A stretch of DNA of 56,658 nt from Saprospiraceae bacterium. GTDB taxonomy: Bacteria; Bacteroidota; Bacteroidia; Chitinophagales; Saprospiraceae. Shown in pieces: positions 1-56,658 of this stretch. The stretch is from positions 1-56,658 of the forward strand of contig JANQQI010000083.1 in the NCBI GenBank assembly GCA_028285085.1. The letters run 5' to 3'. A program made the translations under genes and the position numbers. Under the pieces are notes generated by a model, which was not told the DNA's origin, did not search any database, and saw nothing but the letters and a program-made list of their open reading frames with translations. Every line of letters starts with the position of its first letter. Position 1 is the stretch's first letter.

Positions 1-3000
1 GTCGTCGGCAAAGGTGAGAATCACCAGTGGCCCTTCCTCGAAGGGACGCGCCCCGGCCCCAAGAGCCGACCCGACGAAATGATCGGTGTAGAAAAAGGCC
101 CGATCTACGAATATGGTCGCAACGTCGGCTCTTGTATTATTGGTGGCTTCAAGTACCACGGTGATCTTTGGCCATCGCTATACGACAAATATATCTACGC
201 GGACTTCACCACGCGTGATGTCTACGCACTGACCGAAGCCACCGATACTACCGAATTGTATAATCAGGTTTTGACCAAAATCCCACCGGAAGGCTCCGGA
301 GTGAAAACGGGACTATCCTCTTTCGCTACCGATTCCAAAGGAGAGATTTACTTTTTGAAATTGTACGGTCTAAATCTGGATGGGGGTAAAATTTATAAAT
401 TGTCTCAAGGCCCAACTTATCCAGAACCGCCTCAGTATTTGTCTCAAACCGGCGCCTTTACAGATCTCGCTACTCTGGAAACATCACCAGGGATTATCCC
501 TTATAAAACCAATGCGCCCTTATGGTCAGATGGTTCGGCGAAGCAGCGCTGGGTAGCTATTCCTAACGATGGCGATTTTGACTCACAAGAGGAGAAAGTG
601 CAGTTTCGCGAAGACGATTTCTGGCGTTTCCCGGAGGGAACAGTGTTCATCAAGCATTTCGAGCTACCGCTTGATCCGAATGATCCTTCCGTTACGACGC
701 GCTTGGAAACCCGGTTCTTTATTCTGGGAATTAATAAAACAGCCTACGGCGTGACTTACCGTTGGAACGAAGACCAGACGGATGCAGAATTGCTTTTCGC
801 AGAGGAATTTCGTGACATTCCGGTTATTCAGCCAGATGGCAGTGCCTTGATACAGCGTTGGAATTTCCCCAGTCGGGAACAATGTATGAACTGCCATAAT
901 CAACGTGCCGGTTATGTGCTTGGCGTGCAAACCAACCAGCTCAATGGCTTATTGACTTATCCCGAGACGGGCATGACGGTTAATCAACTAGAGGCTTGGC
1001 ACGAGATGGGGATTTTTAGTGATAACTTTCAAATGGCGGAATTAGAGCACTATCCAAAAGCGTATCCTTTGGATGCCGAAGAGGTGAGTCGTAGTTTGCG
1101 AATTCAGTCTTATATGGACTCCAACTGTAGCCATTGCCATTTCCCGGGAGGGGTACAAGGGGCTTTTGATGCGCGTTTTGGTACGCCATTGAGTCAGAAA
1201 AATATGTTGAATGCCGCCACGGTGAGCCTCAACTCTGCTCACAATCGTGTAATCATTGCACCCGGTGATACGCTGAATTCTGAACAATACCTCCGCGATA
1301 ACGCGGCCGGGGTGATGAATGCGATGCCACCACTCGCTAAAAATATTGTGGATACGGCTTTCATCGATTTGCTGGCCGAGTGGATCAATAGCATGCCTTA
1401 TGACTATCAGCCTGCCTGTGAAGAAAATTTATACACCTACGTTTCTGATCTCGAATGGGCAGAGGAGCCGTCGAATGGCTGGGGAGAAATTCAGGTTGAT
1501 CCGGGGAACAATGCTCGCTCCTTTTTCATCGAAGAAGACTTGATGATGATCCGTGGGAAATCCTACGAAAAGGGCTTAAAAGTACACGCTAATTCGACGA
1601 TGATCTATGATTTGGATGATGCAACGGGCTATGAGTATCTACTAGCGGAGATTGGTATTGATGATAATACTTGTAATCAAGGATCAGTTGTTTTCGAAGT
1701 GTTTGGGCAGAATCTGGAAGGTGGAGAGTATAAAGAGGAATTACTATACACTAGCCCTGTACTGCGACAATCGGATGATCCTTTGCCAATAAAAGTGGAG
1801 ATCGTTGGCTACGAACGCCTCCGCCTCCGCGTTGATGATGCTGACGATGGTCGTACTTGTGATCATGCGGATTGGGCGGATTTACGTTTGGAAATTACTT
1901 GCGAGCGCGATCTTTGCATGGACGGTCCGGCGGCCACTATTTCGCCGCGTGATTGGTCCCTGCGGGTGGTTGATAGCGAAGAGGCCAGCACCGACGAGTT
2001 GGCACATTATGCTTTTGACGATAATCCGCTGACGCATTGGCATACAGAGTGGGTGAACACTTCACCGGAATTACCGCATCAGATTGAGATTGATCTTGGC
2101 GGAATTTACAGCTTGGAGGGTTTCCGCTATTTGCCGCGTGCTGATGGCGTGCTTGATGGCGCAGTTGAAGATTATTCTTTGCTGATAAGCCGGGATGCCA
2201 AAGAATGGACAACCGTACAAAGCGGACGTTTTAGTTACGATGATCTGGAAACTTCGGCGCAGGAAATCCAATTTGAGGCGGTTGTCGGACGCTATGTTCG
2301 CTTCCGGGCGGAGTCTGAGCTATCCGGTAATCCATGGACGTCCATTGCGGAGCTGGATATGATCGGTAACATCTGCGAAGAATTGCCAATCGGCGAAGTT
2401 GGCTTGGCGATGGCTAACGATAATTGGCAGCGCGTACAACTAGATCATGAATACGTTTCTCCAGTAGTGGTGCTCGGTGCGATCAGTGCAATCAATGGTA
2501 GCCCGGCTCGTGCCATGATTCGTAATGTACAGACGAGTAGTTTTGAGTTGAAAGTTGATGGTTGGGCGTGTACTGGCGAAGGGCATACTCATGAGTTAGT
2601 GCCTTATATGGTTATGGAAGAGGGGAGCTATGAATTACAGCCCGGTAAGCGAGTAGTTGCTAGTAAGATTCGTAATTTGAAGACGACTTCACGTCGTGTG
2701 AGTTTCCCCCAAGCCTTTATTGAAAAACCAGTCGTCTTGGTACAGGAAATTGGGAATGAGACAAATGAACAGCTCATCCGGGTGCAGGCGAATGCCACCA
2801 ATACCGAAGCTTTTCAATTAGAGGCTTTGCCTTTGAATATGGCTGATTTTACGGCTACTGAAGTTGGTTGGATTGCCATTGAAACGGGATTGAATGAAGC
2901 GTCGCCACGTATGGAAATTGATTGGGTAGAGGTTAATGCTGCTGATTGGCAATCCTTGGCCTTCCAGCAAAATTACAGTGATAACCGCATTCTTTTTGCA

Positions 3001-3450
3001 GCTTTGAATAGCGGATCTTCTTCTTTCGCGGCTAATCTACGCTACGATCACCAACAGCTCAACGGGCAATCGGGACAACTTCGTCTGGAAAGCGCCGATT
3101 GCGAAGCGGCGACTTCGGCCGAAGAAATGGCTGGTTACTTGATCTTCGATCGACCGGGCTTCATCCACCAATATTTGAAAGATCCGGTGAACAACAGCCC
3201 AACGCATTTGATTGTCAAGGCGTATCCCAATCCAACTACGGGGATATTTACTCTGGAAGCCTTCCTGAATAATCGGGAAATTGGTGAAGCCTCCATCAAT
3301 ATTTACAATCCGTTGGGGCAACTGATTTATCAGCGCGAGCGCGTGGTGCCTATACTACCGATTGATTTGTCGCGCGAAGCTACCGGGGTATATTTGATCG
3401 AGGTGAAAGTTAACGGATTGAGTAAAACAGTGCGGCTGTTGAAAGAGTAG
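1..3450 (+). CDS. Large secreted PQQ-propeller / dihaem cytochrome / carbohydrate-binding protein with T9SS sorting domain (5' end outside window)
   Basis: The reading frame is open from base 1, so the true start lies upstream; 1149 codons are visible. Codons 1-135 resemble the end of a glucose/sorbosone dehydrogenase propeller (GENHQWP, then YADFTTRDVYAL). Codons 140-450 look like the SO2930-type dihaem cytochrome region, with two CxxCH haem motifs at C295-H299 (CMNCH) and C376-H380 (CSHCH). They are followed by an NPCBM-like module (about 455-610), an F5/8 type C discoidin-like module (about 645-790, with WTSIAELDMIG), and a beta-rich segment of unclear family (about 795-1050). A type IX secretion sorting domain (YPNPTTGIF to the end) closes the protein. 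It is predicted to be cell-surface or secreted, oxidising sugars or related alcohols and passing electrons to its own haems. This is inferred from domains only; the substrate is unknown. A terminator follows directly. Confidence 0.85.
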   Translation, partial: VVGKGENHQWPFLEGTRPGPKSRPDEMIGVEKGPIYEYGRNVGSCIIGGFKYHGDLWPSLYDKYIYADFTTRDVYALTEATDTTELYNQVLTKIPPEGSGVKTGLSSFATDSKGEIYFLKLYGLNLDGGKIYKLSQGPTYPEPPQYLSQTGAFTDLATLETSPGIIPYKTNAPLWSDGSAKQRWVAIPNDGDFDSQEEKVQFREDDFWRFPEGTVFIKHFELPLDPNDPSVTTRLETRFFILGINKTAYGVTYRWNEDQTDAELLFAEEFRDIPVIQPDGSALIQRWNFPSREQCMNCHNQRAGYVLGVQTNQLNGLLTYPETGMTVNQLEAWHEMGIFSDNFQMAELEHYPKAYPLDAEEVSRSLRIQSYMDSNCSHCHFPGGVQGAFDARFGTPLSQKNMLNAATVSLNSAHNRVIIAPGDTLNSEQYLRDNAAGVMNAMPPLAKNIVDTAFIDLLAEWINSMPYDYQPACEENLYTYVSDLEWAEEPSNGWGEIQVDPGNNARSFFIEEDLMMIRGKSYEKGLKVHANSTMIYDLDDATGYEYLLAEIGIDDNTCNQGSVVFEVFGQNLEGGEYKEELLYTSPVLRQSDDPLPIKVEIVGYERLRLRVDDADDGRTCDHADWADLRLEITCERDLCMDGPAATISPRDWSLRVVDSEEASTDELAHYAFDDNPLTHWHTEWVNTSPELPHQIEIDLGGIYSLEGFRYLPRADGVLDGAVEDYSLLISRDAKEWTTVQSGRFSYDDLETSAQEIQFEAVVGRYVRFRAESELSGNPWTSIAELDMIGNICEELPIGEVGLAMANDNWQRVQLDHEYVSPVVVLGAISAINGSPARAMIRNVQTSSFELKVDGWACTGEGHTHELVPYMVMEEGSYELQPGKRVVASKIRNLKTTSRRVSFPQAFIEKPVVLVQEIGNETNEQLIRVQANATNTEAFQLEALPLNMADFTATEVGWIAIETGLNEASPRMEIDWVEVNAADWQSLAFQQNYSDNRILFAALNSGSSSFAANLRYDHQQLNGQSGQLRLESADCEAATSAEEMAGYLIFDRPGFIHQYLKDPVNNSPTHLIVKAYPNPTTGIFTLEAFLNNREIGEASINIYNPLGQLIYQRERVVPILPIDLSREATGVYLIEVKVNGLSKTVRLLKE

Positions 3451-3472
3451 AAATTCATTTACTGAAAATAGG

Positions 3473-3509
3473 ACAGGCGTCATTTCTTTTCGGAGATGAC
3501 GCCTGTTTT
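3473..3509 (+). terminator. Rho-independent terminator after the PQQ/cytochrome gene
   Basis: A perfect 11-bp stem, ACAGGCGTCAT (3473-3483) with ATGACGCCTGT (3496-3506), encloses a 12-nt loop and is followed by a T run. It sits 23 nt after the stop codon at 3450. Confidence 0.88.
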
Positions 3510-3536
3510 GGTAGATTTGAAATCAGTAGGAATTAT

Positions 3537-3908
3537 TTAAGCGTATTCTTCAGTCAATCGATAAATGTCGGTCGGATTAGTGCACAAAATGGCCCGCTTG
3601 CCACGGATGGCGATGGGGGCTTTCAGCAATTCTGGATTGTAACGCAGCACATTTAGCCAGCCTTCAGCGTTGAATTCACGGCCGCGAATGTGGGACTGGT
3701 AATAAGGATGTGCCTTGTTCATCAGCTCCTTCGGATGCAGGTCGAGTGATTTCAGAATCATTCGCCAGCTAGTACCGGTAGAAGGGGTCTTACCAAATTC
3801 GTAGGCTCTCACATGTTTGACCATACTCTGAGCGTGGGCGACCGTTTTACGATCCGCACTAGAGGTGGAATTGTAGTAGATTAAAATTTCGCGTGGATGC
3901 GTTTTCAT
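3537..3908 (-). CDS. ArsC/Spx-family thioredoxin-fold protein lacking the usual active-site cysteine
   Basis: This 123-residue protein has the length and layout of the ArsC/Spx/YffB family: an N-terminal strand-loop (IYYNSTSS, residues 10-17), a helix with VKHVRAYEF, a central helical segment, and a C-terminal APIAIRGKRAILCTNPTDIYRL block that matches the family's RPIV...GKxxxG region. In classical members the first loop is NPxCSxS with a redox Cys. Here the loop reads NSTSS and has no Cys, so arsenate reductase chemistry is unlikely. It lies 88 nt downstream of the two-component regulator gene on the same strand and could be co-transcribed. A regulatory or structural role is possible; function is unknown. 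Confidence 0.75.
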   Translation of the reverse strand: MKTHPREILIYYNSTSSADRKTVAHAQSMVKHVRAYEFGKTPSTGTSWRMILKSLDLHPKELMNKAHPYYQSHIRGREFNAEGWLNVLRYNPELLKAPIAIRGKRAILCTNPTDIYRLTEEYA

Positions 3909-3996
3909 AATCGAAAATTTTGATTCTGAAAAAAATTAAACAATTAAAATAAATAAAATTCTTCAAAAATCAAAATTAAGTTTTGGTGAAAACGGC

Positions 3997-5046
3997 TTAT
4001 CCGGGTAAGTTGCGTAACTTTTCGAGCTCTAAAACGGTGATTTGAGTATGTTCGATTTTAATCAATCCTTCAGACTTGAAATCGCCAAGCGTACGGATGA
4101 CAGATTCTTTTGCGGTGCCGACTAAATTGGCGAGATCTTCCCGTGGGATAGAGATGGTACCACGGTCACTTTGGTGCTTTTCGTGTAGCTCGACCAAGGC
4201 TAGCGCTACGCGCTTGCGAATGGAATCATAGGCTAATTGAAGCAGTTGACCCTCCTTTTCTTCAACTTCATTGGCCAGGAGTTTAATGAAACTAGCAGCG
4301 ATATCGCGGTTCCCATAAAGCAGTTCCAGAAACTTGGCTTTGGGGATAAAGGCGATTTCAGAAGATTCCATCACGGCAGCACTATCCACGTAAGGTGTAC
4401 CGGCAATCAAGGCTTGATAGCCAAAAAAACTGCCATTGGAATGGAGATCGATGATGTACTCCTTACCCCATTCGTTGGTTTTGAACACTTTTACTTTACC
4501 ACTCTTCACGTAGAAAACCTTATTAGGATAATCGCCTTCACTATAGAGGTTGTCTTTTTTGCGAAATTCGTGAAAGCTTTGCTGCTCGGATAACTCTTGT
4601 AAAGCTTGTTGGCCACGGGCCTCGTCAACCAGCATCTGGAAGGTATTGACAGGATCGTCTTTCTTGCGATGCAGGCGTTCGCTTTTACTCAAGCGTACTT
4701 CGATCGCATCCAAAAGCTCGACATCGTCGAAGGGTTTGGTAATGTAATCGTCTGCGCCGAGGTTCATGCCTTTGCGGAAGTCCATTTTATCCGCTTTGGC
4801 CGTCAGAAAAATAAATGGGATATCAAAGGTGGCCGGTTTTTTACTCAAAATGCGTAGCACGCCGAAGCCATCTAATTCTGGCATCATGACATCGCAAATG
4901 ATAAGGTCGGGCGGATTGGCGAGAGCAACTTGTACCCCGATTTTACCATTTTCGGCACTACGGACATCGTAATTTGAGAGTTCCAGAATTTCGCATAAGT
5001 TTTCTCGTACCTCTGGGTTATCCTCGATGACTAAAATACTTTTCAT
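3997..5046 (-). CDS. Response regulator with receiver and CRP/FNR-type output
   Basis: A 349-residue cytoplasmic regulator. Residues 1-120 form a receiver domain with phospho-acceptor D52 (CDVMMPELDGFG) and conserved K104 (ITKPFDD). A cyclic-nucleotide-like beta-barrel follows (about 155-265; EFRKKDNLYSEGD, GSFFGYQAL), then a Crp-type winged helix (about 275-345). Its recognition helix AKESVIRTLGDF keeps the Glu and Arg that CRP and FNR use to read TGA half-sites. Its start codon overlaps the kinase stop by 4 bp (5043-5046), so the two are translationally coupled. FixL normally pairs with FixJ, which has a LuxR-type output; here the output is CRP/FNR-type. No Cys cluster for an FNR iron-sulfur centre is seen, so phosphorylation is the likely input. 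Confidence 0.93.
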   Translation of the reverse strand: MKSILVIEDNPEVRENLCEILELSNYDVRSAENGKIGVQVALANPPDLIICDVMMPELDGFGVLRILSKKPATFDIPFIFLTAKADKMDFRKGMNLGADDYITKPFDDVELLDAIEVRLSKSERLHRKKDDPVNTFQMLVDEARGQQALQELSEQQSFHEFRKKDNLYSEGDYPNKVFYVKSGKVKVFKTNEWGKEYIIDLHSNGSFFGYQALIAGTPYVDSAAVMESSEIAFIPKAKFLELLYGNRDIAASFIKLLANEVEEKEGQLLQLAYDSIRKRVALALVELHEKHQSDRGTISIPREDLANLVGTAKESVIRTLGDFKSEGLIKIEHTQITVLELEKLRNLPG

Positions 5047-6320
5047 GTTCTAGCTTTTAAAGGAATCATAATTCTGAAAGTAGAACCTACATTTTCCTCA
5101 CTATCAAAATTGATGGTGCCCCCCATCATCTCCAGATAACTGCGAACAATACTCAGGCCTAAACCTGTTCCTTGAATATTTGCCGAGTTGGTGGCTCGGA
5201 AAAAGCGTTCGAACATATACTCCTGATCCGCTTGGGGGATACCAATCCCTTCGTCACGCACTGCGATTTGAAGAAAGTCGGTTTCTATTTTACAGTATAA
5301 ATAAATTTTCTTGCCTTCCGGCGAGTACTTAATAGCGTTGGAAACGAGGTTGTAAATGATATTTTTTAGAAGATGCTCATCTAAGATAACGGTCGCATCA
5401 TTCCATTCTTTTTCATAAACGAATTCTTGTCCTGGCTTGAGTAACCCCTGCATCTCGTCGAGTACCGTTCGGCAGAATTCATTAAGATCCAATTCCACGG
5501 GATGATAGCCCACTTTGCCTTCTTCCAGTTTGCTTAAGGATAAGAAATCATTGAGTACATTGGTAAGGGTCGTTACGGCGGATTTGATCCGATTGATATG
5601 TTTTTCGCGTTGCGGTTGTTGATCCTCCTTTGGATAGCGACCCAGCAATGAAGCCGAAGATAGAATAGTACTGAGTGGGGTACGAAATTCATGTGACGCC
5701 ATGGATACGAAACGCGACTTGAGCTCCCCGAGTTCTTTTTCCTTATCTAAAGCCTTGCGAATATCTTCTTCACTACGTCGTAATGCTTCTTCGACTTTTT
5801 CACGCTCATCGATCTCTGTTTCGAGAATTTGGTTGGTATGTTGTAGTTGTTCGATTGCCTTGGAAAGCTCTTCGGTACGACGGGTTACCTTTTGCTCTAG
5901 CTTAGTATTGAGCCGTAGAATTTCGCTTTGTGCATTTTTTACTTCGGTCAGGTCGTGCACGATCCCCGTGAAAATAATCCGATTATTTAGTTTTACTTCA
6001 CTCACGGCCAAACGCATTGGGAAAGTCGTTCCATCTTTACGTTGGCCGTCCACCTCACGGCCGACCCCAATGATTTTAGGTCGTCGCGTTTTGACGTAAT
6101 TAGAAAGATACTCATCGTGCCGTTGACGATGAGGCGCGGGCATCAACATCTTGACGTTTTGACCGATGACTTCTTCGGTCGTGTATTGAAACAGCTTTCT
6201 GGCGGCTCTATTGTAAGATTCAATAATTCCATTTTGGTCGATCGTAATGATGCCATCGATAGCTGTGGCGAAAATAGCTGCTAGTCTCTGAGCCTCTTCA
6301 CTATTTGATGTTGATTTCAA
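5043..6320 (-). CDS. FixL-like PAS sensor histidine kinase (putative haem/oxygen sensor)
   Basis: A 425-residue soluble kinase with no membrane segment. A PAS domain (about 10-125) is followed by a coiled coil (130-205), HisKA with phospho-acceptor H210 (SMASHEFRTP), and HATPase_c with N box (LVSNAIKYSPEGK), G1 (DEGIGIP), F box (FERFFR) and G2 (GTGLGLSIV). The PAS matches FixL: H68 in RHDEYL, I83 and R88 in IIGVGR stand at the same spacing as haem ligand H200 and distal I215/R220 of Bradyrhizobium FixL. Haem-based oxygen sensing is therefore plausible but not shown; PAS domains of this type without haem also exist. It is the first gene of an operon with the CRP-type regulator and is divergent from the CBS gene. 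Confidence 0.92.
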   Translation of the reverse strand: MKSTSNSEEAQRLAAIFATAIDGIITIDQNGIIESYNRAARKLFQYTTEEVIGQNVKMLMPAPHRQRHDEYLSNYVKTRRPKIIGVGREVDGQRKDGTTFPMRLAVSEVKLNNRIIFTGIVHDLTEVKNAQSEILRLNTKLEQKVTRRTEELSKAIEQLQHTNQILETEIDEREKVEEALRRSEEDIRKALDKEKELGELKSRFVSMASHEFRTPLSTILSSASLLGRYPKEDQQPQREKHINRIKSAVTTLTNVLNDFLSLSKLEEGKVGYHPVELDLNEFCRTVLDEMQGLLKPGQEFVYEKEWNDATVILDEHLLKNIIYNLVSNAIKYSPEGKKIYLYCKIETDFLQIAVRDEGIGIPQADQEYMFERFFRATNSANIQGTGLGLSIVRSYLEMMGGTINFDSEENVGSTFRIMIPLKART

Positions 6321-6436
6321 ATTTTTAATTTGGTTGTGGACTACAAAATAAAAGAAGTTCTTCTAAAAACTGGAAACAGTATAATGTATTCGGATAATTA
6401 ATTTTTAAAAGTGCAATCGTGGTGGTCTGTAAGGGG

Positions 6437-6471
6437 TGATGAAAATCATGTTTTAAAACTGATAAAAGTCA
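6437..6471. promoter_or_regulatory. Two FNR/CRP-like palindromic sites in the kinase-CBS divergent intergenic region
   Basis: TGAT-GAAA-ATCA at 6437-6448 is a perfect 4-4-4 inverted repeat with the spacing of an FNR box (TTGAT-N4-ATCAA), although the outermost bases differ. A second, imperfect copy, TGAT-AAAA-GTCA, lies at 6460-6471, 23 bp away or about two helical turns. Both are about 70-105 bp upstream of the CBS gene and about 120 bp upstream of the kinase gene. They are natural candidates for binding by the CRP/FNR-type regulator encoded next door. Confidence 0.45.
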
Positions 6472-6542
6472 ACGTCTAAAGAGCGAAAAGCAGGCATTTT
6501 TGAAGTGAAATCAATATTAAATAACCTTGAAACCCAGATATT

Positions 6543-6965
6543 ATGAATGTCTTAGATCCCATCAAAACAATCATGAGTACCAAATTGCTGACGGTTACAC
6601 CTAAGGATCCTTTGGTAGACGTGAAGAAAATATTCGATGAACATAATATTCACCACTTGCCTGTGGTACGCTATAAAACAATCGTAGGCCTGATCAGTAA
6701 AACGGACTTGCTGTATTTCCTCAAAGGAGCGAGCAGCGATGGCTACGAAAAAATTCTGAACGAAGCACGATTGAATAATTATTTGGCCGAAGAGATCATG
6801 ACAACTGGTCTGGCAAAACTTAGCCCAAATGAAAAAATTGCGACCGCAGTGGAGGTGTTTAAAGAGAACCTCTTTCACGCCATTCCTATCGTAGAAAATG
6901 ATGAGCTGGTCGGTATTTTGACCACTTACGATATCATAAAGAATTTGTCTATTGCACACGTTTAA
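6543..6965 (+). CDS. CBS-domain pair protein
   Basis: A 140-residue protein made almost entirely of two CBS motifs, about 5-62 (IMSTKLLTVTPKDPLVDVKK, then HHLPVV, ISKTDLL) and about 78-138 (IMTTGLAKLSPNEKIATAVE, then HAIPIV, GILTTYDI). Stand-alone CBS pairs bind adenine nucleotides or related ligands and act as small energy or signal sensors; the partner is not visible. The gene is transcribed away from the FixL-like kinase operon, with FNR-like sites between them and a strong terminator after it. It is thus a single-gene unit likely under control of that two-component system (inference). Confidence 0.92.
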   Translation: MNVLDPIKTIMSTKLLTVTPKDPLVDVKKIFDEHNIHHLPVVRYKTIVGLISKTDLLYFLKGASSDGYEKILNEARLNNYLAEEIMTTGLAKLSPNEKIATAVEVFKENLFHAIPIVENDELVGILTTYDIIKNLSIAHV

Positions 6966-6983
6966 GGCTAATCATGATGAATG

Positions 6984-7026
6984 CCGTAATTCTTCTCTGA
7001 AAAAGAGTAAGAATTACGGTTTTTTT
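6984..7026 (+). terminator. Rho-independent terminator after the CBS gene
   Basis: A perfect 11-bp stem, CCGTAATTCTT (6984-6994) with AAGAATTACGG (7009-7019), is followed by seven T residues. It lies 18 nt after the stop codon. Confidence 0.92.
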
Positions 7027-7232
7027 AAGAAATGTAGTAGACGAAATAGAGATTTGAAACGTTGTAAAAGTGAGTTGTTTTTTGATGATTTTCGTTTTTT
7101 TTAAAGCGAATGAATTAGATCAAATTACGTCACATTTAGCAGCGTATTTTTTTCTCTTTAAATAAGTGCGAATTTTCGCTCAAAAGGCAACTTTTAGTGT
7201 CCCCAAAACGTTTAATAGACAAAAGTAAACCC

Positions 7233-7436
7233 ATGATCACGCCACGTCCCATCCAGAATTTGACCACCGAAGATTATGACTTTCTACTCGGTGCGGAAGC
7301 CATGCCTTATTCGACTTTCTTTTCCAAAGAAGTACCCATTGCGCCACCAGCTACTGAGGTGGTTTCTGAATCTGTTGAGCAGATGAAGCTTTGGTCCCGC
7401 TTTGCCCAAATGTTCCGTCGATCCAAAGTTGCTTAA
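7233..7436 (+). CDS. Small protein of unknown function
   Basis: A 67-residue ORF from the ATG at 7233; an upstream GTG at 7197 would give 79 residues. The product is not recognised. It starts MITPRPIQNLT, has an acidic segment TTEDYDFLLG, a proline/valine-rich middle and a basic amphipathic C-terminal end (LWSRFAQMFRRSKVA). There is no signal peptide or membrane span. The 206-nt AT-rich stretch before it follows a terminator, so it probably has its own promoter. Coding status is uncertain, though the sequence has ordinary amino-acid composition and no strong rival frame. Confidence 0.5.
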   Translation: MITPRPIQNLTTEDYDFLLGAEAMPYSTFFSKEVPIAPPATEVVSESVEQMKLWSRFAQMFRRSKVA

Positions 7437-7625
7437 TGTTATTTGTTAAGCACTAAGTAAGGCAAATTATGTAGGCTAGTTTCAAAGAGATGAAGTTAGC
7501 CTGATCTTCCATTATTTTTTCCGAATCAATATCTTGTCAATCATCCAAGACTGGAGTTCCGTTATGTGACGGCGAGCATAAATTCGAGATTTTTACTAAA
7601 TTTCGACTTCAATAAGCGATAGTCA

Positions 7626-8474
7626 ATGAGCTTGCAGGAGATACTGGAGTATAATTTTATCAATATTGGGGGGTATAGCCTCAATTTGCTTAAGCTGCTG
7701 TTGTCTTTGGCCATCTTCTTTGGGGCCCGTTTTTTTATCTGGACCTTGGTCCGGTTGATGGTCAAACCGATCCTCAAGCGGCAAAAGAAACTAGATGTTG
7801 GCCGGGCCTACGCTTTCCAAACCTTTCTCAGATATTTTATTTACTTCATTGCCGTACTATTGATGCTGCAAACCTTAGGGGTTCAGCTATCGGTACTTTG
7901 GGCCGGATCGGCGGCATTGTTGGTGGGATTAGGATTTGGCTTACAGCAGACTTTTAATGATTTTATCTCGGGATTAATCTTACTATTTGAAGGGAGTGTT
8001 GAAGTGGGCGACGTAATTGTCGTGGATGGCATCGTTGGTCGCATCCGAGAGATTGGGTTGCGAACCACGGAGTTGGATTCCCGAGACGATGTGTCGCACA
8101 TTATTCCCAATTCAAAAATTGTATCTAATACGACCATTAATTGGAGTCACAATGAAATACCAACACGTTTTCAAATCAAAATTGGCGTAGCTTATGGTTC
8201 GGATGTTCAACTCGTGACAAAGCTATTATTGCAAGCAGCTTCAGAGCATCCTAAGGTTTTAGATGAGCCGGAGTCAAAAGTAATGTTTAAAGACTTTGGC
8301 AATTCTTCTCTGGATTTTGAACTGCACCTCTTTAGTTTTGCTTATATGGAGATCGAGTTTGTGCGGAGTGATTTGCGCTATCGCATCAATGCACTTTTTC
8401 AACAAAACAATATTGAAATTCCTTTCCCCCAGCAAGATGTTTGGTTGCGTAGCAAAGACAGTGACCAAAGTTGA
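7626..8474 (+). CDS. mscS: Small-conductance mechanosensitive channel (MscS family)
   Basis: A 282-residue inner-membrane channel that opens under membrane tension to release solutes during hypo-osmotic shock. Three hydrophobic helices are visible (about 20-45, 60-85, 90-125). The pore-lining TM3 carries the Gly/Ala-rich packing sequence LLVGLGFGLQQTFNDFISG, followed by the diagnostic LLFEGSVEVGDVIVVDG of the MscS beta domain and the soluble alpha/beta vestibule to the end. The length matches E. coli MscS (286 aa). The ATG at 7626 places TM1 correctly. It is followed 31 nt later by tsaE on the same strand. Confidence 0.93.
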   Translation: MSLQEILEYNFINIGGYSLNLLKLLLSLAIFFGARFFIWTLVRLMVKPILKRQKKLDVGRAYAFQTFLRYFIYFIAVLLMLQTLGVQLSVLWAGSAALLVGLGFGLQQTFNDFISGLILLFEGSVEVGDVIVVDGIVGRIREIGLRTTELDSRDDVSHIIPNSKIVSNTTINWSHNEIPTRFQIKIGVAYGSDVQLVTKLLLQAASEHPKVLDEPESKVMFKDFGNSSLDFELHLFSFAYMEIEFVRSDLRYRINALFQQNNIEIPFPQQDVWLRSKDSDQS

Positions 8475-8505
8475 TACTTCCTAATGCCTTTATCGATTTG
8501 ATGAC

Positions 8506-8937
8506 ATGCACGAATTTATAATTTCCTCATTGGATGAATTACCTGCTCTGGCCGAACAGCTACTTCGACTGGCTGGCGATCGAAAAGTCTGGTTGTTTTC
8601 CGGTGAAATTGGCGCGGGGAAAACAACTTTGATTAAAGCGATTTGTGATCAATTGGGGGTAACCGAAACGGTGAGTAGTCCTACTTTTTCACTCGTCAAC
8701 GAATACCGTTATCAAGAAGCAAGTACTCAGCGAGCGGCAGCAATCTATCATCTTGATTTGTATCGTTTAAAAAGTCTGGAAGAGGCTTTGGATATTGGAA
8801 TTGAGGACTATTTGTACAGTGGAGACTTCTGCTGGATTGAATGGCCGGCCTTGATCTTGCCCATTTTGCCACAAGAGGTGGCACAAATTAAGATTGAAAT
8901 ATTTGAAAATTCATTTCGAAAAGTTATATTTTTGTAG
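8506..8937 (+). CDS. tsaE: tRNA threonylcarbamoyladenosine biosynthesis ATPase TsaE
   Basis: A 143-residue cytoplasmic P-loop protein that works with TsaB and TsaD to make the t6A37 modification in tRNAs reading ANN codons. Visible features are the Walker A motif GEIGAGKT (33-40), the TsaE signature SSPTFSLVNEY (about 58-67), the YHLDLYRL motif, and WIEWPALI near the C-terminus. Length is typical of the family. It lies between mscS and alanine dehydrogenase on the same strand with short gaps and may be transcribed with them. Confidence 0.95.
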   Translation: MHEFIISSLDELPALAEQLLRLAGDRKVWLFSGEIGAGKTTLIKAICDQLGVTETVSSPTFSLVNEYRYQEASTQRAAAIYHLDLYRLKSLEEALDIGIEDYLYSGDFCWIEWPALILPILPQEVAQIKIEIFENSFRKVIFL

Positions 8938-8994
8938 GACTTGTACCCGATGTAGCGGATACAGGCCTCAGATTCACCACTTCATTGTGCCAGT

Positions 8995-10224
8995 ATGAGC
9001 GAAAAGCAGAAGAGAATTCCGATCCCGAAGATTTTTACCGAAGGCCAATTTCAGACCCAAACCGAAATGCTGCAAATGCAGCGCCGTCCAAATAAACTTT
9101 ACATTGGCATTCCCAAGGAAACAACGATGCAGGAAAACCGAGTGGCGCTGGTGCCTTCCTCGGTAGCGACGCTGATTGCTCACGGACACCGTGTGGTTGT
9201 GGAAACAAAGGCTGGCGAGAAAGCCAACTACAAGGATAATAACTATTCGGAAGTCGGCGCTGAGATTGCCTACAGTGCCGAACAGGTCTATAAATCCGAT
9301 ATTATCCTCAAAGTGGCACCGCCAACAATGGACGAACTCGAATTGCTTCGGCCCAACCAAATTTTGATCTCACCATTACATATTCCAATCATCACCGCAG
9401 ATTTTATTAATCGCTTGCGTCAAAAGCGGGTGATTGCGTTGGCTATGGAATATATCAAAGATGAAATTGGCAGTTTTCCGTTGGTGCGCATTATGAGTGA
9501 AATGGCGGGGCTTAGCGCGATGCTCACCGCCGCCGAATTACTCACCAATACCAGCGGTGGCAAAGGGGTACTGCTTGGAGGCATCTCCGGTGTACCCTCC
9601 GCCAAAGTGGTCATCTTGGGTGCCGGTGTCGTTGCTGAATTTGCGACGCGTACGGCCTTAGGGCTCGGTGCTGATGTGCGTGTATTCGACAATAATATTT
9701 ACAAATTGATGCGGCTGCAAAATCAAGTTGGCCGCCAGCTCAATACTTCTTCCCTCAATCCCTTCCAGTTGGAAAAGGAACTCCTAACGGCCGATGTAAC
9801 CATCGGTGCAATCCATTCCAAAACGGGGCGGGCGCCGATTCTGGTCAGCGAAGATATCGTCATGAAAATGAAACCCGGCTCGGTGATCATCGACGTCAGT
9901 ATCGATCAGGGGGGCTGCTTTGCGACCTCGGAAGTTACTTCACACGATCGACCTACCTTTACCAAACACGGAGTTATTCACTACTGTGTCCCCAATATCG
10001 CTTCTCGTGTGGCGCGTACTGCTTCGATTGCGGTGAGTAATATTTTGACCCCAATCTTGTTGAACGCCGGTAACTCCGGGAGCATCGAACGCCTTATTGC
10101 CAATAGCATTGGATTGCGTCACGGCGTATATACCTACAAAGGGTGCCTAACCAACGAATACCTCGGGGAGCGTTTTCAGATCAAATTCACGAACCTGGAT
10201 TTATTAATTACGGCTAGTTTCTAA
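8995..10224 (+). CDS. ald: Alanine dehydrogenase
   Basis: A 409-residue NAD-dependent enzyme that interconverts L-alanine with pyruvate plus ammonia. After an N-terminal extension of about 35 residues comes the AlaDH/PNT N domain (IGIPKETTMQENRVALVPSS), the substrate loop ISPLHIP with the catalytic His, a Rossmann domain with VVILGAGVVAEFATRTALGLG, and the conserved MKPGSVIIDVSIDQGGC segment. Single-chain length and lack of a membrane domain separate it from transhydrogenase PntA. The extension makes it longer than the usual 370 residues; the ATG at 8995 is retained because the alignable core starts too late for another nearby ATG to be clearly better. Confidence 0.93.
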   Translation: MSEKQKRIPIPKIFTEGQFQTQTEMLQMQRRPNKLYIGIPKETTMQENRVALVPSSVATLIAHGHRVVVETKAGEKANYKDNNYSEVGAEIAYSAEQVYKSDIILKVAPPTMDELELLRPNQILISPLHIPIITADFINRLRQKRVIALAMEYIKDEIGSFPLVRIMSEMAGLSAMLTAAELLTNTSGGKGVLLGGISGVPSAKVVILGAGVVAEFATRTALGLGADVRVFDNNIYKLMRLQNQVGRQLNTSSLNPFQLEKELLTADVTIGAIHSKTGRAPILVSEDIVMKMKPGSVIIDVSIDQGGCFATSEVTSHDRPTFTKHGVIHYCVPNIASRVARTASIAVSNILTPILLNAGNSGSIERLIANSIGLRHGVYTYKGCLTNEYLGERFQIKFTNLDLLITASF

Positions 10225-10271
10225 AAAAGCTGGCCAGGATAATGGTGTCGTTTAGTCCGACCATTTGGCAT

Positions 10272-10889
10272 TCAATGCAATTCTTGCATACGGCGGATAT
10301 TTTCGCGTAATTGAGTGAGCAGGCCACCGAAAGCGTGTTTATTCATCTTAAAAGAGGCGATGATGCCTAGTGGGCAGATCACTAGAATAGCAATGATCAT
10401 TACGCGCAGTCGCTTGGGGTCCTGCATAATCTCCTCTAAGCCTACGCCCTTATAATGCCATGAGATTAGCATCCCACCAATGACGGCAATCGGGAAGAAA
10501 ATTAAACCAAACACTTCTTCAAAACGCAATGACTTTTTGATGATCCGCTCGTGGGTTTTGATCGTAGATAAAGTGTCATTTGACAAGTCGAGGTGTTGGC
10601 CGAGCTGACGGTACTGATAGCCCGTAAATAGCAGGCCACCACCGTAGTAAAATAAGAATACGCCAAGGATAAGTAAAAGCTCGGGGCGCTGTAAGCTAAA
10701 AAGCATCCAGAGCGTAATCCCGACGGTGAAAAAGGTAATCCATCCTAATTTTGCGCCTAATCGTTTACGTAATTGGTGCATAGTGGAGCTGGACTCCTGC
10801 TTGATTGCATTCAAAATCATGTCTTTATCAATATTTTGTTGATTAAATTTTTCCGCTTGCAGCTCTTGCCAGGCCTTATGTAAGTCCAT
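10272..10889 (-). CDS. Four-helix membrane protein, possible anti-sigma or sigma-linked factor
   Basis: A 205-residue protein with a soluble N-terminal part (1-45, MDLHKAWQELQAEKFNQQ) and four hydrophobic segments at about 50-68, 70-90, 120-142 and 155-178, then a basic/helical tail. It overlaps the upstream ECF sigma gene by 14 bp, so the two are co-translated. That position is where anti-sigma factors sit, and the N-terminal soluble segment followed by membrane spans fits. No ZAS zinc motif (HxxxCxxC) is present. Calling it an anti-sigma factor is inference from context; the family is not recognised. Confidence 0.75.
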   Translation of the reverse strand: MDLHKAWQELQAEKFNQQNIDKDMILNAIKQESSSTMHQLRKRLGAKLGWITFFTVGITLWMLFSLQRPELLLILGVFLFYYGGGLLFTGYQYRQLGQHLDLSNDTLSTIKTHERIIKKSLRFEEVFGLIFFPIAVIGGMLISWHYKGVGLEEIMQDPKRLRVMIIAILVICPLGIIASFKMNKHAFGGLLTQLRENIRRMQELH

Positions 10890-11367
10890 ACTGTTCTTTT
10901 TTGAGCTGTGAAATAATTTGTTGCTTGGTTCGGTGCAATTTTACATTAACGTGGTTGGTCGTCAGTCCGGTGATTTCAGCAATCTCGGGATTCTTATAAC
11001 CTTCCAAGTGTAGCGTAATGATAATCCGATCGATTTCGTGCAGTTGCTTGATGGCGTAATACAACAGGTCTTTCATCTCCGCCTTTTCTTGTGGTTGGCT
11101 AGTCGCATCCACCTGTGGTAGAGTAGTGGTGGGGCGTTTTTGCCGATTGTAGGTTAATACCGTATTCAAGCTAACGCGATAGAGCCAAGTCGAAAAACGG
11201 GCTTTACCCTCGAACTTAGGAAAAGACTTCCAGGTCTGGAGAAGAATCTCCTGATGCAAATCCCGTTGATCTTCGGGGCCATCTACATAAAGCTGGATGA
11301 CCTTGTGAATGATCCCGGCGTTTTCCTGGATAAGCTGAACAAACTGTTGTTCTAAATCTGCGCTCAT
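10876..11367 (-). CDS. ECF-type RNA polymerase sigma factor
   Basis: A 163-residue sigma-70 family protein with region 2 (about 12-80; DLHQEILLQTWKSFPKF, then ARFSTWLYRVSLNTVL) and region 4 (about 100-155; YKNPEIAEITGLTTNHVNVKL, a helix-turn-helix for the -35 element). Regions 1 and 3 are absent, as in ECF factors. It is the first gene of a two-gene operon with an overlapping membrane protein. It likely activates its own promoter in the 278-nt gap upstream; no target sequence was identified. Confidence 0.93.
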   Translation of the reverse strand: MSADLEQQFVQLIQENAGIIHKVIQLYVDGPEDQRDLHQEILLQTWKSFPKFEGKARFSTWLYRVSLNTVLTYNRQKRPTTTLPQVDATSQPQEKAEMKDLLYYAIKQLHEIDRIIITLHLEGYKNPEIAEITGLTTNHVNVKLHRTKQQIISQLKKEQYGLT

Positions 11368-11645
11368 ATCGATGAGGTACTAATCATTATGTTTTAATGA
11401 CTTTACCCGATTAGTCGCACGGAAGTGGAAAAAATTACAGGACATGATTATTTTTTTACAATTTTTTAAAATGGTTGTTTAAAAAGTATAATGGATTGCG
11501 TCTGTATTATAAGATGAACAAAGTCTGCTTTACAACCTCTTTCCTAATTTGTAAAAGCAATTATTTAAAAAGAACGAGAGTATTACACTTTTGATTTGTC
11601 AAATGCTGTGATTAGCTTTAAAGCAAAAAATACGACATTTAGATC

Positions 11646-12770
11646 ATGATTAGAACCATTATCATTATTGCGATTCTTTTTCTGGCTTTCACCGTCATGA
11701 GTCAGACACGGCAAGCTAAGCAACAACCTGAACCAATGAAAATAGGCGTCGTGGGGTTGGTGCATACTCATGTGCACTGGATTTTAGGGCGCGCAAACCA
11801 GGGTGATTTCACGATTGTAGGGATTGTGGAACCGAATCGAGAATTGGCGCAGCGCTACGCGAAGCAATACGGTTTTGATATGGCTATCGTTTTTGATTCC
11901 ATCGAAGAAATGCTAGCTCAAACTAAGCCGGAAGCCATGACCGCTTTCAATACCATCCGTGATCATCTGGCCGTAGTGGAAGTCTGTGCACCCAAAGGGA
12001 TTCACGTCATGGTGGAAAAACCCTTAGCGGTCAATCTCGATCACGCTAAGCAAATGGCTGCTCTGGCGCGTCAGCACAATATCCACCTACTGACCAATTA
12101 CGAAACGACTTGGTATCCCACGAATCATAAAATTGAGGAGTTGATGGTGACCGAAGCGGATACCTTTGGTGCGATTCGCAAAATTGTGGTACACGACGGC
12201 CATCCGGGACCCAAAGAAATTGGCGTTGATGAAGAATTTCTGGAATGGCTAACTGATCCTTATTGGAATGGTGCGGGAGCGCTGACCGACTTTGGTTGTT
12301 ATGGGGCTAATCTATCCACCTGGCTTCAAAAAGGAGCTGCTCCAACCAGTGTGTTTGCGGTGACACAGCAAATTAAGCCAGAGATATATCCTAAGGTTGA
12401 TGATGAAGCCACTATCGTTTTGACCTATCCTAAAAGTCAGACGATTATCCAGGCCAGCTGGAACTGGAATTATAACCGCAAAGATATGGAGGTCTACTGC
12501 GAGCGCGGCTACTTACATAGTTTGAATCGAGAAGAACTGAAAACGATGCGTCGCGAAGCAGATGGAGCAAAAGTTGAGAAAATAAATGAACGTCAAGCGC
12601 CTTATCACGATCCGTTCGCCTATTTAATCGCAACGATTCGAGGAGACATTCAACCAGCTCCACACGAGCTATCGAGCCTCGAAAACAATCTGATGGTAAT
12701 GAAAATACTGGAGGCCGCCCGTATTTCGGCTAAAGAAGGGCGCCGGGTGGAATTATCGGAATTAGACTAG
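11646..12770 (+). CDS. Exported Gfo/Idh/MocA-family oxidoreductase
   Basis: A 374-residue protein with an N-terminal hydrophobic signal (about 3-19, IIIIAILFLAFTVMSQ) before the Gfo/Idh/MocA NAD(P)-binding domain. The dinucleotide loop reads GVVGLVHTH, the usual MVEKPLAVN motif follows at about residue 122-130, and the C-terminal alpha/beta dimerisation domain runs to the end. Members oxidise or reduce sugars and related polyols. The signal looks Sec-type (no twin-arginine), which is odd for a cofactor-loaded enzyme; a membrane anchor is an alternative. The gene stands alone, converging on a minus-strand gene 4 nt away. Confidence 0.85.
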   Translation: MIRTIIIIAILFLAFTVMSQTRQAKQQPEPMKIGVVGLVHTHVHWILGRANQGDFTIVGIVEPNRELAQRYAKQYGFDMAIVFDSIEEMLAQTKPEAMTAFNTIRDHLAVVEVCAPKGIHVMVEKPLAVNLDHAKQMAALARQHNIHLLTNYETTWYPTNHKIEELMVTEADTFGAIRKIVVHDGHPGPKEIGVDEEFLEWLTDPYWNGAGALTDFGCYGANLSTWLQKGAAPTSVFAVTQQIKPEIYPKVDDEATIVLTYPKSQTIIQASWNWNYNRKDMEVYCERGYLHSLNREELKTMRREADGAKVEKINERQAPYHDPFAYLIATIRGDIQPAPHELSSLENNLMVMKILEAARISAKEGRRVELSELD

Positions 12771-12773
12771 CCG

Positions 12774-13292
12774 CTAAGTCTTTTTGGGCTTTTTATTTAC
12801 ACGATCTTTGGTGTCTTCTGGTTGTTCTTCTTCCTGGCCGGGATTAAAGATCATATCCGTGCTATTATAGGTCGTGCCGAAGGTATCGGCCAGGATCACG
12901 ACTTGTCGCAAGGCATCAATAAATTGTTCTTCGGTTAATTCTTTGAGTGGATGGGTGAAAACGGTAACCACATAACCTTCGTAGAGACTGTATTTAGCGT
13001 CTAGGGCCGAATGGAAATTAGCCTCCAACATCTTGCGTATCTGTCCTTCTTGTAAATCCTTCTCCTCAATCACCGGGCTAAAAATGCGCATCCGATTGTT
13101 CGTCTCATCCGTAATGACGAGCAGTAATCGCTGGCCATAACTGACTTGCCAGGCCCCAGCTTGTCCTTCTACCTTGGTGGCTTCTTCTTGGAGGATGGCC
13201 CCCATTTTAGCATTGTCCATCTGCGCAAAAGTCCAAGTGGACAAGCACAGAAGCATTGAAGTCAGGAGTGGAGCAGAAAATCGTGTGGTCAT
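12774..13292 (-). CDS. Secreted protein of unknown function
   Basis: A 172-residue product when started at the ATG at 13292, chosen because it directly opens a signal peptide (MTTRFSAPLLTSMLLCLSTW, cleavage after TFAQ). A longer form from 13337 adds 15 residues in front. The mature part is mixed alpha/beta (VSYGQRLLLVITDETNNRMR) with a charged Lys/Glu-rich tail (EEEQPEDTKDRVNKKPKK). It is predicted to be periplasmic or outer-surface. No family is recognised. Its stop lies 3 nt from the convergent oxidoreductase stop, with no terminator between. Confidence 0.7.
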   Translation of the reverse strand: MTTRFSAPLLTSMLLCLSTWTFAQMDNAKMGAILQEEATKVEGQAGAWQVSYGQRLLLVITDETNNRMRIFSPVIEEKDLQEGQIRKMLEANFHSALDAKYSLYEGYVVTVFTHPLKELTEEQFIDALRQVVILADTFGTTYNSTDMIFNPGQEEEQPEDTKDRVNKKPKKT

Positions 13293-13419
13293 ATCGGAGA
13301 ATATTTTAACTCTATCAAGTTGCACAATTATAGACAAAAGAAGCGTGCAGCAGCAGACAATTTATACCATCAAAATGAAACTTGCCCACCGCAACGTATT
13401 CGTCACGTATTGGGCAAGC

Positions 13420-13448
13420 AAAAAAGCCATGCCCCACTACGGCATGGC
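13420..13448 (-). terminator. Terminator of the double-PDZ gene
   Basis: The stem GCCATGCC (13426-13433) with GGCATGGC (13441-13448) has a 7-nt loop. On the minus strand it is followed by six T residues (A run 13420-13425). A second inverted repeat (CTTGCCCA at 13381-13388 with TGGGCAAG at 13411-13418) lies just beyond and may reinforce it. Confidence 0.85.
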
Positions 13449-13503
13449 TGCGATGATATACAGTTCAAGTAGCAAAAAATATAACCTCAGGGTTTTTTAT
13501 CAA

Positions 13504-14640
13504 TTATTGCAGAATGAGTTTGCGGGTGATTGAATTCCCATTTTGAGCGACCATCAAAAAGTAAGTGCCACGTGCATTATTGGAGATATCAATTCGATCC
13601 TGGAATTTGCCAGTGAAGCGTAGCATTTGGTTGTCGTAAATGCGCTGCCCTGCGCTGTTGTAGACCTGGATGGTGGTCGGTCCTTCTTCTGGTAAATCAA
13701 AAATCAGATTGAAAACGCCATCGCTGGGGTTAGGGAAGACATTTAGTTTTTGAATTTGCAAATTATTAATCACAGGCATATCTACACCCACTTTCTCTTT
13801 CATGTCGTCTGCTTCTTCTTGACTCACTTCGATCATATCAACTTCGGGCATTTCTTCCTCCGTCATCTCAACGGCAGCAATGGCAATATCTTCTTCCTCC
13901 TGTTCCTCTTCAGTATCCTGATCAGTATTGTTGTGGTTATTGTTTTGAGACTTTTCGGCATAAGTGGCTTGATAAGATTTAATCGGCATGGCACTTTCTT
14001 GGACCACACCATCACGCAAGTAATTGATCTTGATCGTTTCGCCGGGACTCATCATATCTATGGCGGCAGAGAGATCGTGCCAGTCATAAATGTTGTAATC
14101 ATTGATTTGGGTAATGATATCCTTGTCTTCCATGCCCATACCTTCGGCTGTGGATTGGCTGACAATATTGACGCGAACACCATCTGTATTTTCGGGCATG
14201 TCATCGTGGCTTTGGCGAACCCCGAGGAAGGCATCCTGATCGGGTGGGGTATGGTTATTCTGGATATTGGCCCGGCTACCAAAAGTAAGTGGCAGGCTCA
14301 TTCTTTGGCCTTGTCGGACAAAATGCACCGTGGCTTCATCACCGGCTTGATAATTCCGCAAAGCCCGGCTAAAGCTATGGTTATCTGTGAAATCATTGTC
14401 GTCAAAACCAACCAAATAATCAAAAGCTTGTAGACCAATGCGTTCTGCTGCAGTATTATTAACCACCCGGGTAATCATATTACCGTTAGGGTTGTCCAAT
14501 TGCATTTTCTCGGCTTTGTTAGTGCTGACGGAAGTAGATTCCACGCCTAGATAAGCACGGGTCGCATTATTATGATGTTGGGCGATGGTGCTGCCCCAGG
14601 TCATCGCAAGTAGTAGGGAAATGAGGATAAAATTTTTCAT
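13504..14640 (-). CDS. Secreted double-PDZ protein with type IX sorting domain
   Basis: A 378-residue protein with a signal peptide (1-20, cleavage after TIAQ) and two PDZ-like domains (about 28-105, RAYLGVESTSVST; about 135-215, AFLGVRQSHDDMP). An acidic low-complexity linker (about 230-290) and a C-terminal T9SS type A sorting domain (LNVFPNPSDGVFNL to RKLILQ) follow. There is no protease domain, so it is not a DegP/HtrA enzyme; PDZ domains here probably bind exposed C-termini or peptides at the cell surface. It has its own terminator and is separated from the upstream gene by a hairpin, so it is likely monocistronic. Confidence 0.88.
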   Translation of the reverse strand: MKNFILISLLLAMTWGSTIAQHHNNATRAYLGVESTSVSTNKAEKMQLDNPNGNMITRVVNNTAAERIGLQAFDYLVGFDDNDFTDNHSFSRALRNYQAGDEATVHFVRQGQRMSLPLTFGSRANIQNNHTPPDQDAFLGVRQSHDDMPENTDGVRVNIVSQSTAEGMGMEDKDIITQINDYNIYDWHDLSAAIDMMSPGETIKINYLRDGVVQESAMPIKSYQATYAEKSQNNNHNNTDQDTEEEQEEEDIAIAAVEMTEEEMPEVDMIEVSQEEADDMKEKVGVDMPVINNLQIQKLNVFPNPSDGVFNLIFDLPEEGPTTIQVYNSAGQRIYDNQMLRFTGKFQDRIDISNNARGTYFLMVAQNGNSITRKLILQ

Positions 14641-14675
14641 GACTTTTCAAGTTTGATTCCCCACACTTACGAAAG

Positions 14676-14699
14676 CACCCGAGAGTTGGATCTCGGGTG
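14676..14699 (-). terminator. Hairpin between two minus-strand genes, likely terminator
   Basis: A perfect 9-bp stem, CACCCGAGA (14676-14684) with TCTCGGGTG (14691-14699), has a 6-nt loop and lies 24 nt after the stop of the gene ending at 14723. The T tract on the minus strand is short (CTTTCG), so efficiency is uncertain. On the plus strand it is followed by eight T residues. Confidence 0.55.
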
Positions 14700-14722
14700 T
14701 TGGAATTTTTTTTGAATAATAC

Positions 14723-15274
14723 TCAATAAGGCGTACCGACGATGTAGTGTTCTTTTCCGGTAACTGTAACACTCGCTATGCTATAATCAGCAATATAAGA
14801 AGTGAGCAAATCACCGCTATTGTTCGTAAAATAAATCCATAAACCTGTGTGTTCAGTAGGTTGTTGGACCGGAGTATAGCTATCCCCCGGCTGCCCGGCT
14901 GGCGCAAGATTATGGCTGACCACTACTCTGTCTCCTTGTAATTCTACATGAGAGGTGACGGGCTGATCTGTCCCATTGATTATGATCAATTTTTCTGTGG
15001 GCGCCATTCTCTGAGTTACTCCAATTTCCAGATCCAGAAGGATTTGGGCAAGGGTAGTTCCGGCTTTTAGTACCGTACTAGCCAAGAATTTGTTGTCATA
15101 AGTACGATGAAAAGCAATCCACATGCCTGGCTCTAATACAGGAGGGACGATCCACTTTTCTTTTGATTGCAGATGATGGGTTTGTATGACTTCAGTCGTT
15201 CTCTGCTGAATCGTACAGGTAACTTCAAATGCTTGTGGATTGTAAATGGTGAGATCGTTAGACATAATCGACAT
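14723..15274 (-). CDS. Protein of unknown function with an apparent internal duplication
   Basis: A 183-residue protein with no signal peptide, cysteine-poor and beta-rich. The two halves resemble each other: a strand near DLTIYNPQAFEVTCTIQQ and GMWIAFHRTYDNKFLASTVL in the first half line up by eye with EKLIIINGTDQPVTSHVELQ and GLWIYFTNNSGDLLTSYIAD in the second. This suggests two beta-sandwich-like repeats. The family is not recognised; carbohydrate- or self-binding functions are possible but unsupported. A second ATG at 15265 would remove three residues. It is probably a single-gene unit. Confidence 0.65.
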   Translation of the reverse strand: MSIMSNDLTIYNPQAFEVTCTIQQRTTEVIQTHHLQSKEKWIVPPVLEPGMWIAFHRTYDNKFLASTVLKAGTTLAQILLDLEIGVTQRMAPTEKLIIINGTDQPVTSHVELQGDRVVVSHNLAPAGQPGDSYTPVQQPTEHTGLWIYFTNNSGDLLTSYIADYSIASVTVTGKEHYIVGTPY

Positions 15275-15915
15275 ATTTTAGGGTTAGAAAAAATATTAAT
15301 GCTGCCGATTAAGTTTGTTACGGTAAGTAACAATGCGTTTAAATGTAATAAGATCTGGTGGAAAAAGAGGAGTTTGAACTTCTTTTTGTTTTTGTGAAGA
15401 AATTTATATCACACTCGAAGTGGATAATATTACTGTGTAGATATCAGTCTATTTGAAACCGTCTGGGGAATGCTAACTAAGCAATGAAAACTTGGGCGAT
15501 TGGCTGCGTTTTTTTTTGAGTATGAAAGTAATTGCTTTAGGAAGGTGAAATTTTGATGGAAGATACAGTAAGGGGCTTTGAGGGAGGGCCCACCCTCAGC
15601 CGCCGCCGCCGATCCCAATGGATCGCAAAATAATGATGCACATAGCTCACCAGTTTTTACCGGTGGCATTTTACCTGAAATACTCAGGTGGTGTGGTAAA
15701 AGATTAACGCGGAATATTTTTGGCCAAAAGACAATTGATGCGTCACTATCTATAGATTCCGGAAGTGGGCAAATTCCACAAATCAGGCTGAAAAATTGCG
15801 TGATTAATCTGTTTTTTGCTCAATGGCCGACATCTGGGATGTGGTTGACTAGTTTTTACAAGAGAATAATGAATAGATACTGGAGGTTTTGTCAACTAAA
15901 TTTAACCTGACTTCA
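15275..15915. other. 641-nt intergenic region without a credible gene
   Basis: This stretch lies between two minus-strand genes. It contains a short GC-rich patch (about 15585-15612, GGGAGGGCCCACCCTC and a GCC-repeat run) inside otherwise AT-rich DNA. ORFs covering it (for example 15578-15910 plus and 15430-15669 minus) have unconvincing composition and no recognisable motif. It may contain the promoter of the gene ending at 14723 and a decayed sequence. Confidence 0.5.
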
Positions 15916-17019
15916 TCACTCTTCCATCTGCAAACCATAGCCCTTCAACATCTCTCGCCAACTTGGGTAGCCGATAAACTCAACGAGACGTGGATTGACA
16001 CGCTCAAAGAGTGGACTGTTTTTAGGAAATAGAAAGGAGCGGTATTCTTGGTTAAATTTTACGGGGAGAAGTTGAACTTGATCTTCTAACTCGAGCTCTC
16101 CGATCAGGTAACGCATCACACTTTTTTGGTAAACCAGGACTTTGATGTCTTTGCGGGCCAGAGCGGAGAGGCCTTGCGAGGCTTGGCTGAAGTATTGATG
16201 AACCGAAATTTGGCTGGCCTGGAGAAAATCATCGCCGCCGGAGGCGCGCACCGTGCCAATGGGAGAAATTTGTCGGAGTTCTTCCATGCTCTGCAATCGT
16301 GCTTCGAGTGAGCTCACGGTGAGAGTCGAAGCAATTGTTGCAGTAAAACTAGAGATAATAATTACGGCCGTAAACATCCAAACTATAGCGATGACTTTTC
16401 CGGCGGTGGTTTTCGGAGCTTTGTCACCGTAGCCCACCGTGGTCATGGTTACCGCCGACCACCAGAGGCCATCGAGCAGGCCGATGGGGCCGGGGCGAAA
16501 TTGAAATTTGTTGAAGCGCCGCTCCACCAGCCACAAAATCGTCCCAAAAAAGAATATGATTAACAAGAGTAGCAAGACGACTCGAATAAAATCAGCCGAG
16601 AAGAAATTGCTTAGAAATACCTGAAATCTGCTCTGACTTCCCGTCGTAGCGGCTACACCTACGCTGGATATCAAAAAAGGCTGACTCACCTCGAAGAGTT
16701 GCAGCCGAGTACTACTGACCGTCAAAGGATTGATAGAAATATCGATTTCATCATAATCTAAGGCTCGAATCAGACTGGTTTTATCATAATACTCGACGTA
16801 TTCAAAATCCAAAGCCAGGTCTTGCGCCAGCTGTTCCCATAAGTCAATACAGAGGCCACGGACTTGTCCGTTAGATTTTTTTATGACAAAAGGAGGGTAA
16901 TGATGGATACCGACTTTTATCGTTTCTTGGGCCACGCTTATTCCCGTCAGACTGATTAGTAATAGACTGGTGAGTAAAACGCGCAGTAGAGCCTTTATTT
17001 TTAATACTATTTCCATCAC
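15916..17019 (-). CDS. GluR0-like ligand-gated potassium channel (periplasmic binding domain split by a pore)
   Basis: A 367-residue protein. A signal peptide (1-30) is followed by the first lobe of an SBP_bac_3 amino-acid-binding domain (about 33-128; VGIHHYPPFVIK, RGLCIDLWEQL, DISINPLTVSSTR). TM1 (about 144-166), a pore loop with the potassium-channel filter TVGYGD (194-199) and TM2 (about 207-232) come next, then the second binding lobe to the end. This is the topology of prokaryotic ionotropic glutamate receptors such as Synechocystis GluR0. It should conduct K+ on binding an amino acid or similar ligand; the ligand is not predictable. Its start overlaps the preceding gene's stop by 4 bp, forming an operon with the propeller sensor. 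Confidence 0.93.
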   Translation of the reverse strand: MMEIVLKIKALLRVLLTSLLLISLTGISVAQETIKVGIHHYPPFVIKKSNGQVRGLCIDLWEQLAQDLALDFEYVEYYDKTSLIRALDYDEIDISINPLTVSSTRLQLFEVSQPFLISSVGVAATTGSQSRFQVFLSNFFSADFIRVVLLLLLIIFFFGTILWLVERRFNKFQFRPGPIGLLDGLWWSAVTMTTVGYGDKAPKTTAGKVIAIVWMFTAVIIISSFTATIASTLTVSSLEARLQSMEELRQISPIGTVRASGGDDFLQASQISVHQYFSQASQGLSALARKDIKVLVYQKSVMRYLIGELELEDQVQLLPVKFNQEYRSFLFPKNSPLFERVNPRLVEFIGYPSWREMLKGYGLQMEE

Positions 17020-19952
17020 ATCTCTACAATCATTCCTTTTGATAAAAAATCAGTTAAAACCTGTAACGTCATTGTATCGTATTCGTCAAAAGCATTCTTC
17101 TGCTTACTGTATTGAATCACGACCATAAATTTGCCGGGACTCCAATTAAATGGAACACCCACAATAGAAGGATACGGATAATTGGGCTGAGGTTCCGCTA
17201 AATAGGGCTTAATTTCCTGTTTGTAATCTTTAATCAGCAAAGATTGTCGATGAGCGAGTAGCCAATCCGCTAAGCTTGCCTTTTCATCAAAATGCCGATT
17301 TTCGTTATCCATTTTGCGCTCCTTAGGGTAATAACTGGTAGAAATGAGTTGTCCGCTCTGAACGTAGGCCAGTTCGAGGCGATCAGTGAGTTGGTCTTGG
17401 GCCAAGACTTTTCCTGTGACGCTAAGGACTTCTTCGATTGACGGTTTTGAAGGTAGACGTTGGATAATTTCGTGCAAATGGTGGATACTGTGACTAGCAT
17501 GCTCGATCTCTTCAGACTGATGCGTGAGTACTTCCGATTGTTTCCGTAATCGTGCATCCTTTTGCCGTATTGTTTCTTGCAAGGAGGCCTGTAAACGCTC
17601 CAAAGATCGGATGCGCTTAAGCAAGCGCCAGATGCGGATACGAAGAAAAGACCAAAAGAACAGAAAGGCAAGTATGCCGAGTAAAATTTGCACCCAAAGT
17701 CGCTGATACCAACGTGCCTTGACCGAAAAGTTAACTTCCGCTACGTCACTCCAATCAAAGCCACCACTCTGTAAGGCCCGAATTTGTAGGCGATACCCTC
17801 CAATGGTAGGCGGTGCGGTAATGTTAATGCGGGCAGAGTCTTGCGGGAGAGACCACTCGGTGGGCGATTCGCCCTGAATCCGATATTGGTACCGAACATC
17901 ATCGCCTGGATAGACCGTTGAGATGAAATCAACCGCTAGCGATGTGCCCTCGTGTAGCTGGAGTTTTTGTTCCACAAAATAAGGTTGCCATTGGTCATCG
18001 GTCTTGATTTGGACGATGTTCGGTTTTTGAGAACTTACGGGCCGAGGATCATTGACAACCGAGCGGACGACACCCTCCGCGGTGCCTACCCAAAGGTGAT
18101 TATCATTATCCCGGAGCATACAACGATAGGAAGAGATCGTTGTTGGCAGGCCGCTGGTCTCATCAAAGGCAACTAGTTGGCCATCATTTCGATAACAAAG
18201 CAAGCCAGTTGTTCCTATCGCTAGCCAAATAGTGCCATCCGGCATAGCGGTAAGTGCACGAACTTCTTCAGTTGTATGTACTCCCAGATCGATACGTTGG
18301 ACCCTTTCAAGATCATAACACAGCAGGCCATCGGTGGTGCCAAGCCAAACTAGGCCACGATGATCGATAGCCATATCGTGAACTTCGAAATTGGGAGAAA
18401 CCTGGAAATTAATGTTAGGACTGAGGTTGAGGAAACGATCTTCAGCTTCGAGGTAGCGGAATAAGTAAGAGTCCTTTCCAATTCCTGCCAGATAAATTTG
18501 CCCCTTATCATTTTCACGAGCCACCAACATACGGGCGGTTAGCCCTTCATCGGGACCAAAGTAGCGCACCTGATTTTGTGCTTCAATACGAGCGATCCCA
18601 GGAATAGGTTTATCCGAAGGGGCCTGTGCAAACCAGAGGCGTTCTTTATGGTCCACAAAATTGAAAAAGATACCTGCCCCTCGTTCAGAAAAATCAAAAG
18701 TTTTTTGCAGAGCTCGACCATTATAGAGGAGTAAAATCCCCGAGTTAGTACCCATCCATAATTTATCTTGGGTGGCGGCCAGGCTAGAGACAAAATATCG
18801 TCCGATATTGCCCAAAAGCTCACCTCGAAAATTGGCGCCCTTTTTCTCAATCTCGTAAACGTTGCCAAAAGACAAGACAATCCGGGCATTAGGGCGTGTC
18901 GTGATAGCAAAAGTGTTATTGTAAGCTATGCCACTTACGCCATCGAAGAAGCGAGAATGTAAAAGACCAATGCCTTGTTCGGTACTGAGCCATATTTCAC
19001 CACTGGGATGAGTCGAATTAGGAACGATAAAAATGTCGCGAATATCTTGGAAAGGGAGTTCGTTGACCCGATGCGGATCGTTTGATCCAAATACCTTTTG
19101 AGATTGAAGCTGACGATTTGAAATATCTAATTGAAACAAGCCTTCATCACGCGTACCCGCGTAAAACTGCCCCAGCTGATTAATGGCCAGACAACGAATG
19201 CTGAAATCTGGTTGGAAGCTCTGTAGAACTCGGGGTTTGGCTTTGGCGCGAAGCAGCACACAGCTGAGATGATCGCCAGCAAGCCAAAGGGTATCTTGGA
19301 TTTGTAATACATCGTAGGTAGGCGCAAATCGACGAATGGGATTCAACTGCTGCGTCGCCTCATCGAAGCGATACAACTGCCCGGCTTCAGCTACTACCCA
19401 GATTTGCCCATTGCTATCCTCTACAAAATGATGTGTATAATCAGAACGCTTGGTGACGCCTCGGATTGGAAGGTCAAAGTGCTGGAGCTGACCATTTTGC
19501 CATACACTGACCCGCTGATTGGGCTGGCTAATCCAAATTCGATTTTGTCGATCGCGATAAAACTGATTAGGGTAGTGCAAACTACTATCACTGACCGTGG
19601 CGGTAGCAGTTAAAGTACGCGAAATATGAACGGGCTTCGGTTGGAGGGAAATATCAAATAGCCCGGCATCATTACTCAGCATGATTTGCTGACGGACAGA
19701 ATCGTACTGTAAATAATGGATGTATCGACTTTCGAGCGAATCTTGCATGAGATCGAATCGCCGACCATTGAAGCGCACCAATCCGGCATCAGTTGCAATC
19801 CAGCGGTAGCCTTCTCCATCGCTGATAATTTGTCGAATACTGTTAGTGGGCAGGCCATCTGCTTCTCCATAAGTCGTGACGAAAAATTTCTGGGCGGATG
19901 CACACGAAATAATTAGACTGTAAAGCAGCAAGCAACACCAGAAGTTGCGCAT
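17016..19952 (-). CDS. Two-component-type propeller sensor (Reg_prop / Y_Y_Y) ending in GAF, no kinase
   Basis: A 978-residue protein with a signal peptide (1-20), about 14 Reg_prop beta-propeller repeats (about 25-640; SIRQIISDGEGYRWIATDAG, GTIWLAIGTTGLLCY), a Y_Y_Y domain (about 655-745; DDVRYQYRIQGESPTEWSLP), one membrane span (about 750-770), a coiled coil (775-840), and a C-terminal GAF-like domain (about 845-975). Bacteroidota hybrid sensors of this layout usually end in HisKA/HATPase and AraC domains; none is present. The periplasmic propeller likely senses a ligand and relays to the GAF. It is co-translated with the GluR0-like channel (4-bp overlap), so the two probably work together. 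Confidence 0.88.
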   Translation of the reverse strand: MRNFWCCLLLYSLIISCASAQKFFVTTYGEADGLPTNSIRQIISDGEGYRWIATDAGLVRFNGRRFDLMQDSLESRYIHYLQYDSVRQQIMLSNDAGLFDISLQPKPVHISRTLTATATVSDSSLHYPNQFYRDRQNRIWISQPNQRVSVWQNGQLQHFDLPIRGVTKRSDYTHHFVEDSNGQIWVVAEAGQLYRFDEATQQLNPIRRFAPTYDVLQIQDTLWLAGDHLSCVLLRAKAKPRVLQSFQPDFSIRCLAINQLGQFYAGTRDEGLFQLDISNRQLQSQKVFGSNDPHRVNELPFQDIRDIFIVPNSTHPSGEIWLSTEQGIGLLHSRFFDGVSGIAYNNTFAITTRPNARIVLSFGNVYEIEKKGANFRGELLGNIGRYFVSSLAATQDKLWMGTNSGILLLYNGRALQKTFDFSERGAGIFFNFVDHKERLWFAQAPSDKPIPGIARIEAQNQVRYFGPDEGLTARMLVARENDKGQIYLAGIGKDSYLFRYLEAEDRFLNLSPNINFQVSPNFEVHDMAIDHRGLVWLGTTDGLLCYDLERVQRIDLGVHTTEEVRALTAMPDGTIWLAIGTTGLLCYRNDGQLVAFDETSGLPTTISSYRCMLRDNDNHLWVGTAEGVVRSVVNDPRPVSSQKPNIVQIKTDDQWQPYFVEQKLQLHEGTSLAVDFISTVYPGDDVRYQYRIQGESPTEWSLPQDSARINITAPPTIGGYRLQIRALQSGGFDWSDVAEVNFSVKARWYQRLWVQILLGILAFLFFWSFLRIRIWRLLKRIRSLERLQASLQETIRQKDARLRKQSEVLTHQSEEIEHASHSIHHLHEIIQRLPSKPSIEEVLSVTGKVLAQDQLTDRLELAYVQSGQLISTSYYPKERKMDNENRHFDEKASLADWLLAHRQSLLIKDYKQEIKPYLAEPQPNYPYPSIVGVPFNWSPGKFMVVIQYSKQKNAFDEYDTMTLQVLTDFLSKGMIVEM

Positions 19953-20060
19953 GGTAAAGAAGTAATGATCAAACTAAAAGATAAGCAGCTTTTTGGATAT
20001 TTTAAGTTTACCACTAGAAAATGCGGATAATTATGCTGAACGCCACTCCATATGGTCTAC

Positions 20061-21353
20061 TTAAGTCGTTGCAAGCGTTTTAATACCTTCGATAAACACA
20101 TCCAAGTCGCTGGTGAGTGTGTAAACATTGGGCGTTACCCGAATACCACTAATTTTGTCGGTATTAATCGCAACAACATGAACATAATACTTCGTACGTA
20201 GCTGCCCCATAATTTGAGATGGCTCTTTCCCTTCAATCGAAAAAAGGCCGATGGCACCACATAGCTCTGGTGACATTGGGCTATGCAGTTGAATACCGGG
20301 GATATCCTTAATTGCATTAATCCAATATTGCCGAAGGTACTGCAAGCGTTCAAACTTTCTGCGGGTACCAATCATTTGATGGAAATCAATGGCTTGTCCG
20401 ATGGCTTGTTCATTGGAAATGGAAAGCGTACCGAGGTGTTCAAATTTAGAGATTTTATCTTCTTCGGGATCCGGCGCGGCAAACATAGGGTAGAGTGGCT
20501 TGATTTTGTCACGCCTAACATACAGCATACCCGTCCCAAAAGGGGCACAAAGCCATTTGTGCAGACTGGTACCCATATAATCACAATCTAAATCGTGCAG
20601 CGACATATCTAGTAGCGCAAAGGAGTGGGCTGCGTCGAGTACGACTTCAATACCTCTACGGTGGGCTTCTTTGATGAGTGCTTTAGCCGGAAAGCGTTGA
20701 CCATTCCAATTATTGATGTGGGTGAGATGCAGAATTTTTGTCTTGTCGGTGAAGGCGGCAACGTATTTATCGATAATCGTTTGTGAATCGTCGATAGGAA
20801 AATCAAATTCCACCCAGCGCAATTTGATGCCGTCCCGATGCTCTCGTTGCTTCCAGGCATTCATCATGTTCGGGTAATCTGCGGTGCAAAGTACGACTTC
20901 GTCGCCCGCTTGTAGTCGTAGACCAAAGATGACGGTTTCCAATGCTTCGCTGGCGTTGCGGTTGATCGCAATTTCTTCGGGATCACAGCCAGCGAGCTTG
21001 GCCAGCTTGCGCCGAACACTGGCTTTACCGTGCTTCAATACACGCCAATGGTAGAAAGTTGGCGATTCGTTGCCGAGCTTATTATAGCGATCGACGGCGT
21101 TTTGTACCACTAATGGTTGAGGACTCACGCCACCGTTGTTAAGATTAATTAGGCTGGAAGACACGCTATAAGCCATCTTGATTTGATGCCAAAAGAGTTC
21201 GTCTCGGGCACTTTCTTTGGGGGATAAATTCTCAATGCGAAGTAATTCGTGGCGCAACGCTTCACCACGAGCGGAGGTCAATAAACCTCCGAAGGCGAGC
21301 TGACCTCCAAGGAGGCCTAACTTACGTAAAAATCGTCTACGGGCAGAAGTCAT
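20061..21353 (-). CDS. Tat-exported class V aminotransferase-fold PLP enzyme (isopenicillin N epimerase-like)
   Basis: A 430-residue protein with a twin-arginine signal (SARRRFLRKLGLLGG, then a hydrophobic run to about residue 28), followed by an aminotransferase class V domain. The PLP lysine is K266 in GTSLHKWLCAPFGTG, and the cofactor-contacting D240 lies in VVLDAAHSF; LNNGGVSPQP near residue 71 and NASEALET near 133 are also typical. Family members include isopenicillin N epimerase, cysteine desulfurases and kynureninase-like enzymes; substrate is unknown. Tat export fits a cofactor enzyme folded before transport. It stands alone on the minus strand. Confidence 0.9.
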   Translation of the reverse strand: MTSARRRFLRKLGLLGGQLAFGGLLTSARGEALRHELLRIENLSPKESARDELFWHQIKMAYSVSSSLINLNNGGVSPQPLVVQNAVDRYNKLGNESPTFYHWRVLKHGKASVRRKLAKLAGCDPEEIAINRNASEALETVIFGLRLQAGDEVVLCTADYPNMMNAWKQREHRDGIKLRWVEFDFPIDDSQTIIDKYVAAFTDKTKILHLTHINNWNGQRFPAKALIKEAHRRGIEVVLDAAHSFALLDMSLHDLDCDYMGTSLHKWLCAPFGTGMLYVRRDKIKPLYPMFAAPDPEEDKISKFEHLGTLSISNEQAIGQAIDFHQMIGTRRKFERLQYLRQYWINAIKDIPGIQLHSPMSPELCGAIGLFSIEGKEPSQIMGQLRTKYYVHVVAINTDKISGIRVTPNVYTLTSDLDVFIEGIKTLATT

Positions 21354-21684
21354 AGTTTTGAATAGCTAATAGCTCGGAAAGGGGCCACTAGCCGGGATAT
21401 AGAGAAAACTTAAGTTCATCGCTTGAATCCTGCCGCTGGTCGATTTTAACTAAATGGATTCAGCATAAGTGATAAAGCAATGATAAATTTAAGTCTCGCA
21501 ACAAGCAAAAAAATTAAAGCTTCCACAAGAAATCACCCGACGAAATTCTTCGGTCCCGTTACCGAAAAAGATTTTAAAGATGTGAGTTGTTTTATCCGAT
21601 CGCCTGTCTGCCTACGCTATTAAGCGTGGCAGGCGGGCTTGGATTTACAAGTTTAAGCAATTGTACTCACAAATTTGTAATCAG
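21354..21684. other. 331-nt intergenic region with one REP-like hairpin
   Basis: This region lies between two minus-strand genes. It is mostly AT-rich, with a short inverted repeat TTCGGT/ACCGAA at about 21550-21567 and the GC-rich REP-like hairpin described separately. It probably contains the promoter of the class V aminotransferase gene near 21354-21420; no clear promoter motif was found. Confidence 0.5.
21601..21638. repeat. REP-like GC-rich imperfect palindrome
   Basis: The sequence CTGCC-T-ACGCT (21608-21618), ATTA loop, AGCGT-GGCAG (21623-21632) forms a 10-bp stem with one bulged T. It is flanked by GCCTGT on the left and GCGGGC on the right. The GCCTG/CAGGC outer words resemble intergenic REP-type palindromes. 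Only one copy was noticed in this window, so repeat status is inferred. Confidence 0.45.
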
Positions 21685-22314
21685 CTACGCATTTTGTTCT
21701 TGTGGGACCATCTGATGGTGTTGGGAAAGAATGACCTTTTCTGACATCTCCTGCCAAATTTCCTCCGGAAAGAATCCCTGATTTACGAATTCACCTTCTG
21801 AAGTATGGTCAATAATATTGAAGTTTTCCAGATTACCGGAATTACTCATCAACTGATGGTTTTCGATGATGCCGGCATTGAGTAGGTTCGACAGATTAAG
21901 TAGTGTGTTCTCGTTATCAATCAAGCCTTCGTTGTGCAAATGACCGTTATTCGTCAATAAATGAAGATTATCAATCGTACCGGCATTGACCAGTTCTCCA
22001 TTATTCATAATGGTTCCTTCATTGCGTAAGCTACCCGTATTTTCAATTTGAAGTGTACCTTGATTTTGGAGTAAACATTGACTACCTAGGGTGATAGTAT
22101 CCGCAATTTCTAAAACGCCATCATTTTTAATAGTGAATGCCAACGTCAAGCATTCATTAAGGCGTGGGAAATGTAACCCCTGTGGTTTGGCCGGCAAATA
22201 GGCATGTGTGTGCGAATTTGGAATTCCCGCGGTCCAATTTTGGGGATTAGTCCACTGGCTGCTCACCAGGCCTGTCCATTCAGTATGATGATTCATTCGA
22301 TCTTTTTTAACCAT
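21685..22314 (-). CDS. Asn/Gly-rich beta-solenoid repeat protein, unknown function
   Basis: A 209-residue protein dominated from about residue 65 to 165 by short repeats of the type NxGxLxNxGxIxN (LQNQGTLQIENTGSLRNEGT, ELVNAGTIDNLHLLTNNGHL). Such patterns fold as parallel beta-helices. The N-terminal part (TEWTGLVSSQWTNPQNWTAG) resembles the start of surface or adhesin-type modules. There is no signal peptide, so export is unexplained; a start at the ATG for MNHHTEW, five codons in, is also possible. It could be a surface-displayed or polymer-binding protein. Family not identified. Confidence 0.7.
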   Translation of the reverse strand: MVKKDRMNHHTEWTGLVSSQWTNPQNWTAGIPNSHTHAYLPAKPQGLHFPRLNECLTLAFTIKNDGVLEIADTITLGSQCLLQNQGTLQIENTGSLRNEGTIMNNGELVNAGTIDNLHLLTNNGHLHNEGLIDNENTLLNLSNLLNAGIIENHQLMSNSGNLENFNIIDHTSEGEFVNQGFFPEEIWQEMSEKVILSQHHQMVPQEQNA

Positions 22315-22843
22315 TAAGCAATAGTTCTACTGCATAAAGCAGGAACCGTTGTTTTAAGGGGGGCATTTTTTCTAGAGCAAAAACTATGCTAAGGCAATTA
22401 CGACTGATCGCTTATGCGAATAACTAATGATCCTTTTGCCATCTGTATTTGACAAAATTTTAAGCTAGATTTTAATCTATGATCAATAAGCGACAATGAG
22501 GAATAATGTAGAGCATTTGTTTTCCATCTCGTCAATACATCTTTTACGCAATCAGAAGGTTCCAAAATGAAACCACCCCAATTCTTAAAAAAGTAAGAAT
22601 TGACCTGCTCTATATTTTTAAGCTGCTCGTGGTAAGAATGACAGTTGTTAAAAAAGTGTGTATACGCAAATATAATGTCTTTTGTGTGGAATCCAATTTT
22701 TTCTTAAGCTAGGCGGTAGTAGCCGACAACTGCGGTTAAGGAATATGTTCAACGCCGGTGCTTTTCCAAACTACTTCTTATATTGTAGACATTCACTAGC
22801 GACTGTTCTAAATAAGGTCGTAACCTACAAAACCAACTTACCT
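22315..22843. other. 529-nt divergent intergenic region
   Basis: This region separates the minus-strand solenoid gene from the plus-strand Rieske cluster. It holds a 9-bp perfect hairpin (22579-22602). On the minus strand there is a candidate promoter with TATATTTG (complement of 22667-22674) preceded 19 nt upstream by TTG (complement of 22694-22696). An in-frame extension of the first cluster gene back to 22682 exists but looks non-coding. The plus-strand promoter of the Rieske cluster must also lie here; it was not located. Confidence 0.5.
22579..22602. repeat. Perfect inverted repeat upstream of the Rieske cluster
   Basis: CAATTCTTA (22579-22587) and TAAGAATTG (22594-22602) are perfect 9-nt complements around a 6-nt A-rich loop. 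No T tract follows directly on the plus strand, so this is a candidate operator as much as a weak terminator. Confidence 0.5.
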
Positions 22844-24487
22844 ATGTCTTCCCAACCCACTTACACCAATTTTCACGATCCAGTACAATTAGTAGAATTT
22901 TTGACACTTGAAAATCGTCTGCCGATCCATGCCTTAGTGGAGAATACGGATTTAGTAATTGTTCGTTTTGAAGAACGGTTCTCGGCATTATATGGCCGTT
23001 GCTTACACCGCGGAGCCCTTTTGAGTGATGGATATGTGGAGGGGGATAATTTGATTTGTGGGGTTCATAACTGGGATTATCGGATCGATACGGGAGTGAG
23101 TGAATATAATAATGAAGAAGCACTGCATCCTTTTAATGGCGTGTTACACGACGGTCATATCTACGTTGATCGTGCCGAAATTATCGCTTTTGAAAACTTG
23201 CATCCTCAACCCTTTAAAAGGGATGAATACTTGGGTGCTTACGCTGATACGCACCCCGAGAGTACAGAACCTTACACGAACTATATTGCCGATTTGGCAC
23301 GCAATGGCTTGAAAAAACATGGCCACCATGGCCCATCCGCGGCGATGGGTGTAGATCGCAATACACTGCCCGGCTGGGATGACATCCAATTTCTTCCCGC
23401 GCAAATGGCGACTCGTCCTTTGCTTGATAATGAAGCGGTGAAAACGCAAGTCGTAATCGGACCGCGGGCTAAGCGGCCTCTTGTTCTTGAACTACCACTA
23501 TTTGTAACGGACATGTCCTACGGTGCCCTTTCGCCCGAAGCTAAAATCGCCTTAGCAAAAGGGGCGGAGCTTTCTGGTACGGGTATCTGCTCGGGAGAAG
23601 GCGGAATGTTGCCCGATGAGCAAGCTGCGAATAGTCGCTACCTCTACGAACTCGCCTCCGCTAAGTTTGGCTTCAGTTGGGATAAAATGCAAAAAGTACA
23701 AGCCTTCCATTTCAAAGGGGGGCAAGGGGCCAAGACAGGGACCGGAGGCCATCTGCCCGGTGAAAAAGTAAACGAAAAGATTGCCGAAGTACGTGGGCTA
23801 CAGCCTGGCCAGGCTGCCATTAGCCCGGCCACTTTCCCGGATTTGAAAACCGTAGAGGATTTCCGACGGATGGCCGACCGGGTACGGGCGGAAAGTGGTG
23901 GTATTCCCATTGGCTTTAAGCTAGCCGCTAGCCACATTGAAGCGGACATTGACTTTGCGCTGGCGGCGGGAGCGGATTATATCATTTTGGATGGCCGGGG
24001 CGGAGGAACAGGTGCTGCACCGACCATTTTGCGGAATCACATTAATGTTCCGACGATTCCAGCCTTGGCTCGGGCCCGGCAGCATTTGGATAAAGTGGGG
24101 GCTACTGATATTAGCCTCATCATCACTGGGGGCTTGCGCGTCCCCGCTGATTTTGTCAAAGCGTTGATGCTGGGCGCCGATGCGATAGCTGTAGCGAATA
24201 GCGCACTGCAAGCAATTGGCTGCCTGGGTATGCGCGCTTGTAATACAAACAACTGCCCCGTAGGCATTGCCACACAAAAACCGCATTTACGCCAACGTTT
24301 GGAGATTGAGCAATCGGCTCAGCGCTTGCACAACTTTTTCGAAGCTTCAAAGGGGCTGATGCAAGTTGTCGCTCGGGCTTGTGGGCACGATGATTTTAGT
24401 AAATTCAACAAAGATGATCTCAGCACCTTTAATCTCGATATGCACAAACTGACAGGCATTCGCTACGCTGGTGTCAATCCTTTTTAA
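22844..24487 (+). CDS. Rieske domain fused to FMN-binding glutamate-synthase-like enzyme
   Basis: A 547-residue protein from the ATG at 22844, chosen because the Rieske domain begins soon after; an upstream start at 22682 would add 54 residues without motifs. Residues 15-110 are a Rieske [2Fe-2S] domain with ligands C53/H55 (CLHRG) and C72/H75 (CGVHNW). The rest (about 165-520) is the central FMN domain of glutamate synthase, with FKGGQGAKTGTGGHLPGEKV, IILDGRGGGTGAAP, and the 3Fe-4S signature CLGMRACNTNNCPVG. No amidotransferase or GXGXG domain is present, so it cannot use glutamine like classical GltB. It is the first gene of a seven-gene co-directional cluster; the reaction is unknown. Confidence 0.93.
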   Translation: MSSQPTYTNFHDPVQLVEFLTLENRLPIHALVENTDLVIVRFEERFSALYGRCLHRGALLSDGYVEGDNLICGVHNWDYRIDTGVSEYNNEEALHPFNGVLHDGHIYVDRAEIIAFENLHPQPFKRDEYLGAYADTHPESTEPYTNYIADLARNGLKKHGHHGPSAAMGVDRNTLPGWDDIQFLPAQMATRPLLDNEAVKTQVVIGPRAKRPLVLELPLFVTDMSYGALSPEAKIALAKGAELSGTGICSGEGGMLPDEQAANSRYLYELASAKFGFSWDKMQKVQAFHFKGGQGAKTGTGGHLPGEKVNEKIAEVRGLQPGQAAISPATFPDLKTVEDFRRMADRVRAESGGIPIGFKLAASHIEADIDFALAAGADYIILDGRGGGTGAAPTILRNHINVPTIPALARARQHLDKVGATDISLIITGGLRVPADFVKALMLGADAIAVANSALQAIGCLGMRACNTNNCPVGIATQKPHLRQRLEIEQSAQRLHNFFEASKGLMQVVARACGHDDFSKFNKDDLSTFNLDMHKLTGIRYAGVNPF

Positions 24488-24501
24488 AACGCACTAATCT
24501 T

Positions 24502-24888
24502 ATGAAAGACTGGTTTTTTCCTATCACCTTTCTGCCGAGTATTGGCTTTTTTATTATGGCTACGGCTAATTTATCGAATGCGCTGAGTGGGGAGATTGCC
24601 CGCTTGATTGAGGTGGACAATGAGAATGACAAGGCTACGATTCGACGCAAAATTCTACAATTGAGTTTGCTCAGTAAAGCACTTGTTGGTTTGTACATCA
24701 GTGCGGCGGCTTGTGCGTTGGCTGGGCTCATTAGCGGACTAACTGCCACCGTGATGATTCCAGATGTTGTTTTAACGGTGTTAATGTGTGGAAGCATCTT
24801 AGGAATTATTTACGCGCTGGCATTATTGATTCTTTTTGCGATCCGGGCGGTTTCGATAAAGAAGGAACAATTTCAAAATCATTTATAA
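24502..24888 (+). CDS. Small membrane protein, DUF2721-like
   Basis: A 128-residue protein with three hydrophobic helices (about 5-28, 58-85, 90-118). Between the first and second lies a charged stretch with RRKILQLSLL, the arrangement of the DUF2721 family. Function of that family is unknown. It lies 14 nt after the Rieske-glutamate-synthase gene and 21 nt before the Rieske-ThDP gene, so it is embedded in the operon. It may be a membrane partner through which the Rieske enzymes exchange electrons (inference). Confidence 0.8.
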   Translation: MKDWFFPITFLPSIGFFIMATANLSNALSGEIARLIEVDNENDKATIRRKILQLSLLSKALVGLYISAAACALAGLISGLTATVMIPDVVLTVLMCGSILGIIYALALLILFAIRAVSIKKEQFQNHL

Positions 24889-24909
24889 ACCACTTAACAG
24901 ACATCACTT

Positions 24910-26847
24910 TTGGAAAACTATAAATGGCATAAAGTACTGGACAATCCTGCGAGCCTACCCGAAGGTCGCGTCCAATCCGTCACGGCAGGTCATCGCACCT
25001 TTTGTCTAACCCATCACGAAGGAAAATTTGGTTGTTTGGATAATAAGTGTCCACATCAAGGTGGCCCTTTAGGTGAAGGATCGATTGAAAATGGTGTTTT
25101 ACGCTGTCCCTGGCACGGTTGGGATTATGATCCTTTGACGGGGAAGGCACCGGGGTTTGATGATGGAGTAGACACCTTTCCCGTGGAAATTCGCGAAGAT
25201 GGTATCTACATCGGCATTCCTGTCGAAAAGCCACACCCGCGAACCGTATCGGATTTGATGGTAGAAACGATGGTGAACTGGGGGGTAAATACGGTTTTCG
25301 GCATGGTGGGGCACAGTAATCTGGGCTTTGCTGATGCGATGCGCCGGATGGAAGAAAAAGGAAAGCTACAATATATTGGCATTCGGCATGAAGGTGCTGC
25401 GGCTTTTGCAGCTTCGGCCTACGGTAAGTTAACCGGCCGCCCCGCGGCCTGCTTTGCCATCGCCGGCCCCGGATCAACCAACATGTTTACCGGCTTGTGG
25501 GATGCTAAAGTGGATCGTGCACCAATTCTGGCCCTAACCGGGCAAGTTGCTACTCAGGTTGTGGGAACCGGCAATTTCCAGGAAGTTGACTTGGTACGTG
25601 CATTTTCAACTGTCGCAGAATTCAATCATCGGGTCCTGACCACGTCGAAGCACGCTGAGTTAATGAGCTTGGCTGTCAAGCATGCTTTACTCAAGCGCGA
25701 TGTTTCTCATCTGACCTTCCCGGATGAAATCCAAACCCAAGCCATTGATGCTGATTTGCCGGCGCAAACACCCGAAGGGCGGATCACGCCCATGCAAATT
25801 AGCCCGCCACAGGATACATTTACCAAAGCTTTAGAAATGCTACGCGCCGCGCAGCGTCCGGTGATCATCGTAGGGCACGGCGCTCGCTTCAATATGCCAG
25901 CTATCATTGAATTGGCAGAACGCCTGCGCTGTCCAGTTTTGACGACCTTCAAAGGCAAAGGTCTGGTTCCCGATCATCATCCGCTGGGTTGTGGTGTGCT
26001 CGGACGCAGTGGAACGCCAATCGCCAGTTGGTTTATGAACGAAGCGGACTTACTCTGTGTATTTGGTGCTTCTTTTTCCAATCATACCGGGATTACACCA
26101 AAAAAGCCAACGATACAGGTTGACTTTGATCCTTTGGCGTTGAGTAAGTTTCACAAAATCGATGCAGCAGTCTGGGGTGAAATTAGCGTAACCGTCCAAT
26201 TGTTTTTAGAGCAAATGGATACGCTTCAAGCAATTGACCAGACCGAGGAAATTGCCAAGCGCTGGGCCATTTGGCGAGAAGAAAAACAGCGCCGGTTACA
26301 AGATGATCGTCAGCACGGACTGAGCTCTATCGCGGTTTTTGAAGCTATGAATAAGACCGTGCCCAAGAATGCCATCATCACCGTCGATGTTGGAAATAAC
26401 GCCTATTCCTTTGGTCGTTATTTCGAATGTTCGGAACAATCCATTTTGATGTCAGGCTATCTGGGGTCGATTGGCTTTGCTTTTCCGGCGGCTATGGGCG
26501 CCTGGGCGGCGGCTCCGGAGCGACCGATTGTGGCCGTAGCTGGTGATGGCGGCTTTGTGCAGTACCTCGGAGAAATCACAACGGCAGTAAAATATAAGAT
26601 GCCGATCAAATTAATTTTGCTGAATAATTCTGAGCTGGGGAAAATATCGAAAGAGCAACGGGCCGGGGAGTTTTCCGTTTGGCAAACCAAGCTGCATAAT
26701 CCCAATTTTGCCGAATTCGCGAATAATTGTTCGGCCTTAGGAATCAGGGTTGAACAAGTAGGTGATTTGGAAGCAGCTATGCAGCAAGCCTTTGCGCATG
26801 ATGGGCCGGCAATTGTGGAAATCATTACTGATGTGAGTTTGATTTAA
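24910..26847 (+). CDS. Rieske domain fused to thiamine-diphosphate enzyme (pyruvate oxidase / acetolactate synthase-like)
   Basis: A 645-residue protein read from a TTG at 24910; no suitable ATG lies nearby, and the Rieske domain starts within the first residues. Residues 5-105 form a Rieske domain with C47/H49 (CPHQGG) and C66/H69 (CPWHGWDY). Residues 115-640 are a complete ThDP enzyme: the Pyr domain has catalytic Glu in RHEGAAAFAASAYGKLTG and AGPGSTNMFTGL, then come a central domain and a PP domain with the GDGG...NN cofactor motif (AVAGDGGFVQYLGEI to LLNNSEL). Relatives are pyruvate oxidase, acetolactate synthase and glyoxylate carboligase. Fusion to a Rieske centre suggests electrons leave through an iron-sulfur cluster. 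Substrate unknown. Confidence 0.94.
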   Translation: MENYKWHKVLDNPASLPEGRVQSVTAGHRTFCLTHHEGKFGCLDNKCPHQGGPLGEGSIENGVLRCPWHGWDYDPLTGKAPGFDDGVDTFPVEIREDGIYIGIPVEKPHPRTVSDLMVETMVNWGVNTVFGMVGHSNLGFADAMRRMEEKGKLQYIGIRHEGAAAFAASAYGKLTGRPAACFAIAGPGSTNMFTGLWDAKVDRAPILALTGQVATQVVGTGNFQEVDLVRAFSTVAEFNHRVLTTSKHAELMSLAVKHALLKRDVSHLTFPDEIQTQAIDADLPAQTPEGRITPMQISPPQDTFTKALEMLRAAQRPVIIVGHGARFNMPAIIELAERLRCPVLTTFKGKGLVPDHHPLGCGVLGRSGTPIASWFMNEADLLCVFGASFSNHTGITPKKPTIQVDFDPLALSKFHKIDAAVWGEISVTVQLFLEQMDTLQAIDQTEEIAKRWAIWREEKQRRLQDDRQHGLSSIAVFEAMNKTVPKNAIITVDVGNNAYSFGRYFECSEQSILMSGYLGSIGFAFPAAMGAWAAAPERPIVAVAGDGGFVQYLGEITTAVKYKMPIKLILLNNSELGKISKEQRAGEFSVWQTKLHNPNFAEFANNCSALGIRVEQVGDLEAAMQQAFAHDGPAIVEIITDVSLI

Positions 26848-26858
26848 AATCAATTTTT

Positions 26859-27350
26859 ATGATGAAAGAACTATTGGATGTCCTTCCCCAAATTGGGCGG
26901 ATCGAATGGATTGGGTTGCGCCCGGCGCGCAAAGCTCCTCTCGAATCGGTGGAAACAGTACAAGTAAATACCGAGTTGGGATTAGTAGGAGATCATTATC
27001 AGGGTAAGAACGGTAAGCGACAGGTGACTTTGATTCAGACGGAGCATTTGGAAGGGGTAGCGTCGATGTTGGGACTGGAAAAAGTAGCGCCAACGGATGT
27101 TCGCCGAAATATCGTGGTGCGAGGAATCAATTTACTGGCGCTGAAGGATCGTCGCTTTCGAATTGGTACTGAACTTGTCCTAGAGACGACGGGGCTATGT
27201 CATCCCTGCTCGCGCATGGAACAAAATCTGGGGCCCGGAGGTTACAACGCCATGCGCGGCCACGGTGGCATCACCGCCCGGGTCATCAGCGGTGGAACGA
27301 TGCAACTGGGCGATGAAGTACAACTAATCCCGGATACACCTTCGGCTTAA
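26859..27350 (+). CDS. MOSC domain protein
   Basis: A 163-residue stand-alone MOSC domain (LGLVGDHYQGKNGKRQVTLI, APTDVRRNIVVRGINLLAL), with the conserved Cys in TTGLCHPCSRME and GHGGITARVISGGTMQLGD at the end. MOSC domains carry or transfer sulfur, classically to molybdenum cofactor, but stand-alone bacterial members such as YiiM act in resistance to thiol- or N-oxide-type compounds. It begins 11 nt after the Rieske-ThDP gene, which makes co-transcription very likely. No molybdoenzyme is encoded nearby, so a MoCo-independent role is favoured (inference). Confidence 0.93.
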   Translation: MMKELLDVLPQIGRIEWIGLRPARKAPLESVETVQVNTELGLVGDHYQGKNGKRQVTLIQTEHLEGVASMLGLEKVAPTDVRRNIVVRGINLLALKDRRFRIGTELVLETTGLCHPCSRMEQNLGPGGYNAMRGHGGITARVISGGTMQLGDEVQLIPDTPSA

Positions 27351-27424
27351 GTTGGATTTTAAACATTCTGTACGGCTGCGCTGTATGCATAATGAAGCCT
27401 TTTTTTAAGGAAAAAATAATTCAC

Positions 27425-27811
27425 ATGAGTTTTTTAGATCGTTTTCGACAAAGTCAGCAAGAACCAATTCACAAAGATTGGAAATCATTACGCTCTGCGG
27501 CTGATCTTGATGCAGCCATTGCAGAATCCTATCAATATCCTGTAGCCCTATTCAAGCACAGCACCAGTTGTGGGATCAGCTCCATGGCGAAGTGGAATTT
27601 GGAGAAAGATTGGGATTTTGGAACGGAGGAAGTCAAATTCTATTATCTCGATTTGTTGGCGTTCCGTCCGATATCCAATGCCATTGCGGATCAGTTAAAC
27701 GTCATCCATCAGTCTCCGCAGGTGATCTTGCTGCGCAACGGGGAAGTGATTTATCACACTTCGCATCATGCCATCGGTGTTGCGCCGCTTCGCGCCGCCC
27801 TCAAAAGTTGA
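27425..27811 (+). CDS. ytxJ: YtxJ-type bacillithiol-linked redox protein
   Basis: A 128-residue thioredoxin-fold protein (MSFLDRFRQS start at 27425; an ATG at 27392 would add 11 residues). The active-site loop is FKHSTSCGISSMAKW with a single Cys (C49), matching YtxJ. Proteins of this family are linked to bacillithiol and are thought to act as bacilliredoxin-like de-bacillithiolating proteins. The YtxJ features VIHQSPQVILLRNGEVIYH and ASHHAI-like tail are also visible. It sits in the Rieske/MOSC/OsmC cluster and supports bacillithiol as the low-molecular-weight thiol of this organism. Confidence 0.9.
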   Translation: MSFLDRFRQSQQEPIHKDWKSLRSAADLDAAIAESYQYPVALFKHSTSCGISSMAKWNLEKDWDFGTEEVKFYYLDLLAFRPISNAIADQLNVIHQSPQVILLRNGEVIYHTSHHAIGVAPLRAALKS

Positions 27812-27851
27812 CCCATCTACATCTACACTTTTTGACCAAAACCAACTTACT

Positions 27852-29066
27852 ATGCGTTCACAAAAAGTGGAGTTCACGAACAAGAACGGCTATAAGCTAT
27901 CGGCTCGTTTAGAACTCCCTGCGACCAGTCATCCGCATACGTTTGCTCTATTTGCCCATGTCTTTACCGGAAATAAAAATCTTACGGCCGTTCGACATAT
28001 TAGCCGAGCGTTGACTGTAGAAGGAATCGGCGTACTGCGCTTTGACTTTACCGGGCTAGGGGAGAGCGAAGGTGATTTTACGGATACGACCTTTACTTCC
28101 AATGTAGACGATTTGATCGCTGCGGCTCAATTTCTGGAAACACATTACGAGGCGCCGGCGATTATGGTGGGACACTCCCTCGGAGGGGCGGCAGCTATTT
28201 TTGCGGCTGCTCAGCTGGATTCTGTTCGGGCCATCGCTACGGTGGGCACGCCTTCCGAGCCCGAACACGTGACGCATCTTTTGTCGGATAAATTAGAAGA
28301 TATCGAACGGAAAGGTGTGGCTCAGGTCAATATCGCCGGACGGTCTTTTATTATCAAAAAGGCCTTTTTGGATGATATCCGTTCAAAAAATATGTTTGGA
28401 CTGCTACGTGATTCGCGCAAGCCGATTTTGGTGATGCACTCTCCACAGGATCAGATTGTAGAAATTGAGAATGCTGCGCATATTTATCAGGCTGCTTTTC
28501 ATCCCAAGAGCTTTGTCACGCTCGACGGTGCGGATCATATGCTTACGAACAAAAAAGATGCGGCCTACACTGGACGGGTAATTGCTTCCTGGGCAAGTCG
28601 ATATTTGAATTTACCCCAAAAACGTGGATTTAATACCGACCGTCAAGTTGCTGCTCGTCTGGGAGAAGTTGGATTCACTACAGAAATTATTGCCGGCCGG
28701 CACGGTTTGCTGGCCGACGAAGGTGAAGAAGTGGGCGGTGATGACTTTGGCCCCTCACCTTATCAATATTTATCAACTGCACTGAGTGCTTGCACGGTGA
28801 TGACGATGCAGATGTATGCCCGTCGAAAAGGGTGGTCACTACGCGAGGTACGGGTACATGTTGATCACGGGAAGCGTTATGTCGATGATTGTAAAAATTG
28901 TGATAAACCAACCAGCAAAGTGGATCACTTTGATCGCATCATAGAAATTGAAGGTGATTTAGACGAGACGCAAATCAATCGCTTGCTCGAAATAGCGGAT
29001 CGCTGTCCGGTGCATCGCACCTTGCACAATGAAGTGCGCATTAATACTGAATATCGTCCCGGATGA
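27852..29066 (+). CDS. Bifunctional alpha/beta hydrolase - OsmC family protein
   Basis: A 404-residue fusion, started at the ATG at 27852 (MRSQKVEFTNKNGYKLSARL), 28 codons into the longest ORF. The N-terminal alpha/beta-hydrolase half (about 5-255) carries the nucleophile S109 in GHSLGGA and the acid/His region MHSPQDQIV and DGADHML. The C-terminal half (about 265-400) is OsmC-like, with two redox Cys in LSACTVMTMQMYARRKG and RCPVHRTLHNEV. OsmC/Ohr proteins reduce organic hydroperoxides with thiols. Its stop overlaps the nitrilase start by 4 bp. A paired esterase-peroxidase acting on an oxidised acyl compound fits the cluster (inference). Confidence 0.92.
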   Translation: MRSQKVEFTNKNGYKLSARLELPATSHPHTFALFAHVFTGNKNLTAVRHISRALTVEGIGVLRFDFTGLGESEGDFTDTTFTSNVDDLIAAAQFLETHYEAPAIMVGHSLGGAAAIFAAAQLDSVRAIATVGTPSEPEHVTHLLSDKLEDIERKGVAQVNIAGRSFIIKKAFLDDIRSKNMFGLLRDSRKPILVMHSPQDQIVEIENAAHIYQAAFHPKSFVTLDGADHMLTNKKDAAYTGRVIASWASRYLNLPQKRGFNTDRQVAARLGEVGFTTEIIAGRHGLLADEGEEVGGDDFGPSPYQYLSTALSACTVMTMQMYARRKGWSLREVRVHVDHGKRYVDDCKNCDKPTSKVDHFDRIIEIEGDLDETQINRLLEIADRCPVHRTLHNEVRINTEYRPG

Positions 29067-30001
29067 AACAGGATTTAAAAGTTGCCATTGTGCAGGCCGG
29101 TCCAGCCTACCTGGATTTAGAGCGCTGCCTCGCGAAGATGACCGAGCTCGTCCATACGGCAGCTAGCTCCGGAGCGGAAATGATCGTGTTCGGTGAAACT
29201 TGGCTCTCTGGCTACCCGGCCTGGCTGGATCACTGCCCAGACTACGCCCGCTGGGATCACGAACCGACCAAGACCGTCTTCGCTCGCATGTATCAAAACA
29301 GCATCACGGTACCTGGTCCGGCTACCGAGCACATTGCTGCTCTGGCGCGTCAGCATCGGATGGTCATTTGTACGGGCATCAACGAAGTGGTGCATCGAGG
29401 AGCGGGTAATGGCACCATTTATAACGCTTTGCTCATTTTTGATGCTGATGGTAGTTTGCGCAATCACCACCGCAAACTGATGCCAACCTATACGGAAAAG
29501 CTGCTTTACGGACTCGGTGATGGGCACGGCTTGCAAGCCGTTGATACAGTTGCTGGCAGGCTTGGTAGTCTGATTTGCTGGGAGCACTGGATGCCTTTAA
29601 CCCGCCAAACTTTACACCGTAGCGGGGAAGAAATTCACTTGGCGCTCTGGCCGCAGGTACATGAGATGTTGCAAGTGGCCAGTCGGCATTATGCTTTCGA
29701 GGGCCGCTGCTATGTGATTGCGGTTGGGCAATTGATGCGGGCCGCGGATTTTCCGGCTGAGCTGGCCCTGCCCGAGCACTTGTCTGCAGATCCTCAACAA
29801 TTAGTGCTGCACGGCGGCAGCTGCATTTATGGTCCAAATGGTGCCGAATTATTGAGTCCACAGTGGGATGGGGATGAATTATTATACTACACTTTTTCGG
29901 ATACCGATCGCATTCTCAAAGAACGTATGACGCTCGACACTTCCGGGCACTATCAGCGCCCGGATATCTTCCAGTTTGATTGGAATAAGGATCGAAGATA
30001 A
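29063..30001 (+). CDS. Nitrilase-type carbon-nitrogen hydrolase
   Basis: A 312-residue enzyme of the carbon-nitrogen hydrolase superfamily with the Glu-Lys-Cys triad E45 (FGETWLSGYP), K138 (HRKLMPTYTEK) and C172 (ICWEHWMPL). The CWExxMPL sequence and the PTYTEKLLYGLGDG loop are those of true nitrilases (R-CN to acid plus NH3) rather than amidases. It is translationally coupled to the hydrolase-OsmC gene (ATGA overlap) and is the last gene of the seven-gene cluster. Release of ammonia next to a glutamate-synthase-like enzyme hints at nitrogen assimilation or nitrile/cyanide-adduct detoxification. Substrate unknown. Confidence 0.93.
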   Translation: MKQDLKVAIVQAGPAYLDLERCLAKMTELVHTAASSGAEMIVFGETWLSGYPAWLDHCPDYARWDHEPTKTVFARMYQNSITVPGPATEHIAALARQHRMVICTGINEVVHRGAGNGTIYNALLIFDADGSLRNHHRKLMPTYTEKLLYGLGDGHGLQAVDTVAGRLGSLICWEHWMPLTRQTLHRSGEEIHLALWPQVHEMLQVASRHYAFEGRCYVIAVGQLMRAADFPAELALPEHLSADPQQLVLHGGSCIYGPNGAELLSPQWDGDELLYYTFSDTDRILKERMTLDTSGHYQRPDIFQFDWNKDRR

Positions 30002-30067
30002 ATGTCGTAACTTGCGGCTTTAAATTTTTAAAACCCATTTCAAAAGACGATAATTTCCCCCTACAAT

Positions 30068-31246
30068 ATGGACTACTATCAGGAATCACTACACTTACAC
30101 CGTCGCTTAAAAGGTAAGATTCGCGTTCAGGCGAAAATGGATGTGCGCTCCAAAGAAGACCTATCTTTGGTCTACTCACCGGGCGTGGCCGAGCCTTGCC
30201 GTGAAATTCACAAAGACGAAGAAAAGGTATGGGATTATACGATTAAAAGTAACACTGTAGCGATTGTAAGTGATGGTTCAGCGGTGTTAGGACTAGGCAA
30301 TATCGGGGCCAAAGCAGCTATTCCAGTGATGGAAGGTAAAGCAATGCTGTTCAAACGTTTTGCGGGTATTGATGCTTTTCCCATCTGTTTGGATACCCAG
30401 GATACCGATGAAATTGTAGAAACCGTGAAGCGTATCGCGCCGGTCTTTGGCGGCGTCAACTTGGAAGATATTGCTGCGCCGCGTAGTTTTGAAATTGAGA
30501 CGCGGCTACAAGACTTGGGGATTCCCGTCTTTCACGATGATCAGCACGGTACCGCGATCGTAACTTTAGCGGCTCTGCTCAACGCGGCCAAAGTTGTAAA
30601 GAAAAACCTCTTCCAACTCAAAGTGGTCATCAATGGAGCTGGAGCTGCTGGGATTGCCATCGCTCGCTTATTACGCTGCGTGGATCACGATTCGAATAGT
30701 GCTTGTATTGCTGTGAAGCAAGTGGTGGTGTGCGATAGTAAAGGCATTATCCACTCCGGACGCACCGATCTGAATCCTGTTAAAGAGGAGTTATTAAAAT
30801 ATTCTAACCCTGGTGGCCAGGCAGGCACTTTGCAAGACGCTTTGGTCGATGCCGATGTATTTATTGGTGTGAGCAAGGGCGATTTGTTGAAGGCAGATGA
30901 TATTCGTACGATGGCTAAGGACCCCATTATTTTTGCGATGGCCAATCCGACTCCGGAGATTATGCCCGATGAGGCCTTGCGTGGTGGTGCGGCCATCGTG
31001 GGTACAGGCCGTAGCGACCTCCCTAACCAGGTGAATAACGTACTAGGTTTTCCTGGCATTTTTCGTGGCGCCTTAGATGCCCGCGCGCGGCGAATTACGG
31101 CAGACATGAAACTGGCCGCTGCTTTTGCCATCGCCGACTGTGTACCCGACCCCAAGCCCGAGATGGTAATCCCCGCGACGCTCAATGAACAAGTCGCCTG
31201 GCGAGTCGCGGAAGCCGTCAAAAAAGCAGCTTTGACTCAAGTTTAA
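30068..31246 (+). CDS. Malic enzyme (NAD(P)-dependent, short form)
   Basis: A 392-residue enzyme that oxidatively decarboxylates malate to pyruvate. It shows the malic N-terminal domain (LVYSPGVAEPCREI, TNTVAIVSDGSAVLGLGNIG-like block, FPICLDTQDTDEIV), the metal-binding LEDIAAPRSFEIE and the HDDQHGTAIV motif. The NAD(P)-binding domain has VINGAGAAGIAIARLL and FAMANPTPEIMPD. It lacks the C-terminal phosphotransacetylase domain of long MaeB forms. Cofactor preference cannot be told by eye. It starts 66 nt after the nitrilase gene and may be a separate unit followed by a Rof-like gene 31 nt later. Confidence 0.95.
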   Translation: MDYYQESLHLHRRLKGKIRVQAKMDVRSKEDLSLVYSPGVAEPCREIHKDEEKVWDYTIKSNTVAIVSDGSAVLGLGNIGAKAAIPVMEGKAMLFKRFAGIDAFPICLDTQDTDEIVETVKRIAPVFGGVNLEDIAAPRSFEIETRLQDLGIPVFHDDQHGTAIVTLAALLNAAKVVKKNLFQLKVVINGAGAAGIAIARLLRCVDHDSNSACIAVKQVVVCDSKGIIHSGRTDLNPVKEELLKYSNPGGQAGTLQDALVDADVFIGVSKGDLLKADDIRTMAKDPIIFAMANPTPEIMPDEALRGGAAIVGTGRSDLPNQVNNVLGFPGIFRGALDARARRITADMKLAAAFAIADCVPDPKPEMVIPATLNEQVAWRVAEAVKKAALTQV

Positions 31247-31277
31247 TTAATCGCAACTTGGATTAACTATAGTCATT

Positions 31278-31526
31278 ATGGAAAAGTATCAACCGATAGC
31301 CTGCCAGTTTTACGATGTCTTGGAGTTGCATGCTTCACGGCGAGAAAAGTCTACTATTGCCTTTTTCGAAAATGGCAAATCTGTAAAAACTGTAGATGCG
31401 ATTATCGAAGATATCTTCACCCGCGAAAAGGCTGAGTATCTAAAACTGAGTGATGGTACCGAAGTTCGTTTGGACCAGATCATTAGTTTGAATGATACTC
31501 AATTCTACGGCTCCTGTGGATTTTAG
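31278..31526 (+). CDS. Rof-like Rho-binding antiterminator
   Basis: An 82-residue protein that begins YQPIACQFYDVLELHAS, close to the YQPInCddYDxLE start of the Rof/YaeO family, and continues with a five-strand small-barrel pattern ending in LKLSDGTEVRLDQIISL. Rof binds and inhibits the transcription terminator Rho in enterobacteria. The assignment rests on the N-terminal signature and length. It lies 31 nt after malic enzyme and 20 nt before a glycosyltransferase gene, on the same strand. Confidence 0.75.
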   Translation: MEKYQPIACQFYDVLELHASRREKSTIAFFENGKSVKTVDAIIEDIFTREKAEYLKLSDGTEVRLDQIISLNDTQFYGSCGF

Positions 31527-31546
31527 ATACAAATCACTTCCTCACT

Positions 31547-33187
31547 TTGAACACGCCACGCTATTTTATCCCCACCTTTTTCTTGCTGCTACTGTTAGTG
31601 CTACTCGGCTGGAGTGGGGTAGTGGAATTGCGGGCGGAAGAGCCTCGGCGGGCCATTGTCGCTATGGAAATGGTGCTCAGTGGCGATTATCTGGTACCGC
31701 ACATCCACGGTTGGAGCTATTACAATAAGCCGCCGGTATTCAACTGGCTCATGGCTCTAGGCTTTCACTTATTTGGTTCATTTAGTGAATGGGTGGTACG
31801 CTTGCCCTCCCTGCTATCTTTTGTGGCGATGGGCTGGCTACACTATCGCTTATTGCGATCGCGTCTGGGACAACATACGGCTTTGCTGGCTGCTGCCTTT
31901 ACGATCACGGCGGCGGATTTGCTTTTTTACGGGAGTGTCAATGCCGGAGAAATTGACTTGTTTTTTAGCTTTTTGACCTACGCTCAAGTGATGTGCATCT
32001 TTGTGTTTTACGAGCGGCGGCAGTACGGTTGGATGTTTTTATTGTCCTATTTGCTGGCGGCCATCGGAACGTTGACCAAAGGGCCGCCGTCGGTAGCTTT
32101 CCAAGCTTTGACTATCCTGGTGTGGCTTGTATGGCAGCGGGAATGGCGCTTGCTGTTTGGGTGGCGCCATATTGCTAGTGGACTACTTTTCCTGGGTATT
32201 GTAGTGGGCTATTTTTGGTGGTACGACCAGCACGACGATGGGGTGGGCTTTGCGGTGCGCTTGTTCAAAGAAGCATCGCAGCGAACGGGACTGGAGACTT
32301 CGATTTGGGATACTTTACAAGGCGTCGTTAGTTTTCCGTTGCTACTAGCCAAGTTGATTTTCCCTTGGAGTTTATTGGTGGTGTTTTGGTGGAAAAATGA
32401 CTTTTGGAAAAAAGTGATGGAGGTGCCATTATTACGTTTTAGCCTGTTGTTCTTGCTGGCGAATTTGCCTTTATACTGGATTTCGGGGGACCATAAAAGC
32501 CGCTATTTGTACATGTTTCTGCCTTTTTTGGCGACCTTGTTAGCCTATTTCTACGAAAAAGGGCGTCATCTGCGACCACAATGGGCAGTCTATTTCCGGC
32601 TCTTTCTTTTCAGTATCATGACGATCGGAACCATTGCTTTTTTACTCCCGCCTTTTTTGCCATGGACATCCGATTTACCTGCCGTATGGTGGAAAACCTT
32701 TTTGGTATCAGCCTTAGGCATCAGCTTATGGATCGCCGCCCGTCGGCAAAGCGTACAACGGCTTTGGTACTTTCTCCTCTTCCTGCTGGTCTGTCGGCTC
32801 GCCATGAATTTTAATTACTTGCCATTGATTGAGAAGGGGAGTAGTCATCTAAGCTATCGCCAGCACGTCAACAACATTTTGGAGATCACCGGTGATGCGC
32901 CAGTGCACTGGGCGGGCCAGACTTATATTTTTCGATCCGATGCCTCCATTGGCCCTTTGGAATTATCTGAAGTCGAGCTCCGTACCGCCCCGCTAATCGC
33001 CTATCAAATACCGTATTACCTCACCAAAGGAAATGGACAGGTGATGCAGTTTGACAGCAGCCGCGTGGCGGGCCGCTACTATTTGATCGACGCCAAAAAA
33101 TTAAAAGGACAGACGGTGGATACTTTGTATCAATTCCGTGAACGTTGGCAGCAAATGGATTTAGTACTTTTTAAGGCCTCAGATTAA
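31547..33187 (+). CDS. ArnT/PMT-like membrane glycosyltransferase (GT-C fold)
   Basis: A 546-residue integral membrane protein with about 11 to 12 hydrophobic helices. The first periplasmic loop has VELRAEEPRRAIVAMEMVLSGDYLVP and YYNKPPVFNW, the acidic-plus-NKPP signature of ArnT and related PMT_2 enzymes that transfer sugars from polyprenyl phosphate. The soluble tail (about 435-546) is periplasmic. The likely acceptor is lipid A or a surface glycan; not determinable here. The reading frame opens at a TTG at 31547, only 20 nt after the Rof-like stop; no earlier ATG is in frame. Confidence 0.87.
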   Translation: MNTPRYFIPTFFLLLLLVLLGWSGVVELRAEEPRRAIVAMEMVLSGDYLVPHIHGWSYYNKPPVFNWLMALGFHLFGSFSEWVVRLPSLLSFVAMGWLHYRLLRSRLGQHTALLAAAFTITAADLLFYGSVNAGEIDLFFSFLTYAQVMCIFVFYERRQYGWMFLLSYLLAAIGTLTKGPPSVAFQALTILVWLVWQREWRLLFGWRHIASGLLFLGIVVGYFWWYDQHDDGVGFAVRLFKEASQRTGLETSIWDTLQGVVSFPLLLAKLIFPWSLLVVFWWKNDFWKKVMEVPLLRFSLLFLLANLPLYWISGDHKSRYLYMFLPFLATLLAYFYEKGRHLRPQWAVYFRLFLFSIMTIGTIAFLLPPFLPWTSDLPAVWWKTFLVSALGISLWIAARRQSVQRLWYFLLFLLVCRLAMNFNYLPLIEKGSSHLSYRQHVNNILEITGDAPVHWAGQTYIFRSDASIGPLELSEVELRTAPLIAYQIPYYLTKGNGQVMQFDSSRVAGRYYLIDAKKLKGQTVDTLYQFRERWQQMDLVLFKASD

Positions 33188-33630
33188 GAGTTATCGGAGC
33201 TTAGCTTTTAGACGATAAATTGTAACCTTATTACTCTGTTTTTCAATGCTCTATGGTCGTCGGTATTTTTTAGAATGTTGGGTTTTGAGTAGGGAAATGT
33301 CCGCCGAAAGACGTATTTTTGGAATAAATAATAAAGCTAGTTTTAATACCCCTTCTCTCATATTTGATCTCAATTCAACTAATAATTGAGACTCCTCTAG
33401 TACTTTTTCTAGACCTTCTTAGCCTTTTCGTGACTATTGACTATCAGCTACGTAGCTCTGCTATCAATTCGTGCTTATTGATTTGTTGACGACAGCGAGT
33501 GTTTTGACCTCGTTTGCGCTGGAAGCCTGATGTCTTCCGGGAGCAGGGCGAGCTATGCCCGCTGTCAGGAGGCATTTCCCGAAACTCCTTCAACAAGAAG
33601 TAGGGATCATGAAAACTTTAAATTCTTATT
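33188..33630. other. 443-nt intergenic region before the C10 peptidases
   Basis: The region has a perfect 8-bp inverted repeat, TCTCAATT/AATTGAGA (33368-33391). A GC-rich structured stretch lies close to the peptidase gene (33521-33589, listed separately). No credible ORF is present. The promoter of the peptidase pair and a terminator of the glycosyltransferase gene are expected here but were not identified. Confidence 0.5.
33521..33589 (+). other. Structured leader-like element upstream of the C10 peptidase pair
   Basis: Several stems can form within 69 nt. GGAAG (33521-33525) pairs with CTTCC (33534-33538), and CCTGA (33526-33530) with TCAGG (33565-33569). AGC-A-GGGC (33542-33549) pairs with GCCCGCT (33557-33563), with one bulge, and AGGAG (33567-33571) with CTCCT (33585-33589). 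Some are mutually exclusive, which is the property of a switch-like leader, but the alternatives could be chance. The block ends 42 nt before the ATG of the first peptidase. Not matched to a known RNA family. Confidence 0.35.
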
Positions 33631-34788
33631 ATGAAAAACTTTTTGAAATTCCTTTTGCTCGTCTTCGTGGCGAGTACGATTCTCGTGGCCTGCAGTAAAG
33701 AAGAAGAGACCACACTTTCCCCTGTAGAAAAGGATGAATACTTTGTGGATTTGGCGGAAGCCACCCAGATCGCAAATCATGTAGGGCAGTATCTCAAAAC
33801 AGATGCCGGACAGCGAGCAGATAATGCGGATTTAGTGAATAACCACAAGCAAATTGCTGATCGCGCGGGTAAGACGAGTTTGTATGTTTTTAATTATGAA
33901 CGTGGCGGCTTTTTACTCTTGGCGGCAGATAAGCGCTACCAACCACTTTTAGCAATGTCACCAACAAATGACTTTGCCTACGATCGTGAGAATATGCATT
34001 CTGGCTTGTTGGAATGGTTAGATGAGATGAAGGAAAATGTCCACAGCTTACGTAATGATGGCGCGTCACAAACTGTAGAAATGCGCCAGCAATGGGAGCA
34101 TATCGGTGATGTGAGTCGGCGTCCTTTCCCCATCGATGATGAAGGTCCCGGTGGTGGTGGTGGCTGTGAAGAGTGGTTTATTCAGCGTGGACCATTGCTC
34201 GCAACTTCATGGAATCAATGGTGCACGGGCTTCAATGATTTGGCACCCACTTGCTCTAACTGGTGCGGTCGAGTACCCATCGGTTGTGTGGCGACGGCCA
34301 TGGCGCAAGTGATTCGTTACCACGAACACCCTAGCACTTATAACTACGGCACCATGAATAACTCATCGGGTGGTGGTGATACACCTCAATTGTATTTTGA
34401 TGCGGCCGAATCTGTGGATATGGACTATGGCTGTGATGGCTCCGGTGCACAAACTGCAGATGTGGATAATGCTTTGCGGGATGATTTCGATTATTCCTCG
34501 GCCAGCTATTCCAATTTCAATCATACGACAGTGAAAAACGAAATCAGATACAATCGTCCCGTAATCTTGCGCGGCCGCAACTCTGACGGTGGTCACGCTT
34601 GGGTAACTGATGGTTACAAAAATTGGATGGTGTGTTTTGAAGGTGGTGGTGCGGTTACTTATCTACAACTCCATATGAACTGGGGCTGGGGTGGTACCCA
34701 TGATGGTTGGTACTGGTACAACAACTGGAACCCGGGAAGTACCACTTATAACAGCAGTCGTAAAATGGTGCATAATATTCGACCATAG
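33631..34788 (+). CDS. C10 (streptopain-like) cysteine peptidase lipoprotein, copy 1
   Basis: A 385-residue lipoprotein with a type II signal ending LVAC (C21). A pro-/Spi-like N-terminal domain (about 37-140; EYFVDLAEATQIANH) is followed by the C10 catalytic domain. The nucleophile C219 sits in GRVPIGCVATAMAQVIRYH, the same context as streptopain, and His322 in DGGHAWVTDGY; LHMNWGWGG near residue 347 is also typical. C10 enzymes are papain-like proteases made as inactive precursors. It is 35 nt upstream of a paralogue, likely an operon. Extra Cys-rich block CTGFNDLAPTCSNWCG is shared by both copies. Confidence 0.93.
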   Translation: MKNFLKFLLLVFVASTILVACSKEEETTLSPVEKDEYFVDLAEATQIANHVGQYLKTDAGQRADNADLVNNHKQIADRAGKTSLYVFNYERGGFLLLAADKRYQPLLAMSPTNDFAYDRENMHSGLLEWLDEMKENVHSLRNDGASQTVEMRQQWEHIGDVSRRPFPIDDEGPGGGGGCEEWFIQRGPLLATSWNQWCTGFNDLAPTCSNWCGRVPIGCVATAMAQVIRYHEHPSTYNYGTMNNSSGGGDTPQLYFDAAESVDMDYGCDGSGAQTADVDNALRDDFDYSSASYSNFNHTTVKNEIRYNRPVILRGRNSDGGHAWVTDGYKNWMVCFEGGGAVTYLQLHMNWGWGGTHDGWYWYNNWNPGSTTYNSSRKMVHNIRP

Positions 34789-34822
34789 ATTTATTTCCTT
34801 TAATTATCAAACTCCTTAAACC

Positions 34823-35992
34823 ATGCAAAAAATATCCAAGTTACTAGGCTTGCTGCTTTTAACTAGTCTCCTCTTTGTCGCCTGTAACAAAGAGAATGAT
34901 ACGACCTTAGCGGAAGCTGAAAAAGATGAATACTTTGTCGACTTAGCCGAAGCGACTCAAATCGCAAATCACCTTGGGCAATTTCTAAAAGAGGAGACTT
35001 CGCAGCGGGCAGATAACGCTTCAATTGCGGATTACGAGCAAATTGCGGATCGTAGCGGTAAAACGAGCTTTTATGCCTTCAACTACGAGCGAGGGGGCTT
35101 CCTTTTGCTATCAGCCGATAAACGGGTGAAGCCGATGTTGGCCTTTTCGGACGAAAATAACTTTTTGTATAACCGCGATGAGATGCATCCCGGACTTCTG
35201 GAGTGGCTCGATGAAGTAAATACAGGCATTTATGAATTGTGTCGCACCCGAGCTCGCCAAGCAGAAGAAGTACGAGGTGAATGGAATGTCTTAAACAGTC
35301 GTCGCCGCCCTTTCCCTATCGACGATGATGAGGGCCCCGGTGGTCCCGGCGGTTGTGAAGAGTGGTACATTCAGCGTGGGCCTCTATTGGCTACAACCTG
35401 GGATCAGTGGTGTACGGGCTTCAACGATTTAGCACCGGCATGCTCCAACTGGTGTGGTCGTGTGCCGATCGGTTGTGTCGCCACAGCGATGGGACAAGTG
35501 ATTCGTTTCCACGAGCATCCGGGTGGATACAATTACGCCTCGATGAATAATGCCAACGGTGGTGGTGACACCCCGCAATTATTATTCGATGCTGCCGAAG
35601 CTGTGGATATGGATTACGATTGTGCTGGCTCCGGTGCCTCGATGTCGGATGCCCGCTCTGCACTGGACAATGACTTTAGTTATTCTTCTGCCATTCATCA
35701 AGGTTTTGATCGCAACAAAGTGCGGACTGATATTGATAATGGTCGGCCGGTGATCCTTGCCGGATATAACTCCAGTAGTGGTCACGCTTGGGTGTGTGAT
35801 GGCTATAAGCGTTGGCAGGTTTGTATATACGATAGTTATGGCAATCTGATTACAGCCATAGTCTACTTACATCTACACATGAACTGGGGCTGGGATGGCA
35901 CAGCTAATGGATGGTATGCTTACAATAACTGGAATCCACTCAGCACGCATTACAACAATGACAAAGAAATGATCTACCGTATTATTCCATAA
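34823..35992 (+). CDS. C10 (streptopain-like) cysteine peptidase lipoprotein, copy 2
   Basis: A 389-residue paralogue of the preceding gene with long identical blocks along the whole length (EKDEYFVDLAEATQIANH, CSNWCGRVPIGCVATAM). The lipobox is FVAC (C21), the catalytic Cys is C218, and the His is H321 (SSGHAWVCDGY). Differences cluster in the propeptide after residue 130 and in a C-terminal insertion (about 333-345, CIYDSYGNLITAIVY). This is a tandem duplication with divergence, which may give two specificities or a substrate/maturation pair. A strong terminator follows 24 nt later, inside the 3' end of the convergent gene. Confidence 0.93.
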   Translation: MQKISKLLGLLLLTSLLFVACNKENDTTLAEAEKDEYFVDLAEATQIANHLGQFLKEETSQRADNASIADYEQIADRSGKTSFYAFNYERGGFLLLSADKRVKPMLAFSDENNFLYNRDEMHPGLLEWLDEVNTGIYELCRTRARQAEEVRGEWNVLNSRRRPFPIDDDEGPGGPGGCEEWYIQRGPLLATTWDQWCTGFNDLAPACSNWCGRVPIGCVATAMGQVIRFHEHPGGYNYASMNNANGGGDTPQLLFDAAEAVDMDYDCAGSGASMSDARSALDNDFSYSSAIHQGFDRNKVRTDIDNGRPVILAGYNSSSGHAWVCDGYKRWQVCIYDSYGNLITAIVYLHLHMNWGWDGTANGWYAYNNWNPLSTHYNNDKEMIYRIIP

Positions 35993-36016
35993 TTACAGAA
36001 AGATACTGCCTCTGAG

Positions 36017-36052
36017 CGCATCACCCCTTTATTGGGTTGGTGCGTTTTTTTT
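36017..36052 (+). terminator. Terminator of the C10 peptidase pair, overlapping the convergent gene's 3' end
   Basis: The stem CGCATCA-CCC (36017-36026) pairs with GGG-T-TGGTGCG (36034-36044) using one G-T pair and one bulge, and is followed by eight T residues (36045-36052). Bases from 36029 on are also the last codons of the minus-strand flippase-like gene. Confidence 0.8.
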
Positions 36053-36919
36053 GGGGAAGTCGATTTTTGTAAATAAGAAGTAGAGTCCAATTAATGAAGT
36101 CAGGGCGAGGGCCAGATAGAAGAGCAAACTAATCGTAAGTGACAGATCGGGATTGAGTCCAAGAAAATCAGCGCCGAAGACGAAGGCCATTTCGCGTGCG
36201 CCAAGAAAGGGAAGCACAAAAGCGAGACAGGACAGTAGAAAAACGAATAGATAATCCAGAATTTGCGTCTCAACGTTGAGGGCTAACAATATGCAGTAGG
36301 TGCAGACCACTTGCAAGAACTGAACGATTATGGATAACAATGCGGCGCGCGTCCAGGCGGATTGAAAGGATGGAAACAGCCAACGACTCACCAGCCAGTA
36401 GGTCACGTACATCACCGGAATGAGCAAAAGGCTGAGGGGTTTATAGGCCAGTTCGAAGCTGGTAAAGGGGAAGCTGATGATGGCCAGCGTCAGCAATGCA
36501 GCGAGGCCGCTGACCCGATCGAGTAATGAAGCCCAGATCAGTTGCTTGGTGGGCGTCTCGAAGCGCTGGCGGAGCCAGTAAATGCGGTAACCCTCACCAC
36601 CGACCAGCGGCACGAACAAATTGTAGAACATACTGAGTAGTCCGAGCTTGACATTGCGTTGATCGTCAAGCTGTAATCCCTGGCTGCGGTAAAAGTGATT
36701 GATGCGGTAAGCCGCTATAATTTTAGAGGTTAAAAAGGCGGCGAAAGCAGGAAAAAGCCAGCCCCAGTGGGTATCCCGCAGGTAACCACCTACTTTGCCA
36801 ATCTCCACTTTTTGCAGAATCAAATAGATGGCCACTGCGCCCAGCCCCAGCTTGAACCCCCAGCTTAAAATCTTCTTCAGATTCCCTTTCCCGGACAGAC
36901 GTGCAGTTTCGGACGACAA
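36029..36919 (-). CDS. Flippase-like domain membrane protein (AglD/MprF-type, UPF0104)
   Basis: A 296-residue integral membrane protein with about seven to eight hydrophobic helices and the lysylphosphatidylglycerol synthase TM-region fold. Conserved sequence includes GWLFPAFAAFLTSKIIAAYR, FYNLFVPLVGGEGYRIYWLR, and WASLLDRVSGLAALL. No catalytic lysyltransferase domain follows, so it probably moves lipids or lipid-linked sugars rather than aminoacylating them. Its 3' end shares sequence with the terminator of the convergent peptidase operon. A second gene of the same family begins at 56407. Confidence 0.87.
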   Translation of the reverse strand: MSSETARLSGKGNLKKILSWGFKLGLGAVAIYLILQKVEIGKVGGYLRDTHWGWLFPAFAAFLTSKIIAAYRINHFYRSQGLQLDDQRNVKLGLLSMFYNLFVPLVGGEGYRIYWLRQRFETPTKQLIWASLLDRVSGLAALLTLAIISFPFTSFELAYKPLSLLLIPVMYVTYWLVSRWLFPSFQSAWTRAALLSIIVQFLQVVCTYCILLALNVETQILDYLFVFLLSCLAFVLPFLGAREMAFVFGADFLGLNPDLSLTISLLFYLALALTSLIGLYFLFTKIDFPKKNAPTQ

Positions 36920-37302
36920 GTTTATGCATTTTGATTCTTTGGCGAAGGTAGGGAATAATGTGGAATCGCGCCCAGCTCTAGGAAAAAATTGAAATTAAAT
37001 AGTTGGGGGCAATGTTATTTCAATTGTAGTGTTGATTTTGTTGAAAAAAATAATCAAATTATGTTCTCACTGCCTAAATAAATACACGTCTTTGAGTTAG
37101 TGCCTTGATGCTAACATCAAAAAAAATATCACTAAATAGAACAGCCAACAAACAAGATCTGGTATAGCCTGCCGAGTGCCTTTTTCACAAGTCTACACTA
37201 CACTTGTTAAAGCCTGATACCTAGATCGAATAAGCTTGGAGATTACGCTGACCAAGGACTTTTGATTTCTTTAGGAATAGAAGCTTTTATTAAAGTAAGA
37301 TA
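36920..37302. other. 383-nt AT-rich intergenic region between divergent genes
   Basis: No credible gene is seen. It contains a 6-bp inverted repeat ACAAGT/ACTTGT (37187-37207) with a 9-nt loop and long A/T runs. Base composition shifts to AT-rich from about 36960 and stays so through the next two genes. It must contain the promoter of the flippase-like gene and of the propeller gene. Confidence 0.5.
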
Positions 37303-38418
37303 ATGTATATAAAATTAGAAGGAATAATTCAGGAAGAAGCCAGTCAGTTTCTTTTGGAAAGCCATAATCTGATCTATCAAAAAAAGTCTAATCAATTAGT
37401 ATCACTTGATTTAAAATCAAAAGAAGAAAAATTCTTTTTTGACGATCTTAACGGGACTTGCAGAAGTATTCAACGGTTAGAAAATTGTTTTTTGCTTGTT
37501 GACTCAGATAGTTTTCCTTTACTCATTGATATTCATACCCGAAGAGAAATTAGTGAAGAAGTAAGAAATGGTTACGGTGTTTATCATAATGTTTCTTATG
37601 ACCGTAATTATCTAATATTATGGAAAAGTATGCGTGGATTTGAGAAAGATGTTGGCCTCTGGGATTATGAAAAAGGAGAATTTATCTGGACGAAAAAATT
37701 AAATCCCACATCTCATCTACTAACGGGTAAGAGTTATTTTATCAGAGAATTCACTCTAGATAATGATAAAATGATAAAATGCATTCTTCGATGCTTAGAT
37801 ATTCAAACTGGTGAGGATAAATGGCGATGGGATACCAGAATATTTGCCGAAGATGCTCCTCTCGGTCCATCAGCTAAAAATGTAGGCTCTATTGTCTCTG
37901 TCCTTGGTATCTGGAAAAATCAATTAATCGTCTGGGTTAACCCTATGGTTATTGTTGCATTTAATATAGATACAGGGAAGGTGGAGTGGCGTATTCCTTT
38001 TCTGTTTGCGGGCCTTTATGATTACTTTGGACCAGGAGGAGGAGACATCAAATTAATTGCGGAAGAAGATAAGTTGATCTTTGCCTCACAATTTGTTTAT
38101 GAACTTAATTTAAATACTCGAGAGGGTGTAATTACTGGCGATTTTCGAGAAATGTCCTATCAGGACAAATGGGCGATTATTTCTTTTAATGTAGTAGACC
38201 ACTTAATTTATTTCATTGGCCGGAAGGGGGGAGGGATTCCATACAACCATGTTGGCGTTTTTGATCGATTACAAGAAAAGGTTGTCTGGTCCACTAAACT
38301 AGATTTAGTACCCTATGGGACCTTGCAAGATGCACCTAAAGTAGAAGGTGATTATATGGCGGTACGTGAGAATAAAGGACGTTTATTTTTATTTAAAAAA
38401 AATGATCAAATTGATTAG
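37303..38418 (+). CDS. PQQ-like beta-propeller repeat protein, no signal peptide
   Basis: A 371-residue protein made of repeated beta-blades, several with the PQQ-enzyme-like pattern of a strand ending in 'DxxTGxxxWR' (DIQTGEDKWRWDTR, DTGKVEWRIPF, KVVWSTKLDLV). It has no signal peptide, so it is probably cytoplasmic. It is rich in Lys, Asn and Ile and more AT-biased than its neighbours, like the barstar gene 256 nt downstream. Function unknown. Cytoplasmic propellers of this type and orphan barstars often turn up in toxin-immunity or conflict loci, but no toxin is present here. Confidence 0.75.
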   Translation: MYIKLEGIIQEEASQFLLESHNLIYQKKSNQLVSLDLKSKEEKFFFDDLNGTCRSIQRLENCFLLVDSDSFPLLIDIHTRREISEEVRNGYGVYHNVSYDRNYLILWKSMRGFEKDVGLWDYEKGEFIWTKKLNPTSHLLTGKSYFIREFTLDNDKMIKCILRCLDIQTGEDKWRWDTRIFAEDAPLGPSAKNVGSIVSVLGIWKNQLIVWVNPMVIVAFNIDTGKVEWRIPFLFAGLYDYFGPGGGDIKLIAEEDKLIFASQFVYELNLNTREGVITGDFREMSYQDKWAIISFNVVDHLIYFIGRKGGGIPYNHVGVFDRLQEKVVWSTKLDLVPYGTLQDAPKVEGDYMAVRENKGRLFLFKKNDQID

Positions 38419-38674
38419 CACTTAAAATATTAAAAAGGATATTTATTGTCTTCTTGATATTTGTATTGAAAAGCAAGATTACAGAGAGCCAAACACTTAA
38501 ACGATGATAATTTATAGGCAGTGTAGGTTTGACTAGTTGGAGAGTTCATTAGGCAGGGGAAGAGATAACCCTCTTTCAAAATAGTGATGAGCTTATATTT
38601 TATAAACAGAAACTAATATTTTGTTGTGGTATAACTCCTATTGAAAATTATTCATCCAAGATAATTTACTCGTT

Positions 38675-38950
38675 ATGAAAAACGTTGTTATAAACAGCGA
38701 TAAGATAGAGAGCGTAGAGGCCTTGCATAAGCACCTTAAAGCAGAACTTGATCTACCCGACTACTACGGAGAAAATTTAGATGCGCTTTGGGATTTACTA
38801 ACCAGCTGGGTGGAATTACCAATTTCAATTGAATGGATCAACTTTGGAAAAAGTCAAATGATGTTAGGGGAATATGCAGAAAGAATATTGGCATTATTTC
38901 AAGCGGCTGAAAGGGAACTCGAATCTTTTCAAATACAAGTGAAGAAATAA
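38675..38950 (+). CDS. Barstar-family protein (ribonuclease-inhibitor-like)
   Basis: A 91-residue protein with the barstar signature DLPDYYGENLDALWDLLTSW in the first half and a compact alpha/beta layout (KIESVEALHKHLKAEL, then ISIEWIN). Barstars bind and block barnase-like RNases. No barnase or polymorphic-toxin gene is encoded within this window, so it is an orphan immunity protein or serves another role. The gene is AT-rich and has a 256-nt non-coding leader after the propeller gene. A terminator was not found. Confidence 0.9.
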   Translation: MKNVVINSDKIESVEALHKHLKAELDLPDYYGENLDALWDLLTSWVELPISIEWINFGKSQMMLGEYAERILALFQAAERELESFQIQVKK

Positions 38951-39118
38951 TCTTATTAAGCTAAAATCCACAGCAACAAAAAAGTTGGTTAAACGTCTCC
39001 TAACTTCAACCAAATACGCTAAAAGAAAAAACAAAGTAATAAAGACCATGCCGAGAGGTATGGCGTTTGTAATCATCAAGAAACGTTACCTTCACTAATT
39101 AGAACAAATATCAATTTC

Positions 39119-40879
39119 TTACTCCTCAACCTCTCTCTTCAGCTGCTTTAGCTGATTCCGTGCATAAGGATTGAAAGGGTGGAAGCTTAGAGATGTTTCA
39201 AAGGCTTTAATAGCGTTGAGCGTATCTTTTTTGGCTTTGTAGGCCATGCCGACCAAATAATGAGAGCCATGCATTTTGGGATATTCGCTTAGGTAAAGCT
39301 GATAAAACTTTAGAGCTAAATCTGCTTGCTCAGGATTTTCCGTCAATGCGCGATCGTCGTACAAAAAACGATAGCCGGCGTACCACATGGTATAATAACC
39401 CATAAAGGTCTGTTCGGGATATTTATTTTTGGCTTCGGTGAGTAGCCGCTTTGCGGCATCAATGTTTTCGTTCGATATTTCTGTTTCAATGGCCCGGACG
39501 ATTTGATCAACATCTTCGTAAAGGTGCTGGAGATGATTTAATACTTTATCGGTGGAGTCTCTGGAATAATAGACGCCATTTTTAATGACACTGGAAATGG
39601 ATCTTGTGTTTTCAATATTTTCCAGAGGGTTAGCGTCAAGCAATAATAAGTCTGCCCGGTAGCCAGCTTTTACTTGTCCGAAATGATCCGCATCCTTGAC
39701 ATATTGTTTAATAAATTCTCCGGGAGCTACGGTGGCCGTTTTGAGTGCCTCGTAGGGTGTAAATCCAATTTCCACAAACTCCCGGAGTTCATTGTGAACC
39801 GCGATACCGGGAAAGGCACCTGAAGTAGGCGCATCGGTACTCGTGAGAATCGGAATATCCGCTGCTTTTATTTGCTGGGTGACCGCTCGCAAAAAATTAA
39901 ATCGAGCCCGCATAAATTTTGCCCACATCATCCCCCGAAAATGATTGTAGTTATACCTCCTCCGCCAGGATTGAAAAATAGCGGGCTGCAAGTATTTTAG
40001 GTAATCTTGCTGATTTATAGAATCTAGATTTTCAACTTGCAAAAATAAAGATCTGAAGATCGTCAAATTGGGCGTGTAAGTGGCTTGATACTTTTTGAGC
40101 AGCTGGATTAATTCTGTAATTTGAGTCGTATCATTTTCATTATTGAAATGGTACATTAATTCTTCGGTGTGCGCAATCACTTTTTGCCCCGCAGCCAGAG
40201 ACTGTTCCAATGAAATATCGGGAGAAAGATGCCCCACGACCGTTAAGTCATTTTTTGCAGCTTCATCGCAAATGACCTGATGCATGATGGTGTCTAAATT
40301 TCGGTAGACCTTAATGAAATCATAGCCTTTTTCCTTTTGCTCCCGAACTGCTAGTCGCGCTTCGTCCGCATTATCAAAGCTCAAAAAACCGGGTACGGTT
40401 GCCGGGTAGCCTTCCATATAATCACCGGTGGTATAAATATGAGGACTGAATATCTCATTTTGCTCGGCCCGTTGCCTCAAGATCAAATGTTCGGGTAGAC
40501 CCCGATAGTTCATCACCGTAGTGACGCCGTAGGCGAGATTGACCTTCAGTACGTCGGGATGATCAATGTGCATATGCATATCACAAAGCCCGGGGATCAA
40601 GTATTTCCCTTTGGCGTCAAGGACCTCTGCATTTTTAGGATACTCTGCATCATCACAAGACCCAACGTACATAATATATTTCCCTTTGATAACTACGCAT
40701 TGATTTAACTCGACTTGATCAGATACCATTGAAATGACCTGCACGTTTTTTAGAACTAAGGTCTGAGGTGGCTTATTTTGATCTGTATTTTTACAAGAAA
40801 AACTAAAGATTAAGAGCACAGCTGCGAACCAAATACAATGGGAATGTTTGAATAGAACGTTGAGCAGTAATTCTTTCAT
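39119..40879 (-). CDS. Amidohydrolase lipoprotein with C-terminal TPR-like region
   Basis: A 586-residue product when started at 40879, chosen because MKELLLNVLFKHSHCIWFAA then LLIFSFSC forms a lipoprotein signal (C29). The longest frame (40957) would place 26 residues in front of it. An amidohydrolase domain follows (about 40-440) with the metal-binding HxH at H102/H104 (CDMHMHIDHPDV), ITHTEE-like motif (KVIAHTEELM), and STDAPTSG. Then comes a helical TPR-like tail (about 470-580, YFLTEAKNKYPEQTF to AIKAFETSLSFHPFNPYAR). Related enzymes cleave imidazolone, prolidase or dihydroorotase-type amides. It lies on the outer side of a membrane; the substrate is unknown. Confidence 0.87.
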   Translation of the reverse strand: MKELLLNVLFKHSHCIWFAAVLLIFSFSCKNTDQNKPPQTLVLKNVQVISMVSDQVELNQCVVIKGKYIMYVGSCDDAEYPKNAEVLDAKGKYLIPGLCDMHMHIDHPDVLKVNLAYGVTTVMNYRGLPEHLILRQRAEQNEIFSPHIYTTGDYMEGYPATVPGFLSFDNADEARLAVREQKEKGYDFIKVYRNLDTIMHQVICDEAAKNDLTVVGHLSPDISLEQSLAAGQKVIAHTEELMYHFNNENDTTQITELIQLLKKYQATYTPNLTIFRSLFLQVENLDSINQQDYLKYLQPAIFQSWRRRYNYNHFRGMMWAKFMRARFNFLRAVTQQIKAADIPILTSTDAPTSGAFPGIAVHNELREFVEIGFTPYEALKTATVAPGEFIKQYVKDADHFGQVKAGYRADLLLLDANPLENIENTRSISSVIKNGVYYSRDSTDKVLNHLQHLYEDVDQIVRAIETEISNENIDAAKRLLTEAKNKYPEQTFMGYYTMWYAGYRFLYDDRALTENPEQADLALKFYQLYLSEYPKMHGSHYLVGMAYKAKKDTLNAIKAFETSLSFHPFNPYARNQLKQLKREVEE

Positions 40880-41117
40880 CAGAGCTATTGGAATTAGCGA
40901 TCGTAAATAATGAAAACTCAAAATAACGAAGTGCAAGGTGTATCTTACTCGCATCAATGCCGATATTGTCTCGATGCACTAAAGGAGGCCTTGAACGCAG
41001 GAATAATTTGCTTGGAATATCTACGAAATGATTCGTTGTTTGGTTTTTATCCCTTGAGAAATCAAATAATTTTGTGAAATATGGGATGGATGGTTGAATT
41101 AAATAGGGTTTCTTTTT

Positions 41118-41134
41118 TTGTCTTTAAAAGACAA
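41118..41134 (+). promoter_or_regulatory. Perfect 8-1-8 inverted repeat upstream of the small lipoprotein gene
   Basis: TTGTCTTT (41118-41125) and AAAGACAA (41127-41134) are perfect complements around one A, 30 nt before the ATG at 41164. It may be an operator for an unknown regulator. Confidence 0.4.
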
Positions 41135-41163
41135 TTCTTTTCAATATTTTAAAATGCCTATCT

Positions 41164-41631
41164 ATGAAAAAAAGTGCTTTGTTCCTTTTAACGATGCTCC
41201 TCTTGATCGGTTGCAAAGTCGAGCCTCACCACATTTTGAAAGGAATATTACCGAATTATCACCAGTATGATCCCGATTGGAAATATGCTGAATTTGCGGC
41301 TGAGACCGAGGCTGAAATCGGGCTTATCATATACAAATGTGCCATGTCGAAGCAAACGTATTACGATCTGCTGGAGAACGGTGGATATCGTAAGCTATGC
41401 GCTGAAATGCAACCTATTCAGAATATCATTCTGGATCAGATCGCCTTCATTGATTGGGGAAAAACTTGGTGGGATGGCCCACAAAACGGGAAACCGGATT
41501 TTATAGGCATTTATGATCCACAGACCAGAACCTTTGAATATTGCGAGACTTCTATGGAAGGGAAATTCACTTACGCCTTCTATCACCAAAACGGCAATTG
41601 CTATTTATTGATTAAAGATAATATTGGATAG
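41164..41631 (+). CDS. Small lipoprotein of unknown function
   Basis: A 155-residue lipoprotein with signal MKKSALFLLTMLLLIGCKVE (lipobox LIGC). The mature part contains acidic and aromatic segments (EFAAETEAEIGLIIYKCAM, IAFIDWGKTWWDGPQNGKPD), with no recognised domain. It is predicted to lie on the outer face of a membrane. It converges on the minus-strand hydrolase 7 nt away. A 17-nt near-palindrome (41118-41134, TTGTCTTT-A-AAAGACAA) lies in its upstream region. Confidence 0.75.
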   Translation: MKKSALFLLTMLLLIGCKVEPHHILKGILPNYHQYDPDWKYAEFAAETEAEIGLIIYKCAMSKQTYYDLLENGGYRKLCAEMQPIQNIILDQIAFIDWGKTWWDGPQNGKPDFIGIYDPQTRTFEYCETSMEGKFTYAFYHQNGNCYLLIKDNIG

Positions 41632-41638
41632 AATAATG

Positions 41639-42616
41639 CTATTCAATCATTCCCGTCTGCTGCAACCACGGTTTGATAAAAGCCGACAGATCGTATGGCT
41701 CTTTGGTAGCTACATTAATAAAATCGTGATTTCCATTTTCAAGTAACTGGATTTTGAAATAAGGATTATTCATTGCCTGGAGTGCTCTGATCGAAGCGTC
41801 TACCGGAATTACCGGATCCTCAGTCCCAAAAAACCAAAGCGTATGAACCTTCAGCTCAGGAAGTATGGGTGCAGGATCAAATCCTTTTTCGCCAGCAAAG
41901 TTACTCAGCGCTTGATCCGCTTCGGCGATGGATACCCCTTCGCCGCTGCCATCCCCACTCAATTGGCTAAAGTAATGTTCTTCTCCTGCGGATACGGCTG
42001 CCCCTTCACCAATGATCATAAAATCGATTTGATCCGTTTTGGAAGCTGCGAGCGGCATAATCCAACCCGCCTGGCTGCCCCCCAAAAGGCCAATTTTTTT
42101 ATTAATGATCTCGGGGCGCTCCTCCAACCAGTCCAGACAAGCTAAGATATCTGAGGCAAGTAATTCAAACCAAACCTCACTTTCTGCTACATTGAAGAAC
42201 TGGTATTTGCCACTGGATTGACCGACCCCTCTTTTATCGTAAGCCAGTACCGCCATGTTGAGCCGAGTGCCAAGCTGGATGTAGTAGCTGAGGTCTCTAA
42301 ATTCGGTTGGTGCTGAACCGTGTGCCAGGATGAGTGCCCCCCGGATGTCCGTTTCGACCGGCGTGTAATAAGCGGCATGAAGCTGAATCGTGCCATTAGT
42401 GATGGTTACCTTCTGCATTTGATAGCCGTCGAATTGTGGATCGACAACTTCGATGAGCGTCATGGCGCAAACCGGGCATTTACCCGGTGCATTGAAATGC
42501 TCGTGGTGGCAATCAAAGCCACAGGGTGGGCAGCGATACATCTTTGCTTGAGACGAACAGGCCAACTGATGGCCGATAATCAAAGCGAAGAACAACGGTA
42601 GCAGACAACTTTTCAT
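41639..42616 (-). CDS. Alpha/beta hydrolase lipoprotein with N-terminal metal-binding domain
   Basis: A 325-residue lipoprotein (lipobox QLAC, C20). Residues 27-55 are a small Cys/His domain (YRCPPCGFDCHHEHFNAPGK, then CPVCAMTL) of the heavy-metal-binding type found on efflux proteins and metal chaperones. The rest (about 75-320) is an alpha/beta hydrolase with nucleophile S181 (GGSQAGWIMP), acid in FFGTEDPVIP and His in NGNHDFIN. Fusion of a metal-binding domain to a hydrolase is unusual. It is predicted to be exposed outside the inner membrane; substrate unknown. It converges with the lipoprotein gene ending at 41631. Confidence 0.87.
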   Translation of the reverse strand: MKSCLLPLFFALIIGHQLACSSQAKMYRCPPCGFDCHHEHFNAPGKCPVCAMTLIEVVDPQFDGYQMQKVTITNGTIQLHAAYYTPVETDIRGALILAHGSAPTEFRDLSYYIQLGTRLNMAVLAYDKRGVGQSSGKYQFFNVAESEVWFELLASDILACLDWLEERPEIINKKIGLLGGSQAGWIMPLAASKTDQIDFMIIGEGAAVSAGEEHYFSQLSGDGSGEGVSIAEADQALSNFAGEKGFDPAPILPELKVHTLWFFGTEDPVIPVDASIRALQAMNNPYFKIQLLENGNHDFINVATKEPYDLSAFIKPWLQQTGMIE

Positions 42617-42796
42617 TGGATATGGCAGCTATTTAGTAATCAACTCATCCAATTTACAGTGATGATATCTGCTAAAAAGGACAACATAGCGTAGGATCAA
42701 GACAGCTTGCTTGAGCCCAACTCATCTGGAAGCTCACAGCCTTGGTCGAAGATCCGTATCCACCCATCTTCAAAAAGATGAAAGGGGATGGAATAA

Positions 42797-42828
42797 TTTG
42801 GTTTACAATGTAAACTAGTTTATATTTG
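42797..42828 (+). promoter_or_regulatory. Bacteroidota-type promoter with overlapping operator upstream of the membrane-protein/regulator operon
   Basis: TTTG at 42797-42800 and TATATTTG at 42821-42828 are separated by 20 nt, matching the Bacteroidota consensus TTTG-N19-21-TAnnTTTG. Between them lies GTTTAC-AAT-GTAAAC (42801-42815), a perfect 6-3-6 palindrome, then TA-GTTTAT, giving a third half-site. A near-identical triplet of half-sites occurs at 43713-43735. The palindrome occupies the spacer between the promoter elements, the classic position for repression, and the operon encodes its own winged-helix regulator. Confidence 0.8.
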
Positions 42829-42842
42829 GATAAACGATTTTT

Positions 42843-43415
42843 ATGGAACAAGAATTCACACCAGAAAAAAGTCTTGAACTGATTACTCAGGTCATTCGTC
42901 AGGCGAAGTCAAAGTTTGAAGAAGACGGCGTCATTTACATGATGTGGGGAATCCTGCTGTTCGGGACATCTACGACGCAGTATTTTTTACTGCAGAACGG
43001 CTATTTTAAGAGTCATTTTTACCCCTATTTTATCCTGCCCTTAGGGATGGTAGTTTCAATTTTGTATTATCGAAACAAGCAAAAACGAAAGGGTAATCAA
43101 ATCTCAAGTATGATCAGTGTAACTTGGGGAGTGGTAGGGTTTAATTTGATGTTCATGGGCTTCTTCTTTTGGAATGCATTACAAAGCAACATGGTCCCTG
43201 TAATGTTGATCCTGATGGGGATTGGGACTTTTGTTTCCGGTAAAGCCATTAACAGCCGACTGATCATGGGCGCGGGCTTATTGCTCAACATCACGGGCTT
43301 TGTAGGCTTTCAATTCGCTTTGGCTTCTCATCCATTATTGCTGGGGATCTCCTCATTACTCTTTATCTTCGTGCCGGGACTGATTATATGGATCAAGAAG
43401 AAAAAAAATGTTTAA
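42843..43415 (+). CDS. Membrane protein of the winged-helix-regulated operon
   Basis: A 190-residue protein with a soluble N-terminal segment (1-30) and about six hydrophobic helices (about 31-50, 57-77, 93-112, 114-134, 137-157, 161-183). Basic residues lie in the loops and tail (NKQKRKG, IKKKKNV). Family not recognised. It precedes the regulator gene with an 8-bp overlap and is transcribed from the operator-controlled promoter immediately upstream (ATG 15 nt after the TATATTTG). It may be a sensor or transport partner of the regulator. Confidence 0.8.
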   Translation: MEQEFTPEKSLELITQVIRQAKSKFEEDGVIYMMWGILLFGTSTTQYFLLQNGYFKSHFYPYFILPLGMVVSILYYRNKQKRKGNQISSMISVTWGVVGFNLMFMGFFFWNALQSNMVPVMLILMGIGTFVSGKAINSRLIMGAGLLLNITGFVGFQFALASHPLLLGISSLLFIFVPGLIIWIKKKKNV

Positions 43416-43689
43416 GGACCTCAATCCAATTATACATTCTCAACTCCGGCTGGCGATTATCTCTTACTTGGTGAGTAATGGAAAGTCTGATTTTAAAGAG
43501 ATTAAGGAGGTGACGAAGGCCACTTCAGGAAATATTAGTGTCCAATTGAAAAAGTTGGAGCAAGCGAAATACATCAAAATTGTCAAAGGTTTTTTAAATA
43601 ACTATCAGCATACTTCTATCGAAATCACTGAAGCGGGACTGCAAGCCTTTGAGGAGTACGTCAACGCGATCAATCAGTATCTTAAGTAG
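43408..43689 (+). CDS. Winged-helix transcriptional regulator (HTH_34-like), likely autoregulatory
   Basis: A 93-residue DNA-binding protein: helix-turn-helix (about 12-58; SQLRLAIISYLVSNGKSDF, then ATSGNISVQLKKLEQAKYI), then the wing (IVKGFLNNYQHTSIEITEAG) and a C-terminal dimerisation helix. The size and the INPIIHSQLRLAI-like start match the HTH_34 (PF13601) type. It overlaps the membrane-protein gene by 8 bp. Two near-identical palindromes flank its operon (42801-42823 and 43713-43735), so it is the best candidate for the repressor of both transcription points. Confidence 0.88.
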   Translation: MFKDLNPIIHSQLRLAIISYLVSNGKSDFKEIKEVTKATSGNISVQLKKLEQAKYIKIVKGFLNNYQHTSIEITEAGLQAFEEYVNAINQYLK

Positions 43690-43712
43690 GTACCATTTTT
43701 TTTGAAAATTTA

Positions 43713-43735
43713 GTTTATAATGTAAACCAGTTTAA
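43713..43735 (+). promoter_or_regulatory. Second copy of the winged-helix operator, upstream of the TPR gene
   Basis: GTTTAT-AAT-GTAAAC (43713-43727), then CA-GTTTAA, differs from the 42801 site at only a few positions. TTTG at 43701-43704 upstream could serve as a -33 element, although no good -7 match is seen. It sits 11 nt before the ATG at 43747. Confidence 0.72.
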
Positions 43736-43746
43736 AATCAAAAGCA

Positions 43747-44541
43747 ATGATTCGTTTATTTCTTTTTTTACTGCTCACTGCTTCTTGTCAAGCGACTCCA
43801 CGCATCGATTTTGAGCAAATCGAATTTTATGAAACCTTTACACTGACGGATGCATCTGATTCTTTGTTAGTTGACATTCAGCAAAAAATCTACGATCGCT
43901 TTGTGCAAAGTCTGATGTCCCAAGATGATCAGCAACTATTGACTATTGAAAAGCAACTCGCCGATCTGTACGCTACGAATGCGCAAAATTTGATCCGTTA
44001 CTGGGAAAGTTACGCCCGATATTACCATGCTATCTATGCGCTCAAAAAGGGAGACCGGGAACTAGCGGAGCAATATCTCTCACAAGCGATAGCATGGTTA
44101 GATCAGCTGAAGAAAAAAAATGCGGAGGATCACGCTTTGCTATCTATGTTGCAGGGATTCGCCATTCAGTTTAATCCCCAAAAGACCATGCAACTCGCCA
44201 TGGCCTCTAAGCAAAATGCGGAATTGGCTTTGGCGATAGATGCGCAAAATTTGCGGGCTCATTACGTAGTGGCCAGCAATGATTTTTACACGCCTGAGCA
44301 GTACGGTGGAGGCAAGAAAGTGGAGGCACATTTGCAAAAGGCAGTGGCGCTTCCCACACAAAAAATCAAAAATGACCTTTTGCCTTCCTGGGGCAAAGAG
44401 GAAGCCTACGAAATGCTCATCAAATGGTACATAAAGAAGGAGCAATGGGAGACTGCGAAGACTTACTTTCAAGAAGCGATTGCCGCTTTCCCAGATAATT
44501 ATCAGCTGTCTCAACTCGCGACTCAATTGGTGAGCAAATGA
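43747..44541 (+). CDS. TPR-like repeat protein, putative lipoprotein
   Basis: A 264-residue protein. The hydrophobic start MIRLFLFLLLTASC resembles a lipoprotein signal (Cys at 14). The rest is helical and TPR-like (SYARYYHAIYALKKGDRELA, EAYEMLIKWYIKKEQWETAK). No enzymatic motif is seen. The 4-bp overlap with the following TonB receptor gene indicates co-translation, and an operator copy precedes the gene. It may be a partner of the receptor in the cell envelope (inference). Confidence 0.82.
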   Translation: MIRLFLFLLLTASCQATPRIDFEQIEFYETFTLTDASDSLLVDIQQKIYDRFVQSLMSQDDQQLLTIEKQLADLYATNAQNLIRYWESYARYYHAIYALKKGDRELAEQYLSQAIAWLDQLKKKNAEDHALLSMLQGFAIQFNPQKTMQLAMASKQNAELALAIDAQNLRAHYVVASNDFYTPEQYGGGKKVEAHLQKAVALPTQKIKNDLLPSWGKEEAYEMLIKWYIKKEQWETAKTYFQEAIAAFPDNYQLSQLATQLVSK

Positions 44542-46688
44542 GAATAACCATCCTTCTCGGCTTATTGTATTGGTGCACCTGGGCTTGGGGACAAACCCAG
44601 CTAAAAGGCGTAGTTCTGGATGAGGATAAACAAGCCATATTTGCGGCCAATGTTTTTCTCAAGCAGGACCCTGGTACCGGCGTGACGACGGATTTTTATG
44701 GGCAGTTTGTGCTACCTCTGCAGCAGGTCGGTGATACCTTGGTGGTCTCTTTTTTAGGGTATGAGCGTCAGGAAATTCCACTGGTCGATAGTGATGGGAA
44801 GAGACCACTTGAGGTCATACTTAAAACCAATCAACATGTGCTTCCCAATATCGTCGTACAGGCGAAGGATCCGATTTCGGAGCAATTCGCGGTCGTGAAA
44901 ATGGACAAGATGGATGTCTATCTCAATCCAATAGCTCAAGGGGATCCGCTCAAAGCGATTACCATCTTACCGAGCTCTACCACGATCGACGAATCAGCCA
45001 ATCCTTCCTTGCGGGGGAGTGCACCCGACCGCACCCGGGTGGTATTCAATGGTGTACCGATTTATGCGCCAGTGCGTTCCAGCCAACTCAATAATCAGGG
45101 ATTTTTCAGTCTGTTTAATCCCGAGATGATTCGCCAGCAATATGTCTATGCCAGCAATCCTCCGCTCACTTATGGCAATACCAGCGCCGGCTTGGTTGAC
45201 ATCCAAACTCATCAGCAACTCCGCCAAAATCAAATTCAATTTTCTGCTGGTCTGGCCAACACGGGCTTCTTGGTATCCAGGAAGCATCGCTCCCAAAAAG
45301 CCTTTTTACAAGCCTATGGTAATTTTCAATTCTCAGCAGCCTTCGTTGGCTTGAATCAGAAAAATCTACCGCGCTTAAAGGATTTCCGTACGCAAGATTT
45401 TGGATTGAATCTACACGCATCGATCGGGGAAAAATCATCATTTAATAGTTTTCACTACGCCATCGATGAGCGCTACAAATATCTGACAACCTTGCCGTCG
45501 TTTGAGGGTAATGCCATCGCTGGCAAACGCCGGTATTTCGTGATCAATAATTATCGGTATCAAGGAGAACGTGCTGTATTGACAATTAATAACGGACTCG
45601 ATTTTTCCAATGGTGATTTTGAATTAGGTAATTTGGATTCAAAAAATAAGACCCGACGCGCCTTTTTAGGAATGAACTATGAGTACAAGGTTGTAGACGA
45701 TTGGGAGATACAAATCGGAAGTAGTTACGACTACCAACGGCAGGTTTTTAGAGATAGTTTCCCACGGTTTTATTATGCTTTCGCCCCGGAGACCCCCACG
45801 GAGTTCGCACGCACCGCTTTGAAAAATCATAACTGGGAAACCTATTTTTATTCGCAGTGGAAAATTTATCCGGAGCTCATTTTTTCTGCGGGGGTACGGA
45901 ATAATCTATCACTTCAGGATCAACCAGCTTATTTAAGCTGGCAATTAGGACTTAAATATTTTTGGCAAAACCAGCATTCTGTTTTACTCAGTGGTGGAAA
46001 ATACCACAATTACGCTACCGCCAATTTTTTTAATCAAAATATTCAACTCCAATCTAGTTACCAGTTGGCTTTAGACTATGCTTGGGAAAATGATCATACC
46101 CTGGTCAGAGCCGCACTTTATCATAAAAAGGAACAAGAACAGTTGGCACCTACGCCTTTTATTGATTTTGAGGAAATCAGGACAATGGGAGCCGAGTTTT
46201 ATTTTGAAAGAGATTTTTATAACTATTTCAATTGGTCTTTTTCTAATTCGGTTATTCAACAGAAAGTGAAAATAGACGGTGATACTTATGTGGGGCCAAG
46301 AGATTTTGATTACTTTATTAAAACCACCTTTCAGTATCAGCATCCTCGATTATTTACGCTAGCGGTGAGCTACTTGGGGCGTCCCGGCACTTTTTATACC
46401 CCAATTAATGGAGGTCTATTAAACGAAAGCATTAATTTTTACGAACCCCTATTTAGTACTGATTTGTACAGCCAACAGTTGGGCCAATATGACCGCATTG
46501 ATATCAATATCAATCGTTATTTTTCTCTGGAGAAATTTGCACTCATTACTTTCTTATCCGTCAATAATATATTCAATTTCAAAAACGAAAGAGAGGTCCT
46601 TTATTTTCGAGATTACAGCGGATTTGATTTTGACTATTACCAACAGCGGACAATTTATTTCGGATGCGTTCTGCAGCTTAATGAATAG
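44538..46688 (+). CDS. TonB-dependent outer-membrane receptor with carboxypeptidase-like N-terminal domain
   Basis: A 716-residue protein with a signal peptide (1-18, ending WAWGQ). A CarboxypepD_reg-like domain follows (about 22-100; LKGVVLDEDKQAIFAANVFL), then a plug domain (about 108-220; LPSSTTIDESANPSLRGSAP, RTRVVFNGVPIYAPV) and a beta-barrel with a C-terminal aromatic-rich end (YYQQRTIYFGCVLQLNE). It lacks SusD next to it, so a glycan-uptake PUL is not indicated. The barrel imports a ligand, perhaps a metal chelate, using TonB energy; which one is unknown. It is the last gene of the operator-controlled operon. Confidence 0.93.
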   Translation: MRITILLGLLYWCTWAWGQTQLKGVVLDEDKQAIFAANVFLKQDPGTGVTTDFYGQFVLPLQQVGDTLVVSFLGYERQEIPLVDSDGKRPLEVILKTNQHVLPNIVVQAKDPISEQFAVVKMDKMDVYLNPIAQGDPLKAITILPSSTTIDESANPSLRGSAPDRTRVVFNGVPIYAPVRSSQLNNQGFFSLFNPEMIRQQYVYASNPPLTYGNTSAGLVDIQTHQQLRQNQIQFSAGLANTGFLVSRKHRSQKAFLQAYGNFQFSAAFVGLNQKNLPRLKDFRTQDFGLNLHASIGEKSSFNSFHYAIDERYKYLTTLPSFEGNAIAGKRRYFVINNYRYQGERAVLTINNGLDFSNGDFELGNLDSKNKTRRAFLGMNYEYKVVDDWEIQIGSSYDYQRQVFRDSFPRFYYAFAPETPTEFARTALKNHNWETYFYSQWKIYPELIFSAGVRNNLSLQDQPAYLSWQLGLKYFWQNQHSVLLSGGKYHNYATANFFNQNIQLQSSYQLALDYAWENDHTLVRAALYHKKEQEQLAPTPFIDFEEIRTMGAEFYFERDFYNYFNWSFSNSVIQQKVKIDGDTYVGPRDFDYFIKTTFQYQHPRLFTLAVSYLGRPGTFYTPINGGLLNESINFYEPLFSTDLYSQQLGQYDRIDININRYFSLEKFALITFLSVNNIFNFKNEREVLYFRDYSGFDFDYYQQRTIYFGCVLQLNE

Positions 46689-47223
46689 TCTTAAGATTAA
46701 TAGTGTTGCTCGTAGAGCGTTTCTAAGTATCGCTTTCAGCGTTAGCTCTAACCCTTAAAAATCTGATAGGATTTTCAACTTGACGGATACTCTGGATAGG
46801 CTGCTGTAATTGCGACTATTAATACTGCTATAAAAAAGAAGCCCCACTTTCCAGTGAGGCTTTCCGTCATCTCAAATAAAATTTATCAAAAGTTTATTTT
46901 CTTCATTTGTAGCCTTTGAACAGCTGCAAGCAAATTCATAATCATCGATGATGTGATCGTATCTTTCGGCTGCGGCATGCAGTTCTTATGTGACGTCAAT
47001 CATCCGTTTACATGACTTTGGGAAAAATCGTGGAGCCGTTACACTCTTGTTTTTTTGGGGTTCCGACTACAAATATAGAACATTTTTTTACCTTTATGTT
47101 CGTTTAAAGTATTGTAATACAGTTGGTTATAAGGGTGAAATATTTAATTATTGCAATTATTTCAAACGAGGCTAAGGCTTGTAGCGCATCATGTTTTTTT
47201 TTAAGTTTTTAATTATTTCAAAA
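46689..47223. other. 535-nt intergenic region with a weak terminator hairpin
   Basis: No gene is recognised; a short ORF at 46990-47175 is unconvincing. The hairpin at 46839-46863 is annotated separately. On the minus strand TATATTTG (complement of 47070-47077) is a possible -7 element, but no matching -33 is found. The AT-rich area before 47224 should contain the promoter of the downstream gene. Confidence 0.5.
46839..46863 (+). terminator. Probable terminator after the TonB receptor gene
   Basis: AGCCCCACT (46840-46848) pairs with AGTGAGGCT (46853-46861) with one C-A mismatch around a 4-nt loop, preceded by six A residues and followed by TTT. It is 150 nt after the stop, so it is a moderate candidate only. 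Confidence 0.45.
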
Positions 47224-48423
47224 ATGATAAAGAGCCACAATAACATCGCATTGAAAAAAGAGACACTTATTCGGATTTGGAGCTGGCTCGAAGAAAAATT
47301 TCCAAATACGGAGGGATGGGCTATCCGGAGCTATACGGAAAGTATGGATATCCATATTCGGCAAAAGTTTCCCGATGCGCAGCGAGCACCTTGCACCCCA
47401 GCTAAATTACAACGATTACGACACGCTGTGGTTGGAACGAGTCAGGACTATACCATACTTTCCACACATAATCTTCATTATCTGGCGCTCTACTTGGAGC
47501 AACCGATTGAAAAACTGCTCGATGGAGAAGAACTGTTACAGAATAATGGTGTAATTAATTTTTCGGAAATGGGTTTTTTGAAAAAGATAAAGACCTTGAC
47601 GAATGAAACCATTAGCAACGATCGTTGCATTCGAGTAGAATCCGATGACATTGGATTGGTCATTTTAAAAATGAGGAGCTTTACCGAAGAGGAGCGCCAA
47701 ATGTTGGATGAATTTGAGTTATCTGGAGTAGATAATGGCGTAGAACTCCGCAGAAATTTTCGGAGCGCCGATGATACCGAAGCTTTTACGCCCTTTTTGC
47801 AGATGGAAACTAAATTGCGCTTCGGGCGCTATTTTCGTCGTCTGCGCCGCGAAGGACATCTTAGTTCCGGGATGAAGAATACATTTCTTGATGATCGGGA
47901 CTTATGTGGTAATTACAACTTATTTGTATTGTATTCAATCCAAAACGGTCACTACCATCCTTGTTATTCCTGCCGAGCGTTTAGTTCATGGCCGGATTTA
48001 GAAAAGGAACTCACCGGAGAAGAGCCCGAATATTTGGATGCGATCAGCCAAAAGCAATACGAGAATACCGCTGTTTTGATTCAACGTTTGGAGCAGGAAG
48101 CCGCTAAGGCATTTATGATCGACCGGCTAGCTGGCTTCCCGAATGATCGCTTACCCAACGGCAAGATTTTACTGTTTTCGATTCTCTACCATTTTTATCG
48201 CAGCATGGGGCGCGAAGAGGTATACTGTCTAGCCCGGCGGAGCGCCACCGAGGGCTTGCTGAAAGAATATATGAGTCTGGGGATGGAAATCCGAGGTATT
48301 AGCTACTACAATTTAGGGGCAGGAATCCCCGTACCACACTGGATCATGCGCGGCAATCGCCGTGAAGCTGAAAAGAAAATGTGGAAAAACTACCGTACGA
48401 TCAAGTTGATTGTAGACGCCTGA
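47224..48423 (+). CDS. Unrecognised cytoplasmic protein of about 400 residues
   Basis: A 399-residue protein from the ATG at 47224; an in-frame ATG at 47191 would add 11 residues. It has no signal peptide or membrane span and is rich in charged helices. The N-terminal 100 residues (LIRIWSWLEEKFPNTEGWAI, PAKLQRLRHAVVGTSQDYTI, LHYLALYLEQPIEKLLDG) look like a small helical DNA-binding-like or adaptor domain. The middle has NYNLFVLYSIQNGHYHPCYSCRAFSSWPDL with two Cys. The tail ends in GISYYNLGAGIPVPHWIMRG. No match to a named family is recognised. It lies convergent to murA, 12 nt away. Confidence 0.7.
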   Translation: MIKSHNNIALKKETLIRIWSWLEEKFPNTEGWAIRSYTESMDIHIRQKFPDAQRAPCTPAKLQRLRHAVVGTSQDYTILSTHNLHYLALYLEQPIEKLLDGEELLQNNGVINFSEMGFLKKIKTLTNETISNDRCIRVESDDIGLVILKMRSFTEEERQMLDEFELSGVDNGVELRRNFRSADDTEAFTPFLQMETKLRFGRYFRRLRREGHLSSGMKNTFLDDRDLCGNYNLFVLYSIQNGHYHPCYSCRAFSSWPDLEKELTGEEPEYLDAISQKQYENTAVLIQRLEQEAAKAFMIDRLAGFPNDRLPNGKILLFSILYHFYRSMGREEVYCLARRSATEGLLKEYMSLGMEIRGISYYNLGAGIPVPHWIMRGNRREAEKKMWKNYRTIKLIVDA

Positions 48424-48435
48424 CGGCCACCCGTT

Positions 48436-49746
48436 TTACATCCGTCGAATTTCTGCGCCCAGGGCTTGTAAGCGTCCATCAATATTTTGATACCCGCGAT
48501 CAATTTGGTGAATATTACGGATCGTACTCTTGCCACGAGCGGACAGCGCTGCAATCAGCAAGGCCACGCCCGCTCGAATATCCGGCGAGGTCATCTCAAT
48601 TCCACGGAGCTGCGAGCGCCTATTTAGTCCAATCACCGTAGCGCGATGCGGGTCGCAGAGGATAATCTGCGCGCCCATATCGATAAGCTTATCGACAAAG
48701 AAAAGGCGGCTTTCAAACATCTTTTGGTGAATCAAAACGCTGCCTTTAGCCTGGGTGGCCATCACCAGAACAATACTCATCAAATCCGGCGTAAAACCAG
48801 GCCATGGCGCATCGTAGACCGTCATGATCGAACCATCAATGAAGGTTTGAATTTCGTATTCGTTCTGCTGTGGGACAAAGATGTCGTCACCTCTGATTTC
48901 CAGTTCGACGCCCAGCTTGCGGAAAACGGGCAAAATGTTACCCAGCTCCTCGACCTGGCAATCTTTAATGGTGAGAGCCGATTGGGTCATGGCGGCCATG
49001 CCAATGAAGCTCCCAATCTCGATCATATCGGGTAGTAAGCGATGGGTTGTCCCTTGCAGACTACCGACGCCCTCGATGGTCAATAGATTTGAGCCGACAC
49101 CAGATATTTTGGCGCCCATACGATTGAGCATCTTACAAAGTTGTTGGACGTAAGGTTCGCAGGCGGCGTTATAGATTTGGGTGACGCCTTCGGCTAATAC
49201 GGCAGCCATGACGACATTGGCGGTACCCGTCACCGAGATTTCATCCATCAGAAGATGGGTTCCACGTAGGCCGTCCGTCTCAATCGTGTAGACATTTTTC
49301 TCCTCATCGTAGCGGAATGCGCCGCCCAGCTTTTGCAAACCAAGAAAGTGGGTATCTAAACGACGCCGACCGATTTTGTCCCCACCGGGCTGTGGTAGAA
49401 ACGCGCGCCCGAAGCGAGCCAAAAGAGGCGCAATGAGCATCACTGAACCCCGAATTTTTCGTGCGTTGGCCTGAAATTCAGGTGACTCAAAGAATTCCAG
49501 TTGTACAGATTTGGCACAAAAGGTATATGTGTCCGCTGCGACTTGTTCTACAGCCACGCCCAAGCCACGCAGGAGATCGAGCAAGCGATTAACGTCCCGA
49601 ATATTCGGAACATTTGAAATAGTGACGATATCGTCGGTCAAAAGAGTGGCACAAAGCACTTGCAAGGCTTCGTTTTTTGCACCTTGCGGCTGGATACTGC
49701 CGCTGAGCGGCTGGCCGCCAACAATTTCAAAAGCATCTTGAGACAT
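48436..49746 (-). CDS. murA: UDP-N-acetylglucosamine 1-carboxyvinyltransferase with Asp in place of the catalytic Cys
   Basis: A 436-residue enzyme that transfers enolpyruvate to UDP-GlcNAc, the first committed step of peptidoglycan synthesis. Start chosen at 49746 (MSQDAFEIVGGQPLSGSI); an ATG at 49776 would add 10 residues. It keeps the N-terminal GAKNEALQ (K24, N25) and the family core. The active-site loop reads PQPGGDKIGRRRLDTH, with D123 where E. coli has Cys115 (PGGCTIGARPVD). The same Cys-to-Asp change in other MurA enzymes causes fosfomycin insensitivity. It lies downstream of DUF4290, from which it is separated by a strong terminator. Confidence 0.95.
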   Translation of the reverse strand: MSQDAFEIVGGQPLSGSIQPQGAKNEALQVLCATLLTDDIVTISNVPNIRDVNRLLDLLRGLGVAVEQVAADTYTFCAKSVQLEFFESPEFQANARKIRGSVMLIAPLLARFGRAFLPQPGGDKIGRRRLDTHFLGLQKLGGAFRYDEEKNVYTIETDGLRGTHLLMDEISVTGTANVVMAAVLAEGVTQIYNAACEPYVQQLCKMLNRMGAKISGVGSNLLTIEGVGSLQGTTHRLLPDMIEIGSFIGMAAMTQSALTIKDCQVEELGNILPVFRKLGVELEIRGDDIFVPQQNEYEIQTFIDGSIMTVYDAPWPGFTPDLMSIVLVMATQAKGSVLIHQKMFESRLFFVDKLIDMGAQIILCDPHRATVIGLNRRSQLRGIEMTSPDIRAGVALLIAALSARGKSTIRNIHQIDRGYQNIDGRLQALGAEIRRM

Positions 49747-49791
49747 GGGGCGAAAATTTTGCGGTGAAATTACCAAATTCCAAGTGTCCGG

Positions 49792-49829
49792 AAAAACAAT
49801 CCCCCGGCAATTTCCACTACCGGGGGATT
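49792..49829 (-). terminator. Terminator after the DUF4290 gene
   Basis: A perfect 10-bp stem, AATCCCCCGG (49798-49807) with CCGGGGGATT (49820-49829), is followed on the minus strand by GTTTTTC. It lies between the DUF4290 stop at 49854 and the murA start at 49746, so murA needs its own promoter or read-through. Confidence 0.85.
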
Positions 49830-49853
49830 ATTTCTCAGGCGCGTAGACGCAGT

Positions 49854-50534
49854 CTACTTTTTACGCCGTTTATGGTGGTTGTTTTTATTATTACGGTGAT
49901 TATTTTTCCCGCCTTGTCGTTTTTTGCCACCTTGCTGGTTACGGCGATGGCTATGCCCTCCACCACTATGATGCGACAAGTTATCGAGTGAAACATCATC
50001 GTCTAGGGTTAAGGCACCATCAGACAAAGATTTGAGATCATTTTTAATGATATCATCACTGATATAGTGCTCTTTGTTCCAAGTACGGTAGGCCAGTTTC
50101 ATATAAGAGGCAATGGCCTTAACAAATCCCTGGCGAATTGGACCTTCTTCCATCTCAATTCCTTTGCGGACGAGTCGCTGGACATTATAGCCATAGTGAC
50201 GGTAACGAGCTGCTCCTGAAGGATAGGGGACTGCGTCGGGGCGCTTGTAGATATCTTCCGGGGTTGGTTGCTCTTCGCCCGGAGGGGTAACGTCCAGGTC
50301 ATATTTGGCAATACGGAATACGTGTTTCCATAATTTTTCCCGGTAATCATCAATATTGCGATTTTGCGGGTGCATTTGGTGCATCAAATTAACAACCTCC
50401 TCAACGAAAGCTTGTCGGTAAGCCGGATCTTCGATGGTCTTTGCGTGCTGAATTAGCATTTGCACATTACGGCCGTATTCGGGAATCTCAAGTAACTCCT
50501 TCTGGGAGTTATATTCCATATTATGCTCAATCAT
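49854..50534 (-). CDS. DUF4290 family protein with basic His/Asn/Lys-rich tail
   Basis: A 226-residue protein of a Bacteroidota-specific family. Residues 10-165 form the DUF4290 helical domain (YNSQKELLEIPEYGRNVQML, HQMHPQNRNIDDYREKLWKH, YRHYGYNVQRLVRKGIEMEE). The C-terminal 35 to 40 residues are a low-complexity basic tail (HSHRRNQQGGKKRQGGKNNH) that may bind RNA or another anion; this is inference. It commonly lies next to murA, as here. No signal peptide. Confidence 0.9.
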   Translation of the reverse strand: MIEHNMEYNSQKELLEIPEYGRNVQMLIQHAKTIEDPAYRQAFVEEVVNLMHQMHPQNRNIDDYREKLWKHVFRIAKYDLDVTPPGEEQPTPEDIYKRPDAVPYPSGAARYRHYGYNVQRLVRKGIEMEEGPIRQGFVKAIASYMKLAYRTWNKEHYISDDIIKNDLKSLSDGALTLDDDVSLDNLSHHSGGGHSHRRNQQGGKKRQGGKNNHRNNKNNHHKRRKK

Positions 50535-50669
50535 ATTCTTAAGTTTAGGTCACCTGTCAAATCTGAGGGGTAAGTATTTCAACAACAATGATTAATATCT
50601 ATTCTCATCAAAATGATACCACTTTAGTCAAATAAGACCAGTTTTTTATTTTTTTATAAAAATCCCTTC

Positions 50670-52514
50670 CTACTCCACGGTGACGGACTTCGCCAAATTA
50701 CGTGGTTGGTCGACATCACAACCACGCATGACGGCGATGTGATAAGACAACAACTGCAATGGAATCACTGACAGTAGTGGGGTTAAAGGTTCGTCGGTGT
50801 CAGGAATCTCGATGGTGTAATCCGATAAATCTCGGATAACGGTATCGCCTTCCTTTACAACAGAGATGATCATTCCCTTCCGAGCTTTCACCTCTTGTAC
50901 ATTACTTACAATCTTTTCGTAGGCGCTTTTGTTCGTTGCAATGACGATAACGGGCATATTTTCATCGATCAAAGCAATGGGGCCATGCTTCATTTCAGCG
51001 GCTGGATAGCCTTCGGCGTGGATGTACGAAATTTCTTTTAATTTCAGAGCACCTTCCAAAGCAATAGGAAAGTTATAGCCGCGACCCAGATAAAGTGCGT
51101 TAGTCGCATCTTTGATCTCTCCCGCAATATACTCAATTTTATCGTTGGTCTTTTCTAATACCCGCTCAATTTTTGCGGGGATATTATTTAACTCTTCTAA
51201 TAGTTGGAGGTAGTAGGAGCGTGGAATGGTACCGCGCTTGTAACCAAGGCTGATGGCCATCATGGTCAGCAAAGTCACTTGACCAGTAAAAGCCTTGGTT
51301 GAAGCCACTCCAATTTCTGGCCCTGCGTGAATGTAAGAACCGGAATCCGTAATCCGAGCAATTGAAGAGCCTACTGCGTTGACAATCCCGTAGATCATCG
51401 CTCCTTTTTCTTTTGCTAGTTCGAGCGCGGCCAGCGTATCTGCCGTTTCACCGGACTGAGAAAGGGCAATGACCACATCGTTTTCGTCGATGATAGGGTT
51501 ACGGTAGCGTAACTCCGACGCATATTCTACTTCGACGGGAATACGTGCCAGCTCTTCGAAGAGGTATTCTCCGATTAGGCCGGCGTGCCAAGATGTACCA
51601 CAAGCGGCTACAATGAATCGTCGAGCCTTCGAAATCCGTTCGATTTGGTTTTCGACACCGCCCAGCCGAACCCAGCCTTCAGCGGCGCTCACCCGTCCAC
51701 GCATACAATCGGCCACGGTACGTGGTTGCTCATAAATCTCTTTGAGCATGTAGTAATCGTAGTCCCCTTTTTCGAGCATCTCAATTTCGAGATCCAGCTC
51801 TTGAATAAAAGGCGTTTGGACTTCGTTGCCAATATTTTTGATTTGCAGTTCACCCTGGCGCGTGACAACGGCAATCTCCTCGTCGTTCAAAAAGACGACT
51901 CGTTGGGTATATTCTGCAATCGGGGTAGGGTCAGAAGCGACAAAAAACTCTTCATCCCCAATGCCGATAACCAGAGGACTCGCTTTACGCGCAGCTACCA
52001 ACTTATCGGGATCATTTTTATCCATCACTACGATGGCGTAAGCACCAATGACTTTAGTCAGAGCGATTCGCACCGCTTCTTCGATCGGAAGATTATCACG
52101 TTGCTGCAATTCTTCAATCAAGTGGGCTAATACTTCGGTATCGGTTTCACTTTCAAAGGTATGCCCTTCTTTCAGTAATGCTTGTTTGAGTAATTCGTAA
52201 TTTTCGATAATCCCATTGTGGATCAAGGTCAATCGACCATTACCCGATCGGTGAGGATGGGCATTGATATCATCTGGCTTTCCGTGGGTGGCCCAGCGCG
52301 TGTGCCCGATACCAACTGTTCCCGCAACTTCTTTATCGCGTGCGTGCTCAGCTAGTTCTTTGACCTTGCCTTTTTTCTTATAAATATTGAGCTCACCATC
52401 ATTATAAAGCGCAATACCGGCGCTATCATAGCCACGATATTCGAGTCGTTTGAGGCCATTAATCAGAATCGGAAAGGCCGTACGATTACCAAGATAAGCT
52501 ACAATTCCACACAT
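50670..52514 (-). CDS. glmS: Glutamine-fructose-6-phosphate aminotransferase (isomerizing)
   Basis: A 614-residue enzyme that makes glucosamine-6-phosphate from fructose-6-phosphate and glutamine for peptidoglycan and lipid A. The N-terminal Cys2 glutaminase domain (MCGIVAYLGNRTAFPILING, GIGHTRWATHGKP) is followed by two SIS sugar-isomerase domains (about 285-430 and 455-600; AACGTSWHAGL, ALSQSGETADTLAAL, LGRGYNFPIALEGALKLKEI). Length and ends match the family. No glmS ribozyme-like 5' structure was recognised in the 106-nt upstream gap. Confidence 0.97.
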   Translation of the reverse strand: MCGIVAYLGNRTAFPILINGLKRLEYRGYDSAGIALYNDGELNIYKKKGKVKELAEHARDKEVAGTVGIGHTRWATHGKPDDINAHPHRSGNGRLTLIHNGIIENYELLKQALLKEGHTFESETDTEVLAHLIEELQQRDNLPIEEAVRIALTKVIGAYAIVVMDKNDPDKLVAARKASPLVIGIGDEEFFVASDPTPIAEYTQRVVFLNDEEIAVVTRQGELQIKNIGNEVQTPFIQELDLEIEMLEKGDYDYYMLKEIYEQPRTVADCMRGRVSAAEGWVRLGGVENQIERISKARRFIVAACGTSWHAGLIGEYLFEELARIPVEVEYASELRYRNPIIDENDVVIALSQSGETADTLAALELAKEKGAMIYGIVNAVGSSIARITDSGSYIHAGPEIGVASTKAFTGQVTLLTMMAISLGYKRGTIPRSYYLQLLEELNNIPAKIERVLEKTNDKIEYIAGEIKDATNALYLGRGYNFPIALEGALKLKEISYIHAEGYPAAEMKHGPIALIDENMPVIVIATNKSAYEKIVSNVQEVKARKGMIISVVKEGDTVIRDLSDYTIEIPDTDEPLTPLLSVIPLQLLSYHIAVMRGCDVDQPRNLAKSVTVE

Positions 52515-52620
52515 GATTCGTAAGATTTAATAGGTGATAGTCTGTGTTAATAGATTGTATTTTGGAATAGGGATAAGAGACAGAAATACATTGAATCAGC
52601 ATCTTATCTACAATAAGGGA

Positions 52621-53976
52621 CTATTCTCTCAATTTAGTATAAGTGACATTTAATTTCATTGGATATTCGCTGTGACCGGGACCATAAATAACGGTTCGCT
52701 CAGCAATTTCCTGTTTTGGGAAGATGCGTATCGTGATCGTATTATTGACATCGCCTTCGAGCATATCCTGAATATGATCAGAGATATTCATGCGATAGCG
52801 CTCAACAATTTCGCCTTCTACACTCTCATCCTCGGGGGTACCACCAAAAAAGAGGCCGCCAGAAATCACGTCTCTGATAAATACTTGGCCTTCCCCTTCT
52901 ACTTCATAAGCGATGATCATCTGATCTGCCGACGCGTAGAAGTTATCACCATCCTCGGGGAGTACCGCAACGGTTAATTCCAGCTCCGCCTTATTGACCA
53001 CAATCCCATCTAGATTTCTGATATGAGGAATCTCAAGTTCAATATTTGGTCCTGCCATTGCCTGTGCGAATAGTAAGCTGTCACCTTTTTCTGCACTTTC
53101 GAGAAAAGGTTCTGCTACTGAGCCAGTGAAATCTTGCTCAAAGTTTGAGGTGCGAAGGAAAGAGGACGAAAAACGCATCGTGTACTCTCTAAAAACAGTA
53201 TCCTGGCGATAATAGACAGTAAGTCGTGAAGCAGGGTTTGCGATGTCAAAGCCAATGATTCCATCGGTCTGCTGTGTAGGTGTTACGTAGATTCCGCGGA
53301 ATTGTTCGACAAAATTGGTATTTGATGTATACACATCATCATCGTAGGCGATAAACTCTTCTCCCAGTTCGAGAGGCAGTTGAATACGCAATTGAGGGGG
53401 CACCTGTACCGTATCGATACGCGTAGCGCTGATAAAGTTGATAACTTCCACGCTATCGTTAGAGGTCAAACGCGGTTTGAAGGATGCAATTGAAGCCATG
53501 GGGCTACTTTCTACTTCAAAGGTTTGATCAGAGTAATATCGCTCTTCAAGATCAACATCCTCGGTAATTCGGTAGACATCAAGGCCAAATTCTCTGGAGT
53601 TAATATTGCCATAAGTAGCGGTACTATCGTAATCTAGCACTAAAACCACAGAATCCAGCTCGGCATCTTCGAAATCCGGTGGATCGAAATTCAAAATAAG
53701 TTGAGCGTAGAAAGAAGCTTTAGTCGTTCCAAAAAGCGGATCCTCGTAGTCGCCAAATAGATAATTGCTAAAACTAACGGCCGGATCGGGATCATATACA
53801 AGTACACTATCTTCGGGGATACTAGAGGCTACCATGGTGAGGGTATCTGTAAACAGCACATTAGCCTGATCTGCTTCTAATAGTTCAGAACCAATGGTAC
53901 TAGGATCATTACAGGCACTCCAGTAAGAAAGACATAGGGAACACAGCACTATGTGTGCTAATGCGGATTTGTTCAT
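52621..53976 (-). CDS. DUF4270 family lipoprotein
   Basis: A 451-residue protein whose hydrophobic start MNKSALAHIVLCSLCLSYWS ends with a probable lipobox (WSACNDPS). It matches DUF4270: STIGSELLEADQANVLFTDT at the N-terminus, YLFGDYEDPLFGTTKASFY, and a C-terminal beta-rich region. The family is known only in Bacteroidota and tends to lie next to the glycogen synthase and pantothenate genes. Its role is unknown; an exported surface or transport-related function is suggested by location only. Confidence 0.88.
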   Translation of the reverse strand: MNKSALAHIVLCSLCLSYWSACNDPSTIGSELLEADQANVLFTDTLTMVASSIPEDSVLVYDPDPAVSFSNYLFGDYEDPLFGTTKASFYAQLILNFDPPDFEDAELDSVVLVLDYDSTATYGNINSREFGLDVYRITEDVDLEERYYSDQTFEVESSPMASIASFKPRLTSNDSVEVINFISATRIDTVQVPPQLRIQLPLELGEEFIAYDDDVYTSNTNFVEQFRGIYVTPTQQTDGIIGFDIANPASRLTVYYRQDTVFREYTMRFSSSFLRTSNFEQDFTGSVAEPFLESAEKGDSLLFAQAMAGPNIELEIPHIRNLDGIVVNKAELELTVAVLPEDGDNFYASADQMIIAYEVEGEGQVFIRDVISGGLFFGGTPEDESVEGEIVERYRMNISDHIQDMLEGDVNNTITIRIFPKQEIAERTVIYGPGHSEYPMKLNVTYTKLRE

Positions 53977-54039
53977 TTAATACAAATTAATAGGTTTGTA
54001 AGAAACATCCAGGAAAGGCATACTATCTATCTAAAACGC

Positions 54040-54085
54040 AAAAACAGAGAATCGTACATAATGGTCAGGAATACGATTCTCTGTT
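54040..54085 (-). terminator. Strong terminator between the glycogen synthase and DUF4270 genes
   Basis: A perfect 14-bp inverted repeat, AACAGAGAATCGTA (54043-54056) with TACGATTCTCTGTT (54072-54085), has a 15-nt loop and is followed on the minus strand by TTTTTGCG. It separates the two genes into distinct transcription units. Confidence 0.9.
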
Positions 54086-54113
54086 ATTTGGTTAAGTGGT
54101 CTTATACCACGTT

Positions 54114-54938
54114 TTATTTTTCAACTTCCTGCTCGAGCAATGAGTGGTAAAAACCAAGGTACGCATCGAGGTAGGATTCTTTATCGACATCTTTTAGTAC
54201 AGGCTTCTCTGTTAAGCCGTCTAGCAATTGATCAACGCTCTCATCGCTTGATTCGCTGCCATGAATGATCGCATCAGCAAAAGCTGCAGCACCTTTGTGC
54301 AGCGTAATTCCTGTACCGTTTTGGTAAGCGGTCAGATCTGAAGGCTCCAGGCTATTGATTGAGGCTTTAGCCATGAAAGTATCTCCAAAAGTATGCTCTA
54401 AAGAGTTGTTATAAAGCGAGTAAATGACTTTTGAATTCTTGAAAATCGGTTCATTGCGGTAAGCTGTCTTCAAATAGAGTGGAACCAAGCTGGTCATCCA
54501 TCCGTGACAGTGAACAATATCGGGAGCCCATCCGAATTTTTTAACAGTTTCGATTACGCCCTTACAGAAAAAGACCATGCGGTCAGCGTTATCATCGAAA
54601 GATTTACCATCAGCATCTTCAAAAACCGACTTGCGCTTGAAGAAATCTTCATTATCGAGAAAATAAACTTGCATGCGGGCGCCGGGCAAAGAAGCTACTT
54701 TTATAATCAGTGGAAAATCGTCGTCATCTACAATGATATTCATACCTGAGAGTCGCACTACCTCGTGCAATCGATGCCGTCTTTCGTTAATTGTACCAAA
54801 ACGTGGCATTAACACTCTGATCTCCATCCCTTTCTCCTGTACGTGCTGTGGCAACTTTCGCGCAATCTCAGAAATTTCTGACAAAGCGGTGTATGGTTGC
54901 ATTTCCTGCGTGACGATCAGGACTTTCTTCTTATCCAT
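54114..54938 (-). CDS. One-domain glycogen/starch synthase homologue (N-terminal GT5 domain only)
   Basis: A 274-residue protein with the N-terminal Rossmann domain of glycogen synthase (VLIVTQEMQPYTALSEISEI, VLMPRFGTINERRHRLHEV, DIVHCHGWMTSLVPLYLKTA). The second, GT1-like domain that carries the ADP-glucose-binding KTGGL region is missing. Full-length enzymes are about 480 residues. The same shortened form occurs next to DUF4270 and pan genes in many Bacteroidota, so it is probably not a local truncation but a family with its own role, perhaps a non-catalytic or partner-dependent glycan protein. It sits divergent to panC. Confidence 0.87.
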   Translation of the reverse strand: MDKKKVLIVTQEMQPYTALSEISEIARKLPQHVQEKGMEIRVLMPRFGTINERRHRLHEVVRLSGMNIIVDDDDFPLIIKVASLPGARMQVYFLDNEDFFKRKSVFEDADGKSFDDNADRMVFFCKGVIETVKKFGWAPDIVHCHGWMTSLVPLYLKTAYRNEPIFKNSKVIYSLYNNSLEHTFGDTFMAKASINSLEPSDLTAYQNGTGITLHKGAAAFADAIIHGSESSDESVDQLLDGLTEKPVLKDVDKESYLDAYLGFYHSLLEQEVEK

Positions 54939-55068
54939 ATAAACACATATTTAAATAAAATAGATTTGAATCGCTTCAATGAACTGGTCTGCAAAAATAG
55001 TAAATTTTTAGGACTTATCAGTAATGAATGCCCATTCTTTAAGTTAACGCCATGTTAATGAAAACGTA

Positions 55069-55076
55069 TATATTTG
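55069..55076 (+). promoter_or_regulatory. Candidate -7 element of the panC promoter
   Basis: TATATTTG matches the TAnnTTTG -7 consensus of Bacteroidota and lies 54 nt before the panC ATG. No clear TTTG -33 element is found at the expected 19-21 nt upstream, so support is moderate. Confidence 0.45.
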
Positions 55077-55130
55077 CCTGATTTTTAATGATAATTGTAT
55101 CTTAACCAAATTTTTCTTAGGGGAATAAAC

Positions 55131-55982
55131 ATGTATTTGTATAAAAAGGTAGCAGATCTCCAACTACATCTGCAGCGCGAGAAAAAGGCCTACCGCTCGA
55201 TTGGCTTTGTACCGACTATGGGGGCTTTGCACGAAGGGCACCTCTCTTTGATCGAAGCCGCTAAGGCTCAAGCAGATGTGGTCGTTTGTAGTATTTTCGT
55301 AAATCCCACTCAATTTAACGACACTAAGGACCTGGAAAAGTATCCTCGGGATGTACCGGCCGACATGCAGGAACTCATCAAAGTAGAAAATGATGTGTTA
55401 TTTGTACCGGAGGTGTCAGAAGTTTATCCAGCCGGCTTAGATACAAGCCTGAATTTGGACTTACAAGGCTTGGATGAGGTGATGGAAGGCGCTTTTCGAC
55501 CCGGGCATTTTGATGGGATGACCCAAGTGGTATGGCGCTTGCTATCCATCGTGCAGCCGGATTACTTGTTCATGGGGCAAAAGGATTTCCAGCAGTTGAC
55601 GATCGTTCGGCGAATGCTGACTGAGCTCAATTCAGCCATTGAACTCGTAAGTTGTCCTATTCGACGCGAGGCTGATGGCTTAGCTATGAGCTCACGCAAT
55701 CGTCGCCTGAGTCCTGAGGAGCGTTCGATCGCCCCTGTGATCAGCCAAATTCTGGAACAGGTAAAGGAAAAAGCGAATGACACGGCCAACTTGGGGGAAT
55801 TATCCCAATGGGCTAGCCAGCAACTGGTCCAAGCGGGGTTCCGGCCCGATTATTTCTCCATTGTAGACGGTAAACACCTACAAGAAGTGCCGGGTATGGA
55901 CAGTGCTGATTTTATTGTCGCCTGCACCGCCGCTTGGCTCGGGGAAATCCGCTTAATTGATAACCTGATTTTGAAACCATAA
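55131..55982 (+). CDS. panC: Pantothenate synthetase
   Basis: A 283-residue enzyme that joins pantoate and beta-alanine with ATP. The ATG at 55131 is chosen over a TTG at 55095 because it is preceded by AGGGGA eight nt upstream and the alignable protein begins MYLYKKVADLQ. Motifs include PTMGALHEGHLSLI with the HxGH nucleotide-binding site, VNPTQFND, FMGQKDFQQLTIVRRM and MSSRNRRLSPEERSIA. It is followed 70 nt later by panD, which supplies the beta-alanine, so both steps of the pathway are together. Confidence 0.96.
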   Translation: MYLYKKVADLQLHLQREKKAYRSIGFVPTMGALHEGHLSLIEAAKAQADVVVCSIFVNPTQFNDTKDLEKYPRDVPADMQELIKVENDVLFVPEVSEVYPAGLDTSLNLDLQGLDEVMEGAFRPGHFDGMTQVVWRLLSIVQPDYLFMGQKDFQQLTIVRRMLTELNSAIELVSCPIRREADGLAMSSRNRRLSPEERSIAPVISQILEQVKEKANDTANLGELSQWASQQLVQAGFRPDYFSIVDGKHLQEVPGMDSADFIVACTAAWLGEIRLIDNLILKP

Positions 55983-56052
55983 TTCCCCACCAGGAATTAA
56001 TATTTAACGGCTCATAGCACTTGTGCACAAGTTTTAATAATTTTGCGCTATT

Positions 56053-56400
56053 ATGTGGATACAACGATTTAAATCTAAAATACACCGCGTCAAAGTCACG
56101 CAGGCAGACCTCAATTACGTTGGCAGTATTACCATCGACGAGGATCTGATGGACGCGGCAAATATTATCGAAGGCGAGCGCGTACAAATTGTGAATAATA
56201 ACAATGGCGAGCGCTTGGAAACCTACGTGATCAAGGGCGAAAGAGGTACAGGAACAATCTGTCTCAATGGTGCTGCTGCCCGCAAAGCGGCCATTGGCGA
56301 CGTCATCATCATCATTTCTTACGCTTGGATGGATTTTGACGAAGCTAAGCGTTTCCGCCCGATTGCTGTTTTCCCAGGAGAAAACAACCAGCTAAAATAA
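56053..56400 (+). CDS. panD: Aspartate 1-decarboxylase precursor
   Basis: A 115-residue pyruvoyl enzyme precursor that converts aspartate to beta-alanine for pantothenate. The self-cleavage site is G24-S25 in [20 protein letters not shown], where the Ser becomes the pyruvoyl group. [12 protein letters not shown], the conserved N-terminus and [20 protein letters not shown] are present. Length is usual (about 115-125). It pairs with panC 70 nt upstream. No PanZ-like partner is seen. Confidence 0.96.
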
Positions 56401-56406
56401 GCGCTC

Positions 56407-56658
56407 TTGAAAAAGCTCCTCGTTAATTTTCTGAAATTTCTGGCCTTTCTTTCCGTTGGATTGACCATTCTTTATTTTGTCTATCGCAAGCAGAATGAGG
56501 CGTTCCTGGAGAAATGCAAAAACGATGGCATTGCAGCTGCAGATTGTGACCTAATAGATAAGATTGTACAGGATTTCCTGAGCGTCGACTTCTTTTGGAT
56601 CGTGATGATTCTGCTTGCTTTTATGGTCAGTAACATCAGCCGGGCTTTGCGCTGGCAA
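56407..56658 (+). CDS. Flippase-like membrane protein, start only (runs off the window)
   Basis: An open frame from TTG at 56407 runs to the window edge, giving 84 residues: a first helix (about 7-26, FLKFLAFLSVGLTILYFVYR), a soluble Cys-containing loop (CKNDGIAAADCDLI), and a second helix ending MVSNISRALRWQ. The last segment is typical of the second helix of UPF0104/AglD-type flippase-like proteins, as in the gene at 36029-36919. The 6-nt gap after panD suggests co-transcription with the pantothenate genes. Confidence 0.8.
   Translation, partial: MKKLLVNFLKFLAFLSVGLTILYFVYRKQNEAFLEKCKNDGIAAADCDLIDKIVQDFLSVDFFWIVMILLAFMVSNISRALRWQ

Follow-up and report, generated by a model that had tools for sequence, protein, structure and literature searches.

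Rieske-fused ThDP and glutamate-synthase-type genes in a conserved neighbourhood: a candidate electron-transfer module in a Saprospiraceae genome and distant lineages

On a 56,658-nt contig of a Saprospiraceae bacterium (JANQQI010000083.1, assembly GCA_028285085.1), referred to here in its entirety as the window, two catalytic families, each fused to a Rieske domain, are encoded within a single run of co-directional genes. The arrangement raises the question of whether the two fusion enzymes are redox partners and, if so, which of the surrounding genes belong with them. The layout described in an initial annotation was recovered in full: seven intact ORFs occupy the plus strand (22844-30001), with intergenic gaps of exactly 14, 21, 11, 74 and 40 nt followed by a 4-nt overlap, and both Rieske fusions are real by Pfam domain search (Table 1). 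Genes A-G constitute a putative operon. Promoter and terminator scans returned 25 and 18 matches, respectively, vs 13.0 and 10.6 in shuffled sequence, and do not fix where transcripts end; a weak site resembling a terminator (30004-30018) separates the nitrilase and malic-enzyme genes. The malic-enzyme gene, which directly follows the nitrilase gene on the same strand, was missing from the initial annotation.

Table 1. Genes of the locus, with coordinates in the window and predicted products.
Gene	Coordinates	Strand	Predicted product
A	22844-24487	+	Rieske [2Fe-2S] + glutamate-synthase FMN domain, GltB-type Cys cluster motif
B	24502-24888	+	Small membrane protein, clusters with DUF2721-like proteins
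C	24910-26847	+	Rieske [2Fe-2S] + ThDP enzyme, pyruvate-oxidase (PoxB) type; TTG start
D	26859-27350	+	MOSC-domain protein (Pfam)
E	27425-27811	+	YtxJ/BrxC monothiol bacilliredoxin-like
F	27852-29066	+	Alpha/beta-hydrolase-OsmC fusion
G	29063-30001	+	Nitrilase, CN_hydrolase domain
H	30068-31246	+	Malic enzyme; 66 nt 3' of G

Conservation of the neighbourhood

Genes A, B and C form a conserved neighbourhood. Gene contexts were compared across 94 C loci besides the window, drawn partly from the best 80 of at least 548 confirmed C relatives and leaning toward Bacteroidota; locus genes came from a simple ORF script, and neighbour counts are lower bounds, many loci ending at contig ends. The C gene of locus L135 was added for the 94-locus and motif counts and is absent from the clusters at 80% identity. 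A resides in the same locus in at least 53 of the 94, and when the 93 loci without L135 are collapsed at 80% C identity, 20 of the 44 resulting clusters include A. Wherever the two genes are linked they share a strand (55 of 55 loci, two haloarchaeal loci included), with A upstream in 51 of the 55, and the linkage extends to Acidobacteriota, Pseudomonadota, Planctomycetota and haloarchaeal plasmids, for a total of five phyla, one of them archaeal. At the genome scale, C was found in 11, full-length A in 48 and both in 10 of 395 genomes of the phylum (Fisher p 2.9e-9, kinship ignored). The divergence of linked A sequences also tracks that of their C partners (r 0.77 across 56 pairs, a value matched by 0 of 2000 permutations and from which shared species history is not removed). 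Full-length A occurs without C in 38 of the 48 genomes that have A, and for 21 of the 94 C loci the genome has no A match at E 1e-100. C is thus not dependent on A; some of these absences may be gaps, because MAG genomes may be incomplete. B accompanies C in at least 29 of the 94 loci, 21 of which place it directly upstream of C and in the same orientation. Its relatives were recovered by tblastn (e.g. L050, 40% identity, E 1e-26), and the relative in L111 matches Pfam DUF2721, B itself returning no Pfam match.

The initial annotation had proposed testing whether homologs of all seven proteins co-occur as a block, which holds for the A-B-C neighbourhood and fails for D-G: at E 1e-20, none of the 94 C loci shows a match to D, F or G, and a single one (L073) shows a match to E. 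Three CN_hydrolase matches are weak (best E 7.6e-13). These counts bear directly on a reading in which all seven genes act jointly, with ammonia from the nitrilase feeding A and the YtxJ and OsmC proteins guarding thiols. The genes are tight and co-directional in the window genome, as such a pathway would have it; however, the counts in C loci speak against a seven-gene functional unit, and homologs of F and G lie away from the A-C contig in genomes of the same family. In one of these (G129), for example, A and C share a contig, and two separate contigs carry the hydrolase-OsmC gene and the closest nitrilase (37% identity). Both the ammonia feed and the thiol repair thus gain no comparative support, and we regard joint action of the seven genes as extremely improbable. 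Other D-G genes were likewise absent, at E 1e-20, from the surroundings of three nitrilase relatives (50-59% identity) and five F relatives. The family assignments of individual genes are as follows: E scores 121.1 bits against TIGR04019 (BrxC/YtxJ; cut-off 77.25); F-type hydrolase-OsmC proteins occur in 27 of 149 genomes of the order, the window's own included; and G is a CN_hydrolase, kin of nitrilases and cyanide dihydratases, scoring 196.7 bits against the Nit6803-like family TIGR04048, far under its cut-off of 502.6. The radical-SAM, acetyltransferase and AIRS-like partners that we take to define the Nit1C nitrilase cluster were not found beside the nitrilase, A-F belonging to other families. 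From their distribution, D-G look like a local, lineage-specific addition to A-(B)-C.

Among plasmid records, four haloarchaeal entries and one from M. abscessus carry a C relative (56-64% identity), and the haloarchaeal records label C no more specifically than "thiamine pyrophosphate-binding protein" and A no more specifically than "glutamate synthase-related protein". As judged from the 20 matches listed, none of which exceeds 36% identity, the remaining 142 plasmid records are ordinary ThDP enzymes. Two further settings were considered and set aside: a viral-contig scan yielded no relative, and PADLOC matched none of nine proteins (the seven of the window and two neighbours from L111) to an anti-phage system.

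Architecture and proposed chemistry of C and A

C comprises a Rieske domain (Pfam, 57.5 bits) followed by the N, M and C domains of TPP enzymes in that order, and it is a discrete family: across 149 genomes of the order, relatives are 64-68% identical and the next match falls to 31%. The paired Cys-His motif of the Rieske domain was detected by pattern search in all 94 C relatives, and the Cys and His ligands are invariant in 14 aligned sequences. Escherichia coli PoxB (3eya) is the nearest solved structure both by sequence (27% identity over 540 columns) and by fold, where it is the best structural match to a predicted model (mcb9cef407b62) that speaks to fold only. Scores against pyruvate-oxidase equivalogs in NCBIfam lie below the cut-offs (407.7 of 742 bits for PRK08611, 322.4 of 792 for the E. 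coli-type PRK09124). The alignment reaches residue 527 of the 572 in PoxB, and C then has 5 residues left, such that it lacks the C-terminal tail with which PoxB binds the membrane to reach quinone. By analogy with PoxB, C would decarboxylate a 2-oxo acid on ThDP, most likely pyruvate, probably with FAD, and its fused N-terminal Rieske domain would serve as the electron exit that the tail provides in PoxB. Malic enzyme, whose gene neighbours C in two lineages other than that of the window (L057, L062, L064, L119 and L122, E 1e-162 to 1e-177; a match in L058 is weak, E 1e-23), may supply the pyruvate where present.

A different reading holds that C is a carboligase or acetolactate-type enzyme whose Rieske domain is structural or acts as a redox sensor switching the enzyme. 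Acetolactate synthases and carboligases are indeed among the better matches of C, and in the loop that follows the second ThDP motif an invariant Lys (K578) aligns with a Phe of PoxB that we take to be the counterpart of LpPOX F479, in a loop presumed to lie by the flavin; because K578 replaces this Phe, the flavin site of C may differ from that of PoxB. Yet pyruvate oxidases are the best matches by sequence and by structure, and the Rieske ligands are invariant, in a domain resembling Rieske ferredoxins, leaving the carboligase reading improbable. The proposal of the initial annotation that a ThDP enzyme passes electrons through an iron-sulfur centre survives: with the A-C neighbourhood conserved, a redox pathway is still the best reading.

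A combines a Rieske domain (Pfam, 40.6 bits, residues 27-84) with a Glu_synthase domain (299.7 bits, residues 190-504), Rieske families alone matching before residue 190 and a glutamine amidotransferase domain returning no Pfam match. As in C, the Rieske ferredoxin-type ligands (C-x-H ... C-x2-H) are present and the Pfam cut-off is exceeded. Of 54 A-family proteins, 52 carry the Rieske motif, among them the A of the window; in the remaining two, CDGSH motifs take its place (L044) or it sits deeper in the protein, after an overextended predicted N-terminus (L134). The FMN/Glu_synthase domain is accompanied by a 3Fe-4S-type motif (C460-x5-C466-x4-C471) that is invariant in 17 aligned sequences, and A scores 146.8 bits against the GltB equivalog of NCBIfam (cut-off 1047). 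Fd-GOGAT residues E903, Q969, K972 and R992, which we take to have a role toward 2-oxoglutarate, correspond to E252, Q294, K297 and R317 of A, all invariant in the 17 sequences. The A substrate may nonetheless differ from that of Fd-GOGAT, because a His (H303) stands at the Q978 position. If A follows its homologs, its Rieske centre would feed the [3Fe-4S]/FMN glutamate-synthase-type domain, which would use free ammonia for the reductive amination of 2-oxoglutarate or a similar 2-oxo acid. A full-length GltB is encoded elsewhere in the same genome, an observation that counts against A as a glutamate synthase.

Replacement of A by FMN_red and other recurrent neighbours

In genomes lacking A, an FMN_red flavoprotein is often present. 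Of the C genomes without A, 13 of 21 have FMN_red, vs 3 of 57 among those that possess A (p 3.6e-7, kinship ignored), a count that covers 78 of 94 C genomes, the window's included, and leaves out 15 in which A lies beside C, together with L097. In L112, FMN_red occupies the very slot that holds A in L084, L087 and L091, with flanking genes largely the same on both sides. Since FMN_red can substitute for A, glutamate synthesis becomes a less likely role for A here, and the natural swap offers a direct handle on what that role is. The sole strong solved relative of FMN_red (5mji/5mld) is annotated as a "BRAMP domain protein", a term for which a literature search returned no paper. A third Rieske protein, a Ferric_reduct-Rieske membrane protein, is present in at least 27 of the 94 C loci; among the 395 phylum genomes it occurs in 12, of which 11 have A (p 3.1e-10, kinship ignored; G231 was left out, the match there being C's own Rieske domain). 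Its partner protein has no Pfam, NCBIfam or PDB match.

Tentatively, and with slightly less than even confidence, we therefore favour an A-(B)-C module in which C is a pyruvate-oxidase-like enzyme whose Rieske domain would pass electrons to an FMN partner, A in most sampled genomes and FMN_red in others, or to a membrane Rieske protein; the ferric-reductase-domain protein may tie the module to the membrane in some genomes. The domain architecture, the conserved linkage, the co-occurrence and the swap of A for FMN_red are what we observe; the cofactors, substrates, direction of electron flow and complex formation of such a module are what we infer from these patterns. Alternatively, A and C may be parallel enzymes of a stress or ion-homeostasis island that receive electrons from ordinary donors via their own Rieske domains and are not partners. 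C loci do carry genes suited to such an island (the Na+/H+ antiporter NhaP in at least 37 of 94, a Crp-like regulator in at least 18, YHS in at least 16, K+ channel in at least 11), 8 kb of a haloarchaeal plasmid bring together C and A with a K+ channel and an annotated sodium:proton antiporter, and the M. abscessus record combines C with an annotated antiporter and a relative of FMN_red. Moreover, the FMN_red family, whose members usually use NAD(P)H, is what replaces A. However, A is commoner in C loci than any island gene, and a general island has no need of two catalytic families with Rieske domains plus a third Rieske protein; we judge the island unlikely.

The recurrence of the A-C pair in distant bacteria and some haloarchaea suggests an undescribed electron circuit. 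In its boldest form, the module reading would be a mobile, cross-domain Rieske circuit: electrons released when a tail-less PoxB-type enzyme decarboxylates a 2-oxo acid would travel, via its own and partner Rieske centres, to FMN enzymes that can replace each other (Rieske-GltB or FMN_red) and to a membrane protein of the heme-b/Rieske kind, so that carbon oxidation would drive reductions with neither NAD(P)H nor ferredoxin; we consider this bold form distinctly unlikely as a whole. The module would also give DUF5996, another recurrent neighbour in C loci, its first partners. DUF5996 is the subject of no paper found by literature search, and its structural model (pLDDT 94.8) gives no clue to function, with no PDB match at E 0.001. 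The Pfam profile is a poor test for this family, missing the L111 and L058 relatives as well, so the search was redone with an alignment (A3), which detected DUF5996 in 3 of 3 control genomes and not in the window genome (G000). The Ferric_reduct-Rieske protein and FMN_red were also not found there, nor was the Ferric_reduct partner in a search run without a positive control, and the window genome thus has fewer candidate electron routes than genomes elsewhere.

Relationship to known systems

No description of a Rieske-ThDP and Rieske-glutamate-synthase gene pair was found in a mostly non-subscription literature, and the closest published relatives share parts of the architecture. The membrane protein of C loci has the same domain pair as model M4, which joins ferric-reductase and Rieske domains and is also listed with FMN; partners of the A or C type are unmentioned in the portion of that report available to us (PMC3591440). 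Fusions of a CDGSH iron-sulfur domain to Glu_synthase have been reported, from which A differs in that its cluster domain is a Rieske domain; the accessible part of that account makes no link to a ThDP enzyme (PMC5859297). In L044, a CDGSH-type relative of A adjoins C. Compared with GltB and the FMN domain of Fd-GOGAT, A has the Glu_synthase domain, 3Fe-4S Cys motif and, apart from H303, aligned active-site residues in common, and it differs in its fused Rieske domain and its lack of an amidotransferase match. C, finally, resembles PoxB (3eya) and the C. glutamicum PQO (9ev3-9ev6) in its three TPP_enzyme domains, arranged in the same order, and departs from pyruvate oxidase/PoxB in its N-terminal Rieske domain, its missing tail and its Lys in place of Phe. 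If the module reading is correct, it would offer a means of connecting a pyruvate-oxidase-type enzyme, by way of Rieske centres, to soluble reductive chemistry.

The gene run and its two Rieske fusions

Re-reading of the frames confirmed the placement of genes A-G and the intergenic gaps assigned to them in the initial annotation, and Pfam searches bore out both fusions: a Rieske domain lies N-terminal to the glutamate-synthase FMN domain (Glu_synthase) in A and to a complete ThDP-enzyme body in C. A malic enzyme gene follows 66 nt downstream of the nitrilase gene, G. The genome (7.47 Mb, 140 contigs) also encodes full-length GltB (1515-aa frame) and has a third Glu_synthase gene; searches found in it no second C-like gene at E 1e-60, neither DUF5996 nor FMN_red, and, although A is present, no Ferric_reduct-Rieske protein (a membrane protein with ferric-reductase and Rieske domains) at E 1e-20.

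Besides its Rieske and FMN domains, A has a C-x5-C-x4-C motif, which is invariant in 17 aligned sequences, one of them haloarchaeal. A also retains the residues aligned with Fd-GOGAT E903, Q969, K972 and R992, presumably 2-oxoglutarate-binding, with His at the Q978 position; no amidotransferase domain was matched in Pfam.

C was detected at 64% identity or more in 5 of 149 genomes of the order (next match, 31%) and at E 1e-100 in 11 of 395 phylum genomes, the window's genome included in both counts. A scan of named genomes confirmed at least 548 relatives, the best 80 of which, with 4 from the order scan and 10 from the phylum scan, constitute the 94 C loci compared here (93 genomes, one of which, G526, has two; window excluded). 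The Rieske ligand pattern is present in all 94 and also in plasmid-borne relatives, four haloarchaeal and one from M. abscessus. In a tree of C, the window's protein clusters with Haliscomenobacteraceae and Saprospiraceae sequences (Bacteroidota), and a very long branch leads to the M. abscessus sequence; the haloarchaeal sequences form, in this unrooted tree, a single clade within a bacterial group, the pattern expected from horizontal transfer.

Features in the window and at compared loci (L, locus; G, genome)
Location	Strand	Feature
window 20061-21353	-	Class-V aminotransferase; twin-arginine-like N-terminus, read by eye
window 21685-22314	-	209-aa protein; degenerate short repeats by eye; no Pfam match
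window 31278-31526	+	82-aa protein directly after malic enzyme; match to ROF (modulator of Rho-dependent termination) at 27.0 bits, cut-off 27.6
L044:4569-6083		A relative adjoining C; CDGSH iron-sulfur motifs instead of Rieske
L091:7083-8696		A
L112:7923-8681		FMN_red in the A slot; the family's closest relative of known structure is 5mji, "BRAMP domain protein"
L111:8823-9569		DUF5996 type, the commonest C-locus neighbour after A
L111:13604-14401		Ferric_reduct-Rieske partner; predicted membrane anchor (by eye), conserved-looking Cys-rich stretch
L095:3375-5691		rhodanese-repeat protein and histidine-specific methyltransferase (EgtD-like) near C; also L076, L089, L110; methyltransferase without the repeat protein at a fifth locus, L126
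G231:C2:445183-447120		C gene reported with one in-frame TGA; none in close relative in G444

Recurrent neighbours of C

Redundancy was collapsed at 80% identity of C, which reduced 93 loci (L135 omitted) to 44 clusters.

Neighbours of C by locus and by cluster
Neighbour	Loci (of 94)	Clusters (of 44)
A	53	20
DUF5996	44	15
Na+/H+ antiporter	37	
B	29	7
Ferric_reduct-Rieske (partner gene in same 27)	27	13
Crp-like	18	
YHS	16	
DUF427	13	
K+ channel	11	
FMN_red	10	
Malic enzyme	6, one weak	2
YjeF	5	
EgtD-like	5	

Recurrence of the antiporter, the K+ channel and the Crp-like regulator suggests some setting of stress or energy limitation. The predicted DUF5996 model is very confident (pLDDT 94.8), yet no fold in the PDB matches it at E 0.001; the partner protein accompanying the Ferric_reduct-Rieske gene in 27/27 loci matched no family and no structure.

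The initial annotation had proposed one redox pathway for all seven genes, with nitrilase ammonia feeding A. That unit did not survive comparison, as MOSC, hydrolase-OsmC and nitrilase occur at 0/94 C loci at E 1e-20 (three weak CN_hydrolase matches) and YtxJ at 1/94. The hydrolase-OsmC fusion, F, is found in 27 of the 149 order genomes, the window's included, and nitrilases sharing 50% identity or more with G in three others. Eight loci centred on relatives of F or G were inspected, and no second gene of D-G was present at any of them. We take these four genes as a lineage-specific addition.

Partners of C

Linkage of A and C extends beyond Bacteroidota to a Pyrinomonadaceae bacterium and a planctomycete, both also with the Ferric_reduct-Rieske gene, to a Parabeggiatoa and to two of the four haloarchaeal plasmids. 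Among the other non-Bacteroidota loci inspected singly, some on short contigs, no linked A was found in Shewanella, an acidobacterium, two cyanobacteria, a gemmatimonad, two genomes labelled Chlorobiota, two haloarchaea and the M. abscessus plasmid. Across the 395 phylum genomes, full-length A occurs in 48 (the synthase part alone matched in ten more), including 10 of the 11 with C; A is likewise present in 11 of 12 with a Ferric_reduct-Rieske protein, a thirteenth (G231) being left out because its match is C's own Rieske. Additionally, A adjoins the Ferric_reduct-Rieske gene without C in four phylum genomes (G190, G267, G279, G327). These associations suggest that A is the shared component, to which C and the membrane Rieske protein would be partners, either jointly or as alternatives. 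A counter-argument comes from the wider set, where 21 of the 94 C loci lie in genomes without A; 20 of the 41 loci without linked A have it elsewhere in the genome, three as the synthase part only and one cut by a contig end.

Some of these A-lacking genomes carry FMN_red. All ten FMN_red-bearing C loci, and their genomes, lack A, and the M. abscessus plasmid locus likewise pairs C with FMN_red in the absence of A. A relative of FMN_red occurs in 13 of 21 A-lacking C genomes versus 3 of 57 with A, and those three are 48-55% identical, two being broken by stops; the other eight A-lacking genomes have no FMN_red either. At L112, FMN_red occupies the slot held by A at L084, L087 and L091, behind the same seven genes and ahead of largely the same ones; at L080 the downstream side alone matches. 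This replacement says that an FMN flavoprotein can fill A's role beside C, which weakens glutamate synthesis as A's essential role and strengthens that of electron partner.

Proposed mechanism and relation to known systems

The genes, their domains, their linkage and the replacement are observed, and the chemistry is all inferred; it would make C a 2-oxo-acid oxidase, with pyruvate the most likely substrate given the kinship to PoxB and a malic enzyme gene nearby in three lineages, the window counted. Electrons from this oxidation would pass to C's Rieske centre and on to A or FMN_red and, in genomes other than this one, to the membrane protein with its own Rieske domain. Both sequence and predicted fold (pLDDT 80) place C nearest, among solved proteins, to E. 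coli PoxB; however, PoxB has a C-terminal tail, whereas C stops where that tail would start, and a PoxB Phe position is an invariant Lys (K578) in C. The open-licence literature searched contained no description of a Rieske-ThDP fusion or of its conserved pairing with Rieske-Glu_synthase, and within that literature the pair appears undescribed. Each single domain is already known, and two published papers already describe ferric-reductase-Rieske fusions (PMC3591440) and the CDGSH-Glu_synthase architecture of the A relative at L044 (PMC5859297).
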